Positions 1 through 64,000 of a stretch of 64,000 nucleotides of DNA are shown one piece after another (positions within the stretch are counted from its first letter, which is position 1; every line of letters begins with the position of its first letter). Under the pieces are notes generated by a model. It was not told where the DNA came from. It worked only from the letters and a program-made list of their open reading frames with translations, and ran no database searches. The stretch lies in contig JAGAOZ010000014.1 of assembly GCA_017623505.1 (NCBI GenBank), forward strand, positions 62,001 through 126,000, given 5' to 3'. Made by a program: the position numbers and the translations under genes. Origin of the DNA: Alistipes sp. GTDB lineage: Bacteria > Bacteroidota > Bacteroidia > Bacteroidales > Rikenellaceae.

Positions 1-955
1 GCTTAATATCGAAGCCGGCAGATGTCATCTTCTCACGGAAATACTCTACGTTAGCAGCCAAGCGGTCGTGAATCTCGTCGCTCTCCGCAAGCATCTTGAA
101 GAGCTCGATACCTGCTCCAACAACTGCCGGTGGCAATGAGTTAGAGAACAGATAAGGACGAGAACGCTGACGCAACATATCAATAATCTCCTTACGACCT
201 GTGGTAAAGCCACCAACAGCACCACCGAAAGCCTTACCCAGCGTACCTGTGAGAATATCTACCTGGCCACGCAAGTCATATAATTCGGTAATACCTCGAC
301 CTGTCTTACCCAGCACACCTGCCGAGTGGCACTCATCAACCATCACCAAGGCGTCATACTTCTCTGCCAAAGCACAAATCTTATCCAGCGGTGCGGCATT
401 ACCATCCATAGAGAACACACCGTCGGTCACGATGATACGGAAACGCTGCTCCTGAGCTCTCTTCAGACACTCCTCCAACTCTGCCATATCGGCATTGGCA
501 TAGCGGTAACGCACAGCCTTACACAAACGCACACCGTCGATAATCGAAGCGTGGTTCAGAGCATCGGAGATAATTGCATCCTGCTCGCTCAAGAGTGGCT
601 CAAAAACGCCGCCATTAGCGTCGAAGCAGGCTGCATAGAGGATTGTATCCTCCGTACCGAAATAGTCGGCAATAGCCTTCTCCAACTCCTTGTGCATATC
701 CTGGCATCCACAGATAAAACGCACTGACGACATACCGAAACCACGCTCATCCATAGCACGCTTCGCAGCCTCGATAAGACGTGGGTTGTCCGACAATCCA
801 AGATAGTTATTGGCGCAGAAATTCAATACACTCTTACCTGCAACCTCTATCTCTGCTCGCTGTGGTGAGCAGATAACGCGCTCGGTCTTATACAAACCGG
901 CAGCCTTAATCTCAGCCAACTCTTGCTGAAGATGCTCTTTGATTTTTCCGTACAT
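1..955 (-). CDS. kbl: 2-amino-3-ketobutyrate CoA ligase (glycine C-acetyltransferase), 3' end outside window
   Basis: PLP-dependent alpha-oxoamine synthase that converts 2-amino-3-oxobutyrate plus CoA to glycine and acetyl-CoA, the second step of threonine breakdown. The ATG is at 955 and the frame runs open to base 1, giving about 318 of the usual ~395 residues. The N-terminus MYGKIKEHLQ is typical of the family. The substrate/PLP region DALNHASIIDG is at residues 131-141, VDECHSAG at 207-214, and the PLP lysine lies in TGTLGKAFGG (Lys about 241). A promoter sits directly upstream. No threonine dehydrogenase partner is visible, but the gene's downstream side lies outside the window. 8-amino-7-oxononanoate synthase is the main paralogue; the close match to Kbl spacing favours Kbl. 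Confidence 0.93.
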   Translation of the reverse strand, partial: MYGKIKEHLQQELAEIKAAGLYKTERVICSPQRAEIEVAGKSVLNFCANNYLGLSDNPRLIEAAKRAMDERGFGMSSVRFICGCQDMHKELEKAIADYFGTEDTILYAACFDANGGVFEPLLSEQDAIISDALNHASIIDGVRLCKAVRYRYANADMAELEECLKRAQEQRFRIIVTDGVFSMDGNAAPLDKICALAEKYDALVMVDECHSAGVLGKTGRGITELYDLRGQVDILTGTLGKAFGGAVGGFTTGRKEIIDMLRQRSRPYLFSNSLPPAVVGAGIELFKMLAESDEIHDRLAANVEYFREKMTSAGFDIK

Positions 956-1005
956 AATCTAAAGTTTTATATCGTTATTTCAATTCGTCACTTACGATTT
1001 GTAGG

Positions 1006-1037
1006 CAAAAATAGTAAACATATAGCATAACTACAAA
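1006..1037 (-). promoter_or_regulatory. Bacteroidetes-type promoter for kbl
   Basis: On the minus strand TTTG (1037-1034) is followed after 20 nt by TATTTTTG (1013-1006). This is a full match to the Bacteroidetes -33 TTTG / -7 TAnnTTTG pattern, and places the start of transcription about 45 bases before the kbl ATG. Confidence 0.75.
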
Positions 1038-1142
1038 TAAAACAGCCTATTTATGGTCATCTTAATTACAAACTGTAATTATATTGGGGTTTTACCCTCC
1101 GTTTTACAACTTACGAAGTGATACAAATTGTAAGCAGAACAT

Positions 1143-1184
1143 AAAAACAGAGAGTGCCCAACCTTGCGGTTGAAGCACCCTCTG
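1143..1184 (-). terminator. Intrinsic terminator of the 1206-2375 gene
   Basis: Arms 1148-1157 and 1175-1184 pair over 10 bp with one G-U. The inside extends as CAACC/GGTTG closed by a GCAA tetraloop, and the minus strand then runs into five Ts (1147-1143). It lies just after the stop codon of the upstream minus-strand gene. Confidence 0.85.
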
Positions 1185-1205
1185 CCCTCTATCTATGATG
1201 AAATG

Positions 1206-2375
1206 TTATTCTGGGATATTCTCTGTGCCCTCCTCGGGAGTCTCCTCGCCACCCTCCTCAGGCATCTCTGGCTCCTCAGGCATCTCTGGCTCCTCAGGAG
1301 TCTCTGGCTCCTCAACGTCGTGGATAGAACCCGGAGTCTGCTCCAAAACGAATGGTACGCCGTTATAATCCTCAGTTACAACAACTGAACCATCAGCGTT
1401 GATAAACCAGATTGTCAAAGCATCAATCTTCTGACCCTCAGCAAGGTTGAACATAAATGGAGGATAGATATACTTCTCAAACAAGTACTGATACTCGCCG
1501 TTTGGCAAACGACGTGAGATAGGCTGCAAGCGGTTAGTCTCAACTGCCTCTGTAACCTCGATAACCTCACCTGTTGTAAGAGTTGCACGACCGCAGATAT
1601 AAATCTCACTCTCGCCCTCAAGCGCTGTTGCAGTGTCAGAGAACTCCATACCGAAGATATCGCCGAAACGATATACAGACTGAACCATTGTGAGTGTAGG
1701 CAATGCAGGAGCCTCATAAGTATCAACTACGAAGTGCTTAAACATCTGTGGAGAGAACTGCTCATCAGAGGTATTGAAACCCTTAACAGCGTTCAAAGAT
1801 GCGTAACCCAAGTAGCACTCCAACTCCTCAGAACCTGCGTTGAATGTAATATCAACAGTAGCAAAGAAATGCTGGTTGTGAGCAACGTCGCCTGGCAACT
1901 TATCAGAGATATAAGTCTGTATCTTTGACTCCCAAGCAACCCACTCCATCTCAATAGGAGTTGCCAATGAAGCGTTCTCGCCTACGCCAAAATGCTCCAT
2001 AAATGCCTCAGTATAGGTCTTACCTCCTGCATCAGGAGCTGGAGATGACATATCAATAGGAGTAAGCTTCTCGTTCTTAATATCCACTGCCTGAGGGTAA
2101 TCTGCTCCCAACACCTCACCAATATTCAAGGTGTTGAAAATCAATGTTGCGTTATTTTTCAAATCCAAAGACTTTGGTGCATACATACCAAAGATAAGAC
2201 GAGAATCATAGTTGGTAGATGGCTCGATACGAATCTTAGCCTGAATCTTAACCTCCTCGTTCAAATATACTGTCTCTGGCTGGTCAATATAATCCCACTC
2301 GTTACAAGCGAAGAATGCCACAACGATAACGCTCGCTACGGCAAGGAGTGTCTTATGTAATCTTGAAAATTTCAT
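1206..2375 (-). CDS. Surface lipoprotein of a glycan locus, possibly DUF4961-like, with acidic proline repeat tail
   Basis: A predicted 389-residue lipoprotein: an uncleaved N-terminus of about 23 residues ends at the lipobox FFAC (Cys24), so it is exported and lipid-anchored. The body is beta-rich and has no catalytic motif that I recognise. Residues about 355-389 are a Pro/Glu repeat built on six-residue units EEPEMP/EEPETP, a likely extended spacer. It follows a smaller lipoprotein gene by 11 bases, so the two form a translational pair. Similar lipoprotein pairs sit at the ends of SusCD loci in Bacteroidales, so a role in surface glycan binding or processing is inferred, not shown. The family name is uncertain. 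Confidence 0.6.
   Translation of the reverse strand: MKFSRLHKTLLAVASVIVVAFFACNEWDYIDQPETVYLNEEVKIQAKIRIEPSTNYDSRLIFGMYAPKSLDLKNNATLIFNTLNIGEVLGADYPQAVDIKNEKLTPIDMSSPAPDAGGKTYTEAFMEHFGVGENASLATPIEMEWVAWESKIQTYISDKLPGDVAHNQHFFATVDITFNAGSEELECYLGYASLNAVKGFNTSDEQFSPQMFKHFVVDTYEAPALPTLTMVQSVYRFGDIFGMEFSDTATALEGESEIYICGRATLTTGEVIEVTEAVETNRLQPISRRLPNGEYQYLFEKYIYPPFMFNLAEGQKIDALTIWFINADGSVVVTEDYNGVPFVLEQTPGSIHDVEEPETPEEPEMPEEPEMPEEGGEETPEEGTENIPE
1257..1310. repeat. 18-bp tandem repeat, three units, coding for (EEPEMP)n
   Basis: Three consecutive 18-bp units start at 1257, 1275 and 1293. The first two are identical and the third differs at the GCA/AGT position. They are in frame with the lipoprotein tail, so unit gain or loss would change the tail length by six residues without a frameshift. 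Confidence 0.85.
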
Positions 2376-2386
2376 AGCTGCTCAAA

Positions 2387-2872
2387 TTATTGGAATTTAT
2401 ACTTATAAGTTAGCTGATCGCTGTCAAGCTGGAACGCCACGGTGAAACCGTTGCTCTCGAATGTAGCCAACAACAATCCATCTACTGTACGAAGCTCGTT
2501 AGGTACAACACCTGTGTCGAGTGTACACTCCATATCGCCCTCAGGAAGCTCTACACCCCAAGCGTCAAATGGAGAGTTAGAGTCGTCAATCGAAACCAAC
2601 AGCTTGGTTGGCGACTGCTTAATGGTCATAGACATTGATGAGAAGAAATTCACCTTGTCCTTGATGTTGATACCCTCTGGATGAGCAGGGTCGCACAACA
2701 ACACCTCCTTGAGGTAGTAAGTTCCCTCTTGAACAGCTGGGTCCTCGCCCGCAGCAGGTACTTCTGGCTGCTCAGGCTCATAAGGGATGTAAGGCAACTT
2801 GTTATCGTCGTCGCTACAAGCAACGAAACCCAAAACAAGTGCAAAGGCTAAAAGTAAAGTTAGTTTTTTCAT
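2387..2872 (-). CDS. Small lipoprotein, unknown function (possibly DUF5004-like)
   Basis: 161 residues with a signal peptide ending at the lipobox GFVAC (Cys19). SDDD follows the Cys, the acidic pattern associated with surface-exposed Bacteroidetes lipoproteins. A proline-rich linker (about 27-45) leads to a single beta-rich domain ending TYKYKFQ. No enzymatic motif is visible. It is the first gene of a two-gene unit with the larger lipoprotein downstream (11-base gap). It is separated from the GH92 gene by a 317-base gap that contains a possible promoter, so it may be expressed independently of the enzymes. Confidence 0.6.
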   Translation of the reverse strand: MKKLTLLLAFALVLGFVACSDDDNKLPYIPYEPEQPEVPAAGEDPAVQEGTYYLKEVLLCDPAHPEGINIKDKVNFFSSMSMTIKQSPTKLLVSIDDSNSPFDAWGVELPEGDMECTLDTGVVPNELRTVDGLLLATFESNGFTVAFQLDSDQLTYKYKFQ

Positions 2873-3189
2873 ATTGATTAGGTTTTGTTAAAATTCGTTT
2901 CTCATTATTGCCTCCAGGGCTCTTTGTTCATAGGTTCAGTAGTCTTAAAATCTCATAGGCTGAAAAGTTTTACGTGTTCAGTTATCGGTTATTTTTAATG
3001 TTTTCATCCCTTACTCCCGACACCACTTTTCACGCTATTACAAAATTAACTCTTTTCTTACGCGTGCGTGTGCGTGGGAGTATCAAAGTATATCAAAGTA
3101 AATCGCTTACTCTTATATTCTATTCTAAATCAACTATTTATATAAAATTCGTTACTCCGTTTTGGTAAATCAAATTTATCACTCTTGCA
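2873..3189. other. Non-coding gap with a weak promoter candidate and a 10-bp direct repeat
   Basis: No credible gene lies here. On the minus strand TAATTTTG (3048-3041) matches the -7 consensus, but no TTTG lies at the right distance, so the call is weak. TATCAAAGTA is repeated twice in tandem at 3081-3100, and an alternating purine-pyrimidine run lies at 3061-3076. No terminator hairpin was found after the GH92 gene. Confidence 0.4.
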
Positions 3190-5493
3190 CTACTTCAAAG
3201 GCTTCGATAGCGAGAACGGTGCCGCTTGTTTGCTTGTTCCACGCTCCATATTAGGCTCTGCCGACATCTTGAGCGAAAGCTCGCCACCCTGCGCAATCTC
3301 GCCATAGGAAATCCAGTTGCGCTCCAAAGTCTCGCCGTTGAGCTCGGCGGCGTCGATATATACGTTCTGCTCTGAGTTACCCTCAGCATTTATGGTAAAT
3401 TTCTTACCATCCTCCATAGTGATTGTTGCGCGCTCGAAGATAGGACTACCCAACACATATTGGTCCGTACCCGGACACACTGCATAGAATCCCAGAGCAC
3501 TCAACACATACCACGACGACATACCTCCTTGGTCCTCATCGCCCGGAAAGCCCTTTGGCGAAGAGTTATACAGACGGCTCATAATCTGACGTGCCCAATA
3601 CTGTGTCTTCCAAGGCTGTCCTGCGTAGCTGTATAGATATACAAGGTGCTGGATAGGCTGATTGCCGTGGGCGTACTGTCCCATACCCGCCAGCTCCATC
3701 TCCTTCATCTCGTGGATGACATATCCGTAAGTTCCCGGCTTAATCTCGTTGCTGGCAGTAAATACGCCGTCTATCTTATCGGTAAAACTCTTATCATCGC
3801 CATAGAGGTTAATCAAGCCCTGCACATCGTGGAACACCGACCAGTTGTAGTGCCAAGCATTACCCTCGCAGTATGCTCCGCCCCACTCCAACTCATCGAA
3901 TGGCTCTACCCACTCGCCACTCTTCAACCTTCCACGCATAAAGCCTGTCTTGCTATCGAAAACGTTGCGGTAGTTATACATCACACGTGCAAAAATCTCC
4001 TCGTAGAACTTATTACCCGTCATACGTGCCAACTGCCAAGCGCAGAAATCATCGTAGGCATACTCCAGCGTCTGTGCCGTCGAGCCCATAGACTCCGGAT
4101 ATGACACATAACCCAGCTGCCAATACTCCTTCCATCCTGCACGACCATTAGCTCCACCCCAAGGACCCTTGTTCATCGCCTCGTGAGCATACGCCTCCAG
4201 AGCCTTCTCAGGGTCGAAGGTACGGATACCCTTCACCCACGCATCTGTCAAGAGTGATATTGAGTGATTACCAATCATACCGCCTGTCTCGCCCGGACAC
4301 GACCACGAAGGCAACCAGCCACACTGCTCCTGTGCCGCCAGCAGAGCATTCATGTAACGGCCCTGCATCGTCGGGTGGAGGATGTTGGTGAGTGGGAACT
4401 GCGAGCGGAATGTATCCCAAAAACCATTGTCCGTATACATATATCCCTCGTGCACCTTACCGTCGTAAGGGCTATAATAGTAAGGCTCGCCCGCCTCGTT
4501 CAGCTCATAAAACTTACGTGAGAAGAGATTTGAACGATACAGACACGAATAGAACGTACGCAGCTGCTCCTCCGTACCTCCCTCGACATCGACTCTGCCC
4601 AGAAGCTCGTTCCACGTAGCAGCACCGCGCGCTTTGGTTACCTCAAGCGACTTATCGCCGCCTACCTCGCGCTCAAGGTTGAGTGTAGCCTGCTCCGAGC
4701 TGATATATGATGAGCCCGCCTTGGCCTGCACCTTTGCTCCCGCCTTGAAGCGGATGTAAGCACCGTAGCCCTTGCCTTTGGCGTGTGTGTTGTCTTTGTT
4801 GATGGTGTTATGCTCGTTCTCCCACGTTCCCCACTCCTCGAAAGGCTTGTCGAAACGCACCACAAAGTAGCAACGGAAGGTCTTGGCATTGTTTACAAAG
4901 CGATGGTTGTTTACCCAACCCTTAATCTCGCGACGCTCGGCGTCAATCTCTATCTCGCTATCCCCGTTATAGCCATCCAAGACAAGATATGCGTCACCAC
5001 CCTTTTTAGGGAAGCTGAAACGCAGATGCACGGCACGCGTCATAGGAGCTATCTCGGAGCGAATACCGTTGTCGAACTGTACCGAGTAGTAGTGAGGGCG
5101 TGCTATCTCGTTGTCGTGGCTGAACTTAGCTCCTCGCTTCTCATCATCCACAACAAGCTCTCCCACCTCTGGCATAAAGGTATAAACAGCATAGTCGCTC
5201 ACCCAAGGACTACATTGGTGTACCTGCTGCAAGCCACGTATCTCATCGAGGAAGTACTGATACTTGAAACCCTCGCCGTTAGGGCCTGTATGTGGGGCCC
5301 AGGCGTGTGTTGCAAACGGCATAGCTGTAATAGGATAAGTATTTCCATAGCTAAGACCGAAATGTGAGTCGGTACCCTGTCTGGTATCGACATAGTTCAC
5401 ATACTCACGTTTTGTATTCTGTGCCGCAGCCAACGCCACGCTGCACAATACAACCGCTACAAATACCGCCACTCTACATAATCCTCTTCTCAT
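3190..5493 (-). CDS. GH92 alpha-mannosidase, exported
   Basis: 767 residues, the usual GH92 length. A Sec signal peptide (about 1-24, ending LAAAQ) sends it to the periplasm or surface. GH92 enzymes are calcium-dependent inverting exo-alpha-mannosidases. The N-terminal beta domain starts YVNYVDTRQGTDSHFG. The helical catalytic domain carries EGNAWHY (543-549), the general-acid region of classic GH92 enzymes, and GDEDQGGMSSWYV (651-663), the base/calcium region, with Asp in the first position where many members have Asn. The C-terminus closes with SEQNVYI and LNG motifs. It is preceded by a single base after the GH78 stop, so the two are translationally coupled. It has the most canonical acid motif of the three GH92 genes here. 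Confidence 0.92.
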   Translation of the reverse strand: MRRGLCRVAVFVAVVLCSVALAAAQNTKREYVNYVDTRQGTDSHFGLSYGNTYPITAMPFATHAWAPHTGPNGEGFKYQYFLDEIRGLQQVHQCSPWVSDYAVYTFMPEVGELVVDDEKRGAKFSHDNEIARPHYYSVQFDNGIRSEIAPMTRAVHLRFSFPKKGGDAYLVLDGYNGDSEIEIDAERREIKGWVNNHRFVNNAKTFRCYFVVRFDKPFEEWGTWENEHNTINKDNTHAKGKGYGAYIRFKAGAKVQAKAGSSYISSEQATLNLEREVGGDKSLEVTKARGAATWNELLGRVDVEGGTEEQLRTFYSCLYRSNLFSRKFYELNEAGEPYYYSPYDGKVHEGYMYTDNGFWDTFRSQFPLTNILHPTMQGRYMNALLAAQEQCGWLPSWSCPGETGGMIGNHSISLLTDAWVKGIRTFDPEKALEAYAHEAMNKGPWGGANGRAGWKEYWQLGYVSYPESMGSTAQTLEYAYDDFCAWQLARMTGNKFYEEIFARVMYNYRNVFDSKTGFMRGRLKSGEWVEPFDELEWGGAYCEGNAWHYNWSVFHDVQGLINLYGDDKSFTDKIDGVFTASNEIKPGTYGYVIHEMKEMELAGMGQYAHGNQPIQHLVYLYSYAGQPWKTQYWARQIMSRLYNSSPKGFPGDEDQGGMSSWYVLSALGFYAVCPGTDQYVLGSPIFERATITMEDGKKFTINAEGNSEQNVYIDAAELNGETLERNWISYGEIAQGGELSLKMSAEPNMERGTSKQAAPFSLSKPLK

Positions 5494-5494
5494 A

Positions 5495-8149
5495 TTAAAT
5501 ATCGTATTTTATTATGTGTTTTCCCGCCTTTATTACTACCTGCTCGCCACTCTGCAAGCTCTGCTTATTGTGCTTCAGGCTCTTTGCTCCGTCAGGAATA
5601 ACAACCTCAGCCTCCACGCCCACAGGAAGCGTCACCTCTATCACAAACTCGCCCTGCTGCTTCTGCCAGCCAATGGTTATCTCACCATAAGGGGTCTGCT
5701 TCGAGATATTACACCACTCGACACCCTCAGCCACCTGTGGCTCAATCCTCACGCGGCTATATCCTGCACCCTCGCTCAGAGGTCGCAGACCACCCAGAGC
5801 CTGGTAGAACCATGTCGCCACACCATTGTAGCAGTTATGCACACGGCTACGCTCGCCATTCCAATACTCCCACGTCGCTGTCGCACCGTTATCTATCATA
5901 TAGAGATAGCCCGGATAATCTCTCTGCTTGAGCATACGATACATCCAATCCACCTCGCCTGCCTCTATCGCCCAACGTGTAATGAGAGGGACACCAACCA
6001 AGCCTCCGCCAATGTGGTCCTTCATCTGCTCCTTAGTGTAACGCATCAAGCTCTCGCGCACATCCTCCGTAAGCTCCGCAGGGGTCGCTCCAACCAACAT
6101 AGGATAGACCATATCGAGCTGTGAGCCTGTGGCGTATGCCCGACGCTCTGCATCATAGAAACGAGAGTGTATAGCCTTGTTGAGTGCCTCGCGGCTTTGC
6201 TCCCAACGCTCGGCATCGGCTGACTTACCCAATAGGCGCGCCATCTGAGCCATACTCGCATAGCAGTCACTGATGAAGCAGTTATTAACGAGCATCACCG
6301 ACTCGCCGTTACCTGCATCCACACCCCACGGTGCCAACCAATCACCCAAATACCAATCGCGGTACGGTGTATCGGGCCAACGGTGCTTCAAACCATCCTT
6401 GAAGTGACGCTCCACGTAACCCATCCACTCCACCATCTTGTCATAGTGACGCTCCACGATAAGCTTATCGCCATAGTTAAGCCATGTGTTATATGGTGCC
6501 ATAACAATAAAACCACACCAATAAGGGCCGCCACCACCTGCACCTGCATTGGGTGACACGTGTGGCAGACTACCGCCCTCACGCATCGCATCAGCCCACG
6601 CCTGCACCCAATTCTGGTAAAGAGGGGCTACGCCATACATCGTCTGTAAGGCTACGGTCGAAGAGTTGCCATCGCCACCATATCCTGCGCGCTCCAAGTG
6701 CGGACAATCCACCATATAACCATTGAACGTAAGACACGTCATCGTACGCTGTATCATCGCGTGTATGGCATTAAGGTCTGCATCCGAGCACTCAAACGAT
6801 GAGTCGGTCGAGTAGTCGGTATATATGGCAAGTGCCGCCATATTATCCTTCGACGGAGCCTGCTTCAACCCCTTGATACGCAGATAACGGAAGGCGTGGT
6901 GGTTGAATTTGTTGCAGAACACATCATCCTTGCCACGTGCTATATAGCTGTCATGTTGGCGTTGGTCGAGAAGGTTACCCTCCTTGTCTACTTCGTCGCT
7001 ATACTCTATTTCAACACACTCGCCGGAGAGTAACCCCTCAGCCTTAAACTCCAACCAACCGGTTATAACCTTTCCAAAATCTACTTTCCATTCGTTCTTA
7101 CCCACCTGCTCAACACACTGAGGCTCAAGACGATATTGTATCTTATCAGCCTCCACCATCTGAGGTGTTGCCTTATGCCCACTCTTCTCTCGCACGATAA
7201 CCTTACCCCACGCAAGAGCATCCAACTCCTCTCGTTGCATCGTCACAGGGTTGCGGCGTGCATCTATCTGCTCGCCCCCAAAGTCCAGTGCGTTCCACGA
7301 CCCTGTGTCGCGGTAACCCGTCATTACGCCCTGCCAAGAGGCGTCTGTTGAGCATATTGTTGTAGGCTCTCCATTCATATAGAGGTCTATCTGAGCCCTT
7401 ACCAAAGGCTCTGTATATGGCTCATCAGGCTCCCAACGGCCGAATGTACCTCGCTTATACCAACCCTGACCAAGCCATACAACCACATCATTCTCGCCCT
7501 CGCTCAGATATGGGCTCACGTCGTAGCACACCCACTGAGAGCGTTTGTTGAGCTGTGAAAGGGCAGGAGCCAATACCGCATCGCCCACACGCTCACCATT
7601 AATCCATATTTCGTGATAGCCCAAAGAGTTTACCTGCATCAAGGCGGCATCACCCAACTGCTCCACCTCAAAGCTCTGTCGCAACATCACAGCTCTTGCG
7701 CCTGAGCCCTCCACACCGATAAACTCGCCCGCGACATCCTCCGCTGAGAGGATTCCTACACCGAAACGACCTATCTCGGAGCGCAGAGTTCGACGGCTCA
7801 GGGCTGTTGTCAGCTCCACCTGCCACCAATATTGGCGTCGAGACTCAAGAGGCTCACCACAATATACGACCTGCACCATCTGTCCGCTCTGCACTACGCC
7901 CGAGTCCCACACGTCGGCCTCGCCACGTGCAAGAAGCTGCTCAGAGCTTGCCACCAAGATACGATACGAGGTCTGCTCATCGCCCGCCTTTGCAGAGTGA
8001 ATCTGCCAGCTGAACGATGGAGTCGCTGTGTCTATGGCAAGCGGGCTCTCCAAATGGCATACACGTAGTGCTTCAACGCTCACGCCCTTAGCCGAAGCCG
8101 CCAAGCAGAGCATCATCACACACGCAACAGAGAGGAGCAATCGTTTCAT
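5495..8149 (-). CDS. GH78 alpha-L-rhamnosidase-like enzyme, exported
   Basis: 884 residues with a signal peptide (about 1-20). The order is as in GH78: an N-terminal fibronectin-like domain (LESPLAIDTATPSFSW), a beta-sandwich region (GYHEIWINGERVGD, LGQGWYKRG), an alpha/alpha barrel, and a C-terminal beta domain. The catalytic loop reads DCPHLERAGYGGD. Family members normally have DCPxR(D)ERxGW/YxGD, so the Arg after His is Leu and the loop is one residue shorter than in the well-known Bacillus enzymes. The family fold is clear; the exact specificity is not. It lies between the SGNH esterase and GH92 genes in a tightly packed run, which suggests it removes capping or side-chain rhamnose (or a similar sugar) from the same glycan. 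Confidence 0.85.
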   Translation of the reverse strand: MKRLLLSVACVMMLCLAASAKGVSVEALRVCHLESPLAIDTATPSFSWQIHSAKAGDEQTSYRILVASSEQLLARGEADVWDSGVVQSGQMVQVVYCGEPLESRRQYWWQVELTTALSRRTLRSEIGRFGVGILSAEDVAGEFIGVEGSGARAVMLRQSFEVEQLGDAALMQVNSLGYHEIWINGERVGDAVLAPALSQLNKRSQWVCYDVSPYLSEGENDVVVWLGQGWYKRGTFGRWEPDEPYTEPLVRAQIDLYMNGEPTTICSTDASWQGVMTGYRDTGSWNALDFGGEQIDARRNPVTMQREELDALAWGKVIVREKSGHKATPQMVEADKIQYRLEPQCVEQVGKNEWKVDFGKVITGWLEFKAEGLLSGECVEIEYSDEVDKEGNLLDQRQHDSYIARGKDDVFCNKFNHHAFRYLRIKGLKQAPSKDNMAALAIYTDYSTDSSFECSDADLNAIHAMIQRTMTCLTFNGYMVDCPHLERAGYGGDGNSSTVALQTMYGVAPLYQNWVQAWADAMREGGSLPHVSPNAGAGGGGPYWCGFIVMAPYNTWLNYGDKLIVERHYDKMVEWMGYVERHFKDGLKHRWPDTPYRDWYLGDWLAPWGVDAGNGESVMLVNNCFISDCYASMAQMARLLGKSADAERWEQSREALNKAIHSRFYDAERRAYATGSQLDMVYPMLVGATPAELTEDVRESLMRYTKEQMKDHIGGGLVGVPLITRWAIEAGEVDWMYRMLKQRDYPGYLYMIDNGATATWEYWNGERSRVHNCYNGVATWFYQALGGLRPLSEGAGYSRVRIEPQVAEGVEWCNISKQTPYGEITIGWQKQQGEFVIEVTLPVGVEAEVVIPDGAKSLKHNKQSLQSGEQVVIKAGKHIIKYDI

Positions 8150-8168
8150 TAGCTATCTATTAATCGGT

Positions 8169-9551
8169 TTAACGCTGACGCAACTCTACGCGTCTTACCT
8201 GAGGCTTGTTTACCTCGTAAATCTTATCTATGAGCACATCCATCTGCTCGGTACGAGCCTCACGAACTGCCTCATACATCATTGTCGAGTAGTTGCCACG
8301 CTGAGCATTTACCCAACCGTTGTTGCCCTTCTCGCGGTCGATAGCCTCCACAGCACGGCGGTCAAATGACTCTGCCAAGCCATACTGCTGCAGGAAGCCC
8401 CACTGCACCCAAGCAATCTCACGGAACTTACGCTCCAACTCCCAGCGAATCTCGTTGAGGTGCATCACAGCCAACGCCTGCTGATACTGAGGTGTGCAGT
8501 CAATCTTAGCAAGGTTGATACCCTCAGCGAGCTGCTTTGCTGTAAAGTCGCCACAGTGCTCATCGTCGATATAAAGACCGTAAGTGCCCGACTTGAGGTT
8601 CTTCACCGTAAGCATCTCGCGGTTCATCTCCTCGGTGAAAGGTACGACCTTATCTACACCTGCCTGAGTGCCCACTGCACCCCAGCCACGTGTGATTGTG
8701 TCGAGAGGATAAGGCAGAGCCTCAGCCAAGTAGTCGAACTTAAGCTCACGGCGGTTACCAGCGATATTGCTTACCTTACAATTCTTCTCACGCAGAGCCT
8801 GCAACTTGGCAGCATCTACCTCCACGTCAGCCACCTCCTTACCTGCGAAGCCCTGAGCCTTGAGGTAGAGGTATGCCATAACCATATGGCCATCGTTTCC
8901 AGGGTGGATACGGTCGGTACCGCACAAAGTGAACTTAGGGTCTTTAGCCTGCTCACGCAGATTTATCTCGGTCATAGGGGCATTGAAATCCAAAAACTCC
9001 CAACCATTCTCCTCGGCAGCCTTACGCTGAAACTCCGAGATGCGCTGCATGACGCTATTCTTATTCTTCCATGAGTTGCTCTGCTGCTCTGCTGTCTCAT
9101 CAAAAGGAGAGCCACCCACCATCACGATACGCACACCCTTCAAGGTCTTCAAACGTGCCTCGATGAGTTTGAAGTTATCGTAGCACTGCTGGAACTTCTT
9201 CTCCGTTGCCTCGGCAGCATTATCCCAACCAAACTCGAAGTAACCTGTATCGTTCATACCGAATGTTACCATCAACACTGTTGGCTTCTTATCGAACACG
9301 TCGCCATCGAGGCGGTCAAACATATCGGCTGCTGTGTCGCCACCGATACCGGCATTGCATACTGTAACGTCCATAAATGGGAAGCGGGTCATATAGTAGA
9401 GCCAGATGTAAGAGTGGTAGTGACCACCATCGGTAATACTGTTACCCAAGAATACTGCACGCTCGCCATCTTTGAAAGGAGCGACCTGCTGTGCCTGTGC
9501 GCTACCCATCACGCTTACCAAAAGCACACAAAGAAGAATAAGTTTTTTCAT
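8169..9551 (-). CDS. SGNH/GDSL-family hydrolase (probable glycan esterase), exported
   Basis: 460 residues with a signal peptide ending AQAQ (about 20). All SGNH blocks are present: GNSITDG (nucleophile Ser38), GIGGDTA (oxyanion Gly), GMNDTG (oxyanion Asn) and DRIHPGNDGH (catalytic Asp/His). In glycan loci such enzymes usually remove O-acetyl or similar esters so that glycosidases can act. The C-terminal ~200 residues are an extra helical region ending in a basic tail. It sits 28 bases after the GH2 gene and 19 before GH78, inside the enzyme operon. The acyl group removed cannot be told from sequence. Confidence 0.88.
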   Translation of the reverse strand: MKKLILLCVLLVSVMGSAQAQQVAPFKDGERAVFLGNSITDGGHYHSYIWLYYMTRFPFMDVTVCNAGIGGDTAADMFDRLDGDVFDKKPTVLMVTFGMNDTGYFEFGWDNAAEATEKKFQQCYDNFKLIEARLKTLKGVRIVMVGGSPFDETAEQQSNSWKNKNSVMQRISEFQRKAAEENGWEFLDFNAPMTEINLREQAKDPKFTLCGTDRIHPGNDGHMVMAYLYLKAQGFAGKEVADVEVDAAKLQALREKNCKVSNIAGNRRELKFDYLAEALPYPLDTITRGWGAVGTQAGVDKVVPFTEEMNREMLTVKNLKSGTYGLYIDDEHCGDFTAKQLAEGINLAKIDCTPQYQQALAVMHLNEIRWELERKFREIAWVQWGFLQQYGLAESFDRRAVEAIDREKGNNGWVNAQRGNYSTMMYEAVREARTEQMDVLIDKIYEVNKPQVRRVELRQR

Positions 9552-9579
9552 AGTAATTATATCTTTTAGTTTTTACTTT

Positions 9580-12468
9580 TTAGTTGTTATAAGCCTTTAC
9601 ATCGACGCTGTAACGATTATCAGGCAGCAACTCGCCATCAAACTCAAAGTTGAGCGTACGGCTCTCGCCCGGAAGCAATGTGATGTAGTTATCCTCCGCC
9701 ACATAAGGCAGGATTCGCTCGCCATCGCTTGTGCGACGTGGCTGAATATGCACCGCAAAGGCCACACCTCGACCTACATTTTTTACCGTGGTACGTATTA
9801 TCTTACGCTCGCCCTGCGCTATAAGACGTGTTGTAGTCTTTATCTTCGCCGGCGCAAGGGTATTGAGTGCCTGATAGTTACCACGCTCAGTAGCCCGCCA
9901 ATAGAAGTTCTCCGAAAGCAGCTTACCCTCGGCATCCTTCAACTCCAGACGTATGAAGTGTACAGGCGAGAGCTGAGGTGTTGTCGTATCGTGGTTATAA
10001 AGCTCTATCTCGTAGAGCGAGTAGCCCCATTGCGTAGCTCGCTTCGAGCAATCCACCTTGACGTAACGTGCCGCCTGACGCTCGAGGGCGATATGCTGCT
10101 CGCCACCCTTACATTCCTGCTCGGCATGTACCTCACGCCACTGTGTGCCATCCTGCGAGAGGAGTATGCGGTAGGCTGTCGCATGCGCACCCTCCCACTT
10201 GAGCACCACCTCGTTGAATGTTGTCTGCTTGCCCAAGTCAAGCTCAATCCACTCCTCGTCGTTATACTCACTTGCCCAGCGTGTACCACCATTACCGTCA
10301 GTCACAGCACTTGCTCGCTGTGCGTCACGTGAGGTCGAAGAGGCTCTCACCCTCGCTCCACGCGCCAGATTGCCAATCGAGAAGTTTAACATAAAGAGCT
10401 CCTGCACCGAATTAGGCGCGAGAGATGACTTGAGCTGTTGTGAATATTGTGTCAGCTCGCGACCATCAAGGTCGTAAACCTTTGCCGTAGCCTCAACGTA
10501 GTCAAGTGCCGAAAGTGTGGTATTTATAGCACGTACCGAGTCGTCTGCGTGGCTCCACTGGATATGTATATGCTCACACGCCTTACGCACGCCCCAATAT
10601 GCTCCCGTAGGGTCAAAGTAGTAGTCATAGGTCTGCCATACGAGCGATGGATATGCCGACTGGCTCATCCACGTCATTATACCCGTAGAATTCTGCCACA
10701 GATGGTGTTGCCAGCCCTCATACATAGCCTTATTAACCTCTAAGTTGAGCAGCTGCGCCTTGCGGCAGAAATCCTCGATACCCTCCGGCTCGCCATAGTT
10801 TTCGGCAAGGGCCTCCTCATAGCGGTCAGGGCCTGCATTGGCTGCCAAAGGACCGAAGTAGTGTTTGTTCCACATCTCGTTGCGTGGCCACCAGCTATCC
10901 TCAGGCATAAACTTGCGGAAGCTCTCGAAGGTAGTGAACACCGCTGTACCTATCTCTGTACGGAAGCCCCACTCAGGACGTCCCTTATAGCCATACATCA
11001 TCGGATAAGGCGTGAAGTACCAGCTCGGATGCATATTTGCCCACGGACCACTGCCCGACAAGCCCTGCGAGTTCGATATAGACTGATAATGGCGGTCGCC
11101 ACCATCGTAATATGCCACGTCGCCACGCAACCAATCATCGAGCGGCTTTTCGGGCACACCCTCATTGTCGCCGCACCACACAGCTATCGAGGCGTGGTTG
11201 CGCAGACGCTTAATCTTCTCTATGGCGTTGGCGTGGAAGGCTTGCAGGTCGTGTGGCAGGTTACGATGTGAGTTGAGCCAAAAATCATCCCACACCATAA
11301 TACCATACTTATCGCACGCATCGTAGAACTCCTCATCCGTGACAGAGCCTATCCAGTTACGAATCATATTGTAGTTCATGTGACGGTGCAGAGCTACGCG
11401 CAAATCATACTCCTCGCCACGTGAGCGCACCAACCACTCACTCATACCCCAATTACCACCTTTGATGTATACGGGCTCGCCATTTATCTTAATACGGAAT
11501 ATGCCATCGACCATCTCATAGTCGTATTGACGGATGCCGAAACGAATTTCATCCGCATCGGAAACTCTCTCGCCCTCCGCAAGCTCTAAGTGCAACTCAT
11601 GCAACACAGGCTCGCCCATACCGTTAGGCCACCACAAAGCGGGATTCTCCACAACCAAAGCCTCCACGTTGTGTGGATTAAGCACCACCTCACGGCTCTT
11701 GCCGGCCTCGACAGTAACCTCCTGCTCGAAAGTCAAGCCCAAAGGCTTTATCTCGCCACGCAAAACACCCTTCCACGTCTTCGTAGAGTGGTTCTGCACC
11801 TCGGTCTGGAGCGTCAGGAACGCCTTGTCGTGTGAACGGCTCAAGCGGGTGCGCACCCAAGGGTCCTGGAGCGTTACATCGCCCGAAGTTGTGAGGAACA
11901 CGTCGTCGGTAACGCCACTCAACAAACCCGGCACATAAGGCATCCAATCCCAACTTGCCGAGGCGATATATGTTGGCGAGCGGAAGTTAGGGACAGGGTG
12001 TCCTACCCACTCCACCTCGACACTTAGCACATTCTCAGCCTTGACAATCTGCGTGATGTCGTACTTGCCTCGCTGCATAAAGCCATCGAGCAGACCTAAA
12101 TAGGTGTCATTGAGATAGACCTTGCCCTTGCGATTCACGCCCTCGAAATTTAGCCACAGACGCTCACCCTCCCTCAGCGAAGGGGTGGTAAAACGGCATG
12201 TATAGAGAAAATCTCGGTCATAACGTCGCTTATCGACGCGATGTACATTATCACCGAAATTTGGGTCCTCCTCGATGCCCGCCTCCACGTATGATGTAAA
12301 GACACAACCCGGCACCACAGCCTTTACTGCGGGCAAAGCCTCGCCCTCAGCGATTGGTTGCACCTGCCACTCAACACCCTCTGTGCCGCTATTCAAAGAA
12401 AAGCGTTGCTGTGCTTGAAGCGTTGTTGTAGCTAAAAATAAAGCGGCTATCGCAAATAAAATTCGCAT
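9580..12468 (-). CDS. GH2 beta-mannosidase-type glycosidase with inserted F5/8C carbohydrate-binding domain
   Basis: 962 residues with a signal peptide ending LQAQ (20). Domains: jelly roll (about 25-190), Ig-like (195-310), TIM barrel (315-640), then an Ig-like domain interrupted by an F5/8 type C (CBM32-like) module at about 702-824. The Ig fold appears to resume at FIRLELKDAEG. The acid/base is Glu436 in WCGDNEG (usually WCGNNE, so Asn to Asp) and the probable nucleophile is Glu505 in FRTEIG. The SAYPSLVWQTYDYY and GAYWGVRKACE motifs are those of the beta-mannosidase / exo-glucosaminidase side of GH2. In a mannosidase locus a beta-mannosidase acting on the Man-beta-GlcNAc core is the natural reading. 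It is preceded by a terminator-like hairpin. Confidence 0.87.
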   Translation of the reverse strand: MRILFAIAALFLATTTLQAQQRFSLNSGTEGVEWQVQPIAEGEALPAVKAVVPGCVFTSYVEAGIEEDPNFGDNVHRVDKRRYDRDFLYTCRFTTPSLREGERLWLNFEGVNRKGKVYLNDTYLGLLDGFMQRGKYDITQIVKAENVLSVEVEWVGHPVPNFRSPTYIASASWDWMPYVPGLLSGVTDDVFLTTSGDVTLQDPWVRTRLSRSHDKAFLTLQTEVQNHSTKTWKGVLRGEIKPLGLTFEQEVTVEAGKSREVVLNPHNVEALVVENPALWWPNGMGEPVLHELHLELAEGERVSDADEIRFGIRQYDYEMVDGIFRIKINGEPVYIKGGNWGMSEWLVRSRGEEYDLRVALHRHMNYNMIRNWIGSVTDEEFYDACDKYGIMVWDDFWLNSHRNLPHDLQAFHANAIEKIKRLRNHASIAVWCGDNEGVPEKPLDDWLRGDVAYYDGGDRHYQSISNSQGLSGSGPWANMHPSWYFTPYPMMYGYKGRPEWGFRTEIGTAVFTTFESFRKFMPEDSWWPRNEMWNKHYFGPLAANAGPDRYEEALAENYGEPEGIEDFCRKAQLLNLEVNKAMYEGWQHHLWQNSTGIMTWMSQSAYPSLVWQTYDYYFDPTGAYWGVRKACEHIHIQWSHADDSVRAINTTLSALDYVEATAKVYDLDGRELTQYSQQLKSSLAPNSVQELFMLNFSIGNLARGARVRASSTSRDAQRASAVTDGNGGTRWASEYNDEEWIELDLGKQTTFNEVVLKWEGAHATAYRILLSQDGTQWREVHAEQECKGGEQHIALERQAARYVKVDCSKRATQWGYSLYEIELYNHDTTTPQLSPVHFIRLELKDAEGKLLSENFYWRATERGNYQALNTLAPAKIKTTTRLIAQGERKIIRTTVKNVGRGVAFAVHIQPRRTSDGERILPYVAEDNYITLLPGESRTLNFEFDGELLPDNRYSVDVKAYNN

Positions 12469-12479
12469 CTTCTTGAATT

Positions 12480-12513
12480 AAAAAATGTACCCCGCCCCGC
12501 AAGACGGGGTACA
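12480..12513 (-). terminator. Terminator-like hairpin inside the glycan operon
   Basis: Perfect 9-bp arms TGTACCCCG (12486-12494) and CGGGGTACA (12505-12513), followed on the minus strand by six Ts (12485-12480). It lies 15 bases after the stop of the 12528-13880 gene and 12 bases before the GH2 start. It therefore separates the susCD part from the enzyme part while leaving no room for a normal promoter. Confidence 0.85.
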
Positions 12514-12527
12514 CGATAAACACAATC

Positions 12528-13880
12528 TTACTCTACATCGTTGTAAACATTCTCCCAACCATATACACGGAAGAAGAATGGACGATAGAAGTCAGCACTA
12601 CCCTCACGGTTGAAGTTATCCCAGAAGTTTACCGGGTCACTGTTGGTAGAGAATACCAACTCGCCATCACGTGAGAGTGACTCCTGAAGGTTAATCATAT
12701 ACCAACGCTGCTGGTATACATCACCCAACTTATCCAAAGTCTTAGGCAAGGTGAAGAGCAACTGACGGTCTACGAAAGGACCATAAGGGGTCTCTGAACG
12801 ATACATATATACGTCGCGACCAAATGGGAAGCCCTCCATAAACATATAGTACATGCCATCACGCTCTACAACCCAAGGCATTGAGCCTGAGTACTCTGAA
12901 ACGTATGAACGGAGCATCTCCTCGTCGGTTGGGACCTGAGTCTGCCATACCCACTCACCCTCAACGTTACGGATGTAGTACTCCCACTCGCTTCCGAGGT
13001 CAAGAGTCGTTGTACGAGCTACACAAGGGCGGCAAATAAAGCCATCCTGCTTGGTAGTGTAGAGGTAGACGTGACCCTCCTCGTAATCCTCAAACATTGT
13101 TGAGCCGTAGCCCTGACCATCCTGCTTGAAGTCGTAGTTTGTCGAGAGAACAGACATATAGGTACCATCGCCCGGAGTACCCTCCAAGCTATACTCACGC
13201 AAGCAACCGTCGATGTTAATCATCGCACCACCGCCCTGTGTGAGATCTACACCTGTCCACAACATCTGCAACACGTTACCGCGTGCAGGGTCGTTGTAAA
13301 CTGTTGCATCACCTGCCCAGTATACGAAGTCCTGGTCAATATCGCCAGCCTGAATCTGTCCCTCAGACAAACTTGCCTTAGGGTGACGGATATGAGTGCG
13401 AGCCTGATAGTAGTTCGAAGCATCTGGGTTATCGGTGTTGATAAACTCATTGAGCCATACAAGATTCTCGTCGCTCTGCTCTCCTGTCTGAATCATCACA
13501 GAGTTACGAGGGAAGTTAGAGTTGTAACGTGCACGGGTTACAGGGTCTACGCGACCGTAGAAGCTATCGTTGAAGGTCCAATAGATGTTACCATCTGGCA
13601 ATGCGGTAGTCAAAACGCCATCGCCACCGTTCCAACCGAGTGTACGGGTAAACATCTGGTCGTACTTCTTATCCTTATATACGAAGACACAATCAGCCTG
13701 ACCACCCTCATTATACATCAACTCCAAACCCCACTCAGGGTTGAGTGCAGGAGGGGTCAAAGTCTCTGGCATAGCAGGGCCATCCTCGTAAGGTACCTCC
13801 TGGATATCGTACTTGGTGCAGCCAACCAACGTTGCCACAGCAAATACAATAAGGTATAGTGATAAAAATTTCTTGTTCAT
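12528..13880 (-). CDS. Surface lipoprotein with DUF5005/DUF4185-like beta-propeller
   Basis: 450 residues with lipobox LVGC (Cys21). The sequence has repeated beta-propeller-like strands: YWTFNDSFYG, the NSVMIQTG segment, VYWAGDATVY, and a C-terminal PYGPFVDRQLLF and DGELVFSTNSDP. These resemble the DUF5005/DUF4185 group found in Bacteroidetes glycan loci. No catalytic residues can be assigned, so it could be a glycan-binding protein or an uncharacterised hydrolase. It is the fourth gene of the susC-susD series, 22 bases after the DUF4361-like lipoprotein, and is followed by the hairpin at 12480-12513. A surface location is likely. Confidence 0.62.
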   Translation of the reverse strand: MNKKFLSLYLIVFAVATLVGCTKYDIQEVPYEDGPAMPETLTPPALNPEWGLELMYNEGGQADCVFVYKDKKYDQMFTRTLGWNGGDGVLTTALPDGNIYWTFNDSFYGRVDPVTRARYNSNFPRNSVMIQTGEQSDENLVWLNEFINTDNPDASNYYQARTHIRHPKASLSEGQIQAGDIDQDFVYWAGDATVYNDPARGNVLQMLWTGVDLTQGGGAMINIDGCLREYSLEGTPGDGTYMSVLSTNYDFKQDGQGYGSTMFEDYEEGHVYLYTTKQDGFICRPCVARTTTLDLGSEWEYYIRNVEGEWVWQTQVPTDEEMLRSYVSEYSGSMPWVVERDGMYYMFMEGFPFGRDVYMYRSETPYGPFVDRQLLFTLPKTLDKLGDVYQQRWYMINLQESLSRDGELVFSTNSDPVNFWDNFNREGSADFYRPFFFRVYGWENVYNDVE

Positions 13881-13902
13881 AATAATTCTCTAATTAAATA
13901 TT

Positions 13903-14889
13903 TTAGAACTCTGAACGAACCATAGTCTCGCGTACATCATACCAAACACCCTCAGATGGCATACGATAACGATAATACAGATAGATGGTCTTAGTCTCTG
14001 GGTCATAACCCGACACCTCGATAGGCGACATCGCAACCTCGATAGCATCTGATGAATCGAGATAAGGCTCGATAGTAACCTTACGCAATGGCTTCACATC
14101 GTCGGTGAGTACACCCTCAACATATACAGGAGCGTTAATCCACTCATCCTTAGAGATAGTCACCTTGAGGCTCATCTGACGGATAGTGCGGTTGTCGCTC
14201 GACACCTTAGCAGCAGGCATAATAGCGATGCTGTTAGCTCCAATAGGAGCAACCAACTTCGATGAGTTGATGCTCTGGCGGCGAACATCCGAACCAAAGA
14301 TATTGTTAGTCAGCCAACCAGCCTGAGTAGTACCGTTCATTGTGTAGTATGTGCTACGCTGAGTTGTTGCAAACTCATTCTTGCGGTGCACCTCCAACAA
14401 AGCATAGTACTTAGTGAGTGAAGTCATATATGCCGATACCTTCTCTATGCGCAAAGGAATAAAGTAAGTCTCCCAAGGCAACAAGTTGTCGATATTAACA
14501 TTGATAGGAAGGAACGCTGTGTTCTCACCAGCCTCCATCACTACCTCCCAACTCTTGATAGAGTAGTTCTCCTCAGGCAGCTGCATAGCGTATGAGTCGA
14601 ACTGAGTATCGAAATTAAGCTGGTTGTAGTTACCAATAGCCTCTGTATCGAGGGCAAGCTTAATTGTGCAAGGCTCATCGAGAGGAGTAGTACCGCTGGC
14701 ATAGAGAGCCAACAAGCCCTCATCACCGCCATACTCGAACTCCTGACCGATGATATTGTTATCGCCGCTGACAATCGAAATCTCCTTACGGTAGAGCTCG
14801 TCCTTGTAGAACTCCTTCTCGCAAGAAATCAACCACATAGCATTGAATGCTACAACGGCAACGATTATTATTTTACTTATTGTTTTCAT
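13903..14889 (-). CDS. Surface glycan-binding lipoprotein, BT_3987-like/DUF1735 plus DUF4361-like
   Basis: 328 residues with lipobox LISC (Cys23). The N-terminal half shows the DUF1735 (BT_3987-like) pattern: an Ig-like domain with a TIKLALDTEAIGNYN strand, a LPEENYSIKSWEV strand and the TYFIPLRI strand. The C-terminal half (about 170-328) resembles DUF4361 and ends in YLYYRYR. Such proteins follow susD in mannan and N-glycan loci and act as accessory surface glycan-binding proteins. It starts 21 bases after susD ends. No enzymatic motif is seen. Confidence 0.72.
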   Translation of the reverse strand: MKTISKIIIVAVVAFNAMWLISCEKEFYKDELYRKEISIVSGDNNIIGQEFEYGGDEGLLALYASGTTPLDEPCTIKLALDTEAIGNYNQLNFDTQFDSYAMQLPEENYSIKSWEVVMEAGENTAFLPINVNIDNLLPWETYFIPLRIEKVSAYMTSLTKYYALLEVHRKNEFATTQRSTYYTMNGTTQAGWLTNNIFGSDVRRQSINSSKLVAPIGANSIAIMPAAKVSSDNRTIRQMSLKVTISKDEWINAPVYVEGVLTDDVKPLRKVTIEPYLDSSDAIEVAMSPIEVSGYDPETKTIYLYYRYRMPSEGVWYDVRETMVRSEF

Positions 14890-14910
14890 CGTTAGACTGA
14901 TTTAGGGTTA

Positions 14911-16911
14911 TTACTTTTCCCAACCTGGGTTCTGATCCAGACTTGGCACCTTACGAAGCTCGTTACGGTGCAAAGGCATAAACATATACTTAGGGTTGAA
15001 CTGACGCTCACGGATAGTCTGGTGTGAGATGATAACCGGTGCGTAGAAGCCTTCCCACTCACCAGCCTCAATGTTCAAACCTGTCAATGGCTCACGCTCC
15101 AACTCCTCGAAGATACCCCAACGGCAAATATCGTAGTAACGACGGTTCTCGTGGAGGAACTCTACCAAACGCTCGCGCTGGATAGCCTCGTTGAATGACT
15201 CTGTTGAAGCCAACTCCTCAGCTGAAGCACCTGGCAAACCGGCACGGTAACGAACCTGGTTGAATGCTGCTGCCATAGCCATCTCATCACGGCTGAAGGT
15301 CTCGCCATCGATAGTGTGTGACTTAGTGAGGTTGTTCAAAGCCTCAGCATAAATCATCAGCACCTCGGCGTAACGGATGATAGGGAATGTCTTCTGGATA
15401 ACGCGTGGGTTGTTACCTGTACGTGCATCACGTGGATGGATGTACTTACGGCAAGTGTAACCTGTGAGGTTGTAAACACCCATAGTCTGAGTGTTGTTCT
15501 TACCCTGAGGTGCACCATTGTAGTACTCAACAACCTTATGCTTCATATCCTCTGATGAAGTAGACTCCATAGTCCAATATGCACCAGAGAAACCGATACT
15601 TGCATAGAAACGTGGCTCACGGTTAGCGTATGCCTTATAGGTACCACCCTTGAGGATATACTCCTTAGAGAGATACATGTCAGCATCTGTTACGCACTGT
15701 GGGTCGTAAGGACGGTCCTCATAAGGATACTCCAAACTTGAGTTGCTTATATCACGACCATCGGCCATACGATAAGCATCAATAATGCGCTGTGGGATAG
15801 AGATTGCGCTTGAACCACCCAAACGGATTGGGAAGCAAACGTCAATCTGGTCGGTAATACCCTGTGTTGTACCCCAAATAATCTCCTTATTCTGGATGTT
15901 AGGAGTCTCACCTGTAAACATCTCTGAATATGAGCGGAATGGGTCGATACCACCTGCTCCATCAGGGAACTGTGCAGCAGGAACATTTGCTGGCAATGGC
16001 AAAGTGTAGTCGTCAGCCTCTACGGTGTGCAGACGATAAACACCCAAATCCATAACCTTCTTAGCAGCATGAGCAGCCAAAGCCCACTTACGCTCGTCAT
16101 AAGTCTGAGAAACGTAGTGTACGCCGTCGCTTGAACGAGTAAAGCCACCGAAGTAACGCTTAGCTACCGAACCACCATTGAACAGAGGTGATGCAGCCTG
16201 CAAGCGCAGACGTGCGATAAGAGCCCAAGCTGTACCCTTGGTTGGTGCGCCCCACATATCAACAGGGTTCTCCAAAGGAAGGTCCTCAGCTGCAGCCTCC
16301 CACTCCGAGCAGATGTACTCTACACACTCGTCGTATGTAGCACGCTGAGTAAGGTAGTATTCAGGGTCCTCGTTAGTATCCAAAACCTGGTCGCCCAACA
16401 AAATAGCAGGGCCCTGGTTCATAAGGATAAGGTAATAAGCGTAAGCACGCAAGAAACGAGTCTTGGCACGAAGCTCCATCTTATCGAAAGCGTTCATATC
16501 AGGTACCTCGTCAATCTTAGGCAAGATAGTGTTACACTTACGGATAATCTTATAGCATTTTGGCCATACGTTGAAATCCCAATCCCAGCCACCGGTTGCG
16601 GTGTATGAGATTTTGTTGGTCGTAAGAAGTGTTCCTGGGAACTGTACATCCAAGAAACCGTTGTTGAATGTTCCGCAGCTCACTGCCTCATCTGAAGCCG
16701 TAGCACCAGGAACATTACACCAGTAGTAGAGGCGGCCATCGTGTGGCAACTCCACAACAGCACCATTGAAGTAACGCTCAATGTTGTACTGGCTCGCAAA
16801 GATATCCTCCTCCTTAGGTGTATCCTCAAAGTAACCGTCTACGTTGAGGAAATCGCAACCTGCGAACAAGAGGCTGAATAGTGCGATAGGTAATATAAAT
16901 AATTTTTTCAT
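14911..16911 (-). CDS. SusD-like outer-membrane glycan-binding lipoprotein
   Basis: 666 residues with lipobox LFAGC (Cys19) and the typical start CDFLNVDGYFEDTP. It is a SusD/RagB-type TPR-rich lipoprotein that caps the SusC channel and binds the glycan. The N-terminal part includes LRAKTRFLRAYAYYLI, the conserved TPR helix. The C-terminal part has EVLMIYAEALN, RERLVEFLHENRRYYDICRW and KYMFMPLHRNEL, all standard SusD signatures. It is longer than the ~550-residue norm, probably through loops in the middle. It lies 25 bases after susC; the pair sits in the middle of the operon, not at its start. Confidence 0.95.
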   Translation of the reverse strand: MKKLFILPIALFSLLFAGCDFLNVDGYFEDTPKEEDIFASQYNIERYFNGAVVELPHDGRLYYWCNVPGATASDEAVSCGTFNNGFLDVQFPGTLLTTNKISYTATGGWDWDFNVWPKCYKIIRKCNTILPKIDEVPDMNAFDKMELRAKTRFLRAYAYYLILMNQGPAILLGDQVLDTNEDPEYYLTQRATYDECVEYICSEWEAAAEDLPLENPVDMWGAPTKGTAWALIARLRLQAASPLFNGGSVAKRYFGGFTRSSDGVHYVSQTYDERKWALAAHAAKKVMDLGVYRLHTVEADDYTLPLPANVPAAQFPDGAGGIDPFRSYSEMFTGETPNIQNKEIIWGTTQGITDQIDVCFPIRLGGSSAISIPQRIIDAYRMADGRDISNSSLEYPYEDRPYDPQCVTDADMYLSKEYILKGGTYKAYANREPRFYASIGFSGAYWTMESTSSEDMKHKVVEYYNGAPQGKNNTQTMGVYNLTGYTCRKYIHPRDARTGNNPRVIQKTFPIIRYAEVLMIYAEALNNLTKSHTIDGETFSRDEMAMAAAFNQVRYRAGLPGASAEELASTESFNEAIQRERLVEFLHENRRYYDICRWGIFEELEREPLTGLNIEAGEWEGFYAPVIISHQTIRERQFNPKYMFMPLHRNELRKVPSLDQNPGWEK

Positions 16912-16936
16912 AATTGCTTAATTTTGATGTTTCGGC

Positions 16937-19900
16937 TTAGAAGTTCAGATAAATCTGCAATGAGAAACGACGTGGGATAGGATATGCCTGTCCGTTGAAG
17001 ATAGCCTGCTCAGGGTCGAACAAATCGACGCTATCCCAGAGAGCCAAGTTCTCACACAAAATCTGGAAGTCGATAGACTGCAAGCCCAAAGCACGCTTCA
17101 AGCCAGGAGTGCTGAGGTTGTAGTTCAGACTCAACTCCTGCAAACGCAAGTAGCGAGCGTTGCCCTTCCAGAAAGTCGAAGGTTTAGTGTTGTTCACGTT
17201 GTGACCGTAGTACAGACGTGGGAAGCGAGCGTTAGGGTTCTCAGTAGCCAAGTTGCCTGAGTACTCTGCTGCTGTCCAACGGTTTGCTGGGTCATAAGCG
17301 ATAGACAATACGTTACCCTTATATCCGTTGTTGAATGGCATATAACCGTCGAAGCGGCCACCATCCGAACCACCATAGAGGAAGTAGTTGTTACCTGTAC
17401 CCTTGAACATCACGTTCAAAGTCCACTTCTTATAAGTAAGCTCAGCACCGAAACCGTACATGAACTCAGGAATACCTGATGAAGAGAACAAAGGCACCTG
17501 GTCGTCGTCAGTTACAATACCGTCACCATTCACATCCTTATACTTGATATCACCCGGACGTACTGTACCAAACTGTGCAGGGCTCAAATCAACATCCTGC
17601 TGATCCTTGAACAGACCCAGTGAGATGAAACCGCGCTGTACGCCGTTAGGATAACCGGTCTTGTTCATATAAGGATACAACTGCTCAGCCTCCTCCCAGT
17701 TGTTAATCTTATTCTTAGAGAGTGTGAAGTTACCACGAACAGTGAGGTGTGCCTCCTTGCCCAGAGGTTGGAAATACTCGAAGTTACCATCGGTACCCCA
17801 GCTGGTCATGCTACCTACGTTACCATAAGGCATTGTGATAACACCGACATAGTCAGGCACCTGAGCACGCTGCTGGAAGATACCCTCACGACGGTCGTTA
17901 AAGTAATCGACTGTCAAAGTGAAGCGGCTGTCGAAGAGGTGCAAATCCACACCGACGTCAAACTTCTTAGCCTTCTCCCATGCCAAGTTGTCGGCACCAA
18001 CACGGTCCTCGGTCAATGTACCCTGACCACCCCAACCGGTGATTACGCCGTTGTCCTCCTTGATGATTGTCAAATATGGGAAACGAAGGGCAGAGATACG
18101 GTCATTACCTACCAAACCGTAAGATGCACGTACCTTCATGAAGCTCAACCACTTCATATTCTCCTTCACCCACTTGTACTGAGTTGGCGACCAACCCACA
18201 GCCACAGCAGGGAAGAAACCGTACTGCTTACCTGACTGGAAGTTCTCCGAGCCGTTCAAACCGAAGTTCACGTCTACGAAGTAAGTATCGCGGTAGCCGT
18301 AAGTGAAACGACCAGAAAGACTCTGATAACGCTTAGCAATAGCGTTCATACTGTCGCTTGCACCTGACTCGATTGTGCTCTCCAAGTAGTAGAACAACAA
18401 ACCGCCTACACGGTGATGACCAAATGCACGGTTGTAGTGCAACTGAGCATCGAAGTAGAGCTTACGCCAAGACCAAGCCTGTGAGTTATACTGAACAGAT
18501 GTACCTACTACCTGCTCCGAAAGCATCAACTTACCTGTGTTGCTACGCTCACGTGCGTACCACAAAGAAGGCATTGTGTAGCGGCTCTCACCGAAGAGGC
18601 TCTGACCATCCCAAGAACCGTTTACCTTAGCAGAAAGACCCTCGGTAATCATATCGAGCTTCTGAGTGATACCGATATTAACCAAGTTACGAGTTGTATT
18701 CTCAACAGTGTTACCTGTGTAGTTCAACAACACGTGTGGAGGAATATCATTACCTGCTGTACCTGATGATGGAAGCTCACCGCTTGAATAACGCAATGGA
18801 TACATCACAGGAGTAGTCTTAGCCTGTGACTCCCAAATCCAGTCAGTGAGTGACTGAGCACCACGGCTGTAAGGCTGACCCATTGAAGGACGCTTGTTCA
18901 CTGAGAGATAACCTGTTGCACCCAGATAGAGCTCTGTGGTCTTTGTCAGGTTAATATCCACGTTGATACGGTAGTTATAAGTATTGTAACCTACACCCTT
19001 GTTGTACTTACTGTCGTTCATGCTCTTATAAGCCGAAGACTCCGAAGACATACCGAGTGAAGCAAAGTAACGAGCGATAGAACCACCACCACGAGCAGAG
19101 ATATACTGTGTGTGCTGGAATGATACCGGACGAAGGATAGCATCCTGCCAATCCACGTCTGGGTAGAGGTCTGGGTCCAAACCGTAACGGATGATATCCA
19201 TCTGAATATCATTGTACAGAGGAGTCATACCTGTTGCAACAGCAGCCTCATTAGCCATCTCTGCATACTCGGTAGCACGCAAGTAGTCAGGCAAACGACG
19301 CAACTCCGATACGGTGTAGTTTGAACGGAATGTGATGTTGAGCTTCTGCTCCTGACCACGCTTTGTTGTAACGAGTACAACACCATTCGCACCACGGCTA
19401 CCGTAAACGGCTGTTGCAGCAGCATCCTTCAATACTGAGAACTGCTCAACGTCGGCAGGGTCAATCTGTGAGAGTGAACCCTCCAAACCGTCAATCAACA
19501 CCAAAGCACCGCTGCTCGCACCGAAAGTACCGATACCACGCACCCAGAACTCTGAGATGTTACGACCTGGCTCACCGCTGGCCTGCATGGTAATCACACC
19601 TGGTACACGACCACCGAGGGTGTTTACGATGTTTGTTGCAGGAACCTCCAACTCTTTTGTATCGATAGACGAGATAGCACCGGTCACGCTGGCTTTACGC
19701 TGCGTACCCATACCTACTACGACAACCTCGTCGAGTTCGACACCCTCCTGCATTACGATAATCACTTTCTTCTTGTTAGTGATAACCTGCTCTACTGTCT
19801 CATAACCGAGGAATGTTACTCCCACAGTGTTATAGAGGTCAATCTTCATAGAGAAGTTACCTTCGGCGTCGGTCAGTGTACCCACGCCCGGCTTATCCTT

Positions 19901-20044
19901 AACATAAACCATTGCACCAATGATAGGCTCATTGTTTGCATCGACAACAGTTCCCTGCAAAGTAAACGACTCAGCCTTCTGAGCGTTCGCGTTGAAGGAC
20001 ACCATCGCGAGCAATAAGGTGCATATAAATAAAATTCGTTTCAT
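16937..20044 (-). CDS. SusC-like TonB-dependent outer-membrane transporter
   Basis: 1035 residues with a signal peptide ending ANAQ (22). Order: CarboxypepD_reg-like domain (27-105), TonB box region DEVVVVGMG (105-113), plug domain (about 120-225, containing FSVLKDAAATAVYGSRGANGV), then a 22-strand barrel ending in PRRFSLQIYLNF with a terminal Phe. No N-terminal STN signalling domain is present, so it is not itself an anti-sigma transducer, in keeping with control by a separate regulator. It imports oligosaccharides released at the surface, driven by TonB-ExbBD. It follows the TIG/NHL gene by 27 bases. Confidence 0.96.
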   Translation of the reverse strand: MKRILFICTLLLAMVSFNANAQKAESFTLQGTVVDANNEPIIGAMVYVKDKPGVGTLTDAEGNFSMKIDLYNTVGVTFLGYETVEQVITNKKKVIIVMQEGVELDEVVVVGMGTQRKASVTGAISSIDTKELEVPATNIVNTLGGRVPGVITMQASGEPGRNISEFWVRGIGTFGASSGALVLIDGLEGSLSQIDPADVEQFSVLKDAAATAVYGSRGANGVVLVTTKRGQEQKLNITFRSNYTVSELRRLPDYLRATEYAEMANEAAVATGMTPLYNDIQMDIIRYGLDPDLYPDVDWQDAILRPVSFQHTQYISARGGGSIARYFASLGMSSESSAYKSMNDSKYNKGVGYNTYNYRINVDINLTKTTELYLGATGYLSVNKRPSMGQPYSRGAQSLTDWIWESQAKTTPVMYPLRYSSGELPSSGTAGNDIPPHVLLNYTGNTVENTTRNLVNIGITQKLDMITEGLSAKVNGSWDGQSLFGESRYTMPSLWYARERSNTGKLMLSEQVVGTSVQYNSQAWSWRKLYFDAQLHYNRAFGHHRVGGLLFYYLESTIESGASDSMNAIAKRYQSLSGRFTYGYRDTYFVDVNFGLNGSENFQSGKQYGFFPAVAVGWSPTQYKWVKENMKWLSFMKVRASYGLVGNDRISALRFPYLTIIKEDNGVITGWGGQGTLTEDRVGADNLAWEKAKKFDVGVDLHLFDSRFTLTVDYFNDRREGIFQQRAQVPDYVGVITMPYGNVGSMTSWGTDGNFEYFQPLGKEAHLTVRGNFTLSKNKINNWEEAEQLYPYMNKTGYPNGVQRGFISLGLFKDQQDVDLSPAQFGTVRPGDIKYKDVNGDGIVTDDDQVPLFSSSGIPEFMYGFGAELTYKKWTLNVMFKGTGNNYFLYGGSDGGRFDGYMPFNNGYKGNVLSIAYDPANRWTAAEYSGNLATENPNARFPRLYYGHNVNNTKPSTFWKGNARYLRLQELSLNYNLSTPGLKRALGLQSIDFQILCENLALWDSVDLFDPEQAIFNGQAYPIPRRFSLQIYLNF

Positions 20045-20071
20045 ATTGATAGTAGTATTTTGTATTCACCT

Positions 20072-21433
20072 TTATTCGGTTGCTACACGACGGATAGCAT
20101 AGTTCTCACAGTCGCCAACATAGAGGTTACCCTCAGAGTCGAGTACCAAGCCCATAGGCTTGTTGAACTGAGCGTTCAGTGCGTCGCCGTTTACATAACC
20201 TGCTGACTGAGCAACACCTGCCAAAGTCGATACATAACCTGTTGCGAGATTAATCTTACGGATACAGTGGTTGTTAGAATCAGCTACGTAGATATACTCG
20301 CCATCGCAAGCCATCTGGCAAGGCTCGTTGAAGAGTGCCTCATCCAAAGCACCATCGAGGAAGCCTGCTGCGTTCTTCTTACCTGCCCATACCTCAACTG
20401 TGTCGTTTACCATATCGAACTTGAAGATACAGTGGCGGTTCTTAACAGCAACATAGACGATGTTGTTGTCGCGAGGGTCGAATACGACACCGGCACAGTC
20501 ACCCTCCATCTCCTTTGTTACGTCTGATGAGAGGTTCTCACCCTTACCCGTTGCAGGGTCAAAACGACCGCAAGAGCCCTCATTAGTGAAGAAGTAGAAC
20601 TTACCATCCGATGGATTCATCTCGAAGTGTGAACGAGCACCCCAACAAGTCATGTTGTCGGTGTAAGGGAGCTTGCTGTCCCACGCAACGTTACCCATAG
20701 ATATACCTGCGTAGTCGCTCATACGGCTCAAACAGCCATAACCATCATCACCCATCTGTGAACCAAACCAGTAAATCTCGTCGGTCTTGTAATCGTAGCT
20801 GATGTTGTTGTATCCGAACCAACGGCTAACATCGTGCAAAGCCTTGATTACGCCAGCCTCCTCGTTGAGCATGTAAATCCAGTTCTCGTTATTCCACGAA
20901 CCACCCTCGATACCATTGATGGTAATAAAGAGGTTGTCCTGTGAGTCGATAGCCAGCGAACGCTCCAACTTCTTTGCTGACTGCCAAGAAGCCAACGGTA
21001 CAGTACCCATAGGCTGTGTTGCAGCCTGGATACCACCGGCGATAGTTGATACAGATGTCTGCACGACGTAATCGAAGATTTTGTCGAACTTGGCAGACTT
21101 CTTACCCACCTTTACGGTGATTACACACTCCTCACCAGGGAGCTTTGGTGCCAACACGAGCATACGATTTCCCGTAGAGGAGATAATCGTTGCAGGCTTC
21201 TCATTGAACAGAACAGTGATTTCATCGACATTTGTGCCGAAGTTCTCACCTTCAATGATAACCTGTGTCGCAATCGGACCCTTGTCGGGCCAAAACTTAG
21301 CGAGAGTAATTGGTTTTGTTGGATCATGATCCGTCATACCACCCTCATCGCTCTCTGAACACGACACCAGAACGAAGCTGACCATCAAGGCAGCTAACAG
21401 CATCTGAAATCGTCTTAAGTAACAGTTTTTCAT
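20072..21433 (-). CDS. IPT/TIG and NHL-repeat surface lipoprotein
   Basis: 453 residues with lipobox LVSC (Cys25) followed by SESDEGG, a surface-export-like signal. A TIG (Ig-like) domain spans about 40-125 (WPDKGPIATQVIIEGENFG). An NHL-type beta-propeller follows from about 130 to the end, with repeats such as CDGEYIYVADSNNHCIRKI and GNLYVGDCENYAIRRV. Proteins of this architecture are common accessory surface proteins in Bacteroidetes glycan loci and are thought to bind glycan. It lies between GH92 and susC in one transcription unit. There is no visible catalytic site. Confidence 0.85.
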   Translation of the reverse strand: MKNCYLRRFQMLLAALMVSFVLVSCSESDEGGMTDHDPTKPITLAKFWPDKGPIATQVIIEGENFGTNVDEITVLFNEKPATIISSTGNRMLVLAPKLPGEECVITVKVGKKSAKFDKIFDYVVQTSVSTIAGGIQAATQPMGTVPLASWQSAKKLERSLAIDSQDNLFITINGIEGGSWNNENWIYMLNEEAGVIKALHDVSRWFGYNNISYDYKTDEIYWFGSQMGDDGYGCLSRMSDYAGISMGNVAWDSKLPYTDNMTCWGARSHFEMNPSDGKFYFFTNEGSCGRFDPATGKGENLSSDVTKEMEGDCAGVVFDPRDNNIVYVAVKNRHCIFKFDMVNDTVEVWAGKKNAAGFLDGALDEALFNEPCQMACDGEYIYVADSNNHCIRKINLATGYVSTLAGVAQSAGYVNGDALNAQFNKPMGLVLDSEGNLYVGDCENYAIRRVATE

Positions 21434-21472
21434 AAGCGTTAATTTTAGGTTTTTATGATTAATTGAATTGAA

Positions 21473-23797
21473 TTATTTTCCCCACTCGCTTGGCTCTGCA
21501 CCCATCCACAGCTGAAGCTCGCCGCCAGAGGCAATATCCGAGAAGTTGATATAACACTTCTCATAAGGCTCTCCATTGAGTTCAGCACGTTGGATATAGA
21601 GATTTTGCTCGGAGTTATCGTGCGCCACAATCGTAAAGCTCTCGCCTGTGGCATATTTATCGTTGAGTTGGAATGTGATGCGTGAGAACATCGGAGAGGT
21701 AATCTCCATACGCTCATCACCCGGACATACAGGGTGGAGTCCCGACGCTGCCAAAACATACCAAGCCGACATCTGTCCTGCATCCTCGTTACCGACCAAA
21801 CCCTCCACCTTATTGGTATAGGCGTTCTTACAGATAAAACGTGACCAATACTGTGTAAGCGAAGGTTCGCCCAAACGATTGAACATAAACGGAACATGAT
21901 GTACAGGCTCGTTGGCGTGGTTGTAGTACTCGTTCCAGTGCATATCCTGCGGAGCCTTCTCAAAGAAGTTCTTCATATCGGCTATCATCGCCTCGCGACC
22001 ACCCAGCAACTCTGCCAAGCCGTCGATATTATGCGGTACGAACCAACCCTGCTGATAAGGTGTTGATTCCATACAACCATACCACTCTGTTGTACGTGCA
22101 TTAGGCACCCACGCAGCCCACTCGCCATTGGCCTTACGAGGACGGAACCAGCCCTTCTCCGAGCAGAAGATGTTGCGCCAAGCCTCTGACTTCTTGTCGA
22201 AGGCGGCAGCTATATCCTGCTTACCCAACTGCTCCGCCAAACGTGCCACGCACCAATCGGCGTGAGCATACTCCAAAGTGTGCGAGATACACAAATCGGA
22301 TGGCGTATAACCCAGCTCGTCGTTACCAAACTTCGCCGATGAGTTGATTGCATATTGCAGAGCCTTCTCGGCATCATAGTCTCTGATACCCTTGGCGTAA
22401 GCATCGGCAATCATAACATTTGCAGGGTTACCAAGCATACATCCTGTATAGGCATTCAGCAGCTCCCAACGCTCGTAGTACTCTCTACCGCTTGACTCTG
22501 CCATCTCCGTCAGAGAGCAAATCATATCGTTCACCACATCGGGGTTGATTATCGTCTGCAAAGGCATCTGGCTACGGAACACATCCCAGCCACTAAATAC
22601 CGTACGCTTTGTGAAGCCCTGCTCGCCTTGATGCACCTGACCGTCACCACCCACATAGCGGCCATCGACGTCGGCACAGACACGTGGGTCAATCATCGTA
22701 TGGTAGAGCGATGTATAGAATACCACATTCTGCTCCTCAGTAGCACCCTCGATACGCACCTTCGAGAGCTCCTTGTTCCAGCTCTCGAACGCCTCCTGAC
22801 GCACTTGGTCAAACGACTTGTCGGCTATCTCCTGCTCGAAGTTGCGCTTCGCACCCTCTACATCCACATACGACAGAGCTATCTTCAGCTCCACGGCTTC
22901 TCCCGCCTTTGTTGGGAACTCGCCAAAGAAACCAATATGCTTACCCTCCGCCTGCTTCACATCACGCAATATCTCAGCCTCGGATACACGTTGCAAGTAT
23001 GGCAGCGACACAACTTGGTCACGCTTGCGCTCCCACTCATCGGGAATATCGGCACTCCACACGCCACTCTCGCCCCAATCGCGGCTCAGCTGTGCATAGA
23101 AATAGAGGGTATACGACACATTACCCTCGCCATTGCCCCAGCCGCCTGTCTCAGGTACGCAACGCAACCAACCGCTGATGCTTCTCTTGTCCTCCACCTT
23201 CACGCTCTCAAACTCTGCTGTACCGCCTACGCGACGAGCCAAATCTATCTGTATGCGTGAGAGTTCGCTCTCGGGGTATGTGAAACGCATAATACCGCAG
23301 TGAGGTGTTGCCGAGGTCTCGACCTTGATATCATAATCTGTCAATTGCACGCTATAATATCCCGCCTGAGCCACCTCCGAAGACTTATCGTATAGTGAAC
23401 GCCAGCCCTCAATCGAGCCATCCTCACGTCCCGCTATGGTGTGCATCTCACCTGTGGTAGGCATCACAAGGATATTACCCATCTCGCCAAACCAACCCAC
23501 ACCACTCATCTGAGTCATAGCAAAGCCCTCGATAGTCTTATGCTCGTTGCTATAACCCGGAGCGTTGTCGCCGCCTGTTATGGTGTTAGGGCTTACCTGT
23601 GCCATACCAAAAGGTGTAGTAGCACCCGGAAAGGTCTTTCCCAAGCCATGATACACACCCGCAGCATCGGTGCTGGTACTTGCGCCAATCATCGGGTTCA
23701 CATATTTCGCAGGCGAGAACTGAGCCTGTTGCACCTCTGTCTGAGTACAGCAAGAGATTGCGAAAAACAGCATCGAAAAAGCGAGTAATCGTGCCAT
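21473..23797 (-). CDS. GH92 alpha-mannosidase, lipoprotein, variant acid motif
   Basis: 774 residues. The N-terminus has a short signal with Cys at 16-17 (AISCC), so a lipid anchor is likely, unlike the soluble GH92 at 3190. The start motif is YVNPMIGASTSTDAAG, and the calcium/base region is GNEDAGQMSAWYV (669-681). In the general-acid region EGNAWHY is replaced by MESTPYQQGWFVPHN (Glu577), the arrangement seen in a separate branch of GH92. Different linkage specificity from the 3190 enzyme is therefore likely. The gene follows GH38-like by 4 bases and is near the start of the operon, suggesting surface or early-stage trimming. Confidence 0.92.
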   Translation of the reverse strand: MARLLAFSMLFFAISCCTQTEVQQAQFSPAKYVNPMIGASTSTDAAGVYHGLGKTFPGATTPFGMAQVSPNTITGGDNAPGYSNEHKTIEGFAMTQMSGVGWFGEMGNILVMPTTGEMHTIAGREDGSIEGWRSLYDKSSEVAQAGYYSVQLTDYDIKVETSATPHCGIMRFTYPESELSRIQIDLARRVGGTAEFESVKVEDKRSISGWLRCVPETGGWGNGEGNVSYTLYFYAQLSRDWGESGVWSADIPDEWERKRDQVVSLPYLQRVSEAEILRDVKQAEGKHIGFFGEFPTKAGEAVELKIALSYVDVEGAKRNFEQEIADKSFDQVRQEAFESWNKELSKVRIEGATEEQNVVFYTSLYHTMIDPRVCADVDGRYVGGDGQVHQGEQGFTKRTVFSGWDVFRSQMPLQTIINPDVVNDMICSLTEMAESSGREYYERWELLNAYTGCMLGNPANVMIADAYAKGIRDYDAEKALQYAINSSAKFGNDELGYTPSDLCISHTLEYAHADWCVARLAEQLGKQDIAAAFDKKSEAWRNIFCSEKGWFRPRKANGEWAAWVPNARTTEWYGCMESTPYQQGWFVPHNIDGLAELLGGREAMIADMKNFFEKAPQDMHWNEYYNHANEPVHHVPFMFNRLGEPSLTQYWSRFICKNAYTNKVEGLVGNEDAGQMSAWYVLAASGLHPVCPGDERMEITSPMFSRITFQLNDKYATGESFTIVAHDNSEQNLYIQRAELNGEPYEKCYINFSDIASGGELQLWMGAEPSEWGK

Positions 23798-23801
23798 ATA
23801 C

Positions 23802-26459
23802 TTATTTCTTATTTATTAAATATGTTCTAAAACCAAATCGAGGCATCTGCACATTGAAGCTGCTCGTGCCCTTCTTACTCTTTACCGCTACCTCGGCGGT
23901 TCTCTTTCCATTCAAATCTATCTGCTCCACCGACTTTGCCTCGAAACCGAGCTTCACGCTCTGCGGTTTATCATCGCCGGCAGCGTTGTATAGGCGCACC
24001 ACAATACCCTCCTCGACAGGGTATGCCGCCACCAACTCATATCCCTTATCCTCCATCTCAAGCAGCGAGCACGAATCCAACGACGCCTGCTCGTGCAACG
24101 AACAGAGCAGAGGCTCAGCACGCATAGCACGTATTCGCTCAATATCTGCCTCGTCCCACTCGCCGTGGTGTGGCACTATGGCGTAGTTGATTTGTGTTGC
24201 CTCGGTGATAGGGTACTTTTTGCCCCACAAGCCTGCTCCCGAATACTGTACGGTAAGTCCCAGCGGCTCGCCCTCGCCATAGCAATACGATGTGGTGTGG
24301 TCGCTGAAGAGTGCCAGTGCGCGATTGCTCTCACCACGCTCGACAACATCCACCCAATCGAGTATCACATTGTGTTTTATCTCATCCCATCGTCCGAAGT
24401 GGGTATTCTCCAACTCGCTGCGACAGACATCAAATGGCGCATTTTTGTAGAGTGTAGTCTGCTCAAAAGGCATAGGGAAGAGCAGAGTGAGTTTATAGCG
24501 GTCATCGTAACAAGCTCGACGGTTTGTGCCCCACGCATTGCGCTGACGGAACTCTCCTATCGCCTCATCCTCCTGCCAATCGATTCTCAACTCGACCTCT
24601 ATCACGGGCGAATCCTTGTATAGGGTTATCATCTGCGTAAAAGGATGTGTCGAAATCTCGCCACGGATAAGCATCCACGCACCCAACTCGCCCATCGTGC
24701 CTGTAAAGACCTCGGCAGGCGTCTCGGTTGAGGAGCGGAACTTCTGCTGAGTGATAAAGTAACCCTTCAACTCGCCCCAGCCGCCAGACTCGCTATCCAC
24801 CCAATTCTCTCCCGTCTGCTTACATATCAGCTCACGTATCACACCACCCTTCTGGGCATCGACAACGATACGATAGAGGTTATTTTCGATAGCCACCTCG
24901 CCCTGCGTCTGACCACGACGCGCACCCGTCCACATCTGCTCCGACTGACCACCGCGCTGACCACGCTCTGCACGACGGAAAGCAGGCTCATCGCGTTTCT
25001 CGCCACGCTTCACGACATATGTAGCATAACCGAAAGCCGGCACATCAGCCTCAAAAACCAAAAATCCTCTACCTACAAAATCCCCAAACCAATTCTTATC
25101 ACCACTCTGCACCTCAACCTCGTATCCTCGCCACTCCTTAGGCAAGGTAACTCTTACCATCTCTCGACGAGCATAAGGCTGAGTGTTCCAAACTCGCAGA
25201 ATAGCCGTATCATTATCTGTTTGAGCCGTTGTGCCGGCTATTTCATTTTGTGCAACAGTTATCACCTCCAAGGCATTCTTATCGGCGCTGCGTGTCCATC
25301 TTGCAATCCAGTCAGCCCAAGTACCGCGACCGTGCAGACCGTTGTAAGGCACAATCCACGAGTCGTGATGCTGTGCCAACATCAGCGTACGCCACGCCTC
25401 GTCGATAGTCTGCTGTGGTGTGGTGTACTCCTCGGAAACGAGCGAGGCCATTGCCGCCATCTTCTCGGCCTGTGGAATCAGATTCTCGCTGCGTCGCACC
25501 TGGCGACCAATGCGCTGCATTACCTGTGCACCCCACATCAAAGCAGGGCGTATATCCTCCTGTGAGAAGTGGTAATCCTGCTCGCCACGCTCCACGCCAA
25601 GCATCTCGAAATACTCTCGCCACGTCACATACTTCGAGCCGCCACGCGTCTTCTCGCCGTAACCTATCCACGGACCATTCTTCCACCCTGCATCCTGAAA
25701 ACACATTCCCACGATATGCTCTATGCCCGCCTGGCGACAAGCCTCCAGATAGTCCGGCTGGTTGCCCCACGCTGTGGTCTGCCATACCGAGCGCTTCTGC
25801 AACTGCTCCACCTCATAACGAGGCGAGGTGAGTATCGAACTGCCGTCAGGACCTATCCAATTGACCGTCTCGCCACCAAAAGGCGCAGCATAGCCTCCCC
25901 AACAAGTGTTAGGGCACTTAAGCGACGCATATTTGTAGCCGAGTTGGCTGAGGATTTGTGGCAATGAGCTTGTAAAACAAGGCTCCTCAACAGCATAAGT
26001 GAGATGCTCCACATCGGGGAAATGCTCGTGGATTTTTCTTATTCCGTATTGGAATTGGCGAATCAAACTCTCGCCGGAGATGTTGTAGCAATATGGCTGA
26101 GCGTATGTCGGATTGGTGAACTCTACACGTGGTGACTTAACCAACTCCTGCAGACGGCGGTAGTCCACCGGAGTATGCACCGCGACGCTATCCCACGTCT
26201 CAGGCTCAATCTCAAGCGAGATACGCCACTCAGGGTGCTGCTCCATCTGATCGACAATGAAGCGTGTTTTCCACTCCAGAGGATAGTGACCATAAACTCC
26301 GCCGTGGTAGCCATCGACGAAATATGGCCGCTGCTGCGCTTTCACCTCAAATGACAACAGCACAAAACAAAAAACCGACAAAATAGCCATCACAGAGAAC
26401 ACTCTGCTGTGGTCGCTACTTGGTCGGCAAAATTTTGAGTTGTAGTTTTGGGTTTTCAT
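23802..26459 (-). CDS. Divergent GH38-like alpha-mannosidase, exported
   Basis: 885 residues. A long N-terminus with a hydrophobic stretch at 23-37 ends KAQQ, a signal peptide. The catalytic half resembles GH38: an N-terminal barrel, the TSSLPQILSQLGYKY segment, and AQHHDSW, equivalent to the GH38 AQHHD zinc ligand. Two hallmark features are changed. The HxD metal motif near the N-terminus is absent (DGYHGGVYGHYP instead). The nucleophile Asp preceding the PQIL helix appears as Glu (AVEEPCF, Glu158/159). The C-terminal half carries the GH38 beta domains. It is the first gene of the operon. Retaining alpha-mannosidase activity is likely but not certain. Confidence 0.75.
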   Translation of the reverse strand: MKTQNYNSKFCRPSSDHSRVFSVMAILSVFCFVLLSFEVKAQQRPYFVDGYHGGVYGHYPLEWKTRFIVDQMEQHPEWRISLEIEPETWDSVAVHTPVDYRRLQELVKSPRVEFTNPTYAQPYCYNISGESLIRQFQYGIRKIHEHFPDVEHLTYAVEEPCFTSSLPQILSQLGYKYASLKCPNTCWGGYAAPFGGETVNWIGPDGSSILTSPRYEVEQLQKRSVWQTTAWGNQPDYLEACRQAGIEHIVGMCFQDAGWKNGPWIGYGEKTRGGSKYVTWREYFEMLGVERGEQDYHFSQEDIRPALMWGAQVMQRIGRQVRRSENLIPQAEKMAAMASLVSEEYTTPQQTIDEAWRTLMLAQHHDSWIVPYNGLHGRGTWADWIARWTRSADKNALEVITVAQNEIAGTTAQTDNDTAILRVWNTQPYARREMVRVTLPKEWRGYEVEVQSGDKNWFGDFVGRGFLVFEADVPAFGYATYVVKRGEKRDEPAFRRAERGQRGGQSEQMWTGARRGQTQGEVAIENNLYRIVVDAQKGGVIRELICKQTGENWVDSESGGWGELKGYFITQQKFRSSTETPAEVFTGTMGELGAWMLIRGEISTHPFTQMITLYKDSPVIEVELRIDWQEDEAIGEFRQRNAWGTNRRACYDDRYKLTLLFPMPFEQTTLYKNAPFDVCRSELENTHFGRWDEIKHNVILDWVDVVERGESNRALALFSDHTTSYCYGEGEPLGLTVQYSGAGLWGKKYPITEATQINYAIVPHHGEWDEADIERIRAMRAEPLLCSLHEQASLDSCSLLEMEDKGYELVAAYPVEEGIVVRLYNAAGDDKPQSVKLGFEAKSVEQIDLNGKRTAEVAVKSKKGTSSFNVQMPRFGFRTYLINKK

Positions 26460-26564
26460 CGTTTGGCTTAAGCAGCAGGACTTTAACCGGTCTCGCCCTT
26501 TTGCTTAATGCAAAATAACCCAAAAAGGCTCTCAAAAATGACTATATTATATATAAAGTAATAT

Positions 26565-26572
26565 CAAAAGTA
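26565..26572 (-). promoter_or_regulatory. -7 element of the main glycan operon
   Basis: TACTTTTG on the minus strand matches TAnnTTTG and lies about 105 bases before the GH38-like ATG. No good TTTG is found 19-20 bases upstream, which is common in promoters that need an activator. The palindromic site at 26593-26606 lies 20 bases upstream of it. The same TACTTTTG occurs before the GH92 gene at 42890. Confidence 0.45.
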
Positions 26573-26592
26573 GATTTACAAAATTATCATAC

Positions 26593-26606
26593 CGCTGATT
26601 ATCAAC
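26593..26606. promoter_or_regulatory. Possible operator shared with 42983-42996
   Basis: CGCTGATTATCAAC contains the palindrome TGATNATCA. Thirteen of fourteen bases match CGCTGATAATCAAC at 42983-42996, in front of the other minus-strand mannosidase gene. It sits immediately upstream of the -7 element, where an activator would bind. Confidence 0.35.
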
Positions 26607-28249
26607 TATTTAACTTCTCCATTAGGGCTCTCCTTGGTAGGTTTCATAGTAGACGATTTGGGCATCAGCAGTCGCATACGTTGAATCTCCTCCTCTATAT
26701 TTTTGATATGAGGAAGCGTCTTACTTTTGATTTTGCTCTTGTAGTTATAGATTGTCTGCGACGAGCATTGCAGGAACTCTGCAATCTGCGAGATGTTGGT
26801 AATACCCAGACGCATCAGGGCAAAGATACGCAACTCTGTATTGAGTCGTCCATCCTCAACGGTGTAACGCGCCTCAGGCACGAGCAACGCATTGAAACGC
26901 TCGATGAACTTAGGGCAGATATTGAGGAATGCCTCGTCGAAATTACACATCAGCTCCTCAATCTCACGCTCCAACTCCTTATTCGATGGCTTATACAAAT
27001 CCTCCGCCTGATGATTCTTCACCTTACGGTTTACCTCCTTGCGGTAGAGGTGCAACTTATTGATGTAGTCCGAACACTGCTTCATAAAGTAGCTGATATA
27101 CTGCTCCTTGACAAAGTGTGCCTCACTTAGTTCCACGTTGATATTATGCAGATTCTCCTGCGATGCTGCAATGGTATTACGCTGATTACGGATGATAAAG
27201 AACAGCACCACCAGAGCCACCACAAGCAGGCTCAAGATACCGATAGCAATGAACAACATACGCTCATGCTCCTGCTGCTGGCTCATATATCGGCTCTCGA
27301 TGATAGGCAACATACGAGCGATAATCGAGCTCTTGAAACGCGAGTTATAGAAGTTGGCATCGTCAAGTGCCGCCTTGATGTAGGTGTAGGCACGTGTCAC
27401 ATCGCCCTCCTCAAAGAGGTTGGTTGCCAGAATCTGCAACGCCTCATTCTCCTTAACGGCTAAACGCACATCGGTCAATGCCGCCAGCGTAAGGTAGTAA
27501 TTCTCCTGCTCTCTATTTCCCGTAAGATGATAAATACGTGAGAGCAACATACTCTTCATCGCATAGCCGTGCGTATCAGGCTCAGTGGTTTCAAACTGAC
27601 GCAGAGTCAATTCCAAAGCTTCATTGTATCGGCCCTGATGTATGAGCGAGAAGCAATACTCGGTGGTGTAAAACTCTGAATCCTTGCCCAAAACCTCCAT
27701 CAGCACACCGCGCACATCGTCAATCTGCTCGGAATAGTCCTTAGCGATAATCTCATTGTTGCAGTACATCTGCAAATGCTCATAGAAGCGAATCTTGTTC
27801 CAGCAGAATATAGCCTTCTGAGGTTGGCTCAAAGCCTCGAAATCAAACTTATTGAACATCTCATCGGCCTGCAAGAAAAGACCTGAGATGCTATACATAC
27901 CCGCCAAACGCAGTTCGTTATCTATAACGCGCGAATCATCGCCCAGCTGTTGCGCGATATCCCTATTGCGGAGAATATACCACGTCGCCGAATCACAACG
28001 GAAGGTATTGTATTGGTCGATAATCTTCTCGTTAATAAGGTATAACTCCTCACCAACGGGTAAGCGTCGTGCCTGCTCGGTCATGGCGTATATCTCCTGC
28101 GCCCTCTCTTGAGCATATACCTCCCTATTCTCTATTGCCTTGTCTAACTCAAGCAGCAACTCCTCAATGTTCGGAGCGGCCTGCACATCGAAACAACTAC
28201 ACGAAAAGAGAATAACCAAAATAGCTATCCACCGTAAACTCCTTCTCAT
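26606..28249 (-). CDS. Membrane-anchored transcription regulator, DUF6377-like
   Basis: About 547 residues from the ATG at 28249 (MRRSLRWIAI); an earlier in-frame start at 28291 would put a charged stretch before the signal and is less likely. Signal peptide, then a periplasmic helical TPR-like sensor (about 25-325), one membrane helix (about 331-354, followed by IIRNQRN), a cytoplasmic coiled coil, and a C-terminal HTH (about 480-515) around ISQIAEFLQCSSQTIYNYKSKIK. No histidine kinase or receiver domain is seen. This one-protein periplasm-to-DNA design is known in Bacteroidetes next to glycan loci. It is probably the activator of the downstream mannosidase operon. Confidence 0.78.
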   Translation of the reverse strand: MRRSLRWIAILVILFSCSCFDVQAAPNIEELLLELDKAIENREVYAQERAQEIYAMTEQARRLPVGEELYLINEKIIDQYNTFRCDSATWYILRNRDIAQQLGDDSRVIDNELRLAGMYSISGLFLQADEMFNKFDFEALSQPQKAIFCWNKIRFYEHLQMYCNNEIIAKDYSEQIDDVRGVLMEVLGKDSEFYTTEYCFSLIHQGRYNEALELTLRQFETTEPDTHGYAMKSMLLSRIYHLTGNREQENYYLTLAALTDVRLAVKENEALQILATNLFEEGDVTRAYTYIKAALDDANFYNSRFKSSIIARMLPIIESRYMSQQQEHERMLFIAIGILSLLVVALVVLFFIIRNQRNTIAASQENLHNINVELSEAHFVKEQYISYFMKQCSDYINKLHLYRKEVNRKVKNHQAEDLYKPSNKELEREIEELMCNFDEAFLNICPKFIERFNALLVPEARYTVEDGRLNTELRIFALMRLGITNISQIAEFLQCSSQTIYNYKSKIKSKTLPHIKNIEEEIQRMRLLMPKSSTMKPTKESPNGEVK

Positions 28250-28383
28250 CTGCTTAATATTAGCGGTTACCTTATATATAGATAAGTACACAATCTCTCA
28301 CTACCCAACAACCCATTCCCGCCCCATCAACTACTGACGGAACTCTCTTCGGGATAAGCCACTTTGGCCATACAGCAGACAGA

Positions 28384-28806
28384 CTACTCTGCCGTAGCCT
28401 CAGACTCCTCTGGCTCGTCAAGCTTGAACTCGGTCATACCTGCGCCAAGCAGAATGTTGAACCAGCTGACAGCCTTCTTAATATCCGAGACGTGAACACG
28501 CTCACGGTCATACTCAGGCAACACCTCAGCGAAAAATGCCTTCAACTGCTCTGGGGTAGACTTATGCGAGATAGCCTCCTTACCCTCGGTGTGAGCATAC
28601 ATACGTGTAAAGACGTCCGCCAAAGCAATATCCTCACCCTCGGTAAACATCGAAATCTCTGCCAAAGCACTCACACGTGCCGAGGCCGAAGCGTTCTGAC
28701 GACGACCATCAACCAAAGACTCGATAATAATGCCACGTGTAGACTGCGCTACAAATTTATAAAGGCCGGGCTGTCCTGAAACAACCAAAATATCCTTAAA
28801 TTCCAT
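28384..28806 (-). CDS. DUF5606 family protein, function unknown
   Basis: 140 residues with no signal or membrane helix, so cytoplasmic. The N-terminal MEFKDILVVSGQPGLYKFVAQ folds like a small SH3-like beta domain and is diagnostic of DUF5606. The middle is helical (EQLKAFFAEVLPEYDRERVHVSDIKK) and leads to KAVSWFNILL. It is the last gene of the murA-tdk-mscS unit (35-base gap after mscS). The family is widespread in Bacteroidetes and uncharacterised. Confidence 0.82.
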   Translation of the reverse strand: MEFKDILVVSGQPGLYKFVAQSTRGIIIESLVDGRRQNASASARVSALAEISMFTEGEDIALADVFTRMYAHTEGKEAISHKSTPEQLKAFFAEVLPEYDRERVHVSDIKKAVSWFNILLGAGMTEFKLDEPEESEATAE

Positions 28807-28841
28807 ATTCGTAAAAATGTTTTATTACAATTATATAAATA

Positions 28842-29759
28842 TTAGTTTTCTCTCTTGATATTAACATCGAGTTGTGGGAATGGGAAGTTCGCCCCATGCT
28901 CCGGCAACTCCTTATAAAAACGCTCTGTAATAGAGTCGTATACGTCCCAGAAATCCTCATTCTCAACCCACGCACGAGCCTCAATAATCACAGCACTATC
29001 GGCCAAAGCGTCGATGCGGACACAGGGCTCCGGAGTAGCTAACACTCGCTCGTCACGACGAATAATCTCCAACATAGACTCACGAATCGTATCGTAGTTG
29101 TCGCCATACGAGACTGAGACCTTCCACGAACAACGGCGCGTAGTCGAGGTCGAATAATTAATCACAACGCCCGTCGAAATCGTGTTGTTCGGGATATAAA
29201 TTGTCTTCTTGTCGGTGGTATGCAACACCGTAGAGAATAGACGAATATCTACAACTGTACCACTCGCCAAATCCGTCTCGATAAAATCGCCAATCTTATA
29301 GGGACGCTGCACCAAAATCATAACGCCTCCGGCGAAGTTCTGCAACGTGCCACTTAACGCCATACCAATAGCCAAACCGGCAGAGGCCAACATCGCAACA
29401 AACGAGGTCGAATCGAAGCCAAGAATTGAAACGATTGTGAGGAAAATTACAACCAACCCGACAACTTTAGTAGCGGTTAGCAGGAATTTATGAAGGGATT
29501 GCTCCACATCTCGGGCGGTAAGCACCCTATCAATAACAGCCATCAAACGACGCAAAATCCAGCGACCTAAGTAAAAGATAGTCAGCGCAATAACGAGCTT
29601 TATTGCGGTCCAAATAAACCACTCTACCATCTCGTCCCACACCTGCGAGAGGTCAAGACTGGTGAGCTTCTCTACACTCTCGGCAAAGCGTGCTTTTTGC
29701 ACCGAATCAGGCAAAACAGCCGGAATAGGCAACTGCTCGTTTTGCAAAAATCGCAACAT
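28842..29759 (-). CDS. Small-conductance mechanosensitive channel, MscS family
   Basis: 305 residues. Three membrane helices lie in the first ~150 residues. The pore helix has the Gly/Ala pattern (FVAMLASAGLAIGMALSGTLQNFAGGVMIL). The beta domain follows (RPYKIGDFIE, IYIPNNTI) and then an alpha/beta C-terminal domain. It releases solutes under hypo-osmotic stress at the inner membrane. The N-terminal ~50 residues before the first helix are amphipathic and not recognised. It sits 27 bases after tdk. Confidence 0.92.
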   Translation of the reverse strand: MLRFLQNEQLPIPAVLPDSVQKARFAESVEKLTSLDLSQVWDEMVEWFIWTAIKLVIALTIFYLGRWILRRLMAVIDRVLTARDVEQSLHKFLLTATKVVGLVVIFLTIVSILGFDSTSFVAMLASAGLAIGMALSGTLQNFAGGVMILVQRPYKIGDFIETDLASGTVVDIRLFSTVLHTTDKKTIYIPNNTISTGVVINYSTSTTRRCSWKVSVSYGDNYDTIRESMLEIIRRDERVLATPEPCVRIDALADSAVIIEARAWVENEDFWDVYDSITERFYKELPEHGANFPFPQLDVNIKREN

Positions 29760-29786
29760 ATAAACTATTGTGTATTAGATATTTAT

Positions 29787-30359
29787 CTATTTATTATTTC
29801 GTTTCGCCTCGTTGAAACAGTGACGACACAGAGGCTCATAGGTATCCTTCTCACCCAGCATTACGAGCTGTCCGTCAGCTGTCAAACGATGTGAGTGATG
29901 TGCCGGATCACCACATCGCACACAGATAGCGTGGACCTTGGTCACATGCTCGGCAGTGGCCATCAGAGCAGGCATCGGACCGAAAGGCTTACCCATATAG
30001 TCCATATCAAGGCCCGCCACGATAACACGTATACCCGAATCCGCCAGCTGACGACATACATCAACCAGGCTCTCATCGAAGAACTGCGCCTCGTCGATAC
30101 CCACAACATCAACATCGTGAGCCAACAAAAGAATATTCTGCGGCGACTCGACAGGAGTAGAGCGGATGGAGTGGCCCTGATGTGAAACTACCTCCTCCAC
30201 AGAATAACGTACATCAATAACCGGCTTGAAAATCTCAACACGCTGATTGGCAAACTCCGCACGACGCATACGTCGTATCAACTCCTCGGTCTTACCCGAA
30301 AACATAGAGCCACAAACAACCTCTATCCAGCCTCTATGCTTAGAACCTTCCAGAAACAT
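29787..30359 (-). CDS. tdk: Thymidine kinase, type II
   Basis: 190 residues, the standard TK1-like length. Walker A is in [14 protein letters not shown], the acidic metal/base region in [10 protein letters not shown], and the zinc site is formed by ICVRCGDP and PLCRHCF. It phosphorylates thymidine with ATP in the pyrimidine salvage pathway. It is 53 bases after murA in the same transcription unit. The short KRNNK tail is typical. Confidence 0.97.
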
Positions 30360-30412
30360 ATTTTTAGTAATTTTTTATCTATCAATATCTTATAATCAAT
30401 CTGGGCATCGGA

Positions 30413-31720
30413 TTACTCCAAACGGGTAATCCTCGCACCCAGAGCATTCAATCGCTCGTCAATCTTACGGTAGCCACGGTCAATCTGCTCAACATTCTGA
30501 ATCTCGCTCACACCATCGGCACTCATAGCTGCAATAAGCAATGCCACACCGGCACGAATATCGGGCGAGGTCATCTTCGTAGCACGCAGGCGAACACGGT
30601 GGTCGTGTCCGATGACTGTCGCACGGTGAGGGTCGCAGAGGATTATCTGAGCTCCCATATCTATCAGTTTATCGACGAAGAACAGACGGCTCTCAAACAT
30701 CTTCTGATGAATCAAAACCGCACCCTTCGCCTGTGTAGCAACGACCAAGAAGATAGAGAGCAAGTCGGGAGTAAGGCCCGGCCACGGAGCGTCGGCTATA
30801 TTCATTATAGAGCCGTCGATAAAGCTCTCAATGCTGTAATGGTCCTGCTGAGGGATATACAAATCATCACCGCGCTGCTCAAACTTTATACCCATGCGGG
30901 CAAACTGCGCAGGGATAATACCCAAATTCTCAAACGATACGTCCTTAATCGTAAGCTCCGATTGCGTCATTGCAGCCATACCAATAAAGCTACCTACCTC
31001 AATCATATCGGGAAGCATCGTATGCTCCGTGCCACCCAACTCCTTGACTCCCTCGATAGTCAGAAGATTAGATGCAATGCCCGAAATCTTGGCTCCCATA
31101 CGGTTCAACATACGGCACAACTGCTGGATGTATGGCTCACACGCAGCATTATAAATCGTGGTGGTACCCTCAGCCAGAACTGCCGCCATAATGATATTGG
31201 CAGTACCCGTCACAGAGGCCTCATCAAGCAACATATAGCAGCCCTTAAGACGCTTAGACTCAACAGAATAGAAGTTCTGTGAAAGGTCGAAGTTAAACGT
31301 TGCACCCAACTTTTGGAAGCCCAAGAAGTGAGTATCCAAACGACGACGACCAATCTTATCGCCGCCCGGCTTAGGTATAAAGCCCATACCGAAACGCGCC
31401 AACATCGGGCCAACCATCATCACCGAGCCACGCAGACGACGGCAACGTTGATGATAGTCATCACTACGCAGATAATCCAGATTGATATTGGCAGCACGGA
31501 AGGCGTAACTATCCTCCGAAAGACGCTCTACCTCAACACCAATGAGCGAGAGCAACTCAATGAGCTGCATAACATCAAGTATCTGCGGAACATTGTGAAC
31601 AACAACTCGCTGCTCGGTAAGCAACACTGCACATAATATCTGTAAAGCCTCGTTTTTCGCACCTTGAGGGACTACCTCGCCACTCAACTTTGCACCACCT
31701 TCTACTCTAAATATTGCCAT
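30413..31720 (-). CDS. murA: UDP-N-acetylglucosamine 1-carboxyvinyltransferase with Asp in place of the catalytic-loop Cys
   Basis: 435 residues. It transfers enolpyruvate from PEP to UDP-GlcNAc, the first committed step of peptidoglycan synthesis. GAKNEAL (20-26) has the substrate Lys22/Asn23. The mobile loop reads PKPGGDKIGRRRLD. In E. coli the equivalent is PGGCAIGxRPVD, so the Cys115 position is Asp (Asp121). Cys-to-Asp enzymes are known to be active and fosfomycin-insensitive. The gene leads the murA-tdk-mscS-DUF5606 operon and has a good promoter. The start ATG at 31720 fits the family N-terminus. Confidence 0.95.
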   Translation of the reverse strand: MAIFRVEGGAKLSGEVVPQGAKNEALQILCAVLLTEQRVVVHNVPQILDVMQLIELLSLIGVEVERLSEDSYAFRAANINLDYLRSDDYHQRCRRLRGSVMMVGPMLARFGMGFIPKPGGDKIGRRRLDTHFLGFQKLGATFNFDLSQNFYSVESKRLKGCYMLLDEASVTGTANIIMAAVLAEGTTTIYNAACEPYIQQLCRMLNRMGAKISGIASNLLTIEGVKELGGTEHTMLPDMIEVGSFIGMAAMTQSELTIKDVSFENLGIIPAQFARMGIKFEQRGDDLYIPQQDHYSIESFIDGSIMNIADAPWPGLTPDLLSIFLVVATQAKGAVLIHQKMFESRLFFVDKLIDMGAQIILCDPHRATVIGHDHRVRLRATKMTSPDIRAGVALLIAAMSADGVSEIQNVEQIDRGYRKIDERLNALGARITRLE

Positions 31721-31787
31721 ATACTAAATCGGGTATGTAGTGAATAATTTTTACCTATTATTCCTTATGATTGCTACTAAAATCTAT

Positions 31788-31819
31788 CAAAGATAGTATT
31801 TTCCGTGAGAACTGCCAAA
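31788..31819 (-). promoter_or_regulatory. Bacteroidetes-type promoter for murA operon
   Basis: Minus strand: TTTG (31819-31816), 20-nt spacer, TATCTTTG (31795-31788). Both elements match the consensus exactly. The 5' leader of the murA message would be about 60 bases. Confidence 0.78.
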
Positions 31820-32235
31820 CTATCTCCTCAAATTTTAGAAAAAAAGAGAATAAATCCGCTCCTTCGACAACTCGACAATGTGGTTTACTACGCCGCCAAT
31901 TGTGGAGCATCGCCGATACGGGCAGAGGAGGATGTGGTTTGTATGAGAGTTTTAATAATTTAGTAGCACTTTTGTAACAAATATCTCATAGCTGTGTGTG
32001 CAACAATTTAGAATTAAATTAACCAGAACCGTTGTTTTTAATAAAAATTGTAGTATTTTAGCATAATGAAAAACTCTACAAAATGTTAATATAGTCGGAG
32101 AACTTAAGATATTTACCACTACAAACAAAATATAAACTACTAATAGTCAATTAAATAATTTTATTCATAACTTAACAAACTACAACAAAGAATAGCCCAC
32201 AATCAACACAACTTCCTAAAATCCCCACTTTTATT
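31820..32235. other. AT-rich intergenic region between divergent murA and DUF47 transcripts
   Basis: About 400 bases with no convincing gene; a short open frame from 31771 lacks coding character. AT content rises strongly toward 32235. No stable hairpin or known RNA was recognised. Confidence 0.5.
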
Positions 32236-32243
32236 TACCTTTG
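32236..32243 (+). promoter_or_regulatory. -7 element for the DUF47/PiT-HTH unit
   Basis: TACCTTTG matches TAnnTTTG 55 bases before the DUF47 ATG. No TTTG lies at the -33 position, so expression may need an activator. Confidence 0.5.
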
Positions 32244-32297
32244 TATATATGTGAGTTGGTCGGCTGATACTTTGTTGTATGCAAAACATCGTAGCCT

Positions 32298-32945
32298 ATG
32301 TTGTTTTTCAAACGTATTGACAAGACCAACCAACAGGTTGAAGCGTTCTTTGATACAGTCGATCAGGCACTGCTTGTGTTCAAGCAGGGAGTAAAGAACT
32401 ATCTCTACTCGGAGATGGAGGCTTTTAACGATAATTTGGCGACAATGACCAAATTGGAGAGTGATGCAGAGTTGATGCGACGCGAGATTGAAAACGGACT
32501 ATACAGCCGCACATCGTTTGTACGTATGCGAGGCGACGTGATGCGTCTGCTGGAGCGTATGGGACACATCGTAGACCTACTCAACGACAACCTTAGCCAA
32601 TTTGAGATTGAACGGCCCTACATCCCATCGGAGCTTAACGCAGATATGCTGAAGCTGACAGATTTATCGACACAGGCTGTCGAGACAACGATTCCCGCAG
32701 CGAAGGCTTACTTCCGCTCACCAGAGGGTATAACCGAGAAGATTCATCGTGTATATTTCTACAAGAGAGAGGCGGATAAACAAGCTAAGTTACTAAAACG
32801 CAAGGTGTTCCACGAGATGGATTCGCTCAAGTTGAGTGAGAAGTTTCACCTGCGATACTTCGCACTTCACATCGAAGAGCTATCGCGAGCAAGCGAGAAG
32901 GTGGCAGACCAGCTATCGGTAATGTCGGTAAAAAGAGCATACTAA
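32298..32945 (+). CDS. DUF47 (PhoU-like) protein
   Basis: 215 residues, all helical and cytoplasmic, the usual DUF47 size. It starts MLFFKRIDKTNQQVEAFFDTV. The Glu/Asp-rich metal-binding helices seen in PhoU-like folds appear as ESDAELMRREIENGL and HFALHIEELS-type segments near the end (YFALHIEELSRASEKVADQL). DUF47 proteins are normally encoded next to, and co-operate with, PiT phosphate transporters. Here the next gene (3-base gap) has a PiT-like membrane domain fused to a DNA-binding domain, so a regulatory partner role is inferred. Confidence 0.9.
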   Translation: MLFFKRIDKTNQQVEAFFDTVDQALLVFKQGVKNYLYSEMEAFNDNLATMTKLESDAELMRREIENGLYSRTSFVRMRGDVMRLLERMGHIVDLLNDNLSQFEIERPYIPSELNADMLKLTDLSTQAVETTIPAAKAYFRSPEGITEKIHRVYFYKREADKQAKLLKRKVFHEMDSLKLSEKFHLRYFALHIEELSRASEKVADQLSVMSVKRAY

Positions 32946-32948
32946 GTT

Positions 32949-34538
32949 ATGGAGTTAGCAATACTGATAATAGCCTTTGCACACGTGGCGATATTTGTCA
33001 GTCGTGGTGGAGTGGCAACGATGATTGCGCCGGCCGCATCGTGCTATGCTGCACCGCGAGCGATGATTTTCCCGTCGCTGACGCTGGCGGTAGTCATAGG
33101 CGCAATGGTAGCTCCGCAGAGTGGTACGACGCTATCCGAGATAAATCCAAAGGCTCTATTTACGGCTTTCACGGCGGCTCTGGTAGCATACGGAATAGCG
33201 CGCAACATCTCGCCGCATATATCACGATTATATTTGGTGGTGGCAGCCCTTATAGGCAGAGCTGCGGCTCTGGGAGAGGGAGCGACAATCGAGTTAAGAG
33301 CTCTTATAGGCTGGGTGGCAGCACCAATCATAGTCTTTATCCTGGCCACGCTGATTTACAGAGTGATATGTCGCGTAATGAGGAGCTCGGAGAGCCACTA
33401 TCTGAACCTACTGCAAGGCTCTGCGATAGTGATTTCCGTAGCGACACTGCTGCTGTTCGGTGCAGTGGGACTTAACATCGGCTCTCAACTCAAGGGGATG
33501 ACAACGGAGCTGTGGAGCGCAGTGGCAATACTGGGAGTTATCGCCGTAGCGGTATTTTACGCAGGAAATAAGAAATTACTGCGCATAGCGTCACTCCGCG
33601 AACGAGAGTTTGATGTGAATCCGCAGTCCGCCATAGCTATCATACTCTCGGCAACGGCGGTGATTGCCTTCTTCTCGTTTGATGCTTCGGCAGCTCTCGT
33701 AGGGGCGAAGGCGACGTTTATATCGCCCACACTCGTAATTTTTACAGCTCTGACAGCCTGCTCGTGGACACAGGGACGCAGGGTAATGAGTGGCGAAGAG
33801 CAGGCGAGAATGAGTGTAGCAAACATCGTGGCACTTATAATCGCTTTGGTGGTGGGTTATCTGCTTTCGTCGCTGCTGCAAGGAGGGTGGAACCATAACA
33901 CAGACCTGCGGAGCTTAATGCTCTTCGTAGCTATTGTGGCTATCCCGCTGTTGGCGATAATATCGCTGCAAAACAATATGCGTATGCGCCGCAAGAGCGA
34001 GCAGGCACGAGAGCAGGCTGAGTTGCTGAAGGAGAATCGTCGCTCGCTGAACCGTATGGAGGTAGAGGCGATGCAGGCGGAGAATGAGAATCTGCGTAAC
34101 CAATTGGAACTCAAGCGCAAGGAGGTGATGAGTGTGGCGATGAACATCACCGAACAGAAGGAGTTTATACATCAACTCTACGAGAAGCTGAAGCAGATAC
34201 GTAAGGTAGAGGATGCGGCAGAGAAGGATAGGATGCTCGACAAGCTGCATACAGACCTGAGCCTTAGGATGAACTTCACGAGCGAGATAGATAGCTTCTA
34301 CACGCAGGTAGAGCAGCTGCACAAGGATTTTGGCGTACGACTGACCGAGAAGTTCCCCGACCTGACACGACAGGAACGACGTTTGGTGATACTGCTCAGA
34401 TTGGATTTTTCGACAAAGTACATCGCTACGTTAATGAATATCTCGCCCAAGAGTGTCGAGATTTCACGCCACAGACTGCGAGCAAAGCTCGGACTGAAAA
34501 GAGAACAGAACTTGACAAACTTTATTAAGACGATATAA
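32949..34538 (+). CDS. PiT-like membrane domain fused to coiled coil and LuxR-type HTH
   Basis: 529 residues. Residues 1-340 hold about eight to ten hydrophobic helices whose layout resembles PiT phosphate permeases, including LRALIGWVAAPIIVFILATLIYR (117-139) as in the PiT interdomain helix and TQGRRVM (274-280) in the second half. The PiT GANDVAN/SNDAVN and STTH motifs are absent in both halves. Residues 345-435 are a charged coiled coil. The C-terminus is an HTH: LTRQERRLVILL (472-483), TKYIATLMNISPKSVEISRH (489-508), RLRAKLGL. I read it as a transporter-derived membrane sensor that binds DNA directly. Its 3-base spacing to a DUF47 gene supports the PiT ancestry. Another polytopic sensor domain cannot be excluded. 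Confidence 0.7.
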   Translation: MELAILIIAFAHVAIFVSRGGVATMIAPAASCYAAPRAMIFPSLTLAVVIGAMVAPQSGTTLSEINPKALFTAFTAALVAYGIARNISPHISRLYLVVAALIGRAAALGEGATIELRALIGWVAAPIIVFILATLIYRVICRVMRSSESHYLNLLQGSAIVISVATLLLFGAVGLNIGSQLKGMTTELWSAVAILGVIAVAVFYAGNKKLLRIASLREREFDVNPQSAIAIILSATAVIAFFSFDASAALVGAKATFISPTLVIFTALTACSWTQGRRVMSGEEQARMSVANIVALIIALVVGYLLSSLLQGGWNHNTDLRSLMLFVAIVAIPLLAIISLQNNMRMRRKSEQAREQAELLKENRRSLNRMEVEAMQAENENLRNQLELKRKEVMSVAMNITEQKEFIHQLYEKLKQIRKVEDAAEKDRMLDKLHTDLSLRMNFTSEIDSFYTQVEQLHKDFGVRLTEKFPDLTRQERRLVILLRLDFSTKYIATLMNISPKSVEISRHRLRAKLGLKREQNLTNFIKTI

Positions 34539-34589
34539 CACAAACAAACACTTTTTATTAAACTTTTTATTAACTAAAAATTTAAAAAG

Positions 34590-36080
34590 ATGAAAAAACT
34601 TTTACTTTCATTGGCACTTGTATGCTTCGGCGTTAGTGCTTATGCACAGGCTCCAGAGAAGTCTGTAAATCAGTATGGCCAGGAGGTTGAGTCTTTGCCA
34701 GTTGATGCAACTGTACAGGATGGTATCCTCGTATTCCAGAACAAGGATGCTAACTACAAGATGTGGTTCGATGTTCGCGTACAGGCTGATGCTGCTGTAT
34801 TCTTCGGCGCTCCAGGTTACGCTGACAAGATTGGTAACGGTATGTCTATCCGTCGTGCTCGTTTCGCTGTAAAGGCACAGCTCGGTAAGAATTGGGCTGG
34901 TGAGCTCGATACCGACTGGACAAGTGGTGTTCCTGAGATTAAGGACGCATTTGTAGCATTCAACGGTGTTAAGGGTCTGGAGATCAAGGCAGGTAACTTC
35001 AAGGAGAACTTCTCTATCCAGCGTAACACAACTTCACGTTACTTGGTATTTATGGAGCGTCCTATGGTTACTTCACTCGCTCCATCACGCCACCTTGGTT
35101 TGAACGTTAAGTACTCTCGCAAGCACTTCTGGTTGTCAGCAGGTGTATTTGGTCCAGCACTCAAGGATTCTGAGGCTATGGGCTTTATGCAGGACTACAA
35201 CAAGGATTACGGTATGAACGAGGGTCTCTCTTACACAGGTAAGTTCGTAGTACGTCCAATCAACAACGAGGACGCTTCATTGCACATCGGTGCTGCTTTC
35301 TCTGTACGTCAGCCTAAGACTACTGAGTTCAAGATTAAGGACTTCGAGGAGCTGATTGAGGAGGATGAGGATATCATGGCAGCTTTGGACGAGGGTAAGT
35401 TCAACGAGCTCGACGTTATCGGCGGTGCTATGGACTCACGTAACTCTACTGACATCAACCGTAAGAAGTATGTTAGCTCTGGTGATTTGATTGGTTTGGA
35501 CTATGAGACAGCTTGGACTGTTGAGTTGGCTGGTCACTACAAGGGTTTGCGTTATGAGGCAGCTTATCTCTCACGTACAGCTCATATGAACGAGGCTGTA
35601 AACGAGGTAGTTTACGGTGATGAGGGCTTCAAGCGTTTCACAGGTGATGGTTGGTACGTACAGGCTTCTTACCTCCTCTTCGGTGGTAAGCAGGCATACG
35701 ATGCAGGTGGTGCAAAGTACACTCGCACAACTGCTGGTCGTAACTGGGGTGACTTGGAGCTCGCTGCACGTTTCCAGACTATGGACCTCAACGATGCTAA
35801 GTTCGACGCTAACGGCGATTTCTTGAGCGGTATCACTGGTGGTAAGGCTAACATGTATGAGTTGGGCTTGAACTACTATCCTCACAAGAACATCAAGATC
35901 GTTTTGAACTACTCTTATATCGATCAGGATAAGTACGCTAACGGTAAGGGTGGCGACAAGGGTAAGTTCTATGTTGGTTACGACAAGGACGGTGAGCCTA
36001 CTAAGAAGTCATCTGCAGTTGTAGGTAACGGTGGTGTTGATTACCACATGATTGCAATGCGTTTCCAGGTTGCATTCTAA
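34590..36080 (+). CDS. OprO/OprP-like outer-membrane porin
   Basis: 496 residues with a signal peptide ending AYAQ (20). A 16-strand-type barrel starts after about residue 50 (YKMWFDVRVQADAAVFFG, MSIRRARFAVKAQLGKNWAGELD, KGLEIKAGNFKENFS) and ends MIAMRFQVAF with terminal Phe. This pattern is that of the phosphate-selective porin O/P family, although many members are not phosphate-selective. The codons are strongly biased and the leader is A/T-rich without G, typical of an abundantly made protein. It follows the PiT-HTH gene by 51 bases. It is the likely outer-membrane entry of this island. Confidence 0.88.
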   Translation: MKKLLLSLALVCFGVSAYAQAPEKSVNQYGQEVESLPVDATVQDGILVFQNKDANYKMWFDVRVQADAAVFFGAPGYADKIGNGMSIRRARFAVKAQLGKNWAGELDTDWTSGVPEIKDAFVAFNGVKGLEIKAGNFKENFSIQRNTTSRYLVFMERPMVTSLAPSRHLGLNVKYSRKHFWLSAGVFGPALKDSEAMGFMQDYNKDYGMNEGLSYTGKFVVRPINNEDASLHIGAAFSVRQPKTTEFKIKDFEELIEEDEDIMAALDEGKFNELDVIGGAMDSRNSTDINRKKYVSSGDLIGLDYETAWTVELAGHYKGLRYEAAYLSRTAHMNEAVNEVVYGDEGFKRFTGDGWYVQASYLLFGGKQAYDAGGAKYTRTTAGRNWGDLELAARFQTMDLNDAKFDANGDFLSGITGGKANMYELGLNYYPHKNIKIVLNYSYIDQDKYANGKGGDKGKFYVGYDKDGEPTKKSSAVVGNGGVDYHMIAMRFQVAF

Positions 36081-36126
36081 TCAAAAGGCACACTATTTAA
36101 CTCTATAATTTTAATCTTTAGTAAAT

Positions 36127-36771
36127 ATGTCTAAGGAAAAAATGGAGATTGGAGCGATCTCGAAGCCTCGCTTCGAGTTCCGCTCTTTCGGTCAGTGCTT
36201 CTGTGAGGCACACAAGCGCATGGCTCGTTTGTCAGTTCCTGTACCTGAGAAGGTGTGGGAGCGTCATAGCGACGAGATTTATATCATCTCTCGCACAAAC
36301 GATATCAACAACACAAAGATTCGTGACGGTAAGATGGATATCAAGACCTATGTTCAGACCGTAGATGGCCTCGAGCAGTGGAACCCTCTGATGAAGGGTG
36401 AGTTCCCTATCTCGGCTCAGGTGCTGAAGGAGGAGGTTTTCCCTGCTTTTATGGTCGAGATGCCAGAGCTTACTAAGGATACTTACACATACGAGGAGTT
36501 TATCGCTATGGTGGAGGCTAATCCTGACTTGGCAGCTGTACGCGTACACAAGCAGCGTTTCGGATACATGGTAAACGACACTATCTGCGAGGTTGGTAAC
36601 GTGCTTATCAATGGCGCAAAGGTGGTAACAATCAACTCAGAGTCTACTGAGATTGAGGATATCAAGAAGACTATCGCTGACGTAGGTTTGGAGGGTGTTG
36701 AGAACATCAACTACTTGCAGGCTATCAAGCGTGTTATCGGAATGTCGAACAAACCACTTGCAAACGAGTAG
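36127..36771 (+). CDS. Divergent CYTH-superfamily-like protein
   Basis: 214 residues, cytoplasmic, no signal. I do not recognise the family by name, but its layout follows the CYTH/triphosphate-tunnel fold. FEFRSFG (16-22) is at the place of ExExK. KIRDGKMDIKTY (64-75) and GLEQWNP (81-87) resemble the basic beta strands after it. AVRVHKQRFGYMV and ICEVGNVLINGAKVVTINSES (137-173) resemble the acidic second half. The helix IKKTIADVGLEGVENINYLQAI matches the CYTH C-terminal helix. The first acidic residue of ExExK is missing. It directly precedes a canonical CYTH gene (3-base gap), suggesting duplication and divergence or a heteromer. Confidence 0.5.
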   Translation: MSKEKMEIGAISKPRFEFRSFGQCFCEAHKRMARLSVPVPEKVWERHSDEIYIISRTNDINNTKIRDGKMDIKTYVQTVDGLEQWNPLMKGEFPISAQVLKEEVFPAFMVEMPELTKDTYTYEEFIAMVEANPDLAAVRVHKQRFGYMVNDTICEVGNVLINGAKVVTINSESTEIEDIKKTIADVGLEGVENINYLQAIKRVIGMSNKPLANE

Positions 36772-36774
36772 AGT

Positions 36775-37245
36775 ATGGCACAGGAGATTGAAAGAAAGTT
36801 CTTGGTAGCAGGCGACTTCAAGCCAGAGGCTTTCAAGGCTACACGTATCATTCAGGGCTACTTGAGCTCTGTACCTGAGCGCACTGTTCGCGTGCGAGTA
36901 AAGGGTGAGAAGGGTTTTATCACCATCAAGGGTATCGGTAGCCAGAGCGGTGCAAGTCGCTTCGAGTGGGAGAAGGAGATTCCTACCGAGGAGGCAGAGC
37001 AGCTGTTGGCTATATGCGAGCCGGGTGTTATCGACAAGACTCGTTACTTGGTAAAGTCGGGTGAGCACACCTTCGAGGTGGATGAGTTCTACGGCGACAA
37101 CGACGGTTTGACCGTTGCTGAGGTGGAGCTCTCATCAGAGGAGGAGGCCTTCGTTAAGCCAGCATGGTTGGGCGAAGAGGTTACCGGCGATGTTAAGTAT
37201 TACAACTCTATGTTGATGAAGAATCCTTACAAAAACTGGAAGTAA
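36775..37245 (+). CDS. CYTH-domain (triphosphate tunnel metalloenzyme) protein
   Basis: 156 residues, matching the bacterial tripolyphosphatase-type CYTH proteins (about 157). The signature EIERKF (ExExK, Glu4, Glu6, Lys8) starts the protein. RTVRVRVKG, FITIKG, RFEWEKEIP and YLVKSGEHTFEVDEFYGDN give the alternating basic and acidic tunnel strands, and VAEVELSSEEE supplies the metal-binding acids. Known relatives hydrolyse inorganic tripolyphosphate. The gene is followed immediately by a strong hairpin, so it ends its transcription unit. Its link to polyphosphate or triphosphate chemistry is the best clue to the theme of this island. Confidence 0.88.
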   Translation: MAQEIERKFLVAGDFKPEAFKATRIIQGYLSSVPERTVRVRVKGEKGFITIKGIGSQSGASRFEWEKEIPTEEAEQLLAICEPGVIDKTRYLVKSGEHTFEVDEFYGDNDGLTVAEVELSSEEEAFVKPAWLGEEVTGDVKYYNSMLMKNPYKNWK

Positions 37246-37303
37246 AAATCATATAAGTAGGTTATATCGGCGTTGTGCTTATAACCCACTTACTCTGATT
37301 TTT
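37244..37303 (+). terminator. Extended terminator-like hairpin after the CYTH gene
   Basis: Outer arms AAAAATCA (37244-37251) and TGATTTTT (37296-37303) pair perfectly. Inner arms 37255-37266 and 37280-37291 pair over 12 bases with one mismatch. The right side ends in five Ts. Confidence 0.75.
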
Positions 37304-37332
37304 AGATTACCAAATACGGAATAATCACTATC

Positions 37333-37361
37333 AAAGGGGTTGTTTTCGGACAACCCCTTTT
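37333..37361 (+). terminator. Second hairpin, 22 bases before the SLC13-type start codon
   Basis: Perfect 11-bp stem 37333-37343 / 37350-37360 with a six-base loop and a TTTT end. It lies 30 bases after the first hairpin and directly in front of the next gene, so it may act as a leader attenuator instead of, or as well as, a terminator. Confidence 0.65.
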
Positions 37362-37385
37362 AAAAACCAAACAAAACTAAACCAA

Positions 37386-39149
37386 ATGGAGCAGGAGAAT
37401 AAGAAGCAGGCAGCGTTCGACCCGCTGGATATGAACAACTATAAAATCGAGAAACTCCCTAAGATGGAGAAGTCCACTTTCGAGAAGTGGATGGCTCGCG
37501 TGGGTGGACCATTGGCTATTGTAGCCTTCATATTGGTCTATTGGGTTGTGGATATTCCTTTTATCGACAACTTAAAACAGACAGATTTTATACCAGCAGA
37601 GGAGGTTGTAGTAGCAGAGCCGACAGATGCGCAGGATGCAGAGGTTGTTGATGTGACAGCGACACAACAGAGTGCTGACCAATCAGCTGAGGCAGAGGCG
37701 ACAGCTGAAAAGGCGGCAGCAAAGCCAGACGAGAGTCTGAAAAAGGCGGTGAAGTTTATTGAGGAGAATGGTTGGAGTGATTTTACTCGTGCCAACTATG
37801 CGATGTTGGCGATATTCATCGCTGCAATCATCCTCTGGATTACCGAGCCTATACCCAACTACCTGACAGCTTTGCTTGTCATCTTAGGTTTGGTGCTCAC
37901 GGAGGTTACCACACAGAAGGTTGCCTTTGCCACTTTGGGACACCCCGTGATGTGGCTCAACATCCTCTCGTTTGTGCTCGCCTCGATGCTGGTCAAGACA
38001 CGTGTAGCCAAGCGTTTGGCTCTGTGGTTTGTCCTCAAGTTCGGACACTCGGCATCGGGAGTATTCTTCAGCTTCCTGCTCATTAACGTCATCCTCTCGG
38101 CATTCATCTCTGCCACCACCGTCAAGGCGGCTATCCTGTTGCCTATCTTTATGGTTGTTGCGGCGGTGTATGGTGCGTCGCAGGGCAACCGCAACAATTT
38201 CGGACGTAACATCGTGCTGCAAAACCTCTTCCAGGTCAATATCGGTGCGAGCGGATTCCTTACAGGCGCTGGTGCCCACCTGCTGGCAGCAGCCCTCATA
38301 GGTGGTGCTATGGGCTTGGAGTCGGGCTCAATAGGTTATACCGATTGGTTTGCTGCTGCATTCCCATTAGCAATACTCCAGCTCGTCATAGGCTGGTGGA
38401 TTGGCGTTAAGGTCATCTTCCCTATACCTAAGGAGCAGCGTCGCCCACAAATTGAGGGTGGTCTGGTACGTCTGCGTGAGGAGTTGGACTCTATGGGTAA
38501 GATGACTACCGAGGAGTATAAGTCTATCGCCATCTTTGCCGGCGTGCTCGGTATGTGGGCTACAACCGACGTGCTCCACACTATCGACGCTACCTCCGTT
38601 GCTTTCATCGGTGCTGTCGTAGCTCTGCTGCCTGGCGTGGGTGTTGTTAAGTGGAACGATGTCGATATCCCTTGGCACCTTATGCTCTTCTCGGCTGGTG
38701 CTTATGCCATTGGTGCGGGTTTAGATGCCACAGCTCTGCCAAAGACTATGGTCGATGTGATGTTCAACTCGCTGGGTATCACCGAGGCTACACCATTCTG
38801 GGTGTTGTACCTCCTGCTCACAGGAATGATGCTCTTCTCGGCTCTGCTGTTCCAGTCAAAGACTATGCGAGCACTGATATTTGTCCCTATCGCTATCGGT
38901 GTGGCACAGAAGTTCGGCTATCCTATTATGAGTCTGGCGTTCCCTGTTGCACTGCTCATCGAGCACGTCTACGTGTTGCCATTCAACTCTAAGCCTGCAG
39001 CCCTGCTCTACACCACCAACCACTATAGCTGGAGCGATACCTTCAAGTATGGCTTTACGATGATGCTCATCGGCTGGGCTATGATTATGCTGTGGGGAGA
39101 GACTGTTCTGCGTTGGTTAGGACACACACCAGACGGATTGTTCTTCTAA
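37386..39149 (+). CDS. SLC13/DASS-type anion permease with low-complexity insert
   Basis: 587 residues, inner membrane. An N-terminal helix (40-56) is followed by an Ala/Glu/Asp-rich insert (about 70-118). The permease core has about 11-12 helices. The two family SNT motifs are changed: LSAFISATTVKAAILLPI has SAT, and FQSKTMRALIFVPI has SKT. IGASGFLTGAGAHLLAAAL and the C-terminal ALLIEHVYVLPFNSKPAALLY follow the DASS pattern. Relatives carry dicarboxylates, sulfate or phosphate with sodium, so the motif changes suggest altered coupling or substrate. It is preceded by two hairpins and followed by the 487-residue gene (47 bases). Confidence 0.82.
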   Translation: MEQENKKQAAFDPLDMNNYKIEKLPKMEKSTFEKWMARVGGPLAIVAFILVYWVVDIPFIDNLKQTDFIPAEEVVVAEPTDAQDAEVVDVTATQQSADQSAEAEATAEKAAAKPDESLKKAVKFIEENGWSDFTRANYAMLAIFIAAIILWITEPIPNYLTALLVILGLVLTEVTTQKVAFATLGHPVMWLNILSFVLASMLVKTRVAKRLALWFVLKFGHSASGVFFSFLLINVILSAFISATTVKAAILLPIFMVVAAVYGASQGNRNNFGRNIVLQNLFQVNIGASGFLTGAGAHLLAAALIGGAMGLESGSIGYTDWFAAAFPLAILQLVIGWWIGVKVIFPIPKEQRRPQIEGGLVRLREELDSMGKMTTEEYKSIAIFAGVLGMWATTDVLHTIDATSVAFIGAVVALLPGVGVVKWNDVDIPWHLMLFSAGAYAIGAGLDATALPKTMVDVMFNSLGITEATPFWVLYLLLTGMMLFSALLFQSKTMRALIFVPIAIGVAQKFGYPIMSLAFPVALLIEHVYVLPFNSKPAALLYTTNHYSWSDTFKYGFTMMLIGWAMIMLWGETVLRWLGHTPDGLFF

Positions 39150-39196
39150 CAGTGGTCTATTCTTCTGACTAACATAAATATAAGGCATCGGGGACA

Positions 39197-40660
39197 ATGA
39201 TTGACATAATGACCAAGATACACGACAAGTTCTCTATCGAGTTCAAGGTGGGATTCGTTACGCGACGTAAGTTGCGTCATAACGATTTCTCGGTCTATAT
39301 GTGGATTTTTGTCCCCAATGCACTTGATATCAACCCCACCACCTACTCCAAGGCGGACTTCTACCGCGACGTTAAGTCCAACATCCGCCTTATCACGCCT
39401 CGTTTCTTGCTGCGTGATATCGTGGGTGGCGAGGCTACACCTCTGCGTAAGCTGCGTGAGGCTCTGGAGCGTATGGCGAGCGACCCTACGCGAACAGCCA
39501 TTGCGGAGTATGAGGCACAGATAAAGATTTTCTCCGCTATCGTCAAGAGTGCTCTGCGTGAGGATGTCAACCATATATGCACATCGCATCAGCGTCGCGA
39601 CGATGTAAGATTTCTCAGCGAGGAGTATGCATCCCACGCGGGTAAAATACTCTCGGCATATCGCTCACTGCGTAACATCATCAACACCCCTACGGTTGAT
39701 GCCCAGGTTATGGAGTGTTTCCACTATGGTGATGAGTTTATGAGCTATATGTTCAACCAATACACCTTCCGCCTGTTGCAGTGGCTCAGTGGCGACAAGG
39801 AGGCGTATGCCGCTCTCATCGAGCGTCTGTCGGCTATGATACGCGACGAGCAGAACTATCGCGATAAGATGGGCTATCTGTCGCTCAAGCAGGATGACAG
39901 GTTAGAAAACCGCGACCTTATATACTCCCACGGAGTGTTGAAGAAATATATCGAGAGCTCGCTCTATTTGCGTGTGCCGAAGAAACGCGATGGCGTTATG
40001 ATTGAGCAGATATATATGAGTATCGCTGCGGGCTTGTCGATGATTTTTGCCACCATACTGAGTTTCTATTTCCAGCAGCGTTTCGGCAACTTCACGTGGC
40101 CCTTCTTCTTGGTGCTTGTCATCAGCTATATGGGTAAGGACCGCATCAAGGAGCTTGCACGCTACTATTTCGCCCACCGCAAGGGTAGTAAATATTTCGA
40201 TAATAAGGCAAAGATATCTGTCGGCGACCAGACTATTGGATGGATTAAGGAGGGTGTCGACTTCCTGCAGCGGGGCAAGATACCGCAGGAGGTGGTGCAG
40301 CTACGCGAGAAGCACGCCATAGTCTCTGCCGAGCGACATATCAAGGATGATAAGGTGTTGTTGTATCGTAAGTGGGTGCATATCGACCGCGAGAAGCTCA
40401 TCGCCAACAGCGTCTACCACACCGACGGTATCAACGATATCATCCGTCTCAACGTGGGCAGCTTCCTCCACAAGATGGATAATCCCTACGTGCCACTCAA
40501 CCTGCTCGATGATGATAATAACCTCTGTCGCATCGACTGCAAGAAGGTCTACTTCCTCAATATCGTTATGCAGTACCAATACGATGGCAAGACCGACTAT
40601 AAGCGTTTCCGCGTGTCGCTATCTCGCGAGGGTATTGAGTCGATAAAAGAGATAGAGTAA
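39197..40660 (+). CDS. Unrecognised cytoplasmic protein with two membrane helices
   Basis: 487 residues; family not recognised. The N-terminal 265 residues are soluble, starting with a beta segment (KFSIEFKVGFVTRRK, YMWIFVP) followed by helices rich in charged residues. Two closely spaced membrane helices lie at about 271-290 and 299-313 with YMGKDRIKELARYY after them. The C-terminal ~150 residues are mixed alpha/beta (YRKWVHIDREKLIAN, CRIDCKKVYFLNIVMQY). It resembles neither a transporter nor a receptor kinase. It starts ATG at 39197 behind a GGGG Shine-Dalgarno-like stretch; a second Met is four residues in. It is the last gene of the island, bounded by a strong terminator. Confidence 0.75.
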   Translation: MIDIMTKIHDKFSIEFKVGFVTRRKLRHNDFSVYMWIFVPNALDINPTTYSKADFYRDVKSNIRLITPRFLLRDIVGGEATPLRKLREALERMASDPTRTAIAEYEAQIKIFSAIVKSALREDVNHICTSHQRRDDVRFLSEEYASHAGKILSAYRSLRNIINTPTVDAQVMECFHYGDEFMSYMFNQYTFRLLQWLSGDKEAYAALIERLSAMIRDEQNYRDKMGYLSLKQDDRLENRDLIYSHGVLKKYIESSLYLRVPKKRDGVMIEQIYMSIAAGLSMIFATILSFYFQQRFGNFTWPFFLVLVISYMGKDRIKELARYYFAHRKGSKYFDNKAKISVGDQTIGWIKEGVDFLQRGKIPQEVVQLREKHAIVSAERHIKDDKVLLYRKWVHIDREKLIANSVYHTDGINDIIRLNVGSFLHKMDNPYVPLNLLDDDNNLCRIDCKKVYFLNIVMQYQYDGKTDYKRFRVSLSREGIESIKEIE

Positions 40661-40676
40661 AGTAATTTATAGATAA

Positions 40677-40715
40677 AATAGGGGCTGTCCACGATAATAT
40701 TGGACAGCCCCTATT
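40677..40715. terminator. Bidirectional terminator between converging genes
   Basis: Perfect 15-bp stem, AATAGGGGCTGTCCA (40677-40691) and its complement (40701-40715), with a nine-base loop. It serves the plus-strand island and the minus-strand GH92 gene that ends at 40737. Confidence 0.9.
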
Positions 40716-40736
40716 AACTTTTACTCCTCAGCCTAC

Positions 40737-42890
40737 CTACTCGTACGATGGAGGAGTGGTCTGTGTAGCCCACTGTGAGGGCTTCGACGAGGTCTTGTAT
40801 TCGAGCGTTGCACCGCCTGCCAAATCTTTCAGCTCTACCCACGCTGTGTCGTGCTCCACGCCATTAAGACGCAGGCTCTGGGTGTATATCCTCTGCTCCG
40901 AGCCTCCACTTATTGTGATATCCTTACCGTTTGGGAGGTGGATTGTGATATGCTCAAATATAGGGGTGTTGAGGGTGAAACCGCCCACACCAGGTATCAT
41001 AGGATACATACCCACCGAGGCAAATACATACCACGCACCCATCGTTCCCATATCGTCGTTGCCTGGCAGACCATCGGTCGCCACGTGGTAGAGCTCGTTG
41101 AGTATGCGGTTGATGAGTGCCGACGCCTTTGCAGGCTTACCCATCCAATTGTATATCCACGGAATATGAAATCCAGGCTCGTTACCCGCAGGGAACCAAT
41201 CCTCGAAAGGCGACGCATCAATCTGTCGTGTCAGCTCATCGAGACGAGCCTCGGCAACCTCTACACCACCCACGATATCTATCAGCCCCTTGATGTTGTA
41301 GGGCACCATCCAGAAATATGTCTTGTACGAAGCCTCGCAGTAATCCTCCCAGCTGCCCGAGAATGCTCGCCACTCGCCCTGCTCATCCTTGCACTGAATC
41401 CATCCTGTGGCAGGGTTGTAGAGGTTCTTCCAGCTGCGAGCTCTACCCTCGGCGTCCCACTGCATAAAGGCGTCGTTGCAGCCATCCAATGCAAAGCGGC
41501 TCAGAGCAAAGTCTGCCGACGTATACTCCAAGTGGAGCGAGGCGTTGGTGTAGCCCTTGTCGCGATAATCTCTCAACTTGGGACGCACCTCATACTCCTG
41601 GCACTTGAGCCCTGGGCGTGTTGCACCGCGGTGCATAATCGCAAGTAGTGGCTTAGGGTCGTATCCTCTCGCACCAAAAGCCCACGCATTAGCTACCAAG
41701 ATTGTCGAGGGGTCGCCCTGCATAATGCCCGTTTCGATGTTTGCCATCGACCAGCGAGGGAAGGCTCCTCCCGCCTGCTCGGCGAAGAGCTGATGCGACA
41801 CCACAACATCCGATGCAACCTCGGGCGTGAGCATCGATATGAGTTGTATCTGCGTGCGGTAGGTGTCCCAATTGCTGAAGTTGGCATATACCTCCCTGCC
41901 CTGTGGTGCAGTGTGCACCTCGAAGTCCGAGCCTATATACTCGCCATTGCAGTCGCTGAAGATGTTGGGGCCCATAAATACGTGGTATAGATGGGTGTAG
42001 AACTGCACCTTACGATGTTCCTCGCGGCCCTCGACCTCTATCTTGCCAAGATATGAGTTCCACTCTGTCTCTGCCTCGCCACGCAACGAGTCGAAACACC
42101 AGTCGCTATTCTCCACCTCAAGGTTCTCGCGGGCATTCTCCACCGATACGTACGAGATACCTATCTTGTAGTGCAGGGGCTTCCCCGTGTTGTCAAACGT
42201 GAAGTATACGCCCGAGTCGGCACCCTGGCTGAAGCGACCACCTTCGCTGAGTCGCTCTTTGTTCCATACGCCCGTTACGGTAGCGTCGGTGTCAAACTCC
42301 GCCACGAAATATATCTTGTAGGGTGTTGCCCTGCCGCAGAAGTTACCACCGTCGGCGTAGCCCTCACACGAGCGAGGCGAGGTAACCACCACCGCAGCCT
42401 CGTCTATCTCGCTTGCCGACACTCCGCCGCCTATTATCACAGTGTTCTGCTCTGATGATGCAGGGAATGTCAGGCGAGCCAAACCTGTGCGGCAGGTAGC
42501 CGTCATCTCTACCGCTATGTCGCCATCGACTTTGGCTGCGTAGTATCCGGCGTGGCCCTTCTCCTCCGTGATACGCACCTTGCCACCCATCATTCGCTCC
42601 GGAGAGGTGTTGAGCGAGCCTTTGAATGCCAACATCGGGAAATTACCCATGTGGCTGCAACCCGCATTGACTTGGTTGATGACAAAGCCAACCTCCTTGT
42701 TTACGATAGGGGTGGTAAACTGCAACATTCCAAAAGGACGTGTTGCTCCCGGCACACAGTAGCCCGACTCAAAACCTTTGAGGTCGGTTCCGATGGTCGT
42801 ATCGACGTATTGCGCAGGGGTCTGCGCCGTAGCCGAAAGAGACGCCAGACAGAGTGTAAGAAGAGTGAAAACTCTTTGAAAAACTTTCAT
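40737..42890 (-). CDS. GH92 alpha-mannosidase, exported, second variant acid motif
   Basis: 717 residues from the ATG at 42890 (MKVFQRVFTLLTLCLASLSATAQ, a proper signal peptide). The frame continues upstream to 43043, but that extension would mask the signal. It starts YVDTTIGTDLKGFESG. The acid region is CEASYKTYFWMVPYN (Glu519) and the base/calcium region GNDDMGTMGAWYVF (610-623). These differ from both other GH92 genes, so the three probably cut different linkages. It stands alone with its own -7 element and a possible operator shared with the main mannosidase operon, so it is likely a remote member of that regulon. Confidence 0.92.
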   Translation of the reverse strand: MKVFQRVFTLLTLCLASLSATAQTPAQYVDTTIGTDLKGFESGYCVPGATRPFGMLQFTTPIVNKEVGFVINQVNAGCSHMGNFPMLAFKGSLNTSPERMMGGKVRITEEKGHAGYYAAKVDGDIAVEMTATCRTGLARLTFPASSEQNTVIIGGGVSASEIDEAAVVVTSPRSCEGYADGGNFCGRATPYKIYFVAEFDTDATVTGVWNKERLSEGGRFSQGADSGVYFTFDNTGKPLHYKIGISYVSVENARENLEVENSDWCFDSLRGEAETEWNSYLGKIEVEGREEHRKVQFYTHLYHVFMGPNIFSDCNGEYIGSDFEVHTAPQGREVYANFSNWDTYRTQIQLISMLTPEVASDVVVSHQLFAEQAGGAFPRWSMANIETGIMQGDPSTILVANAWAFGARGYDPKPLLAIMHRGATRPGLKCQEYEVRPKLRDYRDKGYTNASLHLEYTSADFALSRFALDGCNDAFMQWDAEGRARSWKNLYNPATGWIQCKDEQGEWRAFSGSWEDYCEASYKTYFWMVPYNIKGLIDIVGGVEVAEARLDELTRQIDASPFEDWFPAGNEPGFHIPWIYNWMGKPAKASALINRILNELYHVATDGLPGNDDMGTMGAWYVFASVGMYPMIPGVGGFTLNTPIFEHITIHLPNGKDITISGGSEQRIYTQSLRLNGVEHDTAWVELKDLAGGATLEYKTSSKPSQWATQTTPPSYE

Positions 42891-42914
42891 AACGTAATAG
42901 TAGTTTTGTTTATA

Positions 42915-42922
42915 CAAAAGTA
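42915..42922 (-). promoter_or_regulatory. -7 element for the solitary GH92 gene
   Basis: TACTTTTG on the minus strand, identical to the element before the GH38-like operon. It lies 25 bases before the ATG; no consensus -33 TTTG is found at the right distance. Confidence 0.4.
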
Positions 42923-42982
42923 TAAATAAAAAATCGTCCAGCCACACAAGTAGCCGAGTTTTAGATACCAAGAGGCTTATTA

Positions 42983-42996
42983 CGCTGATAATCAAC
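42983..42996. promoter_or_regulatory. Possible operator shared with 26593-26606
   Basis: CGCTGATAATCAAC contains the perfect palindrome TGATNATCA and differs by one base from the site upstream of the GH38-like operon. It lies about 60 bases upstream of the -7 element here, farther than in the other case. Confidence 0.3.
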
Positions 42997-43083
42997 ACTG
43001 TAAAATCCCACCAAAGTAGACTGCAAGAAGAACTTTGTTGCATAAAACAACATAAGGCTGACGGTAAAAATATCGGGTCACTA

Positions 43084-43114
43084 TTTTAAAACCGAATTTA
43101 GATTATTATCTTTG
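43084..43114 (+). promoter_or_regulatory. Promoter for the zinc-ribbon protein gene
   Basis: TATCTTTG (43107-43114) is a full -7 match. TTTT at 43084-43087, 19 bases upstream, is a near match to the -33 TTTG. Confidence 0.6.
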
Positions 43115-43160
43115 CAAAGAGGTTTGTGATTCCCTACAACATTTTGCTAAAAAGACAACT

Positions 43161-44306
43161 ATGGCCCTTATTCAATGCCCTGAGTGCGGCTCACACATAT
43201 CGGACAAGGCGACAGCGTGCCCTCACTGCGGAGTGCCGCTGGTGCGTGTGGTACAGATGCCACCACAGCCAACATACGTGCAGTATGTAAACCCTGCACA
43301 ACCTTATGTCAATCCACAAGTGGCACCACAGCAGGTTATCTACACAACAGCACCGGTGGCGACACAACCCGTAGCGACACCAACACCACAGGCTGTAACT
43401 CCTCAAACAACCAAGGAGGAGAGTACGGTCGAGATGATATATCCTTTCGGGGCGACAAAGAAGATATTTCATATCAGTTGCATGAAGCAGCTGATGAGGT
43501 GTGGCGAGGTGGATGTCTTTGAGAAGATAGAGAACATGAAGGTTGTGCAGAAGTATGTCTGGGTGAGGGAGTTCGGCAAGGATGGAGAGTATGACTACTA
43601 CCCTATGTCGAAATATGGCGAACAGCTCTTTTGCGACCTCTTCGGTACGGAGATAATGCGCGGAAACATCCTGCAACAGATGCTGCCAAAGGATGAAATG
43701 GTCCCTTATCAGAGCTCATACATCGAGGGTAAGGAGTTGGTGGCACGCGAATATTCAACAGCAGAAACGCGCCAGCTATATACACAGCACATCGAGTCGT
43801 TAGGGTTGGATTCGACGGAGAACTACTACTGTCTGCCTATATATGAGGAGTCGTTCGACTACTGCGGAAAACACTACACGTTCCGCGGTATAGGCAACAG
43901 CACAATATCGAAGTTCTGCTGGAACGACCTGCCAACGAGTGCTTTTTTGGAGCAAGGACCCGAATACAGCCATATACGACCACTCCACTCCGCCGGCACG
44001 ATAATAGGCATTGTGGCGGCACTTGTGTGCTTTATAGCTCTGTGGTACGTAGCCGGATTCTGGCTGACGTTGCTAATCACGATTATCACGGTCGGAATAT
44101 GTTTCTTTATGGGAAGTATGCTTGTAGAGCCATTCGTTAAGGGGCTGAACAACATAGATAAGCATATCCGCGATAGGATAAACACCCGCCGCAGAGAGGA
44201 GTTCAGAACACAATATGAGGCTATACAACAGCGTAAGCAGGCCGATGCGAAGTATTACTTGGGTCTGGAGCTGAGCTACGAAGTACCCGAATATCCTATT
44301 CCGTAA
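43161..44306 (+). CDS. Zinc-ribbon membrane protein, function unknown
   Basis: 381 residues. An N-terminal zinc ribbon has paired CPECG (6-10) and CPHCG (21-25). A Pro/Gln/Thr-rich linker (about 33-90) leads to a soluble domain (about 90-280) of unknown family with many aromatic residues (YVWVREFGKDGEYDYYPMSKYGE). Two membrane helices at about 281-330 and a charged helical end (RINTRRREEFRTQYEAIQQRKQ) complete it. The ribbon and tail are probably cytoplasmic. It is a single-gene unit with its own promoter and terminator. No partner is suggested by context. Confidence 0.8.
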   Translation: MALIQCPECGSHISDKATACPHCGVPLVRVVQMPPQPTYVQYVNPAQPYVNPQVAPQQVIYTTAPVATQPVATPTPQAVTPQTTKEESTVEMIYPFGATKKIFHISCMKQLMRCGEVDVFEKIENMKVVQKYVWVREFGKDGEYDYYPMSKYGEQLFCDLFGTEIMRGNILQQMLPKDEMVPYQSSYIEGKELVAREYSTAETRQLYTQHIESLGLDSTENYYCLPIYEESFDYCGKHYTFRGIGNSTISKFCWNDLPTSAFLEQGPEYSHIRPLHSAGTIIGIVAALVCFIALWYVAGFWLTLLITIITVGICFFMGSMLVEPFVKGLNNIDKHIRDRINTRRREEFRTQYEAIQQRKQADAKYYLGLELSYEVPEYPIP

Positions 44307-44328
44307 CGCGGAGCTAAGAGAGATATTA

Positions 44329-44360
44329 AAGGCTGTCGAGATTACAATCTGGACAGTCTT
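44329..44360. terminator. Terminator between converging zinc-ribbon and comEC-like genes
   Basis: Arms AAGGCTGTC (44329-44337) and GACAGTCTT (44352-44360) pair with one G-U; a T-rich stretch follows on the plus strand. The stem overlaps the end of the comEC-like gene. Confidence 0.75.
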
Positions 44361-45865
44361 ATTTTTTTGTGACGCAGAAGCAACGTCAGCAGTAACATCA
44401 CGCCATAGGCCACTACGCACTCCCAAAGGCTCATGCGCCACTCGGCATTGAGCCACCCCAAAGAGCTACACGTCTCGGCTGTAAAATTCATCAACCCCAC
44501 AAACCACTCGATAATAGTTCCAAAGAGAGGTGCAGCAAAATCAAAGGGCAAGATAATCCAAACAAAGACTAAGCAGACAACTGCACCACTGAGCGCAACC
44601 ATAGCGGGAGAGGTCAGCAGACTCCACAGCGACACGACGCCAAAGTAGTATGAGCACAGAGGCATAACAGCCAACGTGGCCGCCGCAGAGATGGCAAAAG
44701 CACTCCACAGCCAACGACCCAAGCGACGCAGAAGGCGCAGACGAAGAGGTTGCACTCCCGGAGCGTGCTCCAAAGGCTCCTTTCGCAGAAGGAGTGAGCA
44801 CCACGTTGTACCCCACACTAAGATTGCAACAACGGCAACAAACGATAGTTGAAAGCCTATATCGTAGAGCGTAGAACTATCCAAGAGAAGCATCACGCAG
44901 GCGGTAAGAGCAAGGCTCTCGATAGAGTAACCTCGTCGCGAGAGGAGACTCAGCAACTGAAAAAGTGAGAACATAATAGCGGCACGCAACACCGAAGCCG
45001 AGAAGCCCGCCATCAGAGCATACGCCCACACTGCTCCCACAACAAGCACCGACAGCAGAATCTGTCCGTGCCGAAAGAGTGTAACCCAACGAAAGAGCAG
45101 GTTCACAATAACGAAGATGAAGGATAGGTGGAGGCCCGAAATGGCCAGCAAGTGCGACATACCGCTGCGGGAGTAATCCTGTCGCAACGCACTTGAGAGA
45201 TGACGATATTCGCCGATACTCATAGCCTCGACTGTGCCCTCCACCTCAGCCGAGAGTCCCAACTGCGCTACCCTACGCTTGGCATAGGCGCGCATACTCT
45301 CGCCCCACGTCGGCTCATCGGCTACACGTTCGAGCACCTGATTCTGACCTATACGCAACTCGCCACGAAAACCTTGACGCGCCATAGAGCGCACGTAGGA
45401 GTTCTCGCTATCTGCTAAGAATGGCTTAATGGAGGCTAAAAGACGGAAAGACTCCGACTCGGTGACGTGTAGTGCGCTGTCACATCGAAAACGCACCCTC
45501 ACATCACAACGTTGCCACCCATCTGCACCACGCATAGAGCGGATGTGGGCCTCGCCCAGACTATATGCGCCACGCTCGGAGCTGATACGGGATATTTCGA
45601 CATATATCTCGCTACCCGACGGCGGCAAGGCATCCCCTTTGGAGAGCTCGGCAGAGAGCATTCCCATACACATCAACGCCAACATCATAGCATAACCAGC
45701 CACTGGTCGTGACACAAGCCACGCCACTGCCAGCAACAGCATCGCGGCAAGGATGATAACATAGATGGGCAGGGAGATGTATGAGGCACAAACAATACCC
45801 GTCACCAAGGCTATCAAAGCTTTGAGAAAGGGGTATTGTCTGATGTTTGGCGAGGGAGTATTCAT
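44342..45865 (-). CDS. ComEC/Rec2-family membrane protein
   Basis: 507 residues from the ATG at 45865; a TTG three codons upstream is also in frame. N-terminal membrane helices with a DUF4131-like OB region (about 70-150) are followed by the Competence domain, with the diagnostic SGMSHLLAISGLHLSF (about 234-249). About ten helices continue to the end. The C-terminal metallo-beta-lactamase domain of the Bacillus protein is missing, as is common in Bacteroidetes. The family forms the inner-membrane channel for DNA uptake. No other competence gene is nearby. Confidence 0.87.
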   Translation of the reverse strand: MNTPSPNIRQYPFLKALIALVTGIVCASYISLPIYVIILAAMLLLAVAWLVSRPVAGYAMMLALMCMGMLSAELSKGDALPPSGSEIYVEISRISSERGAYSLGEAHIRSMRGADGWQRCDVRVRFRCDSALHVTESESFRLLASIKPFLADSENSYVRSMARQGFRGELRIGQNQVLERVADEPTWGESMRAYAKRRVAQLGLSAEVEGTVEAMSIGEYRHLSSALRQDYSRSGMSHLLAISGLHLSFIFVIVNLLFRWVTLFRHGQILLSVLVVGAVWAYALMAGFSASVLRAAIMFSLFQLLSLLSRRGYSIESLALTACVMLLLDSSTLYDIGFQLSFVAVVAILVWGTTWCSLLLRKEPLEHAPGVQPLRLRLLRRLGRWLWSAFAISAAATLAVMPLCSYYFGVVSLWSLLTSPAMVALSGAVVCLVFVWIILPFDFAAPLFGTIIEWFVGLMNFTAETCSSLGWLNAEWRMSLWECVVAYGVMLLLTLLLRHKKIRLSRL

Positions 45866-45876
45866 AGTAAACAAAT

Positions 45877-45906
45877 AAGGGTGTTATCATCTCTGAAAAC
45901 ACCCTT
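45877..45906 (-). terminator. Hairpin after the YeiH-like gene
   Basis: Perfect 9-bp arms AAGGGTGTT (45877-45885) and AACACCCTT (45898-45906), followed on the minus strand by a modest T-rich run. It separates the YeiH-like gene from the comEC-like gene. Confidence 0.7.
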
Positions 45907-45928
45907 GAGATATATTCTATAAATGAAT

Positions 45929-47479
45929 TTATGCTTCAAACATAGGCTTCAACACTCCGAAGAACAGGCAAGCAATGATACATGTTACGATGATATTGAA
46001 TGCTTGTGCTACAAGGAATGACCAAAGCAATGAACGGTTCTCCTTAGAGATAATATCCTTAAGGCGGGTATCCAAACCGATACAAACGAATGCCAATGAG
46101 AAGAAGATACCAGAGAACATCTTGGCAATATCCTTCGAAGAGTTCTTATTACGCTCCTCCTTCTTCTTTTTAGGCTTGGCTGCTGCCTCATCCTTCTCAG
46201 GATTCTGAGCTGTCTGCTCCGCCAAAACAACGGGGGCCTCAACCTTTGCTATACCCTCCTGAAGCACAACATCCTCTGCAACACCAACCTCTTGAGCCGC
46301 AGCATCTGCCGGAATAATTGTCTTAGTTGCATCCTTAGCGGCCTTAGTCTCGGCGCTTAGCTCAGGAGCTGCATCAGCAGTAACAACCTGCTCGGTCTTA
46401 GGCTCTTCCTTAAGCGTACCCTTCTTCAAAAGGCCGTTGGCTGCCAAAACAGAGAACAATGCCGAAGCCAAAACAAAGCCCAACACAAACTTAGGGAACT
46501 TCTCCCACACAATACCCAATGATGGACGCTGCATCTTACCAGACTCGCTACGTGCCGAGAGATAGAGGGCGATGAAGAATGCTACAACACCGATAAGGAT
46601 ATTCTGCACACCCTTAACAACCATAGCAACCTCGTTAGCCTCGTCGCTGAAAATAGAACTTGATGCACCTACACCCGATGTGGTATCGACCGTTCCGCCA
46701 ATCCACGCTCCGGCAACCTGATTGATAGTATCCTGGTTATCGAAGAACAAAGGCAGAATCATACTTGCCAACCAAGGCATCAAATAAATCATTGGAACAA
46801 CGATGATAAGCACCAATGATACGATATAGGAAAGTTTCTTATCGTCGCAATTTGCTACGCGTGAGGCTGTGATACAAGCCGACACACCACAAATCGACAG
46901 ACCACTCGACATAACCATAGCTGAACGCTCATCCACACCCATCTTGCGTGAGATAAAGTATGCAAAGAACCAAACTATGCTCACAACCAAGATAGCCTGA
47001 ATCAGACCAAAGGCTCCGGACTTCATTACCTCGTTGAAGAGAACCGTAGCACCCAAGCAGACAACGCCAATCTTGATGAAGAACTCACCCTGAATAGCAG
47101 GCTTCATCCACTCCGGAATATGGAAGAGGTTACGGATGATAAGACCGAAAATAACTGAGAAGAATACAGCCTCAAAACCGAACTCCTTAATGATGCCTAT
47201 CTTTGCTACAACCTGCGCCAACATCGAGACAGCAAAGACAAAAATCAGCGACCACAACATTCCCTTAGTTGGGCGGCGCATCATCCAGCTACCCAAATAG
47301 AGTGCAACAAGCACGATAAGGAACAGAATCAAAATATCGTGCCACGCAGCCTCGCCAACGAAGGTCGAAGGAACGCTCGGCACAGAATGTGGAACAAAAA
47401 TCGCCAACAGCAAAAGAGGAATACTCAACCACACGGTTACCCAATCCTCCACACGTAGTTTCTCTAAAAATTGCTTCAT
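45929..47479 (-). CDS. YeiH-family putative anion (sulfate) exporter with large acidic/Ala insert
   Basis: 516 residues. The family core has about ten helices with GVSACITASRVANCDD and GAWIGGTVDTTSGVGASS, the best conserved YeiH segments, and it ends with FVCIGLDTRLKDI and a last helix pair. An insert of about 95 residues (352-448), rich in Ala, Glu, Lys and Val and ending in KPKKKKEERNK, splits the last part of the transporter. It is predicted to be a cytoplasmic or periplasmic loop. Usual family members are about 330-350 residues, so much of the extra length is this insert plus an N-terminal extension. It is encoded 37 bases after a porin gene. Confidence 0.82.
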   Translation of the reverse strand: MKQFLEKLRVEDWVTVWLSIPLLLLAIFVPHSVPSVPSTFVGEAAWHDILILFLIVLVALYLGSWMMRRPTKGMLWSLIFVFAVSMLAQVVAKIGIIKEFGFEAVFFSVIFGLIIRNLFHIPEWMKPAIQGEFFIKIGVVCLGATVLFNEVMKSGAFGLIQAILVVSIVWFFAYFISRKMGVDERSAMVMSSGLSICGVSACITASRVANCDDKKLSYIVSLVLIIVVPMIYLMPWLASMILPLFFDNQDTINQVAGAWIGGTVDTTSGVGASSSIFSDEANEVAMVVKGVQNILIGVVAFFIALYLSARSESGKMQRPSLGIVWEKFPKFVLGFVLASALFSVLAANGLLKKGTLKEEPKTEQVVTADAAPELSAETKAAKDATKTIIPADAAAQEVGVAEDVVLQEGIAKVEAPVVLAEQTAQNPEKDEAAAKPKKKKEERNKNSSKDIAKMFSGIFFSLAFVCIGLDTRLKDIISKENRSLLWSFLVAQAFNIIVTCIIACLFFGVLKPMFEA

Positions 47480-47516
47480 ATTGTTTTGTGTATTTGTTTT
47501 CTACTCTGACTTGGCA

Positions 47517-48560
47517 TTAGAACATCACCGCAGTCTGCAACTGGAAAGCATTGCGCTCCTGGTCAAAGAGCATATTCTCATACATATAGTTCACTTGCAG
47601 GCGCAAATGCTTGATAGGCTGCCACAACAGACCTACGGTATAGGTCTCCTGGCTCGACTCTGAACGGGCGTCGGTATCCCAAGTAAAGGTGTCGTAACGA
47701 GCTGCCACCATAAAGTTCTTACAGAAGCGGTAGCCACCCATAACATACCAGCCGTCGCTGGTCTGAGCATCGGTTGTACCTCCGATATACTCTGCACGTG
47801 CCAACCAAGCATCCTTATCGTAGCATACGCCTACGCCCCAACGCTCACGCTTGATGAAATCCTCGCCATATTCGCCCCACATATAAGAGCCGCTGATAAG
47901 CAGACCACTCAAAGGACGGACTGTAAGACGTGCAACAACATCTTTCGACTTGTTGTTGTCCTTAACATTCAAACCTGCTCCGTTGAAAACACCCAAATCG
48001 TAGCCGATAACGCCATCCAAGAACGAACCGTAGAGCTTAGCTCCCAAATCACGGCCCAGAGCCTTAAGCACGTCGTCGCCAAGGTGCTCGTTATAGCCTA
48101 CAAGGTAGGTCAAAGCCATAGGATAGTCGATAAGCTCCAACTTCGTAGGACCATAGTCGGTATTCTCGATAGAGAAAGGCAACTTAAACTGTCCGGCGCG
48201 GAGGTTGAGCTGCTTGAAAGGCTTGTAAGAGAAGTAAGCATCCAAGAGCTTGAACGATGTGAGCTCGGCCTGGAGCTTATAATCTACCTTCTCAGAGACT
48301 TTACCGTCAAGGCTCAGACGAACACGACGCAACTGGAATGTAGACTCCCCAGAGTCGCCATCCTTATATTCGTAGCGAATCTGTGCATAGCCCGAAATCT
48401 TAGGCAGAGCATTGACAATCTTATCCCATGTTGTACCCTTCTCCTTCAGTGATGCAACCTCTTGTTCGAGTGAGGCAATCTTCGCCTCCTGCTCCTCTAC
48501 GCTCTGCGCAGATGCTGCAAAGCAAGAAAAAAGCAATGCAAAAAGTAAAATCTTCTTCAT
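47517..48560 (-). CDS. OprP-like outer-membrane porin with N-terminal coiled coil
   Basis: 347 residues with a signal peptide ending ASAQ. A short coiled coil follows (VEEQEAKIASLEQEVASLKEKG, about 21-42), as in porins that trimerise or touch peptidoglycan. The barrel contains YAQIRYEYKDGDSG, FQLRRVRLSLDGKV and LNLRAGQFKLPFS, and ends FQLQTAVMF with terminal Phe. It matches the porin O/P family. It is the first gene of a two-gene unit with the YeiH-like exporter, so an anion path across both membranes is suggested. Confidence 0.85.
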   Translation of the reverse strand: MKKILLFALLFSCFAASAQSVEEQEAKIASLEQEVASLKEKGTTWDKIVNALPKISGYAQIRYEYKDGDSGESTFQLRRVRLSLDGKVSEKVDYKLQAELTSFKLLDAYFSYKPFKQLNLRAGQFKLPFSIENTDYGPTKLELIDYPMALTYLVGYNEHLGDDVLKALGRDLGAKLYGSFLDGVIGYDLGVFNGAGLNVKDNNKSKDVVARLTVRPLSGLLISGSYMWGEYGEDFIKRERWGVGVCYDKDAWLARAEYIGGTTDAQTSDGWYVMGGYRFCKNFMVAARYDTFTWDTDARSESSQETYTVGLLWQPIKHLRLQVNYMYENMLFDQERNAFQLQTAVMF

Positions 48561-48619
48561 AAACTATTGATTATTGGACCAAACAGCTACAAATATCGTC
48601 ACTTTTTCTTAAATTGTCG

Positions 48620-48635
48620 TAGGTATTTATACCTA
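48620..48635. promoter_or_regulatory. 16-bp palindrome between divergent porin and galE genes
   Basis: TAGGTATTTATACCTA is a perfect inverted repeat of seven bases with a two-base centre, 60 bases upstream of the porin ATG. Such a spacing suits a dimeric repressor or activator. It has no T tract, so a terminator is unlikely. Confidence 0.4.
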
Positions 48636-48717
48636 TTGGGAAGAGGCTCTGCGACAGCACATTGGGCAAAAACGCTGCTTTGTGGAGCTCGGGATTGTCG
48701 ATTTGTTGGCTTGAGGC

Positions 48718-48747
48718 TTTGGTTTTCGACGAGATTTAGTATCTTTG
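48718..48747 (+). promoter_or_regulatory. Promoter for galE
   Basis: TTTG at 48718-48721 and TATCTTTG at 48740-48747 with an 18-base spacer. The ATG is 22 bases downstream. Confidence 0.65.
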
Positions 48748-48769
48748 CAGAAAATTACTATTCAGCAAG

Positions 48770-49795
48770 ATGAAACAGATGGTTTTGGTTTCGGGCGGTG
48801 CGGGATATATCGGTTCGCACACAGCCGTAGAGCTTATCGAGGCGGGCTACGACGTGGTCGTTGCCGACAACCTCTCGAACTCCGATATGAGTGGAGTGGA
48901 GGGAGTAAGGAAAATTACAGGTGTAGATGTGCCTTTTGTGCAGGTGGATTGCTGCGACAAGGAGGCTCTGCGTCGCCTGTTTGAGCAGTATGAGTTCGGC
49001 TCAGTGATTCATTTTGCAGCATTCAAGGCGGTCGGCGAGTCGGTGGCAGACCCAATGAAATACTACCGCAACAACCTGCTCTCGATGATGAACATCGTGG
49101 ATTTGATGCGTGAGTTTGGTCGCGAGAATATCGTCTTCTCCTCGTCGGCAACAGTCTATGGCGAGGCCGACGAATTGCCCGTAACGGAGCAAACACCTCG
49201 TAAGCCTGCAACATCGGCATACGGTAACACCAAGCAGATGTGTGAGGATATTTTGCGTGATGCTGTGACAGCCTACGAGGGGCTGAAGGGTATCGCATTG
49301 CGTTACTTCAACCCTATCGGAGCACACCCATCGGCACTCATCGGCGAGTTGCCTCGTGGCGTGCCACAGAACTTGGTGCCTTTCATCACACAGACGGCTG
49401 CCGGCGTGCGCGAGTGTTTGAGCGTATTCGGTAACGACTACCCTACACCCGACGGCTCGTGCTTGCGCGACTATATCGACGTGGTGGACTTGGCGAAGGC
49501 TCACGTGGTGGCTATCAGCCGCATGGTCGAGAATAAGAACAAGGCTAAGTATGAGATATTTAACGTCGGAACAGGTAACGGCGTATCGGTGCTGGAGCTT
49601 GTGGAGCGTTTCGAGAAGGTAAACTCACTGAAACTCAACTACAAGATTGCACCTCGCCGTGCAGGTGACGTGGTGGCTATATGGGCCGACACATCGCTGG
49701 CAAACGAGGAACTGGGCTGGCGTGCAGAGCGCGACTTAGACGACACATTGCGCAGTGCGTGGGCGTGGGAGAAAAATATCAGAGGGATAAAATAA
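48770..49795 (+). CDS. galE: UDP-glucose 4-epimerase
   Basis: 341 residues, the standard GalE length. The Rossmann NAD site is GGAGYIGSH (9-17). The catalytic triad is in SSSATVYG (Ser) and SAYGNTKQM (Tyr-x3-Lys). RYFNPIGAHPS and the LRDYIDVVDLAKAH segment are GalE hallmarks. It interconverts UDP-glucose and UDP-galactose for surface glycans and galactose use. The first plausible ATG is close to the promoter. A porin-like gene follows by 57 bases. Confidence 0.97.
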   Translation: MKQMVLVSGGAGYIGSHTAVELIEAGYDVVVADNLSNSDMSGVEGVRKITGVDVPFVQVDCCDKEALRRLFEQYEFGSVIHFAAFKAVGESVADPMKYYRNNLLSMMNIVDLMREFGRENIVFSSSATVYGEADELPVTEQTPRKPATSAYGNTKQMCEDILRDAVTAYEGLKGIALRYFNPIGAHPSALIGELPRGVPQNLVPFITQTAAGVRECLSVFGNDYPTPDGSCLRDYIDVVDLAKAHVVAISRMVENKNKAKYEIFNVGTGNGVSVLELVERFEKVNSLKLNYKIAPRRAGDVVAIWADTSLANEELGWRAERDLDDTLRSAWAWEKNIRGIK

Positions 49796-49852
49796 TCGCA
49801 AGGTTTATCCGTTTGACAAGGTAGAGAATAACACACAGTAAATAGAGTTGGA

Positions 49853-50518
49853 ATGAAAAAACTGTTACTTATATTGATAACACTCTCTTTCGTGGGAGCA
49901 GGCATAGCTGAGGCACAACATTTTGTACCTCGCTATAAGCGTAAGAAGATGGAGAAGGACTACACCCTCGATAAGCCGGAGAACCGTCTGACGGTGTCGT
50001 TTGGTGGAACGATGAACTTCATGCTCGGCATGCACAGCCATATCAACTACAAGGATTATGGTCAGGTGACAAACTACGAGCAGAAGCCCGACTTGATGGG
50101 TGGTAGCGTGCTGCTCGGCGTGGGATACAAGGTAACGCCTAACTTCACAGCCGGATTGGAGGGTGGTTTGCTCTTCCAGGGCAATGGCAACGCAATACCG
50201 CTCTACGGCTCGTTCAAGTATTATTTTGGCGAGCAGGTACGCCGTAAGCCGATGCGTTGGTTTACATATCTGAACATCGGTCCTCAGTTCTACACCGACG
50301 AGGAGTCGAAGGGGGTAGGTGCAACAGCAGGATTGGGTGGCGGTATGCGACTGTGCATCGCCGAGTCACTGCGCTGTGACCTCTATGTCGGTTATTTGGG
50401 TAATATGCGTCGCCCTGAGCCAAGCCAGATGGGTGCGCACGATGTTCCGGCAGGAAATATCAACTTCAAGCAATACTCGCACGGAGTGGTGCTGGGATTG
50501 AATATCTATCTTTGGTAG
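49853..50518 (+). CDS. Small outer-membrane beta-barrel protein, unknown function
   Basis: 221 residues with a signal peptide ending AEAQ (22). A basic stretch (RYKRKKMEKD) precedes an eight-strand-type barrel of alternating hydrophobic strands: LTVSFGGTMNFMLG, LLGVGYKVTPNFTAGLEGG, FTYLNIGPQFY, MRLCIAESLRCDLYVGY. It ends VVLGLNIYLW with terminal Trp. The pattern is that of small Bacteroidetes OMPs without an assigned role. It is probably cotranscribed with galE. Confidence 0.75.
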   Translation: MKKLLLILITLSFVGAGIAEAQHFVPRYKRKKMEKDYTLDKPENRLTVSFGGTMNFMLGMHSHINYKDYGQVTNYEQKPDLMGGSVLLGVGYKVTPNFTAGLEGGLLFQGNGNAIPLYGSFKYYFGEQVRRKPMRWFTYLNIGPQFYTDEESKGVGATAGLGGGMRLCIAESLRCDLYVGYLGNMRRPEPSQMGAHDVPAGNINFKQYSHGVVLGLNIYLW

Positions 50519-50633
50519 AAATAGAAATTCAAATTTGCGGGTTTTCGGCTCTCTCGTCAATTTTGGGTATCAGCGTGGTTGAGTATCAGCTCGGTAGGCA
50601 GATGCTATTTCTCGCAATGACGATGTATATAAT

Positions 50634-50664
50634 TTTGAATTTTAAAATATAAGGTGTATATTTG
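50634..50664 (+). promoter_or_regulatory. Strong promoter for rplY-pth
   Basis: TTTG (50634-50637), 19-base spacer, TATATTTG (50657-50664): both elements match. The leader of about 85 bases can form a small hairpin, ACACGCC (50688-50694) with GGTGTGT (50707-50713), whose role is unknown. Confidence 0.78.
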
Positions 50665-50756
50665 CACCCGCAATCAGGCATAATGGGACACGCCGTTAGT
50701 GTTTTTGGTGTGTTGAGTAATGCCGTAGGTAATAACAATTTAATACTTTTTTTACA

Positions 50757-51332
50757 ATGAAAACACTTCAGTTGAACGCTGTAAAGCGTGCCGAGTATGG
50801 CAAAAAGGCAGCTAAGGCTTGCCGTCGCGAGGGTATGGTTCCTTGCGTTATCTATGGTGGTGGTGAGGAGGTAGCATTCACAGTAAATGCTAAGGATTTG
50901 AAGCCTCTTATCTATTCACCTAACTCATACGTTGTTGAGCTTAATATCGACGGTAAGGTTGAGAAGGCTGTAATGCGTGAGGTGCAGTTCCACCCAGTAC
51001 GTGAGCAGATTCTTCACATCGACTTCTACCGTATTCAGGAGGGTAAGCCTGTTGCAATCGCTATCCCTGTACGCCTCACAGGTAACGCTGAGGGTGTGAA
51101 GGTCGGCGGTAAGTTGGCTCTCTCTGCTCGTAAGTTGGTTGTTAAGGCTCTTGAGGAGCACTTGCCAGATGAGTTGGTTATCGACGTAACTCCTTTGAAG
51201 GTTGGTCAGACTATCTTCGTTGGTGACTTGCAGTTCGAGAACCTTACTTTCGTAACTCCTGCAACTACCGCAGTATGTGCTGTACGTGTAACTCGTGCTT
51301 CACGTGGTGCTGCAGCTGCTGCGCAGAAGTAA
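50757..51332 (+). CDS. rplY: 50S ribosomal protein L25, general stress protein Ctc type
   Basis: 191 residues: an N-terminal 5S rRNA-binding L25 domain (about 1-92) and a C-terminal TL5/Ctc beta domain (about 95-185), with an Ala-rich end. The N-terminus MKTLQLNAVKRAEYGKKAAKACRREGMVPCVIYGGG is diagnostic. It binds 5S rRNA in the large subunit. It has a strong promoter and highly biased codons. pth follows by 15 bases, the usual rplY-pth arrangement. Confidence 0.97.
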   Translation: MKTLQLNAVKRAEYGKKAAKACRREGMVPCVIYGGGEEVAFTVNAKDLKPLIYSPNSYVVELNIDGKVEKAVMREVQFHPVREQILHIDFYRIQEGKPVAIAIPVRLTGNAEGVKVGGKLALSARKLVVKALEEHLPDELVIDVTPLKVGQTIFVGDLQFENLTFVTPATTAVCAVRVTRASRGAAAAAQK

Positions 51333-51347
51333 TAACCCTCTGCGAGA

Positions 51348-51911
51348 ATGAAATATCTTGTTGTTGGTTTGGGAAACATCGGTGCGGAGTACGCATCAAC
51401 CCGTCACAACATAGGATTCAAAGTGTTGGATGCCTTGGCTGAGGCATCCAACGCTTCGTTTTTAGCCGGCAGATACGGCTCTACAACGACAATACGACAC
51501 AAGGGACGTCAGATAATTCTGCTCAAGCCTTCGACTTACATGAACCTGTCGGGCAAGGCGGTACGCTACTGGATGGAGCAGGAGAAGATTCCTATCGAGA
51601 AGGTGCTTATCATATCGGACGATATAGCTCTGCCATTCGGTCAGCTACGTATGCGCAAAAAGGGCTCGGACGGCGGACACAACGGATTGAAGAACATCAC
51701 AGAGCTGCTTGGTCGCGAGGATTATGCCCGCATGCGATTCGGTATTGGCGGCGACTTCCCCAAAGGTCATCAAGTAGATTACGTCTTAGGCGAGTGGTCC
51801 GCAGAGGAGCTGGCGGCGATGGATGAACGACTGAAGGTCTTTGGTCAAGCGATACTATCCTTCGTGATGGTGGGGGCAGATATGACGATGAATACCTTTA
51901 ACAAGAAATAG
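51348..51911 (+). CDS. pth: Peptidyl-tRNA hydrolase
   Basis: 187 residues. It starts [24 protein letters not shown] with the catalytic His20. [13 protein letters not shown] and [29 protein letters not shown] carry the conserved Asn, Asp and substrate-binding residues. [13 protein letters not shown] completes the family pattern. It recycles peptidyl-tRNA that drops off ribosomes. It shares a transcript with rplY and is followed by a clear terminator. Confidence 0.98.
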
Positions 51912-51913
51912 AG

Positions 51914-51938
51914 AAGAGCCTAACAAGGCTCTTTTTTA
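51914..51938. terminator. Terminator between converging pth and MATE genes
   Basis: Arms AAGAGCC (51914-51920) and GGCTCTT (51927-51933) with a six-base loop; TTTTTT follows on the plus strand. Confidence 0.85.
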
Positions 51939-53324
51939 TTATATATGGCGTTCGGCTGAGGGGCTCTTGCGCAACTTGCGCAACTGATAGATAAGAAGCA
52001 CCAAAGCCAACATAGCCGCTAAAGTGTCGGCGATTGGGATAGCATACCACACACCATCCTGGCCCCAAAGTGGTGGAAGCAGAACAAGCAGTGGCAGAAT
52101 AAAGAGCATCTGACGCGTCATAGAGAGTAAGATAGCGCGCTTGGCTTTACCGATATACTGGAAGAAGTTACCCACGACTATCGAGAAACCTACAATAGGG
52201 AAGGCTACAAGGATAGCGCGCAGACCGTGTGTCGAGAGGGCAATAAGCTCCGTAGCATCACCCGAACCATCCTCCTTAGCAAACAGACGCACGACATACT
52301 CAGGGAAGAGTTGGCAGATGATAAAGCCCACAACGGTAACAGCCGTAGCCCAGCCGATAGTCATAAACAGCACTCGGCGCACTCTGTCGTAGTTCTTCGC
52401 TCCGTAGTTATAGCCGACAATAGGTTGCATACCATGATTCAGGCCCATAACCACCATCGTAAAAAGAAAAGCGACACGATTCACGATACCATAGGCTCCG
52501 ATAGCTAAATCACCACCGTACACCTGCATCTTGTTATTCACAAAAATAACCACCACGCAGGCACAGCACTGCATCATAAAAGGCGCCATACCGATACTGA
52601 GCGTACCCTTGACAATATCCCAATTGAAGCGGAAAGAGTCGCGACGGAAGGTAAGGAAATTGCTCTTGTCGCTGAAGTGATGTAGCTGCCACGCAAGAGC
52701 CGTCGTCTGCGCAATAACCGTAGCCCACGCCGAGCCGGCGATACCCCACTTAAAGACAAAGATAAACAGAGGACACAGCACCAGATTCAAGGCGACAGAT
52801 AACAGCATAGAATTCATCGCCTTACGCGGGTAGCCTGTAACACGCAGCTGATTATTTAGGCCCAGATAGAGGTGGGTAATAACGTTACCGATAAGTATCA
52901 CGCGCATAAACTCACGCGCATAGACGATACTCTGGTCACTCGCACCAAACAGATAGAGCAAATCGTCCAAATAATAGAGGCCCAGAGCCATAAAGACCAC
53001 GCCCATAACGACGTTGAGCAGAACGACATTGCCCAGAATCTTCTCCGCCGCACGCTTATTGCCCTGCCCCAGACGTATCGACGTAAGAGCCGAAGAGCCG
53101 ACGCCGACCATAGCACCAAAGGCCGCCGAGAGGTTCATAATGGGCATCGTGAGAGCCAAGCCCGAAATAGCCAACGGACCGACACCCTGACCGACAAAGA
53201 TGCTGTCGATAATATTGTATAACGACGCAGAAATCTGTGCGATGATAGCGGGCATCGCATATCGCCACAACAGACTCGACAGTGAGTCGGTACCAAGTGA
53301 AAGGGGTGAATCCTGAACTCTCAT
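51939..53324 (-). CDS. MATE-family multidrug/solute exporter
   Basis: 461 residues, twelve predicted helices. It starts with LLWRYAMPAIIAQISASLYNIIDSIFVGQGVG, the MATE N-terminal signature. The second half repeats it (GLNHGMQPIVGYNYGAKNYDRVRRV). It belongs to the NorM/DinF-like inner-membrane antiporters that export drugs or metabolites using sodium or protons. The substrate is unknown. CAAATTTA at 53333-53340 gives a -7-like TAAATTTG just 8 bases upstream of the ATG, so the message would have almost no leader if that is the promoter. Confidence 0.93.
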   Translation of the reverse strand: MRVQDSPLSLGTDSLSSLLWRYAMPAIIAQISASLYNIIDSIFVGQGVGPLAISGLALTMPIMNLSAAFGAMVGVGSSALTSIRLGQGNKRAAEKILGNVVLLNVVMGVVFMALGLYYLDDLLYLFGASDQSIVYAREFMRVILIGNVITHLYLGLNNQLRVTGYPRKAMNSMLLSVALNLVLCPLFIFVFKWGIAGSAWATVIAQTTALAWQLHHFSDKSNFLTFRRDSFRFNWDIVKGTLSIGMAPFMMQCCACVVVIFVNNKMQVYGGDLAIGAYGIVNRVAFLFTMVVMGLNHGMQPIVGYNYGAKNYDRVRRVLFMTIGWATAVTVVGFIICQLFPEYVVRLFAKEDGSGDATELIALSTHGLRAILVAFPIVGFSIVVGNFFQYIGKAKRAILLSMTRQMLFILPLLVLLPPLWGQDGVWYAIPIADTLAAMLALVLLIYQLRKLRKSPSAERHI

Positions 53325-53431
53325 AGACGCGGCAAATTTACAAAATATATAGCAAAAAGCTTGCGTATTTACCCAATATTTGCAGATATGCCGTTATGGA
53401 AGAGCATATTGAAAAGGTATATACAAAACAA

Positions 53432-53461
53432 AGTCCACCCAACACATCGGTTAGGTGGACT
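53432..53461 (-). terminator. Terminator of the LRR/FGE lipoprotein gene
   Basis: Arms AGTCCACC (53432-53439) and GGTGGACT (53454-53461); on the minus strand TTGTTTTG follows the stem. Confidence 0.8.
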
Positions 53462-53493
53462 ATCGAAATTAAGATATTAAGTTGATACGCTTA

Positions 53494-54882
53494 TTAATCC
53501 TCGGCATCTACAACTAATCGTATAGCTTTTTTATCACATTTAGTAGCGTTCAGCTCTTTATACTCTTTGCCAGTAGTACCAATTAGTTCTCCAGAGACTA
53601 CTCCGGCTACATAACTACTTGGCAAACAGTCTTCAGTGTCACTCGACCAATTGCCGCCATAAGCAGGACCATCTACGTTCCACACATCAACAGGATAATC
53701 ATTACATAACTCTGCATAATTTCCAGACATGTCGTACAAACCTAACTCATTAGCTTGTTTTTGAGCTACTTTATGAGCCTTGCCTTCACTATTTCTATAA
53801 TACCAAGCGACATTATCAATATCATTACTACCACTATATGTATAATGTTTGCTTGCTGCTCCACCCTGAGCTGCATACTGCCACTCCTCCGGAGTTGGAA
53901 GGCGAAAATCAATACCAGTCTCAACTACCAATTCATCTCGAAAATCTCTAAAATCCGCTTTTATTAAAACATCATCATTATTACGGACTAATTTTCCCAA
54001 GTATACTCCCGCAATAGTGACTTCGGCATCAACAGGAATCTCTGTCTGCATTATATAGTATGGAGGCAAATCTCCTTCTACTTTAACCATAGAATATGTT
54101 TCTCCGTCGATGGTGTATGTAATAGAACTAAAATCTCTCTTTACACCTTCATCTTCTATACTAAGAATACATCCTGCATATGGTCGCCAACCTTCTTCAC
54201 TTCTGTATAAATAAACAGACGAGTCAGGAACATAAAATCTTCTTAGTCTGGCATTATTAGAGAAAGAAAAATATGACGTCTCTGGAGGGATAGAGCCCAG
54301 ACAATAAACACGGAACAAACTTGTACACTGAGAAAAAGCATTAGAGCCGATGCTGATTACAGCAGCAGGAATTTTTATTGTCTCCAACTTAGAGCAATTA
54401 TAAAAGGCCTCTCTTCCAATTTTTTCAACCTCCGAAGGAATATTTATTGAGCTCAATTTAGAACAGTTGATGAAAGCCTTATCTTCAATCTCTGTTACTG
54501 TTGATGGTAGTTTTATAGTATACAATCTAGAACAGTCCGCAAAAGCTTCATAACCAACTCTTGTAATAGGAGCATCAAAAACTATTACACCCTGCCCATT
54601 AATATATTCATGTGAAATAACATCTGCATTAAATGCACCGCTAGAAAATCTTAATAATTGATTATCCTCACTGGTGTATACTATGGTACATTTGTTCTTA
54701 TTCTCATTGTTATTATTTTCACCGTTACCGCCGGTATTATTGCCATCTCCTCCATTATTATTGTTATTGCCGCCGTTATTTTCATTTGGATTTTGCGGAG
54801 GATTTTCATCATTTTTTTCGCTACAAGCGACAAAAGCACAACAGAGTAGGGTTGTAAGGGCCAAACAAAAAATCTTTTTCAT
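53494..54882 (-). CDS. Lipoprotein fusing BspA-type leucine-rich repeats to a formylglycine-enzyme-like (SUMF1) domain
   Basis: 462 residues from the ATG at 54882 (MKKIFCLALT), which gives a clean lipobox FVAC (Cys20). An Asn/Gly low-complexity linker spans about 26-60. BspA-type LRR_5 repeats run from about 75 to 215 (YEAFADCSRLYTIKLPSTVTEIEDKAF, and similar units). The C-terminal half from about 255 resembles the FGE-sulfatase/SUMF1 fold: DFRLPTPEEWQYAAQGG, YSGSNDIDNVAWYY, NELGLYDMSGNYAELCNDY, ending AIRLVV. The catalytic Cys pair of true FGE is not evident, so a binding role is likelier than formylglycine formation. The DNA is more AT-rich than its neighbours. Confidence 0.8.
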   Translation of the reverse strand: MKKIFCLALTTLLCCAFVACSEKNDENPPQNPNENNGGNNNNNGGDGNNTGGNGENNNNENKNKCTIVYTSEDNQLLRFSSGAFNADVISHEYINGQGVIVFDAPITRVGYEAFADCSRLYTIKLPSTVTEIEDKAFINCSKLSSINIPSEVEKIGREAFYNCSKLETIKIPAAVISIGSNAFSQCTSLFRVYCLGSIPPETSYFSFSNNARLRRFYVPDSSVYLYRSEEGWRPYAGCILSIEDEGVKRDFSSITYTIDGETYSMVKVEGDLPPYYIMQTEIPVDAEVTIAGVYLGKLVRNNDDVLIKADFRDFRDELVVETGIDFRLPTPEEWQYAAQGGAASKHYTYSGSNDIDNVAWYYRNSEGKAHKVAQKQANELGLYDMSGNYAELCNDYPVDVWNVDGPAYGGNWSSDTEDCLPSSYVAGVVSGELIGTTGKEYKELNATKCDKKAIRLVVDAED

Positions 54883-54947
54883 AGTAAACATGCTTTTTGA
54901 TTGCACTTGGTAAAATTTCTAATAACTAACGAACGTAGCAGTCATCT

Positions 54948-55325
54948 TTATTTAGTTAATGTAAATTCCGAATATGTATCGAGAGGGCGTAATGTGTAGC
55001 CATCATAAGCAAATGCTTGATTAAACCTTTGTATATCTCCATCTTGATTTACAATCGTACCATCACAGTATACTGTGCCACCTCTGTAAGTATAGTTAAA
55101 CTCCGCTACACGATAATAAACACTCGAAGAAAAGATAAACTCTCCAGAGCCATCTTCCTCCAAAGAAAGCGAAATTGTGCGAAGATTTCCAGTTGCAGCG
55201 GTGCGAATCTCACCATACCAATAACCATAAAGATCCGATGGAATTGAGTCTCCATCATCATCACTACAAGCCATTAGGCCATAGCAAAATAAGGCGGCAA
55301 TGGCAACAAATAAAAATTTTTTCAT
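54948..55325 (-). CDS. Small lipocalin-like lipoprotein
   Basis: 125 residues with lipobox LMAC (Cys20) and SDDD after it. A compact beta domain follows, starting LYGYWYGEI, similar to the G-x-W start of lipocalin-like Bacteroidetes lipoproteins. It ends YTLRPLDTYSEFTLTK. Function unknown. It lies between two other lipoprotein genes in an AT-rich cluster, with a 10-bp inverted repeat upstream. Confidence 0.6.
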   Translation of the reverse strand: MKKFLFVAIAALFCYGLMACSDDDGDSIPSDLYGYWYGEIRTAATGNLRTISLSLEEDGSGEFIFSSSVYYRVAEFNYTYRGGTVYCDGTIVNQDGDIQRFNQAFAYDGYTLRPLDTYSEFTLTK

Positions 55326-55347
55326 AGTAGAAAATATTTATCATTAG

Positions 55348-55399
55348 TAGGCCCATCAGAAAACTCAACACGATGAACAAAGTTTGTTAGATGGGCCTA
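55348..55399. repeat. Inverted repeat between lipoprotein genes
   Basis: TAGGCCCATC (55348-55357) and its exact complement GATGGGCCTA (55390-55399), 32 bases apart. It may form a hairpin at the end of the 55408-56064 message, but no strong T tract follows on the minus strand. Confidence 0.6.
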
Positions 55400-55407
55400 A
55401 AAAGCAA

Positions 55408-56064
55408 TTAATTAAATGAAATTCTCTTAAATGGGAACTCTTGACCATCAACTTTAACAGAGATTCTGAACTTATAATATGCTCCATAACTATTAACTAC
55501 TTCCTCTTGCTGTTCCTCAAGGAATTTTACAACCTCTCGATATAGATCTTCCTCGCTATCACTTAAAGTTTCACCATTAGACAACATGTCCTTAATAACT
55601 AAGTAAGTGTGTCTGTACAGCTCAAACACAGAATAGGTTTCATCGTCAGATGGATCACACACTCCTGCTGAAGCTATATATTGCTTTCTTCCACTGCTAT
55701 CTATACTATAAGCAACAAGAGGTTTTTCATCCCATCCATCAGGCTCAATTAATAACCAGAACTCAGTCCAATCACCATACTGCTGTTCATAGATAAAATA
55801 GAACTCTATGTCGCTATTTGGATAGTATTTATGAAGATCAGATTTGATTGTGAAGTGGATTGCATAGTCCTCATAATAGACATTCTCAACGGAAACATAT
55901 TTATACACATCCTCTGCAAGGGTGTCCTCCTCTTCACTTCCCCAATTACCATTACCTGGCTGATTCTGATTAGGATAAAAGACCTCTTCCTTATCCCCTT
56001 CACTACAAGCGACAAAAGAGCAACTTACAGACAAGCATAAAATCAAATATAATATCCTATTCAT
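55408..56064 (-). CDS. Lipoprotein of unknown function
   Basis: 218 residues with lipobox SFVAC (Cys20) followed by SEGDKEE. An acidic, Asn/Gly linker (about 27-48) precedes a mixed domain with many aromatic residues (IEFYFIYEQQYGDWTEFWLLIEPDGWD) and a charged helix (SEEDLYREVVKFLEEQQEE). I do not recognise the family. It begins 18 bases after the outer-membrane protein gene, so it is likely cotranscribed with it. Confidence 0.65.
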   Translation of the reverse strand: MNRILYLILCLSVSCSFVACSEGDKEEVFYPNQNQPGNGNWGSEEEDTLAEDVYKYVSVENVYYEDYAIHFTIKSDLHKYYPNSDIEFYFIYEQQYGDWTEFWLLIEPDGWDEKPLVAYSIDSSGRKQYIASAGVCDPSDDETYSVFELYRHTYLVIKDMLSNGETLSDSEEDLYREVVKFLEEQQEEVVNSYGAYYKFRISVKVDGQEFPFKRISFN

Positions 56065-56082
56065 AGTTACATATATAAATAA

Positions 56083-56982
56083 TTAGAATAACATATAAAA
56101 TCCGATTTTGGTATAATCGTATGCAGAATCGCTAAGGCCAGCAGAATATTCAAACTTAACACCGTAATTTGCAAACATCAGAGCCACACCAATATCCCAT
56201 CCGGCATTAAATCTTTTAACCTCCATTCCATATTCTTCTAAATCTTTATACTTAATCTCCTCTCCATCATAATCAATTTTACCAGCTATGATATAATTCA
56301 AACGAGGACCCGTTCTGAAATCCAGAGAACAAAGACTTCCGAGCGGTAAATTATAGCCAACACCCAAAGGTAAAGTAAGGGATGATTCGTCTATAGTGGT
56401 ACGATATGAACCAGAACCAACAGCAACATATCCTGTCATAAAACCCAAACCGGCATGCACATTGAGGCCTTTAGCAACATTATACCGAGCTTTATATTCG
56501 AGGCCCAAATAGAAGGATTCATCATAATCTTCATCTCCGCCCGGTATCATATAACTTAACGAATAATCAACGGACCAAACTCCTTTTTTGCGAGAAAAAT
56601 ATTTGTCTTCATTCTCATTGACCTCTACCTTAGGTGCGGCCTCTGTCTGCACTGTGGTTGTTTCAAAAGCAAGATTGGTTGCTTGTGGCGTTGCAACAGT
56701 CTCCTCGATAGGCTTTACTGACTCCCCCTGCTTATCAAAGCGTTGCTTTTCGCCATTTTGATACTTAATGTAGAGAATCTTATCGGTAGAGAGTGAGAAG
56801 GTAGGACCATCTTGATAGCTCCACTTTTTGTACTTCACTTCGGAGTCCGATACCTCAACAACCTTAACCTGCATCTCCTCAACAGCATCGCTATTCAACA
56901 CGATTAAATCTTGAGCTGACGCATTTGTAACCGCAACTACAAGCACGATGCCGAGCAACATAAATTTTGTAAACTTTTTCAT
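56083..56982 (-). CDS. Outer-membrane beta-barrel protein
   Basis: 299 residues with a signal peptide ending ASAQ (24). An N-terminal domain (about 25-75) has VVEVSDSEVKYKKW and ILYIKYQNGEKQRF, a small beta unit common before Bacteroidetes OMP barrels. A linker (about 80-130) and an eight-strand-type barrel follow (VWSVDYSLSYM, LNVHAGLGFMTGYV, LPLGVGYNLP, FDVG-type strands) ending YTKIGFYMLF with terminal Phe. Function unknown. It is preceded by the rod-shaped RNA and may be transcribed by readthrough from it, as no separate promoter was seen in the 46 bases between. Confidence 0.75.
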   Translation of the reverse strand: MKKFTKFMLLGIVLVVAVTNASAQDLIVLNSDAVEEMQVKVVEVSDSEVKYKKWSYQDGPTFSLSTDKILYIKYQNGEKQRFDKQGESVKPIEETVATPQATNLAFETTTVQTEAAPKVEVNENEDKYFSRKKGVWSVDYSLSYMIPGGDEDYDESFYLGLEYKARYNVAKGLNVHAGLGFMTGYVAVGSGSYRTTIDESSLTLPLGVGYNLPLGSLCSLDFRTGPRLNYIIAGKIDYDGEEIKYKDLEEYGMEVKRFNAGWDIGVALMFANYGVKFEYSAGLSDSAYDYTKIGFYMLF

Positions 56983-57028
56983 TGTATTAAGTTTAGATTT
57001 GCTCGCGGGCTCCGGACGGGCTGTTTAT

Positions 57029-57264
57029 AAAAAAGGAAAGTGTGGAGCCGTTCGTTTATCTGGCAAAAGGCATTTGGCGTGGCCCAGAGAACAAATAAAC
57101 AATACCCCACACTTGTATAGTATGAGGCAGCACGAGCCGTGCCGACATAGCATACCAATACAAGCAATGAGTGTTGTTGCTTAACCTCGTTCTCTTAAAA
57201 TCGCCAAATTTTATTGCCAAGGATTAGCGAAACACTTTCACTACAATATGTTGTCAATAGCTTG
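57029..57264 (-). ncRNA. ssrS: Rod-shaped RNA, probable 6S RNA
   Basis: On the minus strand 57239-57036 folds into one long hairpin. Paired segments from the base inward: 57232-57239 with 57036-57043; 57228-57231 with 57051-57054; 57214-57219 with 57061-57066; 57202-57208 with 57073-57079; 57189-57195 with 57086-57092; 57177-57183 with 57096-57102 (one G-U). A large internal bubble follows (57165-57176 opposite 57103-57111). Then a terminal arm: 57158-57164 with 57112-57118, 57151-57155 with 57120-57124, 57138-57142 with 57130-57134. Six Ts (57034-57029) end it. A rod with a central bubble of this size and length is the 6S RNA plan, which mimics an open promoter and binds RNA polymerase. The 5' end is inferred from the promoter. 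Confidence 0.65.
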
Positions 57265-57270
57265 ACACCA

Positions 57271-57301
57271 CAAAGTTAGTGATTGTTTTTCAAAATACAA
57301 C
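57271..57301 (-). promoter_or_regulatory. Promoter of the 6S-like RNA
   Basis: Minus strand: GTTG (57301-57298, one base off TTTG), 19-base spacer, TAACTTTG (57278-57271, full -7 match). Transcription would start near 57264. Confidence 0.55.
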
Positions 57302-57499
57302 ACTCTTGTTGGGGTATTGTGTTTGAATAAATTATTTACCGAGACAAAATTGTATAAAACAAACTATTTATGCAATAGCCGACAAGATTGAACATAAAAT
57401 ATATTGATTGTAGCTTAAGGGATATTGGCAATAAAGTAAAATCTTAAGCTAATAGCCTATTGAGGGAACAAAAACTGGGCAAAAGTGTTATATATGTAA
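57302..57499. other. Non-coding AT-rich region with a 9-bp inverted repeat
   Basis: TAGCTTAAG (57411-57419) and CTTAAGCTA (57443-57451) are perfect complements 23 bases apart, downstream of the phosphopantetheinyl transferase gene; they may form a weak terminator. Nothing else was recognised. Confidence 0.5.
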
Positions 57500-58126
57500 T
57501 CAGAAGGCGTAGAGGAGGATGTGCTCGGGGTCGGGCTGGAGAAGGTGTAACTCGCAGCGCAGTAGCTCCTTATCGTGGTGACGCACAACACCTCGCACAA
57601 GCGATGTCGCCCCATCGATAGCCTCGATACGGATATGCTCCTTCAAGTCCAGCCCCTCGCAATGCGCCATCTTATAGAGGCACTCCTTAGCCACCCAGAT
57701 AACGGCTCGCTCATAATCCGAATGCACTAACGACAGCTCCTCGTCGGAGATATATCGCTCGGCAACAGCGGCAAAACGGCGGTCCAGACGTTCCACATCG
57801 ACACCACAGCGCGCATCAGAGAGGACAACAGCGACCATATCGGCACAATGGCTGACCGAGATAAATTGAAATGCGCTCCCCTGAAGCAGAGGACGACCAC
57901 TTGGTAGATAGCTCACAGCAACAGGCATCCGGAGCTCACGACGCAATAACTCACGCCACGCAAGGCGTTCACGACAACGGCTCGGCGAGCTGAAACCTGC
58001 AATGGAGGCTCTGTCGGCATCGTCAGCCGCAGCTATCAACGCCTCATACGATGGGATATAATCAACAAGAAGCATTGCTCCGCACGGCATCTTGTCGGAG
58101 CGTAAGATAAGCGGGAAGTTACTCAT
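57500..58126 (-). CDS. 4'-phosphopantetheinyl transferase (Sfp-like)
   Basis: 208 residues. The family motifs are CGVDVERLDRRF (about 103-114) and WVAKECLYKMAHCEG (about 148-162), which hold the magnesium-binding acids and Lys. ISVSHCADMVAV is the HC motif before them. It loads the phosphopantetheine arm onto carrier proteins. Its start overlaps the end of gldE by eight bases; gldE next to an Sfp-type gene is a known Bacteroidetes arrangement. Confidence 0.92.
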   Translation of the reverse strand: MSNFPLILRSDKMPCGAMLLVDYIPSYEALIAAADDADRASIAGFSSPSRCRERLAWRELLRRELRMPVAVSYLPSGRPLLQGSAFQFISVSHCADMVAVVLSDARCGVDVERLDRRFAAVAERYISDEELSLVHSDYERAVIWVAKECLYKMAHCEGLDLKEHIRIEAIDGATSLVRGVVRHHDKELLRCELHLLQPDPEHILLYAF

Positions 58127-59420
58127 TCTGGCTGCCCTTCCCTCTGATTACCACCTTGATTTTATCTATACGGCGACCATCCATCTTCTCTGCCGTAAAA
58201 CGAATAGAATGGGCCTCGACGGTATCGCCCTTCTTGACCAAGTCACGACGCAGCTCCAACATCAAGCCCGCCAAAGTCTCGGCACGGCCTTGAACATCGG
58301 CAAAGAGGTCCTCACCACAATCTATGACACGCTCGAAGTCGATGATGTGGGTCTTACCGTCGAAAAGATAGGTATTGGCATTGATACGCTCGTAGAAGCT
58401 CTCTTCGACGTCACTCTCATCGGAAATCTCGCCGACAACCTCCTCCAGAATATCCTCCAACGACACCAAACCTCGCGTAGCACCGTACTCATCAACGACA
58501 ATGGCGATATGAATCTTATTCTCCTGGAAGTCGTGCAACAAGTCGTCAATCTTCTTGTGCTCCGGAACGAAATAAATCTTACGGATGAGTTGCTGCCAGC
58601 CAAACTCGTTGCCGCACTTGATATGTGGCAACAAATCCTTGACGTAGATAGCTCCCTTGATATTATCCAAATCCTCATCGTAGACCGGAATACGCGAATA
58701 ACCCGACTCGATAATAAGGCTCTTGACCTCCTCATAAGGGCTCTTGATATCCAGAGCAACGATGTCGATACGCGGACGCATAATCTCCTCCACCTCGGTA
58801 TTGACGAAATTCACGATACCCGACAGCATCTTCTTCTCCTCATTCGAAGAGCCTGCGGTCATCTCAACAGCATCCGCCAACTCCTCCATAGAAATCTCGG
58901 CATTGCGCGATGCGATACGGCTAATATGTCCTCCCGTATGAACCAAGATATATGCCAAAGGGTAGGTCAAGAACTTAACCACCTTGATAGGATAGGCAAC
59001 AAAGCGCGCCATACGATAAGGGTTGCTCTGCGAGAGAACCTTAGGCAGAATCTCGCCGAAGAGCAACAGCAGGAAGGTCACAACAACAGATTTGATGACA
59101 AACTCCCAAACGGCGGAGTCAATTCTCATAATCTCGTCCAAAAAGAGCGACGAGGTGATAACAATACAGATATTGACCAAATTGTTCATCACCAAAATAG
59201 CCGCCAAAAGCATATCGGCATCTTCCAACATAGCAAGGATAGTGTGGTTACGGCTATCGCGGCTCTCGGCCATCTGCTGCTTCTCACGATGTGTGAGCGA
59301 GAAAAGGGCTGTCTCGGAGCCTGAAACAAGCGCCGAAGCGCAAAGCAATACAATCGTTACGACGAGCATAACGATTGCATCCGGGCTAAACCCTTGGTAT
59401 GTTATTGCTAACAAGGTCAA
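58119..59420 (-). CDS. gldE: GldE-type CNNM/CBS-domain membrane protein
   Basis: 433 residues if the TTG at 59420 is the start. An ATG 17 codons in (59369) would cut into the first helix region, so the TTG is preferred though not certain. A DUF21/CNNM membrane domain (about 15-200, LVSGSETALFSLTHREKQ) is followed by two CBS domains (about 210-340, MRPRIDIVALDI, GATRGLVSLEDILEEVVGEI) and a CorC_HlyC domain to the end. Relatives are linked to gliding or to ion and metal handling. It sits 12 bases after ftsZ. The gliding gene name reflects family and neighbourhood, not a motility claim. Confidence 0.82.
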   Translation of the reverse strand: MTLLAITYQGFSPDAIVMLVVTIVLLCASALVSGSETALFSLTHREKQQMAESRDSRNHTILAMLEDADMLLAAILVMNNLVNICIVITSSLFLDEIMRIDSAVWEFVIKSVVVTFLLLLFGEILPKVLSQSNPYRMARFVAYPIKVVKFLTYPLAYILVHTGGHISRIASRNAEISMEELADAVEMTAGSSNEEKKMLSGIVNFVNTEVEEIMRPRIDIVALDIKSPYEEVKSLIIESGYSRIPVYDEDLDNIKGAIYVKDLLPHIKCGNEFGWQQLIRKIYFVPEHKKIDDLLHDFQENKIHIAIVVDEYGATRGLVSLEDILEEVVGEISDESDVEESFYERINANTYLFDGKTHIIDFERVIDCGEDLFADVQGRAETLAGLMLELRRDLVKKGDTVEAHSIRFTAEKMDGRRIDKIKVVIRGKGSQNE

Positions 59421-59432
59421 AGCTTAAAACAT

Positions 59433-60782
59433 TTATTCGGTGTCGCCGAAAAGGTTACCCGAAAGAGCCTGCTTCTGCTCCTGCTCAGAATCGACACTCA
59501 CAACATTCTTGCTGCGCGAATGGGTGCTCTTCTGAACATACATCTGAGTCTTGGTGCGGGTATAGGTAGGGACCTTACGGCTCGCCTCAATATCGTGATA
59601 ACGACCCTTCTGACGCTCCAAAACCGCAGGAGCAAGATTGACGTGACGGCGTGGCTCCTTAACAAAAGGCTTCTTCTCCGACACCTCCTCCGTAGGCTTA
59701 ACCTCTGGCTCAGGGTCAAAGAAATCATCCGCAGGCTTGATATCCTCGACGTGTGGAGGTGCGATAGGGGCAACATACTCGCCACTTGAAAAACCTGTCG
59801 CAACGACAACAACCTCCATAGCGTCATCCTCCATAGGCTTAGAGCTGGCACCCCAAATAACATTGGCGTAGTGCGTCTTGCCATCATCGTCCTTATAGCT
59901 GGCGTAGCTCTGGATGTAATTCAACACCGAAAGACACTCCTTATATGAGACGGTATTGATGTCGTTAGCCGAGATATTCATCAAGATATTCTTCGAGCCT
60001 GAGATGTTATTATTATCCAACAGCGGTGAACACAATGAGTTACGGGCTGCCTCCTGCGCACGGTCCGCACCGCGTGCTGAGCCAACGCCCATGTGTGCGC
60101 GGCCACTACCCTTCATCACTCGCTTCAAATCGGCGAAATCGACACGGATATAGGCACTCTCAACGGTAATAATCTCCGAGATACCCTTCGTAGCCGAGGC
60201 CAGGATGTCATCAGCCTTATTGAAAGCCTCTCGGATTGGCAACTCACCATACATATCCAAAATGCTGTCGTTATTGACAACCAACAGAGAATCGACATAC
60301 TGACGCAACTCCTCGATACCGCGTGCCGCCTGCTCCAAACGCATGGGACCCTCACCAAAGAGCGGGAAGGTGACGTTGGCGATAGTCAGCAAGCCCATCT
60401 CCTGAGCCAACTTAGCGATAACAGGCGAAGCTCCTGTACCGGTACCACCACCCATACCGGCAGTGATAAAGACCATCTTAATATTCTTGGACTCCAGACG
60501 TTGCTTCACAGCGTCGATAGACTCGATAGCCAACTCTCGGCCCCTCTCAGGGTCATTACCTGCTCCCAAACCCTCTCCTAAAACAAGCTTACACTCGTTA
60601 GGAATATCGAGGTTCTCAAGGGCATATTTATCGGTATTACAAGCCAAGAACTCAACGTTCTTGATGCCCATATTCCACATATAGTTCAAGGCGTTACCGC
60701 CACCGCCACCGACTCCGATGACCATTATAATCGAACGATTGCTCTTCTCCATAGCGAGCTCATTAATCAAATCTTCCTGCAT
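59433..60782 (-). CDS. ftsZ: Cell division GTPase FtsZ
   Basis: 449 residues from the ATG at 60782, which has a GGGGG Shine-Dalgarno stretch just before it; the upstream in-frame TTG at 60794 lies within that stretch and is unlikely. The GTP-binding loop is GGGTGTG (111-117), and IGVGGGGGNALNYMW lies at 22-36. NxDxxxL-type residues and the T7 loop (VDFADLKRVMKGSG) follow. The C-terminal linker is long and Pro/Glu-rich, ending LSGNLFGDTE. It polymerises into the division ring. It follows ftsA closely. Confidence 0.98.
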   Translation of the reverse strand: MQEDLINELAMEKSNRSIIMVIGVGGGGGNALNYMWNMGIKNVEFLACNTDKYALENLDIPNECKLVLGEGLGAGNDPERGRELAIESIDAVKQRLESKNIKMVFITAGMGGGTGTGASPVIAKLAQEMGLLTIANVTFPLFGEGPMRLEQAARGIEELRQYVDSLLVVNNDSILDMYGELPIREAFNKADDILASATKGISEIITVESAYIRVDFADLKRVMKGSGRAHMGVGSARGADRAQEAARNSLCSPLLDNNNISGSKNILMNISANDINTVSYKECLSVLNYIQSYASYKDDDGKTHYANVIWGASSKPMEDDAMEVVVVATGFSSGEYVAPIAPPHVEDIKPADDFFDPEPEVKPTEEVSEKKPFVKEPRRHVNLAPAVLERQKGRYHDIEASRKVPTYTRTKTQMYVQKSTHSRSKNVVSVDSEQEQKQALSGNLFGDTE

Positions 60783-60796
60783 CTTAGCCCCCAATT

Positions 60797-62176
60797 TTAG
60801 AAATCATCATCCTCCTCAGCAACATCATCAGGGTTACTGAAAGCTGTTGTGAGCGTCTTACTAAACATCTTCTTAAAGCGACCGAAAAAGCCCGGCTTCT
60901 TCTCCGAAAGGTCGTCAAAGTCTTCATCTTCATCAAGGAAATCTTCATCACCATCCGGCTTCTCGTCGTCGATGTACTCCTGCTCAGGCTCCTCAGCCTC
61001 AACGCCAAGCATCTGAACTCGGCAAGCACCCTCACGCAAGCCGCGCAAAAGAAGCGACACAACAAGGGTTGAATCGGTATCGGAAACCAACTCTGCCTGC
61101 TCAACAGCGATACCTACCTCGGCACTTGCTACACGCACGTCGAGGTTAGTGATGCGGTGGAAAAGCTCGGCAATCTGTGCAAGTTTTGCACCACCACCCG
61201 TCAAGATAATACCCGACGAGAGTTTAGAGGAAAGACCCGTATCGCGAATCTCCTTCCATACGTACTCGGCAATCTCGGTCATACGAGCCTCGGTAACGGC
61301 CTCCAAGTTAAACAGAGAGATATGCTTGGTGGTATTGCTACGACGAATCTGGATAGTGCTCTCAGGCTTAGAGGTAGCGATAGCGGCACCGTGACGCACC
61401 TTGAGCTTCTCGACAGTAGCCGCAGGGAGGTTGGTGGTAAAGTGCTGAATATCGTCATTGAGAGCAGAGCTACCAATAGGCAACGAAGCCATGTGGCAGA
61501 GAACGCCGCCGTAGTAGACAGCAATATCGGTAACGCCACAGCCTATATCGACAATAGCAACACCCTCCTGCTTCTCGTCATTCGACGCCAAACTCTCGGC
61601 AATGACAGAGCCGCTGGCGTAGATTGCCTTCGGATGTGAGATATTGGCATTGGTGAAGACGCGACGCAGACGGTCCTTAGCTGAACGCTCGCAGAGGATA
61701 AAGTTATAGGTCGCCGAGAGCTGCTTACTATATGCTCCAACAGGCTGAGCAAGCTTCATTCCGGCATCGTTCTTATACTCCACAGGGTAGAGGTCCATGA
61801 TGAACTCATCATCCGGAGCCTTGACATTCAACATACGGTCATTCAAAGCCTTCAAGTCGGGCTGAGAGATGCAATTCTCGGCATCCTCAACAAAGACATG
61901 GTCGGTATAACGAGCCGAACGAACGAACTTACCCGACAAGCAGGCGTAAGCATCAGAAATCTTAATCTGAAGGCTATCCTCAACCTTATCCAACGCAGCT
62001 CGCAACGCCTTAGATACCGATTGGCTGTTATCTACCAAACCGGCAGATACACCATCGGTAGCCTCCTTAACGATTGCCTCTACGGTAATGGTCTTCATAT
62101 CGGTAGTCGAACCTACGGCAACAACAACCTTCGACGAACCGATATCTACGGCAACAATGTAACTCTTATTCTCCAC
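60797..62176 (-). CDS. ftsA: Cell division protein FtsA
   Basis: 459 residues with a GTG start at 62176, 14 bases after ftsQ ends. It has the actin-like fold: phosphate loop VDIGSSKVVV (10-19), the 1C subdomain (about 85-165), VDIGCGVTDIAVYYGG and GIILTGGGAKL for nucleotide binding. The C-terminal tail is very acidic (DEKPDGDEDFLDEDEDFDD) before a basic amphipathic helix (FFGRFKKMF), the probable membrane anchor, and an acidic end. It tethers FtsZ to the membrane. Confidence 0.97.
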   Translation of the reverse strand: MENKSYIVAVDIGSSKVVVAVGSTTDMKTITVEAIVKEATDGVSAGLVDNSQSVSKALRAALDKVEDSLQIKISDAYACLSGKFVRSARYTDHVFVEDAENCISQPDLKALNDRMLNVKAPDDEFIMDLYPVEYKNDAGMKLAQPVGAYSKQLSATYNFILCERSAKDRLRRVFTNANISHPKAIYASGSVIAESLASNDEKQEGVAIVDIGCGVTDIAVYYGGVLCHMASLPIGSSALNDDIQHFTTNLPAATVEKLKVRHGAAIATSKPESTIQIRRSNTTKHISLFNLEAVTEARMTEIAEYVWKEIRDTGLSSKLSSGIILTGGGAKLAQIAELFHRITNLDVRVASAEVGIAVEQAELVSDTDSTLVVSLLLRGLREGACRVQMLGVEAEEPEQEYIDDEKPDGDEDFLDEDEDFDDLSEKKPGFFGRFKKMFSKTLTTAFSNPDDVAEEDDDF

Positions 62177-62190
62177 TATAATCGAATTTT

Positions 62191-63315
62191 TTATTTATTA
62201 TTCTCAACTTTCTGCTCTGCACGAGGCGTGGCGACAACCTTACCGTCGTACTCTACCGAAATAGAACTAAATCGCTCCCAGCCCACATTGTTCAAACCCT
62301 CACGATAGAAACGCTCCAGATTGCTTAGCTTCTGCTCGAAAGACTCCGGCACACCAAACTCTACAACAAAACTACCCGAACGCGGCACAATACGCAAGGC
62401 AAGCTCGCCGCTACTCATAGAGTAGGCCTCAATCTGCACAATTTCACCGCGCCAAAACTCATTTTGCTCGATATACTCTACAAAGTTAATGAGTTTAGAG
62501 AAATCTTCATACCTTTTTAGCAATTTTTTTTGTTCTTTTCGCTCCTGCTCCTGTTTTGCAGCAAGTTGCGCTATCTGCTCGTCGAGCAAACGCTCCTCAT
62601 AACGCAACGCACGACGACGCTCGCGTTTCTCGGCCTGATGACGCTCCAGACGCTCGGCAAACTCCGAATCGGGCTCGTCATCATACTGCTGAAGCTTCTG
62701 CTTCGAGAGCTCCTTCACACGCTCCTTAAGCCTGCTCTTATCATCCTCAAAAGGCTCCTTATCCTCCTCCAAACGCATTATCGTAGTATCTCGAACGGCA
62801 ATCAAAGAGTCGATATACGACTTTACCGAGCCTCCATAATCCGCAGGGAACGGAGGCTGATAGCTGCCCGTAACCACAGGAGCATACAGAGCTTGTCCTT
62901 GCTGAAGATGCATAGTGTGGGCTGTGGTCGAGATATAGCAGTCGTAACCCTCGCACAGCAAGCGAAAAAGGGCTTTATGCTGGCGCAGCTCGATGATAAG
63001 ACGGCCATCGAAGGTTGTACGGGTGGCAACATCCGCAATAAAATCATAACGTCCGATAGAGCGATTGATAGCCCCAACATCAACCTTATCCAAAGGCACG
63101 GAGAGTGTCGCCACAGAGTCCTCGGCAAGCCACTGCCGAACATCATCCTCGGCGATGAACAGGTAGTCGGCACCCGCATCGGCAATACGGATGTCGAGGG
63201 TGTCTATTTTAGTCAAGGCGTAGTGGCGCGAGGCTCTGTCGATAAAGAACACGACAAAACCTACAATACCCACCCACAGCAGGGTGTAAAGGACTATCCT
63301 ACCCGCCTTACCCAT
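62191..63315 (-). CDS. ftsQ: FtsQ/DivIB cell division protein with charged coiled-coil insertion
   Basis: 374 residues. A short cytoplasmic end and one membrane helix (about 8-25) come first. A POTRA-like region (about 33-100, IRIADAGADYLFIAEDDVRQWL) and the start of the FtsQ beta domain (RTTFDGRLIIELRQHKALFRL) follow. Residues about 178-268 are an almost continuous run of charged helix (RLKERVKELSKQKLQQ, HQAEKRERRRALRYEE) inserted before the domain resumes (FSKLINFVEYIEQNEFWRGEI). Usual Bacteroidetes FtsQ is nearer 250-280 residues. It is periplasmic and links FtsA/Z to the wall-synthesis complex. Confidence 0.9.
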   Translation of the reverse strand: MGKAGRIVLYTLLWVGIVGFVVFFIDRASRHYALTKIDTLDIRIADAGADYLFIAEDDVRQWLAEDSVATLSVPLDKVDVGAINRSIGRYDFIADVATRTTFDGRLIIELRQHKALFRLLCEGYDCYISTTAHTMHLQQGQALYAPVVTGSYQPPFPADYGGSVKSYIDSLIAVRDTTIMRLEEDKEPFEDDKSRLKERVKELSKQKLQQYDDEPDSEFAERLERHQAEKRERRRALRYEERLLDEQIAQLAAKQEQERKEQKKLLKRYEDFSKLINFVEYIEQNEFWRGEIVQIEAYSMSSGELALRIVPRSGSFVVEFGVPESFEQKLSNLERFYREGLNNVGWERFSSISVEYDGKVVATPRAEQKVENNK

Positions 63316-63318
63316 CTG

Positions 63319-64000
63319 CTATGCTTTTTGTCTTAACTGCTCGGCAATAGCCTCACAATAGGCATCAATATTTCCGGCTCCAAAGCTTACCACAACATCG
63401 GTCTTAGCCTCAGAGAGCATCTGAGCCAAATGCTCTCGCTCACAAATCGAGCATGGAACACTCACTCGCTCGGCGATAATCTCCGACGAGATACCCTCGA
63501 TAGGCTCCTCACGTGCCGGATAGATAGGCACCAAGACCGCCTTATCGGCATGTGACAACGCCTCGGCAAACTCGCGGTACAGGTCACGCGTGCGGGTGTA
63601 GAGGTGTGGCTGGAAGATAGCCGTAATCTCTCTGCCGGGGAACATACCTCTGAGCGAGGTAAGCGTAGCCTCCAGCTCCTCAGGGTGGTGGGCATAGTCG
63701 TCCATATAGACCTGGCGAGGGGTATTTACATAGAACTCAAAACGGCGCTTGACGCCCGAATACTCCGCCAAAGCCCGCTTCAAAGCCTCAGCATCGAACT
63801 CTTCGCCTCGCTTACGTGCCGCACACCACAGCGACGCCACGGCAGCAACCGAATTCTCGATATTTATCCAGCCCGGAATACCCAACGTACAATCCTCCAC
63901 GACGCCATCGGGGGTAACAATATCGTAACGATAGTAACCGCCCTCCAACAGGCGCACACGGCGAGCATAGAAGTCACAAGGCTCATCGTAGCTATATCGC
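63319..64000 (-). CDS. murC: UDP-N-acetylmuramate--L-alanine ligase, 3' part
   Basis: The C-terminal ~226 residues of MurC; the frame is open to the window edge, so the start is outside. Seen are WINIENSVAAVASLW (central/C-terminal junction), SGVKRRFEFY, DDYAHHPEELEATL (the DYAHHP motif), FQPHLYTRTRDLYREFAEAL and VVSFGAGNIDAY. It adds L-alanine to UDP-MurNAc in peptidoglycan synthesis. Three bases separate it from ftsQ, the normal end of the mur/fts cluster. Confidence 0.97.
   Translation of the reverse strand, partial: RYSYDEPCDFYARRVRLLEGGYYRYDIVTPDGVVEDCTLGIPGWINIENSVAAVASLWCAARKRGEEFDAEALKRALAEYSGVKRRFEFYVNTPRQVYMDDYAHHPEELEATLTSLRGMFPGREITAIFQPHLYTRTRDLYREFAEALSHADKAVLVPIYPAREEPIEGISSEIIAERVSVPCSICEREHLAQMLSEAKTDVVVSFGAGNIDAYCEAIAEQLRQKA

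Follow-up and report, generated by a model that had tools for sequence, protein, structure and literature searches.

A decayed phosphate permease joined to a DNA-binding domain as a probable membrane-bound regulator of a DUF47–porin operon in Alistipes

A gene of Alistipes sp. probably encodes a former PiT-type permease and transcription factor that has lost transport and, gated by a DUF47 protein, regulates from the membrane the operon of DUF47, regulator and porin genes in which it lies. The proposal is built from sequence comparisons, which give the homology, the fusion, the loss of the transport signatures, a swap of constraint, a recurring gene order and an operator word. From these we infer DNA binding, an activating and not a repressing action, docking of DUF47 on the fusion and phosphate as the signal. 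The window, the whole stretch of DNA that was analysed, is 64,000 nucleotides long (G000:C17:62001-126000); relatives are labelled by locus (L) and genome (G).

The fusion is an open frame of 529 residues at 32949-34538 that begins 3 nt after a DUF47 gene, as a sequence-only reading of this DNA had described and as the frame itself and the PF01865 match of the neighbor confirm. That reading also placed a promoter at 34.5 kb; because the gap between the fusion and the porin gene is just 51 nt, a separate promoter there is unlikely. The features are as follows.

32074-32081, + strand: candidate operator CTCTACAA, 162 nt above the -7-like box
32117-32124, + strand: candidate operator CACTACAA, 119 nt above the -7-like box and 43 nt from the first site
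32236-32243, + strand: -7-like box TAnnTTTG (TACCTTTG), a Bacteroidetes-type pattern
32298-32945, + strand: DUF47/PhoU_div (PitR-type) protein, 215 aa (PF01865, 36.7 bits, above the cut-off of 24.4)
32949-34538, + strand: regulator of decayed PiT, helical linker and HTH, 529 aa (Pfam, hhalign)
32949-33908, + strand: decayed PiT domain, residues 1-320 (hhalign 99.6% against intact PiT domains; signatures gone)
33909-33971, + strand: extra transmembrane helix, residues 321-341 (hydropathy scan)
33981-34358, + strand: coiled-coil-like linker, about residues 345-470 (alignment; strongly conserved)
34362-34517, + strand: GerE/LuxR-type HTH, residues 472-523 (PF00196, 28.5 bits, above the cut-off of 23.5)
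34590-36080, + strand: Porin_O_P outer-membrane porin, the last gene of the operon core (PF07396, 127.4 bits)
36775-37245, + strand: CYTH-domain protein (PF01928, 55.7 bits)

The pattern TAnnTTTG, which we take to be the Bacteroidetes -7 consensus, lies 13-90 nt from the start at nine of the ten decayed loci, at 20 of the 25 intact ones and at three of the 12 stand-alone ones. The CYTH-domain gene, presumably of the triphosphatase type, adjoins this operon at other loci as well, as confirmed at L158 and judged elsewhere from the first residues only. Beyond it lie a Na_sulph_symp (SLC13-type) transporter gene (37386-39149) and a gene for a 487-aa protein with no Pfam family over cut-off (39197-40660), and both are also found near the operon in L064, L066, L067 and L069. 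The SLC13-type transporter could be a replacement partner. In the window's own genome, which is 93.7% complete, PhoU (PF01895) gives no match and neither PstB nor PstC gives one over cut-off. There is a second PiT-type gene in this genome (G000:C17:135392-136747, 741 aa in an open frame of 755), about 9 kb past the end of the window, and its product has a long C-terminal extension.

The order of parts that had been read from the sequence, a polytopic domain, a long linker and a C-terminal LuxR-type HTH, is present. The PF00196 match and the hydropathy segments put transmembrane segments and a DNA-binding domain on a single chain, as in transmembrane regulators, and the description of a membrane-bound protein with a DNA-binding domain stands. 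The HTH is presumed to bind DNA, to which the operator word described below, by its co-occurrence with the HTH, points indirectly. Searches of Pfam, NCBIfam and the PDB with the window protein returned the HTH plus weak noise; the NCBIfam family BT3442_fam matches residues 326-523 weakly, at 23.3 bits with a cut-off of 940. Both halves are recognized in relatives: PF01384 and GerE exceed their cut-offs in L150 (137.5 and 34.3 bits), L153 (170.6 and 25.5) and L183 (191.6 and 29.8), and L133 scores 204.4 bits for PF01384 with GerE at 20.5, below 23.5.

A hydropathy scan of 17 proteins found 9-13 segments each, with 11 the count in ten proteins and 10 that in the window protein. Because the four stand-alone PiTs scanned score 11-12 as well, a flip of the chain by the extra helix is not proved by the scan. 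The positive charges of L137 and L063 alternate such that the HTH side would be cytoplasmic (K/R 23 vs 4 and 18 vs 3, hand sums). Published PiT topologies, as far as the available part of the source goes, disagree on the location of the chain ends (PMC3126765). An HTH in the cytoplasm would be needed for function.

The membrane domain is, on comparison with its relatives, a descendant of PiT. The window protein itself has no match to PF01384 at E<=1 and by that profile is not recognized as a PiT permease. Descent is supported through the relatives. When the N-termini of nine fusions were aligned by hhalign with 16 PiT domains from the same type of operon, the probability was 99.6% (E 1.4e-23, 298 columns), and with 18 PiTs of mostly other kinds it was 98.3% (E 1.5e-14); an unrelated symporter used as control gave 0.4% (E 0.14), all these E-values being those of one-to-one comparisons. 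In addition, one member of the decayed clade, L065, passes PF01384 (38.2 bits, cut-off 33.7) and has a GerE match of 32.2 bits. For PF01384, L066 reaches 18.7 bits, below the cut-off, and L147 has no match.

The hallmark of PiT proteins is two signature repeats with the core GANDVANA, according to the available part of PMC3126765. The first signature, G(A/S)NDA(A/S)N, is found in 21 of the 24 intact fusions from the order and is altered in L150, L152 and L153, and the second, GANNI(A/G)N, is found in all 24; the intact loops read S(S/T)(S/T/G)Q and (V/T)P(V/I)SS(S/T)Q. The window protein has lost the two GANDxAN-type signatures, apart from one Asn (N176) in the second, and the two STxQ/H-type loops, and the alignment thus bears out the observation that the transport motifs are missing from both halves. 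Across nine relatives, 10 positions in about 340 are invariant, none of them in a PiT signature but one Asn. A 'GRRVM'-type segment had been taken as a retained PiT feature; because the relatives vary there (QRRSA in L064, KRQEY in L063), it is no PiT hallmark here.

Relatives were collected from genomes of the order, the family, the class and the phylum. Across 393 genomes of the order, this type of DUF47 occurs in 46, at 47 places (three weak), 42 of which, the window included, were read. These comprise 24 intact fusions of PiT and HTH (PiT::HTH), in which the signatures are for the most part retained, one split fusion (L134), two decayed fusions (the window and L147), one HTH protein without PiT similarity (L172), 11 stand-alone PiTs and three loci cut by contig ends. 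The decayed set was brought to ten by eight more from a family search and a contig scan, with L062 and L064 counted once as the same place. Full-length copies were found in 8 of 268 genomes of the family, and the nearest full-length homolog is in G181, of the same genus. At the level of the class, this DUF47 was found in 3 of 345 genomes, the window's own and those of L183 (intact fusion plus porin) and L184 (stand-alone PiT), so that counts below use 25 intact (24 from the order plus L183) and 12 stand-alone loci (11 plus L184). The phylum survey gave matches in 17 of 395 genomes, four of them weak. Nine loci outside the class all have a PiT, and none has a BLAST match to the window HTH, several being cut by the locus edge; Pfam applied to four loci outside the class found PF01384 and no HTH. 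In L229-L232, also outside the class and read at greater length, the order is DUF47-PiT-porin with no HTH and with a different PiT tail of about 150 residues; the tails of open frames similar to these PiTs contain no Pfam family.

The company of DUF47, which the earlier reading had singled out, is conserved at all 10 loci with a decayed fusion. A porin gene lies downstream at 32 of 33 informative HTH-bearing loci (37 in total, four too short) and at 1 of 12 stand-alone loci. As proof of control by the HTH, this link is weakened by the four loci outside the class, all of which have DUF47, PiT and porin without an HTH.

Several single loci depart from the common forms. L158 (G560) is a complete PiT fusion whose HTH is unrecognized by Pfam, and it is also without the operator word described below and without a porin, as if HTH, operator and porin had been lost together. 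L172 (G020) carries a 513-aa HTH protein with no visible PiT similarity in the same slot between DUF47 and porin; its membrane part would be either fully decayed or replaced. In L134 (G075, 2990-4807) the frame breaks within the PiT part, by a real change or an assembly error. A gene before DUF47 in L221 that seemed to resemble the window protein was rejected as a 34-residue helical chance match with no Pfam family.

The loss of the signatures does look, on the trees, as though it happened once. In the DUF47 tree the ten decayed fusions form one clade (100/98), L172 being left out of this count, and the clade sits within a set of 30 rows (97/93) whose other members are intact fusions, the split fusion and one contig-end row. 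The tree of the C-terminal parts agrees more weakly (decayed clade 82/91). Outside the main clade of the DUF47 tree, stand-alone and fused forms are mixed. The label of intact fusion changes nine times on this tree, at least six of them forced by supported branches, so gain and loss of the HTH were not one tidy event. It was probably added within the class, because the DUF47-PiT-porin arrangement without an HTH occurs outside it. The stand-alone PiT of L156 (G653) stands beside L151 and L154, fused forms of its own family, and has probably lost the HTH.

At the decayed loci the DNA upstream of DUF47 contains the word C(T/A)CTACAA, in many cases as direct repeats of 11 bp, and this repeated octamer may be the operator of the fusion HTH. 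Words were counted on the forward strand within at most 400 nt upstream of DUF47, three loci having shorter stretches. The ten decayed loci, which were the discovery set, contain 22 copies of CWCTACAA (0.25 expected), the intact loci 13 copies in 12 of 25 (0.35 expected) and the 12 stand-alone loci none (0.08 expected); the reverse strand has two, three and none, respectively. A hexamer ranking made independently of the word, over 26 intact loci with the split one included, put CTCTAC at the top (15 loci, 1.65 expected), followed by CTACAT, CACTAC, TCTACA and CTACAA; the last ranks 3684 of 4096 in stand-alone loci. The form CWCTACAW is found at 20 of 25 intact and 9 of 10 decayed loci and at none of the 12 stand-alone loci, and it is missing from the split L134 and the PiT-less L172 (0 of 1 each); the loci are related, so Fisher values for word against class overstate the association. 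At the rate seen in the rest of the fusion loci, 0.036 would be expected per 400 nt. The decayed locus without an operator word in 400 nt is L063. A relaxed form, CHCTACAW, occurs at 24 of 25 intact, the split, 9 of 10 decayed and 1 of 12 stand-alone loci and at L172; because it was chosen after the data were seen, it was not used as a test and served only for the absence at L158 and the listing of distances.

Distances from the relaxed word to the TAnnTTTG box mostly recur (21, 42, 58-59, 68-69, 118-124, 133-134, 144-145 and 161-168), others being 75, 113, 129, 151, 155, 176-178 and 226. The spacings fall near multiples of the helical turn (13 unique values, matched by 1% of random sets), a phasing without a sharp period (R 0.60-0.69 from 10.0 to 11.5). 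The word is not rare overall, with 16 copies of CWCTACAA in the window (4.2 expected), 13 of them inside called genes.

It is unlikely that the octamer is instead the box of another regulator, such as a PhoB-like protein, with the fused HTH acting on other targets. The 11-bp direct repeats in L065-L070 do resemble a Pho box, and OmpR/PhoB-type proteins bind such direct repeats. Likewise, at 44 further loci with an HTH of this type the word shows no enrichment over background (7.4e-5), so it is not general for such HTHs. However, CWCTACAA has just three copies at 30 pstC-type loci (29 over the family cut-off and one below; both strands of 111,775 bp, the pst promoters not individually located), and over 59 PiT and pst loci CWCTACAW occurs at 2.3e-5 per strand-nt; with that rarity, the octamer was set aside as a Pho box. 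CWCTACAW is also absent from the four HTH-less DUF47-PiT-porin loci, as from the 12 stand-alone loci, and the sole intact fusion lacking even the relaxed word is L158, the one whose HTH goes unrecognized by Pfam. A further argument comes from the dyad CWCTACAAN{2,4}CWCTACAA, which occurs three times in 149 genomes of the order, twice beside unlinked genes for related HTHs, although the background rate at the 44 loci means that these two should not be over-read. One (L218, G049, 1501-1519) is flanked by a Porin_O_P gene and the gene of a small stand-alone GerE protein, in a 3-kb locus in which no DUF47 or PiT was seen. The other (L217, G010, 1501-1519) lies 6 nt beyond a receiver-domain protein that at its C-terminus shares 39.6% identity with the window protein and reaches only 13 bits for Pfam GerE. 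The third, L219, falls within a long frame where a contig ends. In the window's own genome a dyad with a spacer of 1-3 has one match, L186, with no clear target.

The two halves of the protein are under constraint that, judged from identities, is swapped between intact and decayed fusions. Where DUF47 identity is 0.75-0.85, intact fusions are 0.70 identical in the membrane (TM) part and 0.53 in coiled coil plus HTH (CC+HTH; 53 pairs), while decayed fusions are 0.38 and 0.82 (9 pairs), the pairs not being independent. With CC+HTH remaining at 0.47-0.58, identity of the membrane part is down to about 0.2. In comparison with G181, and upstream of the breakpoint described next, the membrane half has a dN of 0.455 and DUF47 one of 0.052, with synonymous sites saturated.

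A recombination breakpoint relative to G181 lies near codon 390 of the fusion (about 34116 in the window). The dS values with G181 are 0.75-1.96 for six upstream genes and 0.02-0.29 for five downstream genes, up to 40660. Fast evolution had also been read from raw identity with G181, 65% amid a neighborhood of 89-100%; this was rejected as partly an effect of the breakpoint, which adds to the raw contrast, so rates were compared only at matched synonymous divergence. Identity of the HTH with G181 at 59 of 59 codons counts little because the stretch was recently exchanged. The view of the protein as a retired PiT transporter draws support from the swap together with the loss of signatures, the DUF47 tree and the hhalign result.

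A transceptor, which would keep moving some anion through a rebuilt site in addition to carrying the HTH, is somewhat less likely than the reading of the octamer as another regulator's box. The frame is open, the hydrophobic segments are kept and the membrane domain is still somewhat constrained at the dN given above, with synonymous differences saturated. Such a site would, however, have to be found among ten invariant positions, none in a signature save the one Asn, and in a domain whose identity drops to about 0.2 with CC+HTH at 0.47-0.58. There is little to recommend a functionless gene that decays while riding in a porin operon: the membrane half is fast and weakly constrained and full-length copies are few in the family (the 8 of 268 genomes), but all ten decayed copies are single open frames, CC+HTH stays at 0.82 in the pairs in which the membrane part is at 0.38, and the operator word is retained at 9 of 10 loci. 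Least probable of all is displacement of the PiT by an unrelated polytopic protein, for which the missing PF01384 match and L172, where displacement or total decay can be seen to occur, might be cited, against an hhalign probability of 99.6% over 298 columns (control 0.4%), the PF01384 match of L065, a similar length and the same operon slot.

The preferred account, of a permease turned regulator, would run as follows. The ancestor would have been a PiT permease fused to a module of helix, helical linker and GerE domain. Like many living Bacteroidales forms, this PiT::HTH probably bound CWCTACAW above its own promoter and would have controlled DUF47, PiT::HTH and porin. In the window lineage the signatures would then have been lost and the membrane domain relieved of constraint, leaving linker and HTH as the conserved part and the decayed domain as an anchor and dock. 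DUF47, of the PitR type, would gate the tethered HTH, whose most likely action is to activate the operon and hence the outer-membrane porin. Gating by DUF47 is proposed because the PitR family acts with Pit, the partner here is a decayed PiT with an HTH, and no PhoU match and no PstB or PstC match over cut-off was found. Phosphate as the signal is suggested by the families involved, namely DUF47, the PiT ancestry, Porin_O_P and the CYTH neighbor. Support was not found for the earlier idea that phosphate is read by the membrane domain itself, which has lost its substrate signatures and changes much faster than either the neighboring DUF47 or the HTH on its own chain; more probably, the signal comes in by way of the DUF47 protein. 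The mixed DUF47 tree, the unsettled topology and the background rate of the word at other HTH loci weigh against this account.

A bolder version is put forward tentatively, as a little less likely than not. The PiT::HTH phosphate permease may be its own transcription factor, binding CWCTACAW at the same time as it transports phosphate; DUF47 would link the flux to DNA binding, no kinase being involved, and the window clade may have kept the switch only. If true, a series from transporter through transceptor to pure regulator would be alive in one operon slot.

Transceptors such as CbrA and transmembrane transcription regulators are already known, and the fusion of PiT and HTH was not found described: the literature searched (titles and the starts of abstracts) yielded no account of the fusion, its retirement or its operator. 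Among the closest known systems is PitA–PitR, which similarly has a DUF47/PitR gene directly ahead of a PiT-derived gene. According to the part of PMC13170248 available, PitA is present in 97.8% of genomes with PitR, and in S. aureus PitR and its cognate transporter act together on the two-component system PhoPR. The PiT part in the window differs in being decayed and in itself bearing a DNA-binding domain, and the word 'fused' is absent from the text of that paper.

CbrA and the SLC5–STAC histidine kinases, as portrayed in the accessible portions of PMC7096432 and PMC13022988, also join a transporter domain to a signaling output. Their output runs through a kinase and a response regulator, whereas here the DNA-binding domain is on the same chain; the transporter family is also another one, and the signatures, present in intact relatives, are lost in the window's clade and absent in the window protein. 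A single membrane-bound DNA-binding protein is likewise the plan of CadC and ToxR in what could be consulted of PMC10269533, PMC5430869 and PMC7496328, but here the input part comes from a phosphate permease and the HTH is of the GerE type; LuxR, GerE and PHO4 are absent from the text of PMC10269533. The C-terminal helix, linker and HTH (residues 326-523) resemble those of the Bacteroidetes regulators in BT3442_fam, except that the match ends before the PiT-like part. Many other matches of this regulator type are open frames of 900-1000 aa.

The change from transporter to receptor has mostly been deduced from single end products such as CbrA. The yeast sugar sensors are another such end product. 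In the family described here, living relatives show stand-alone, fused and retired forms in one slot, along with a swap of constraint and a predicted operator. This suggests a way of sensing phosphate without a recognizable Pst–PhoU system, in which a PitR-type protein would act on a tethered transcription factor and not on a kinase.
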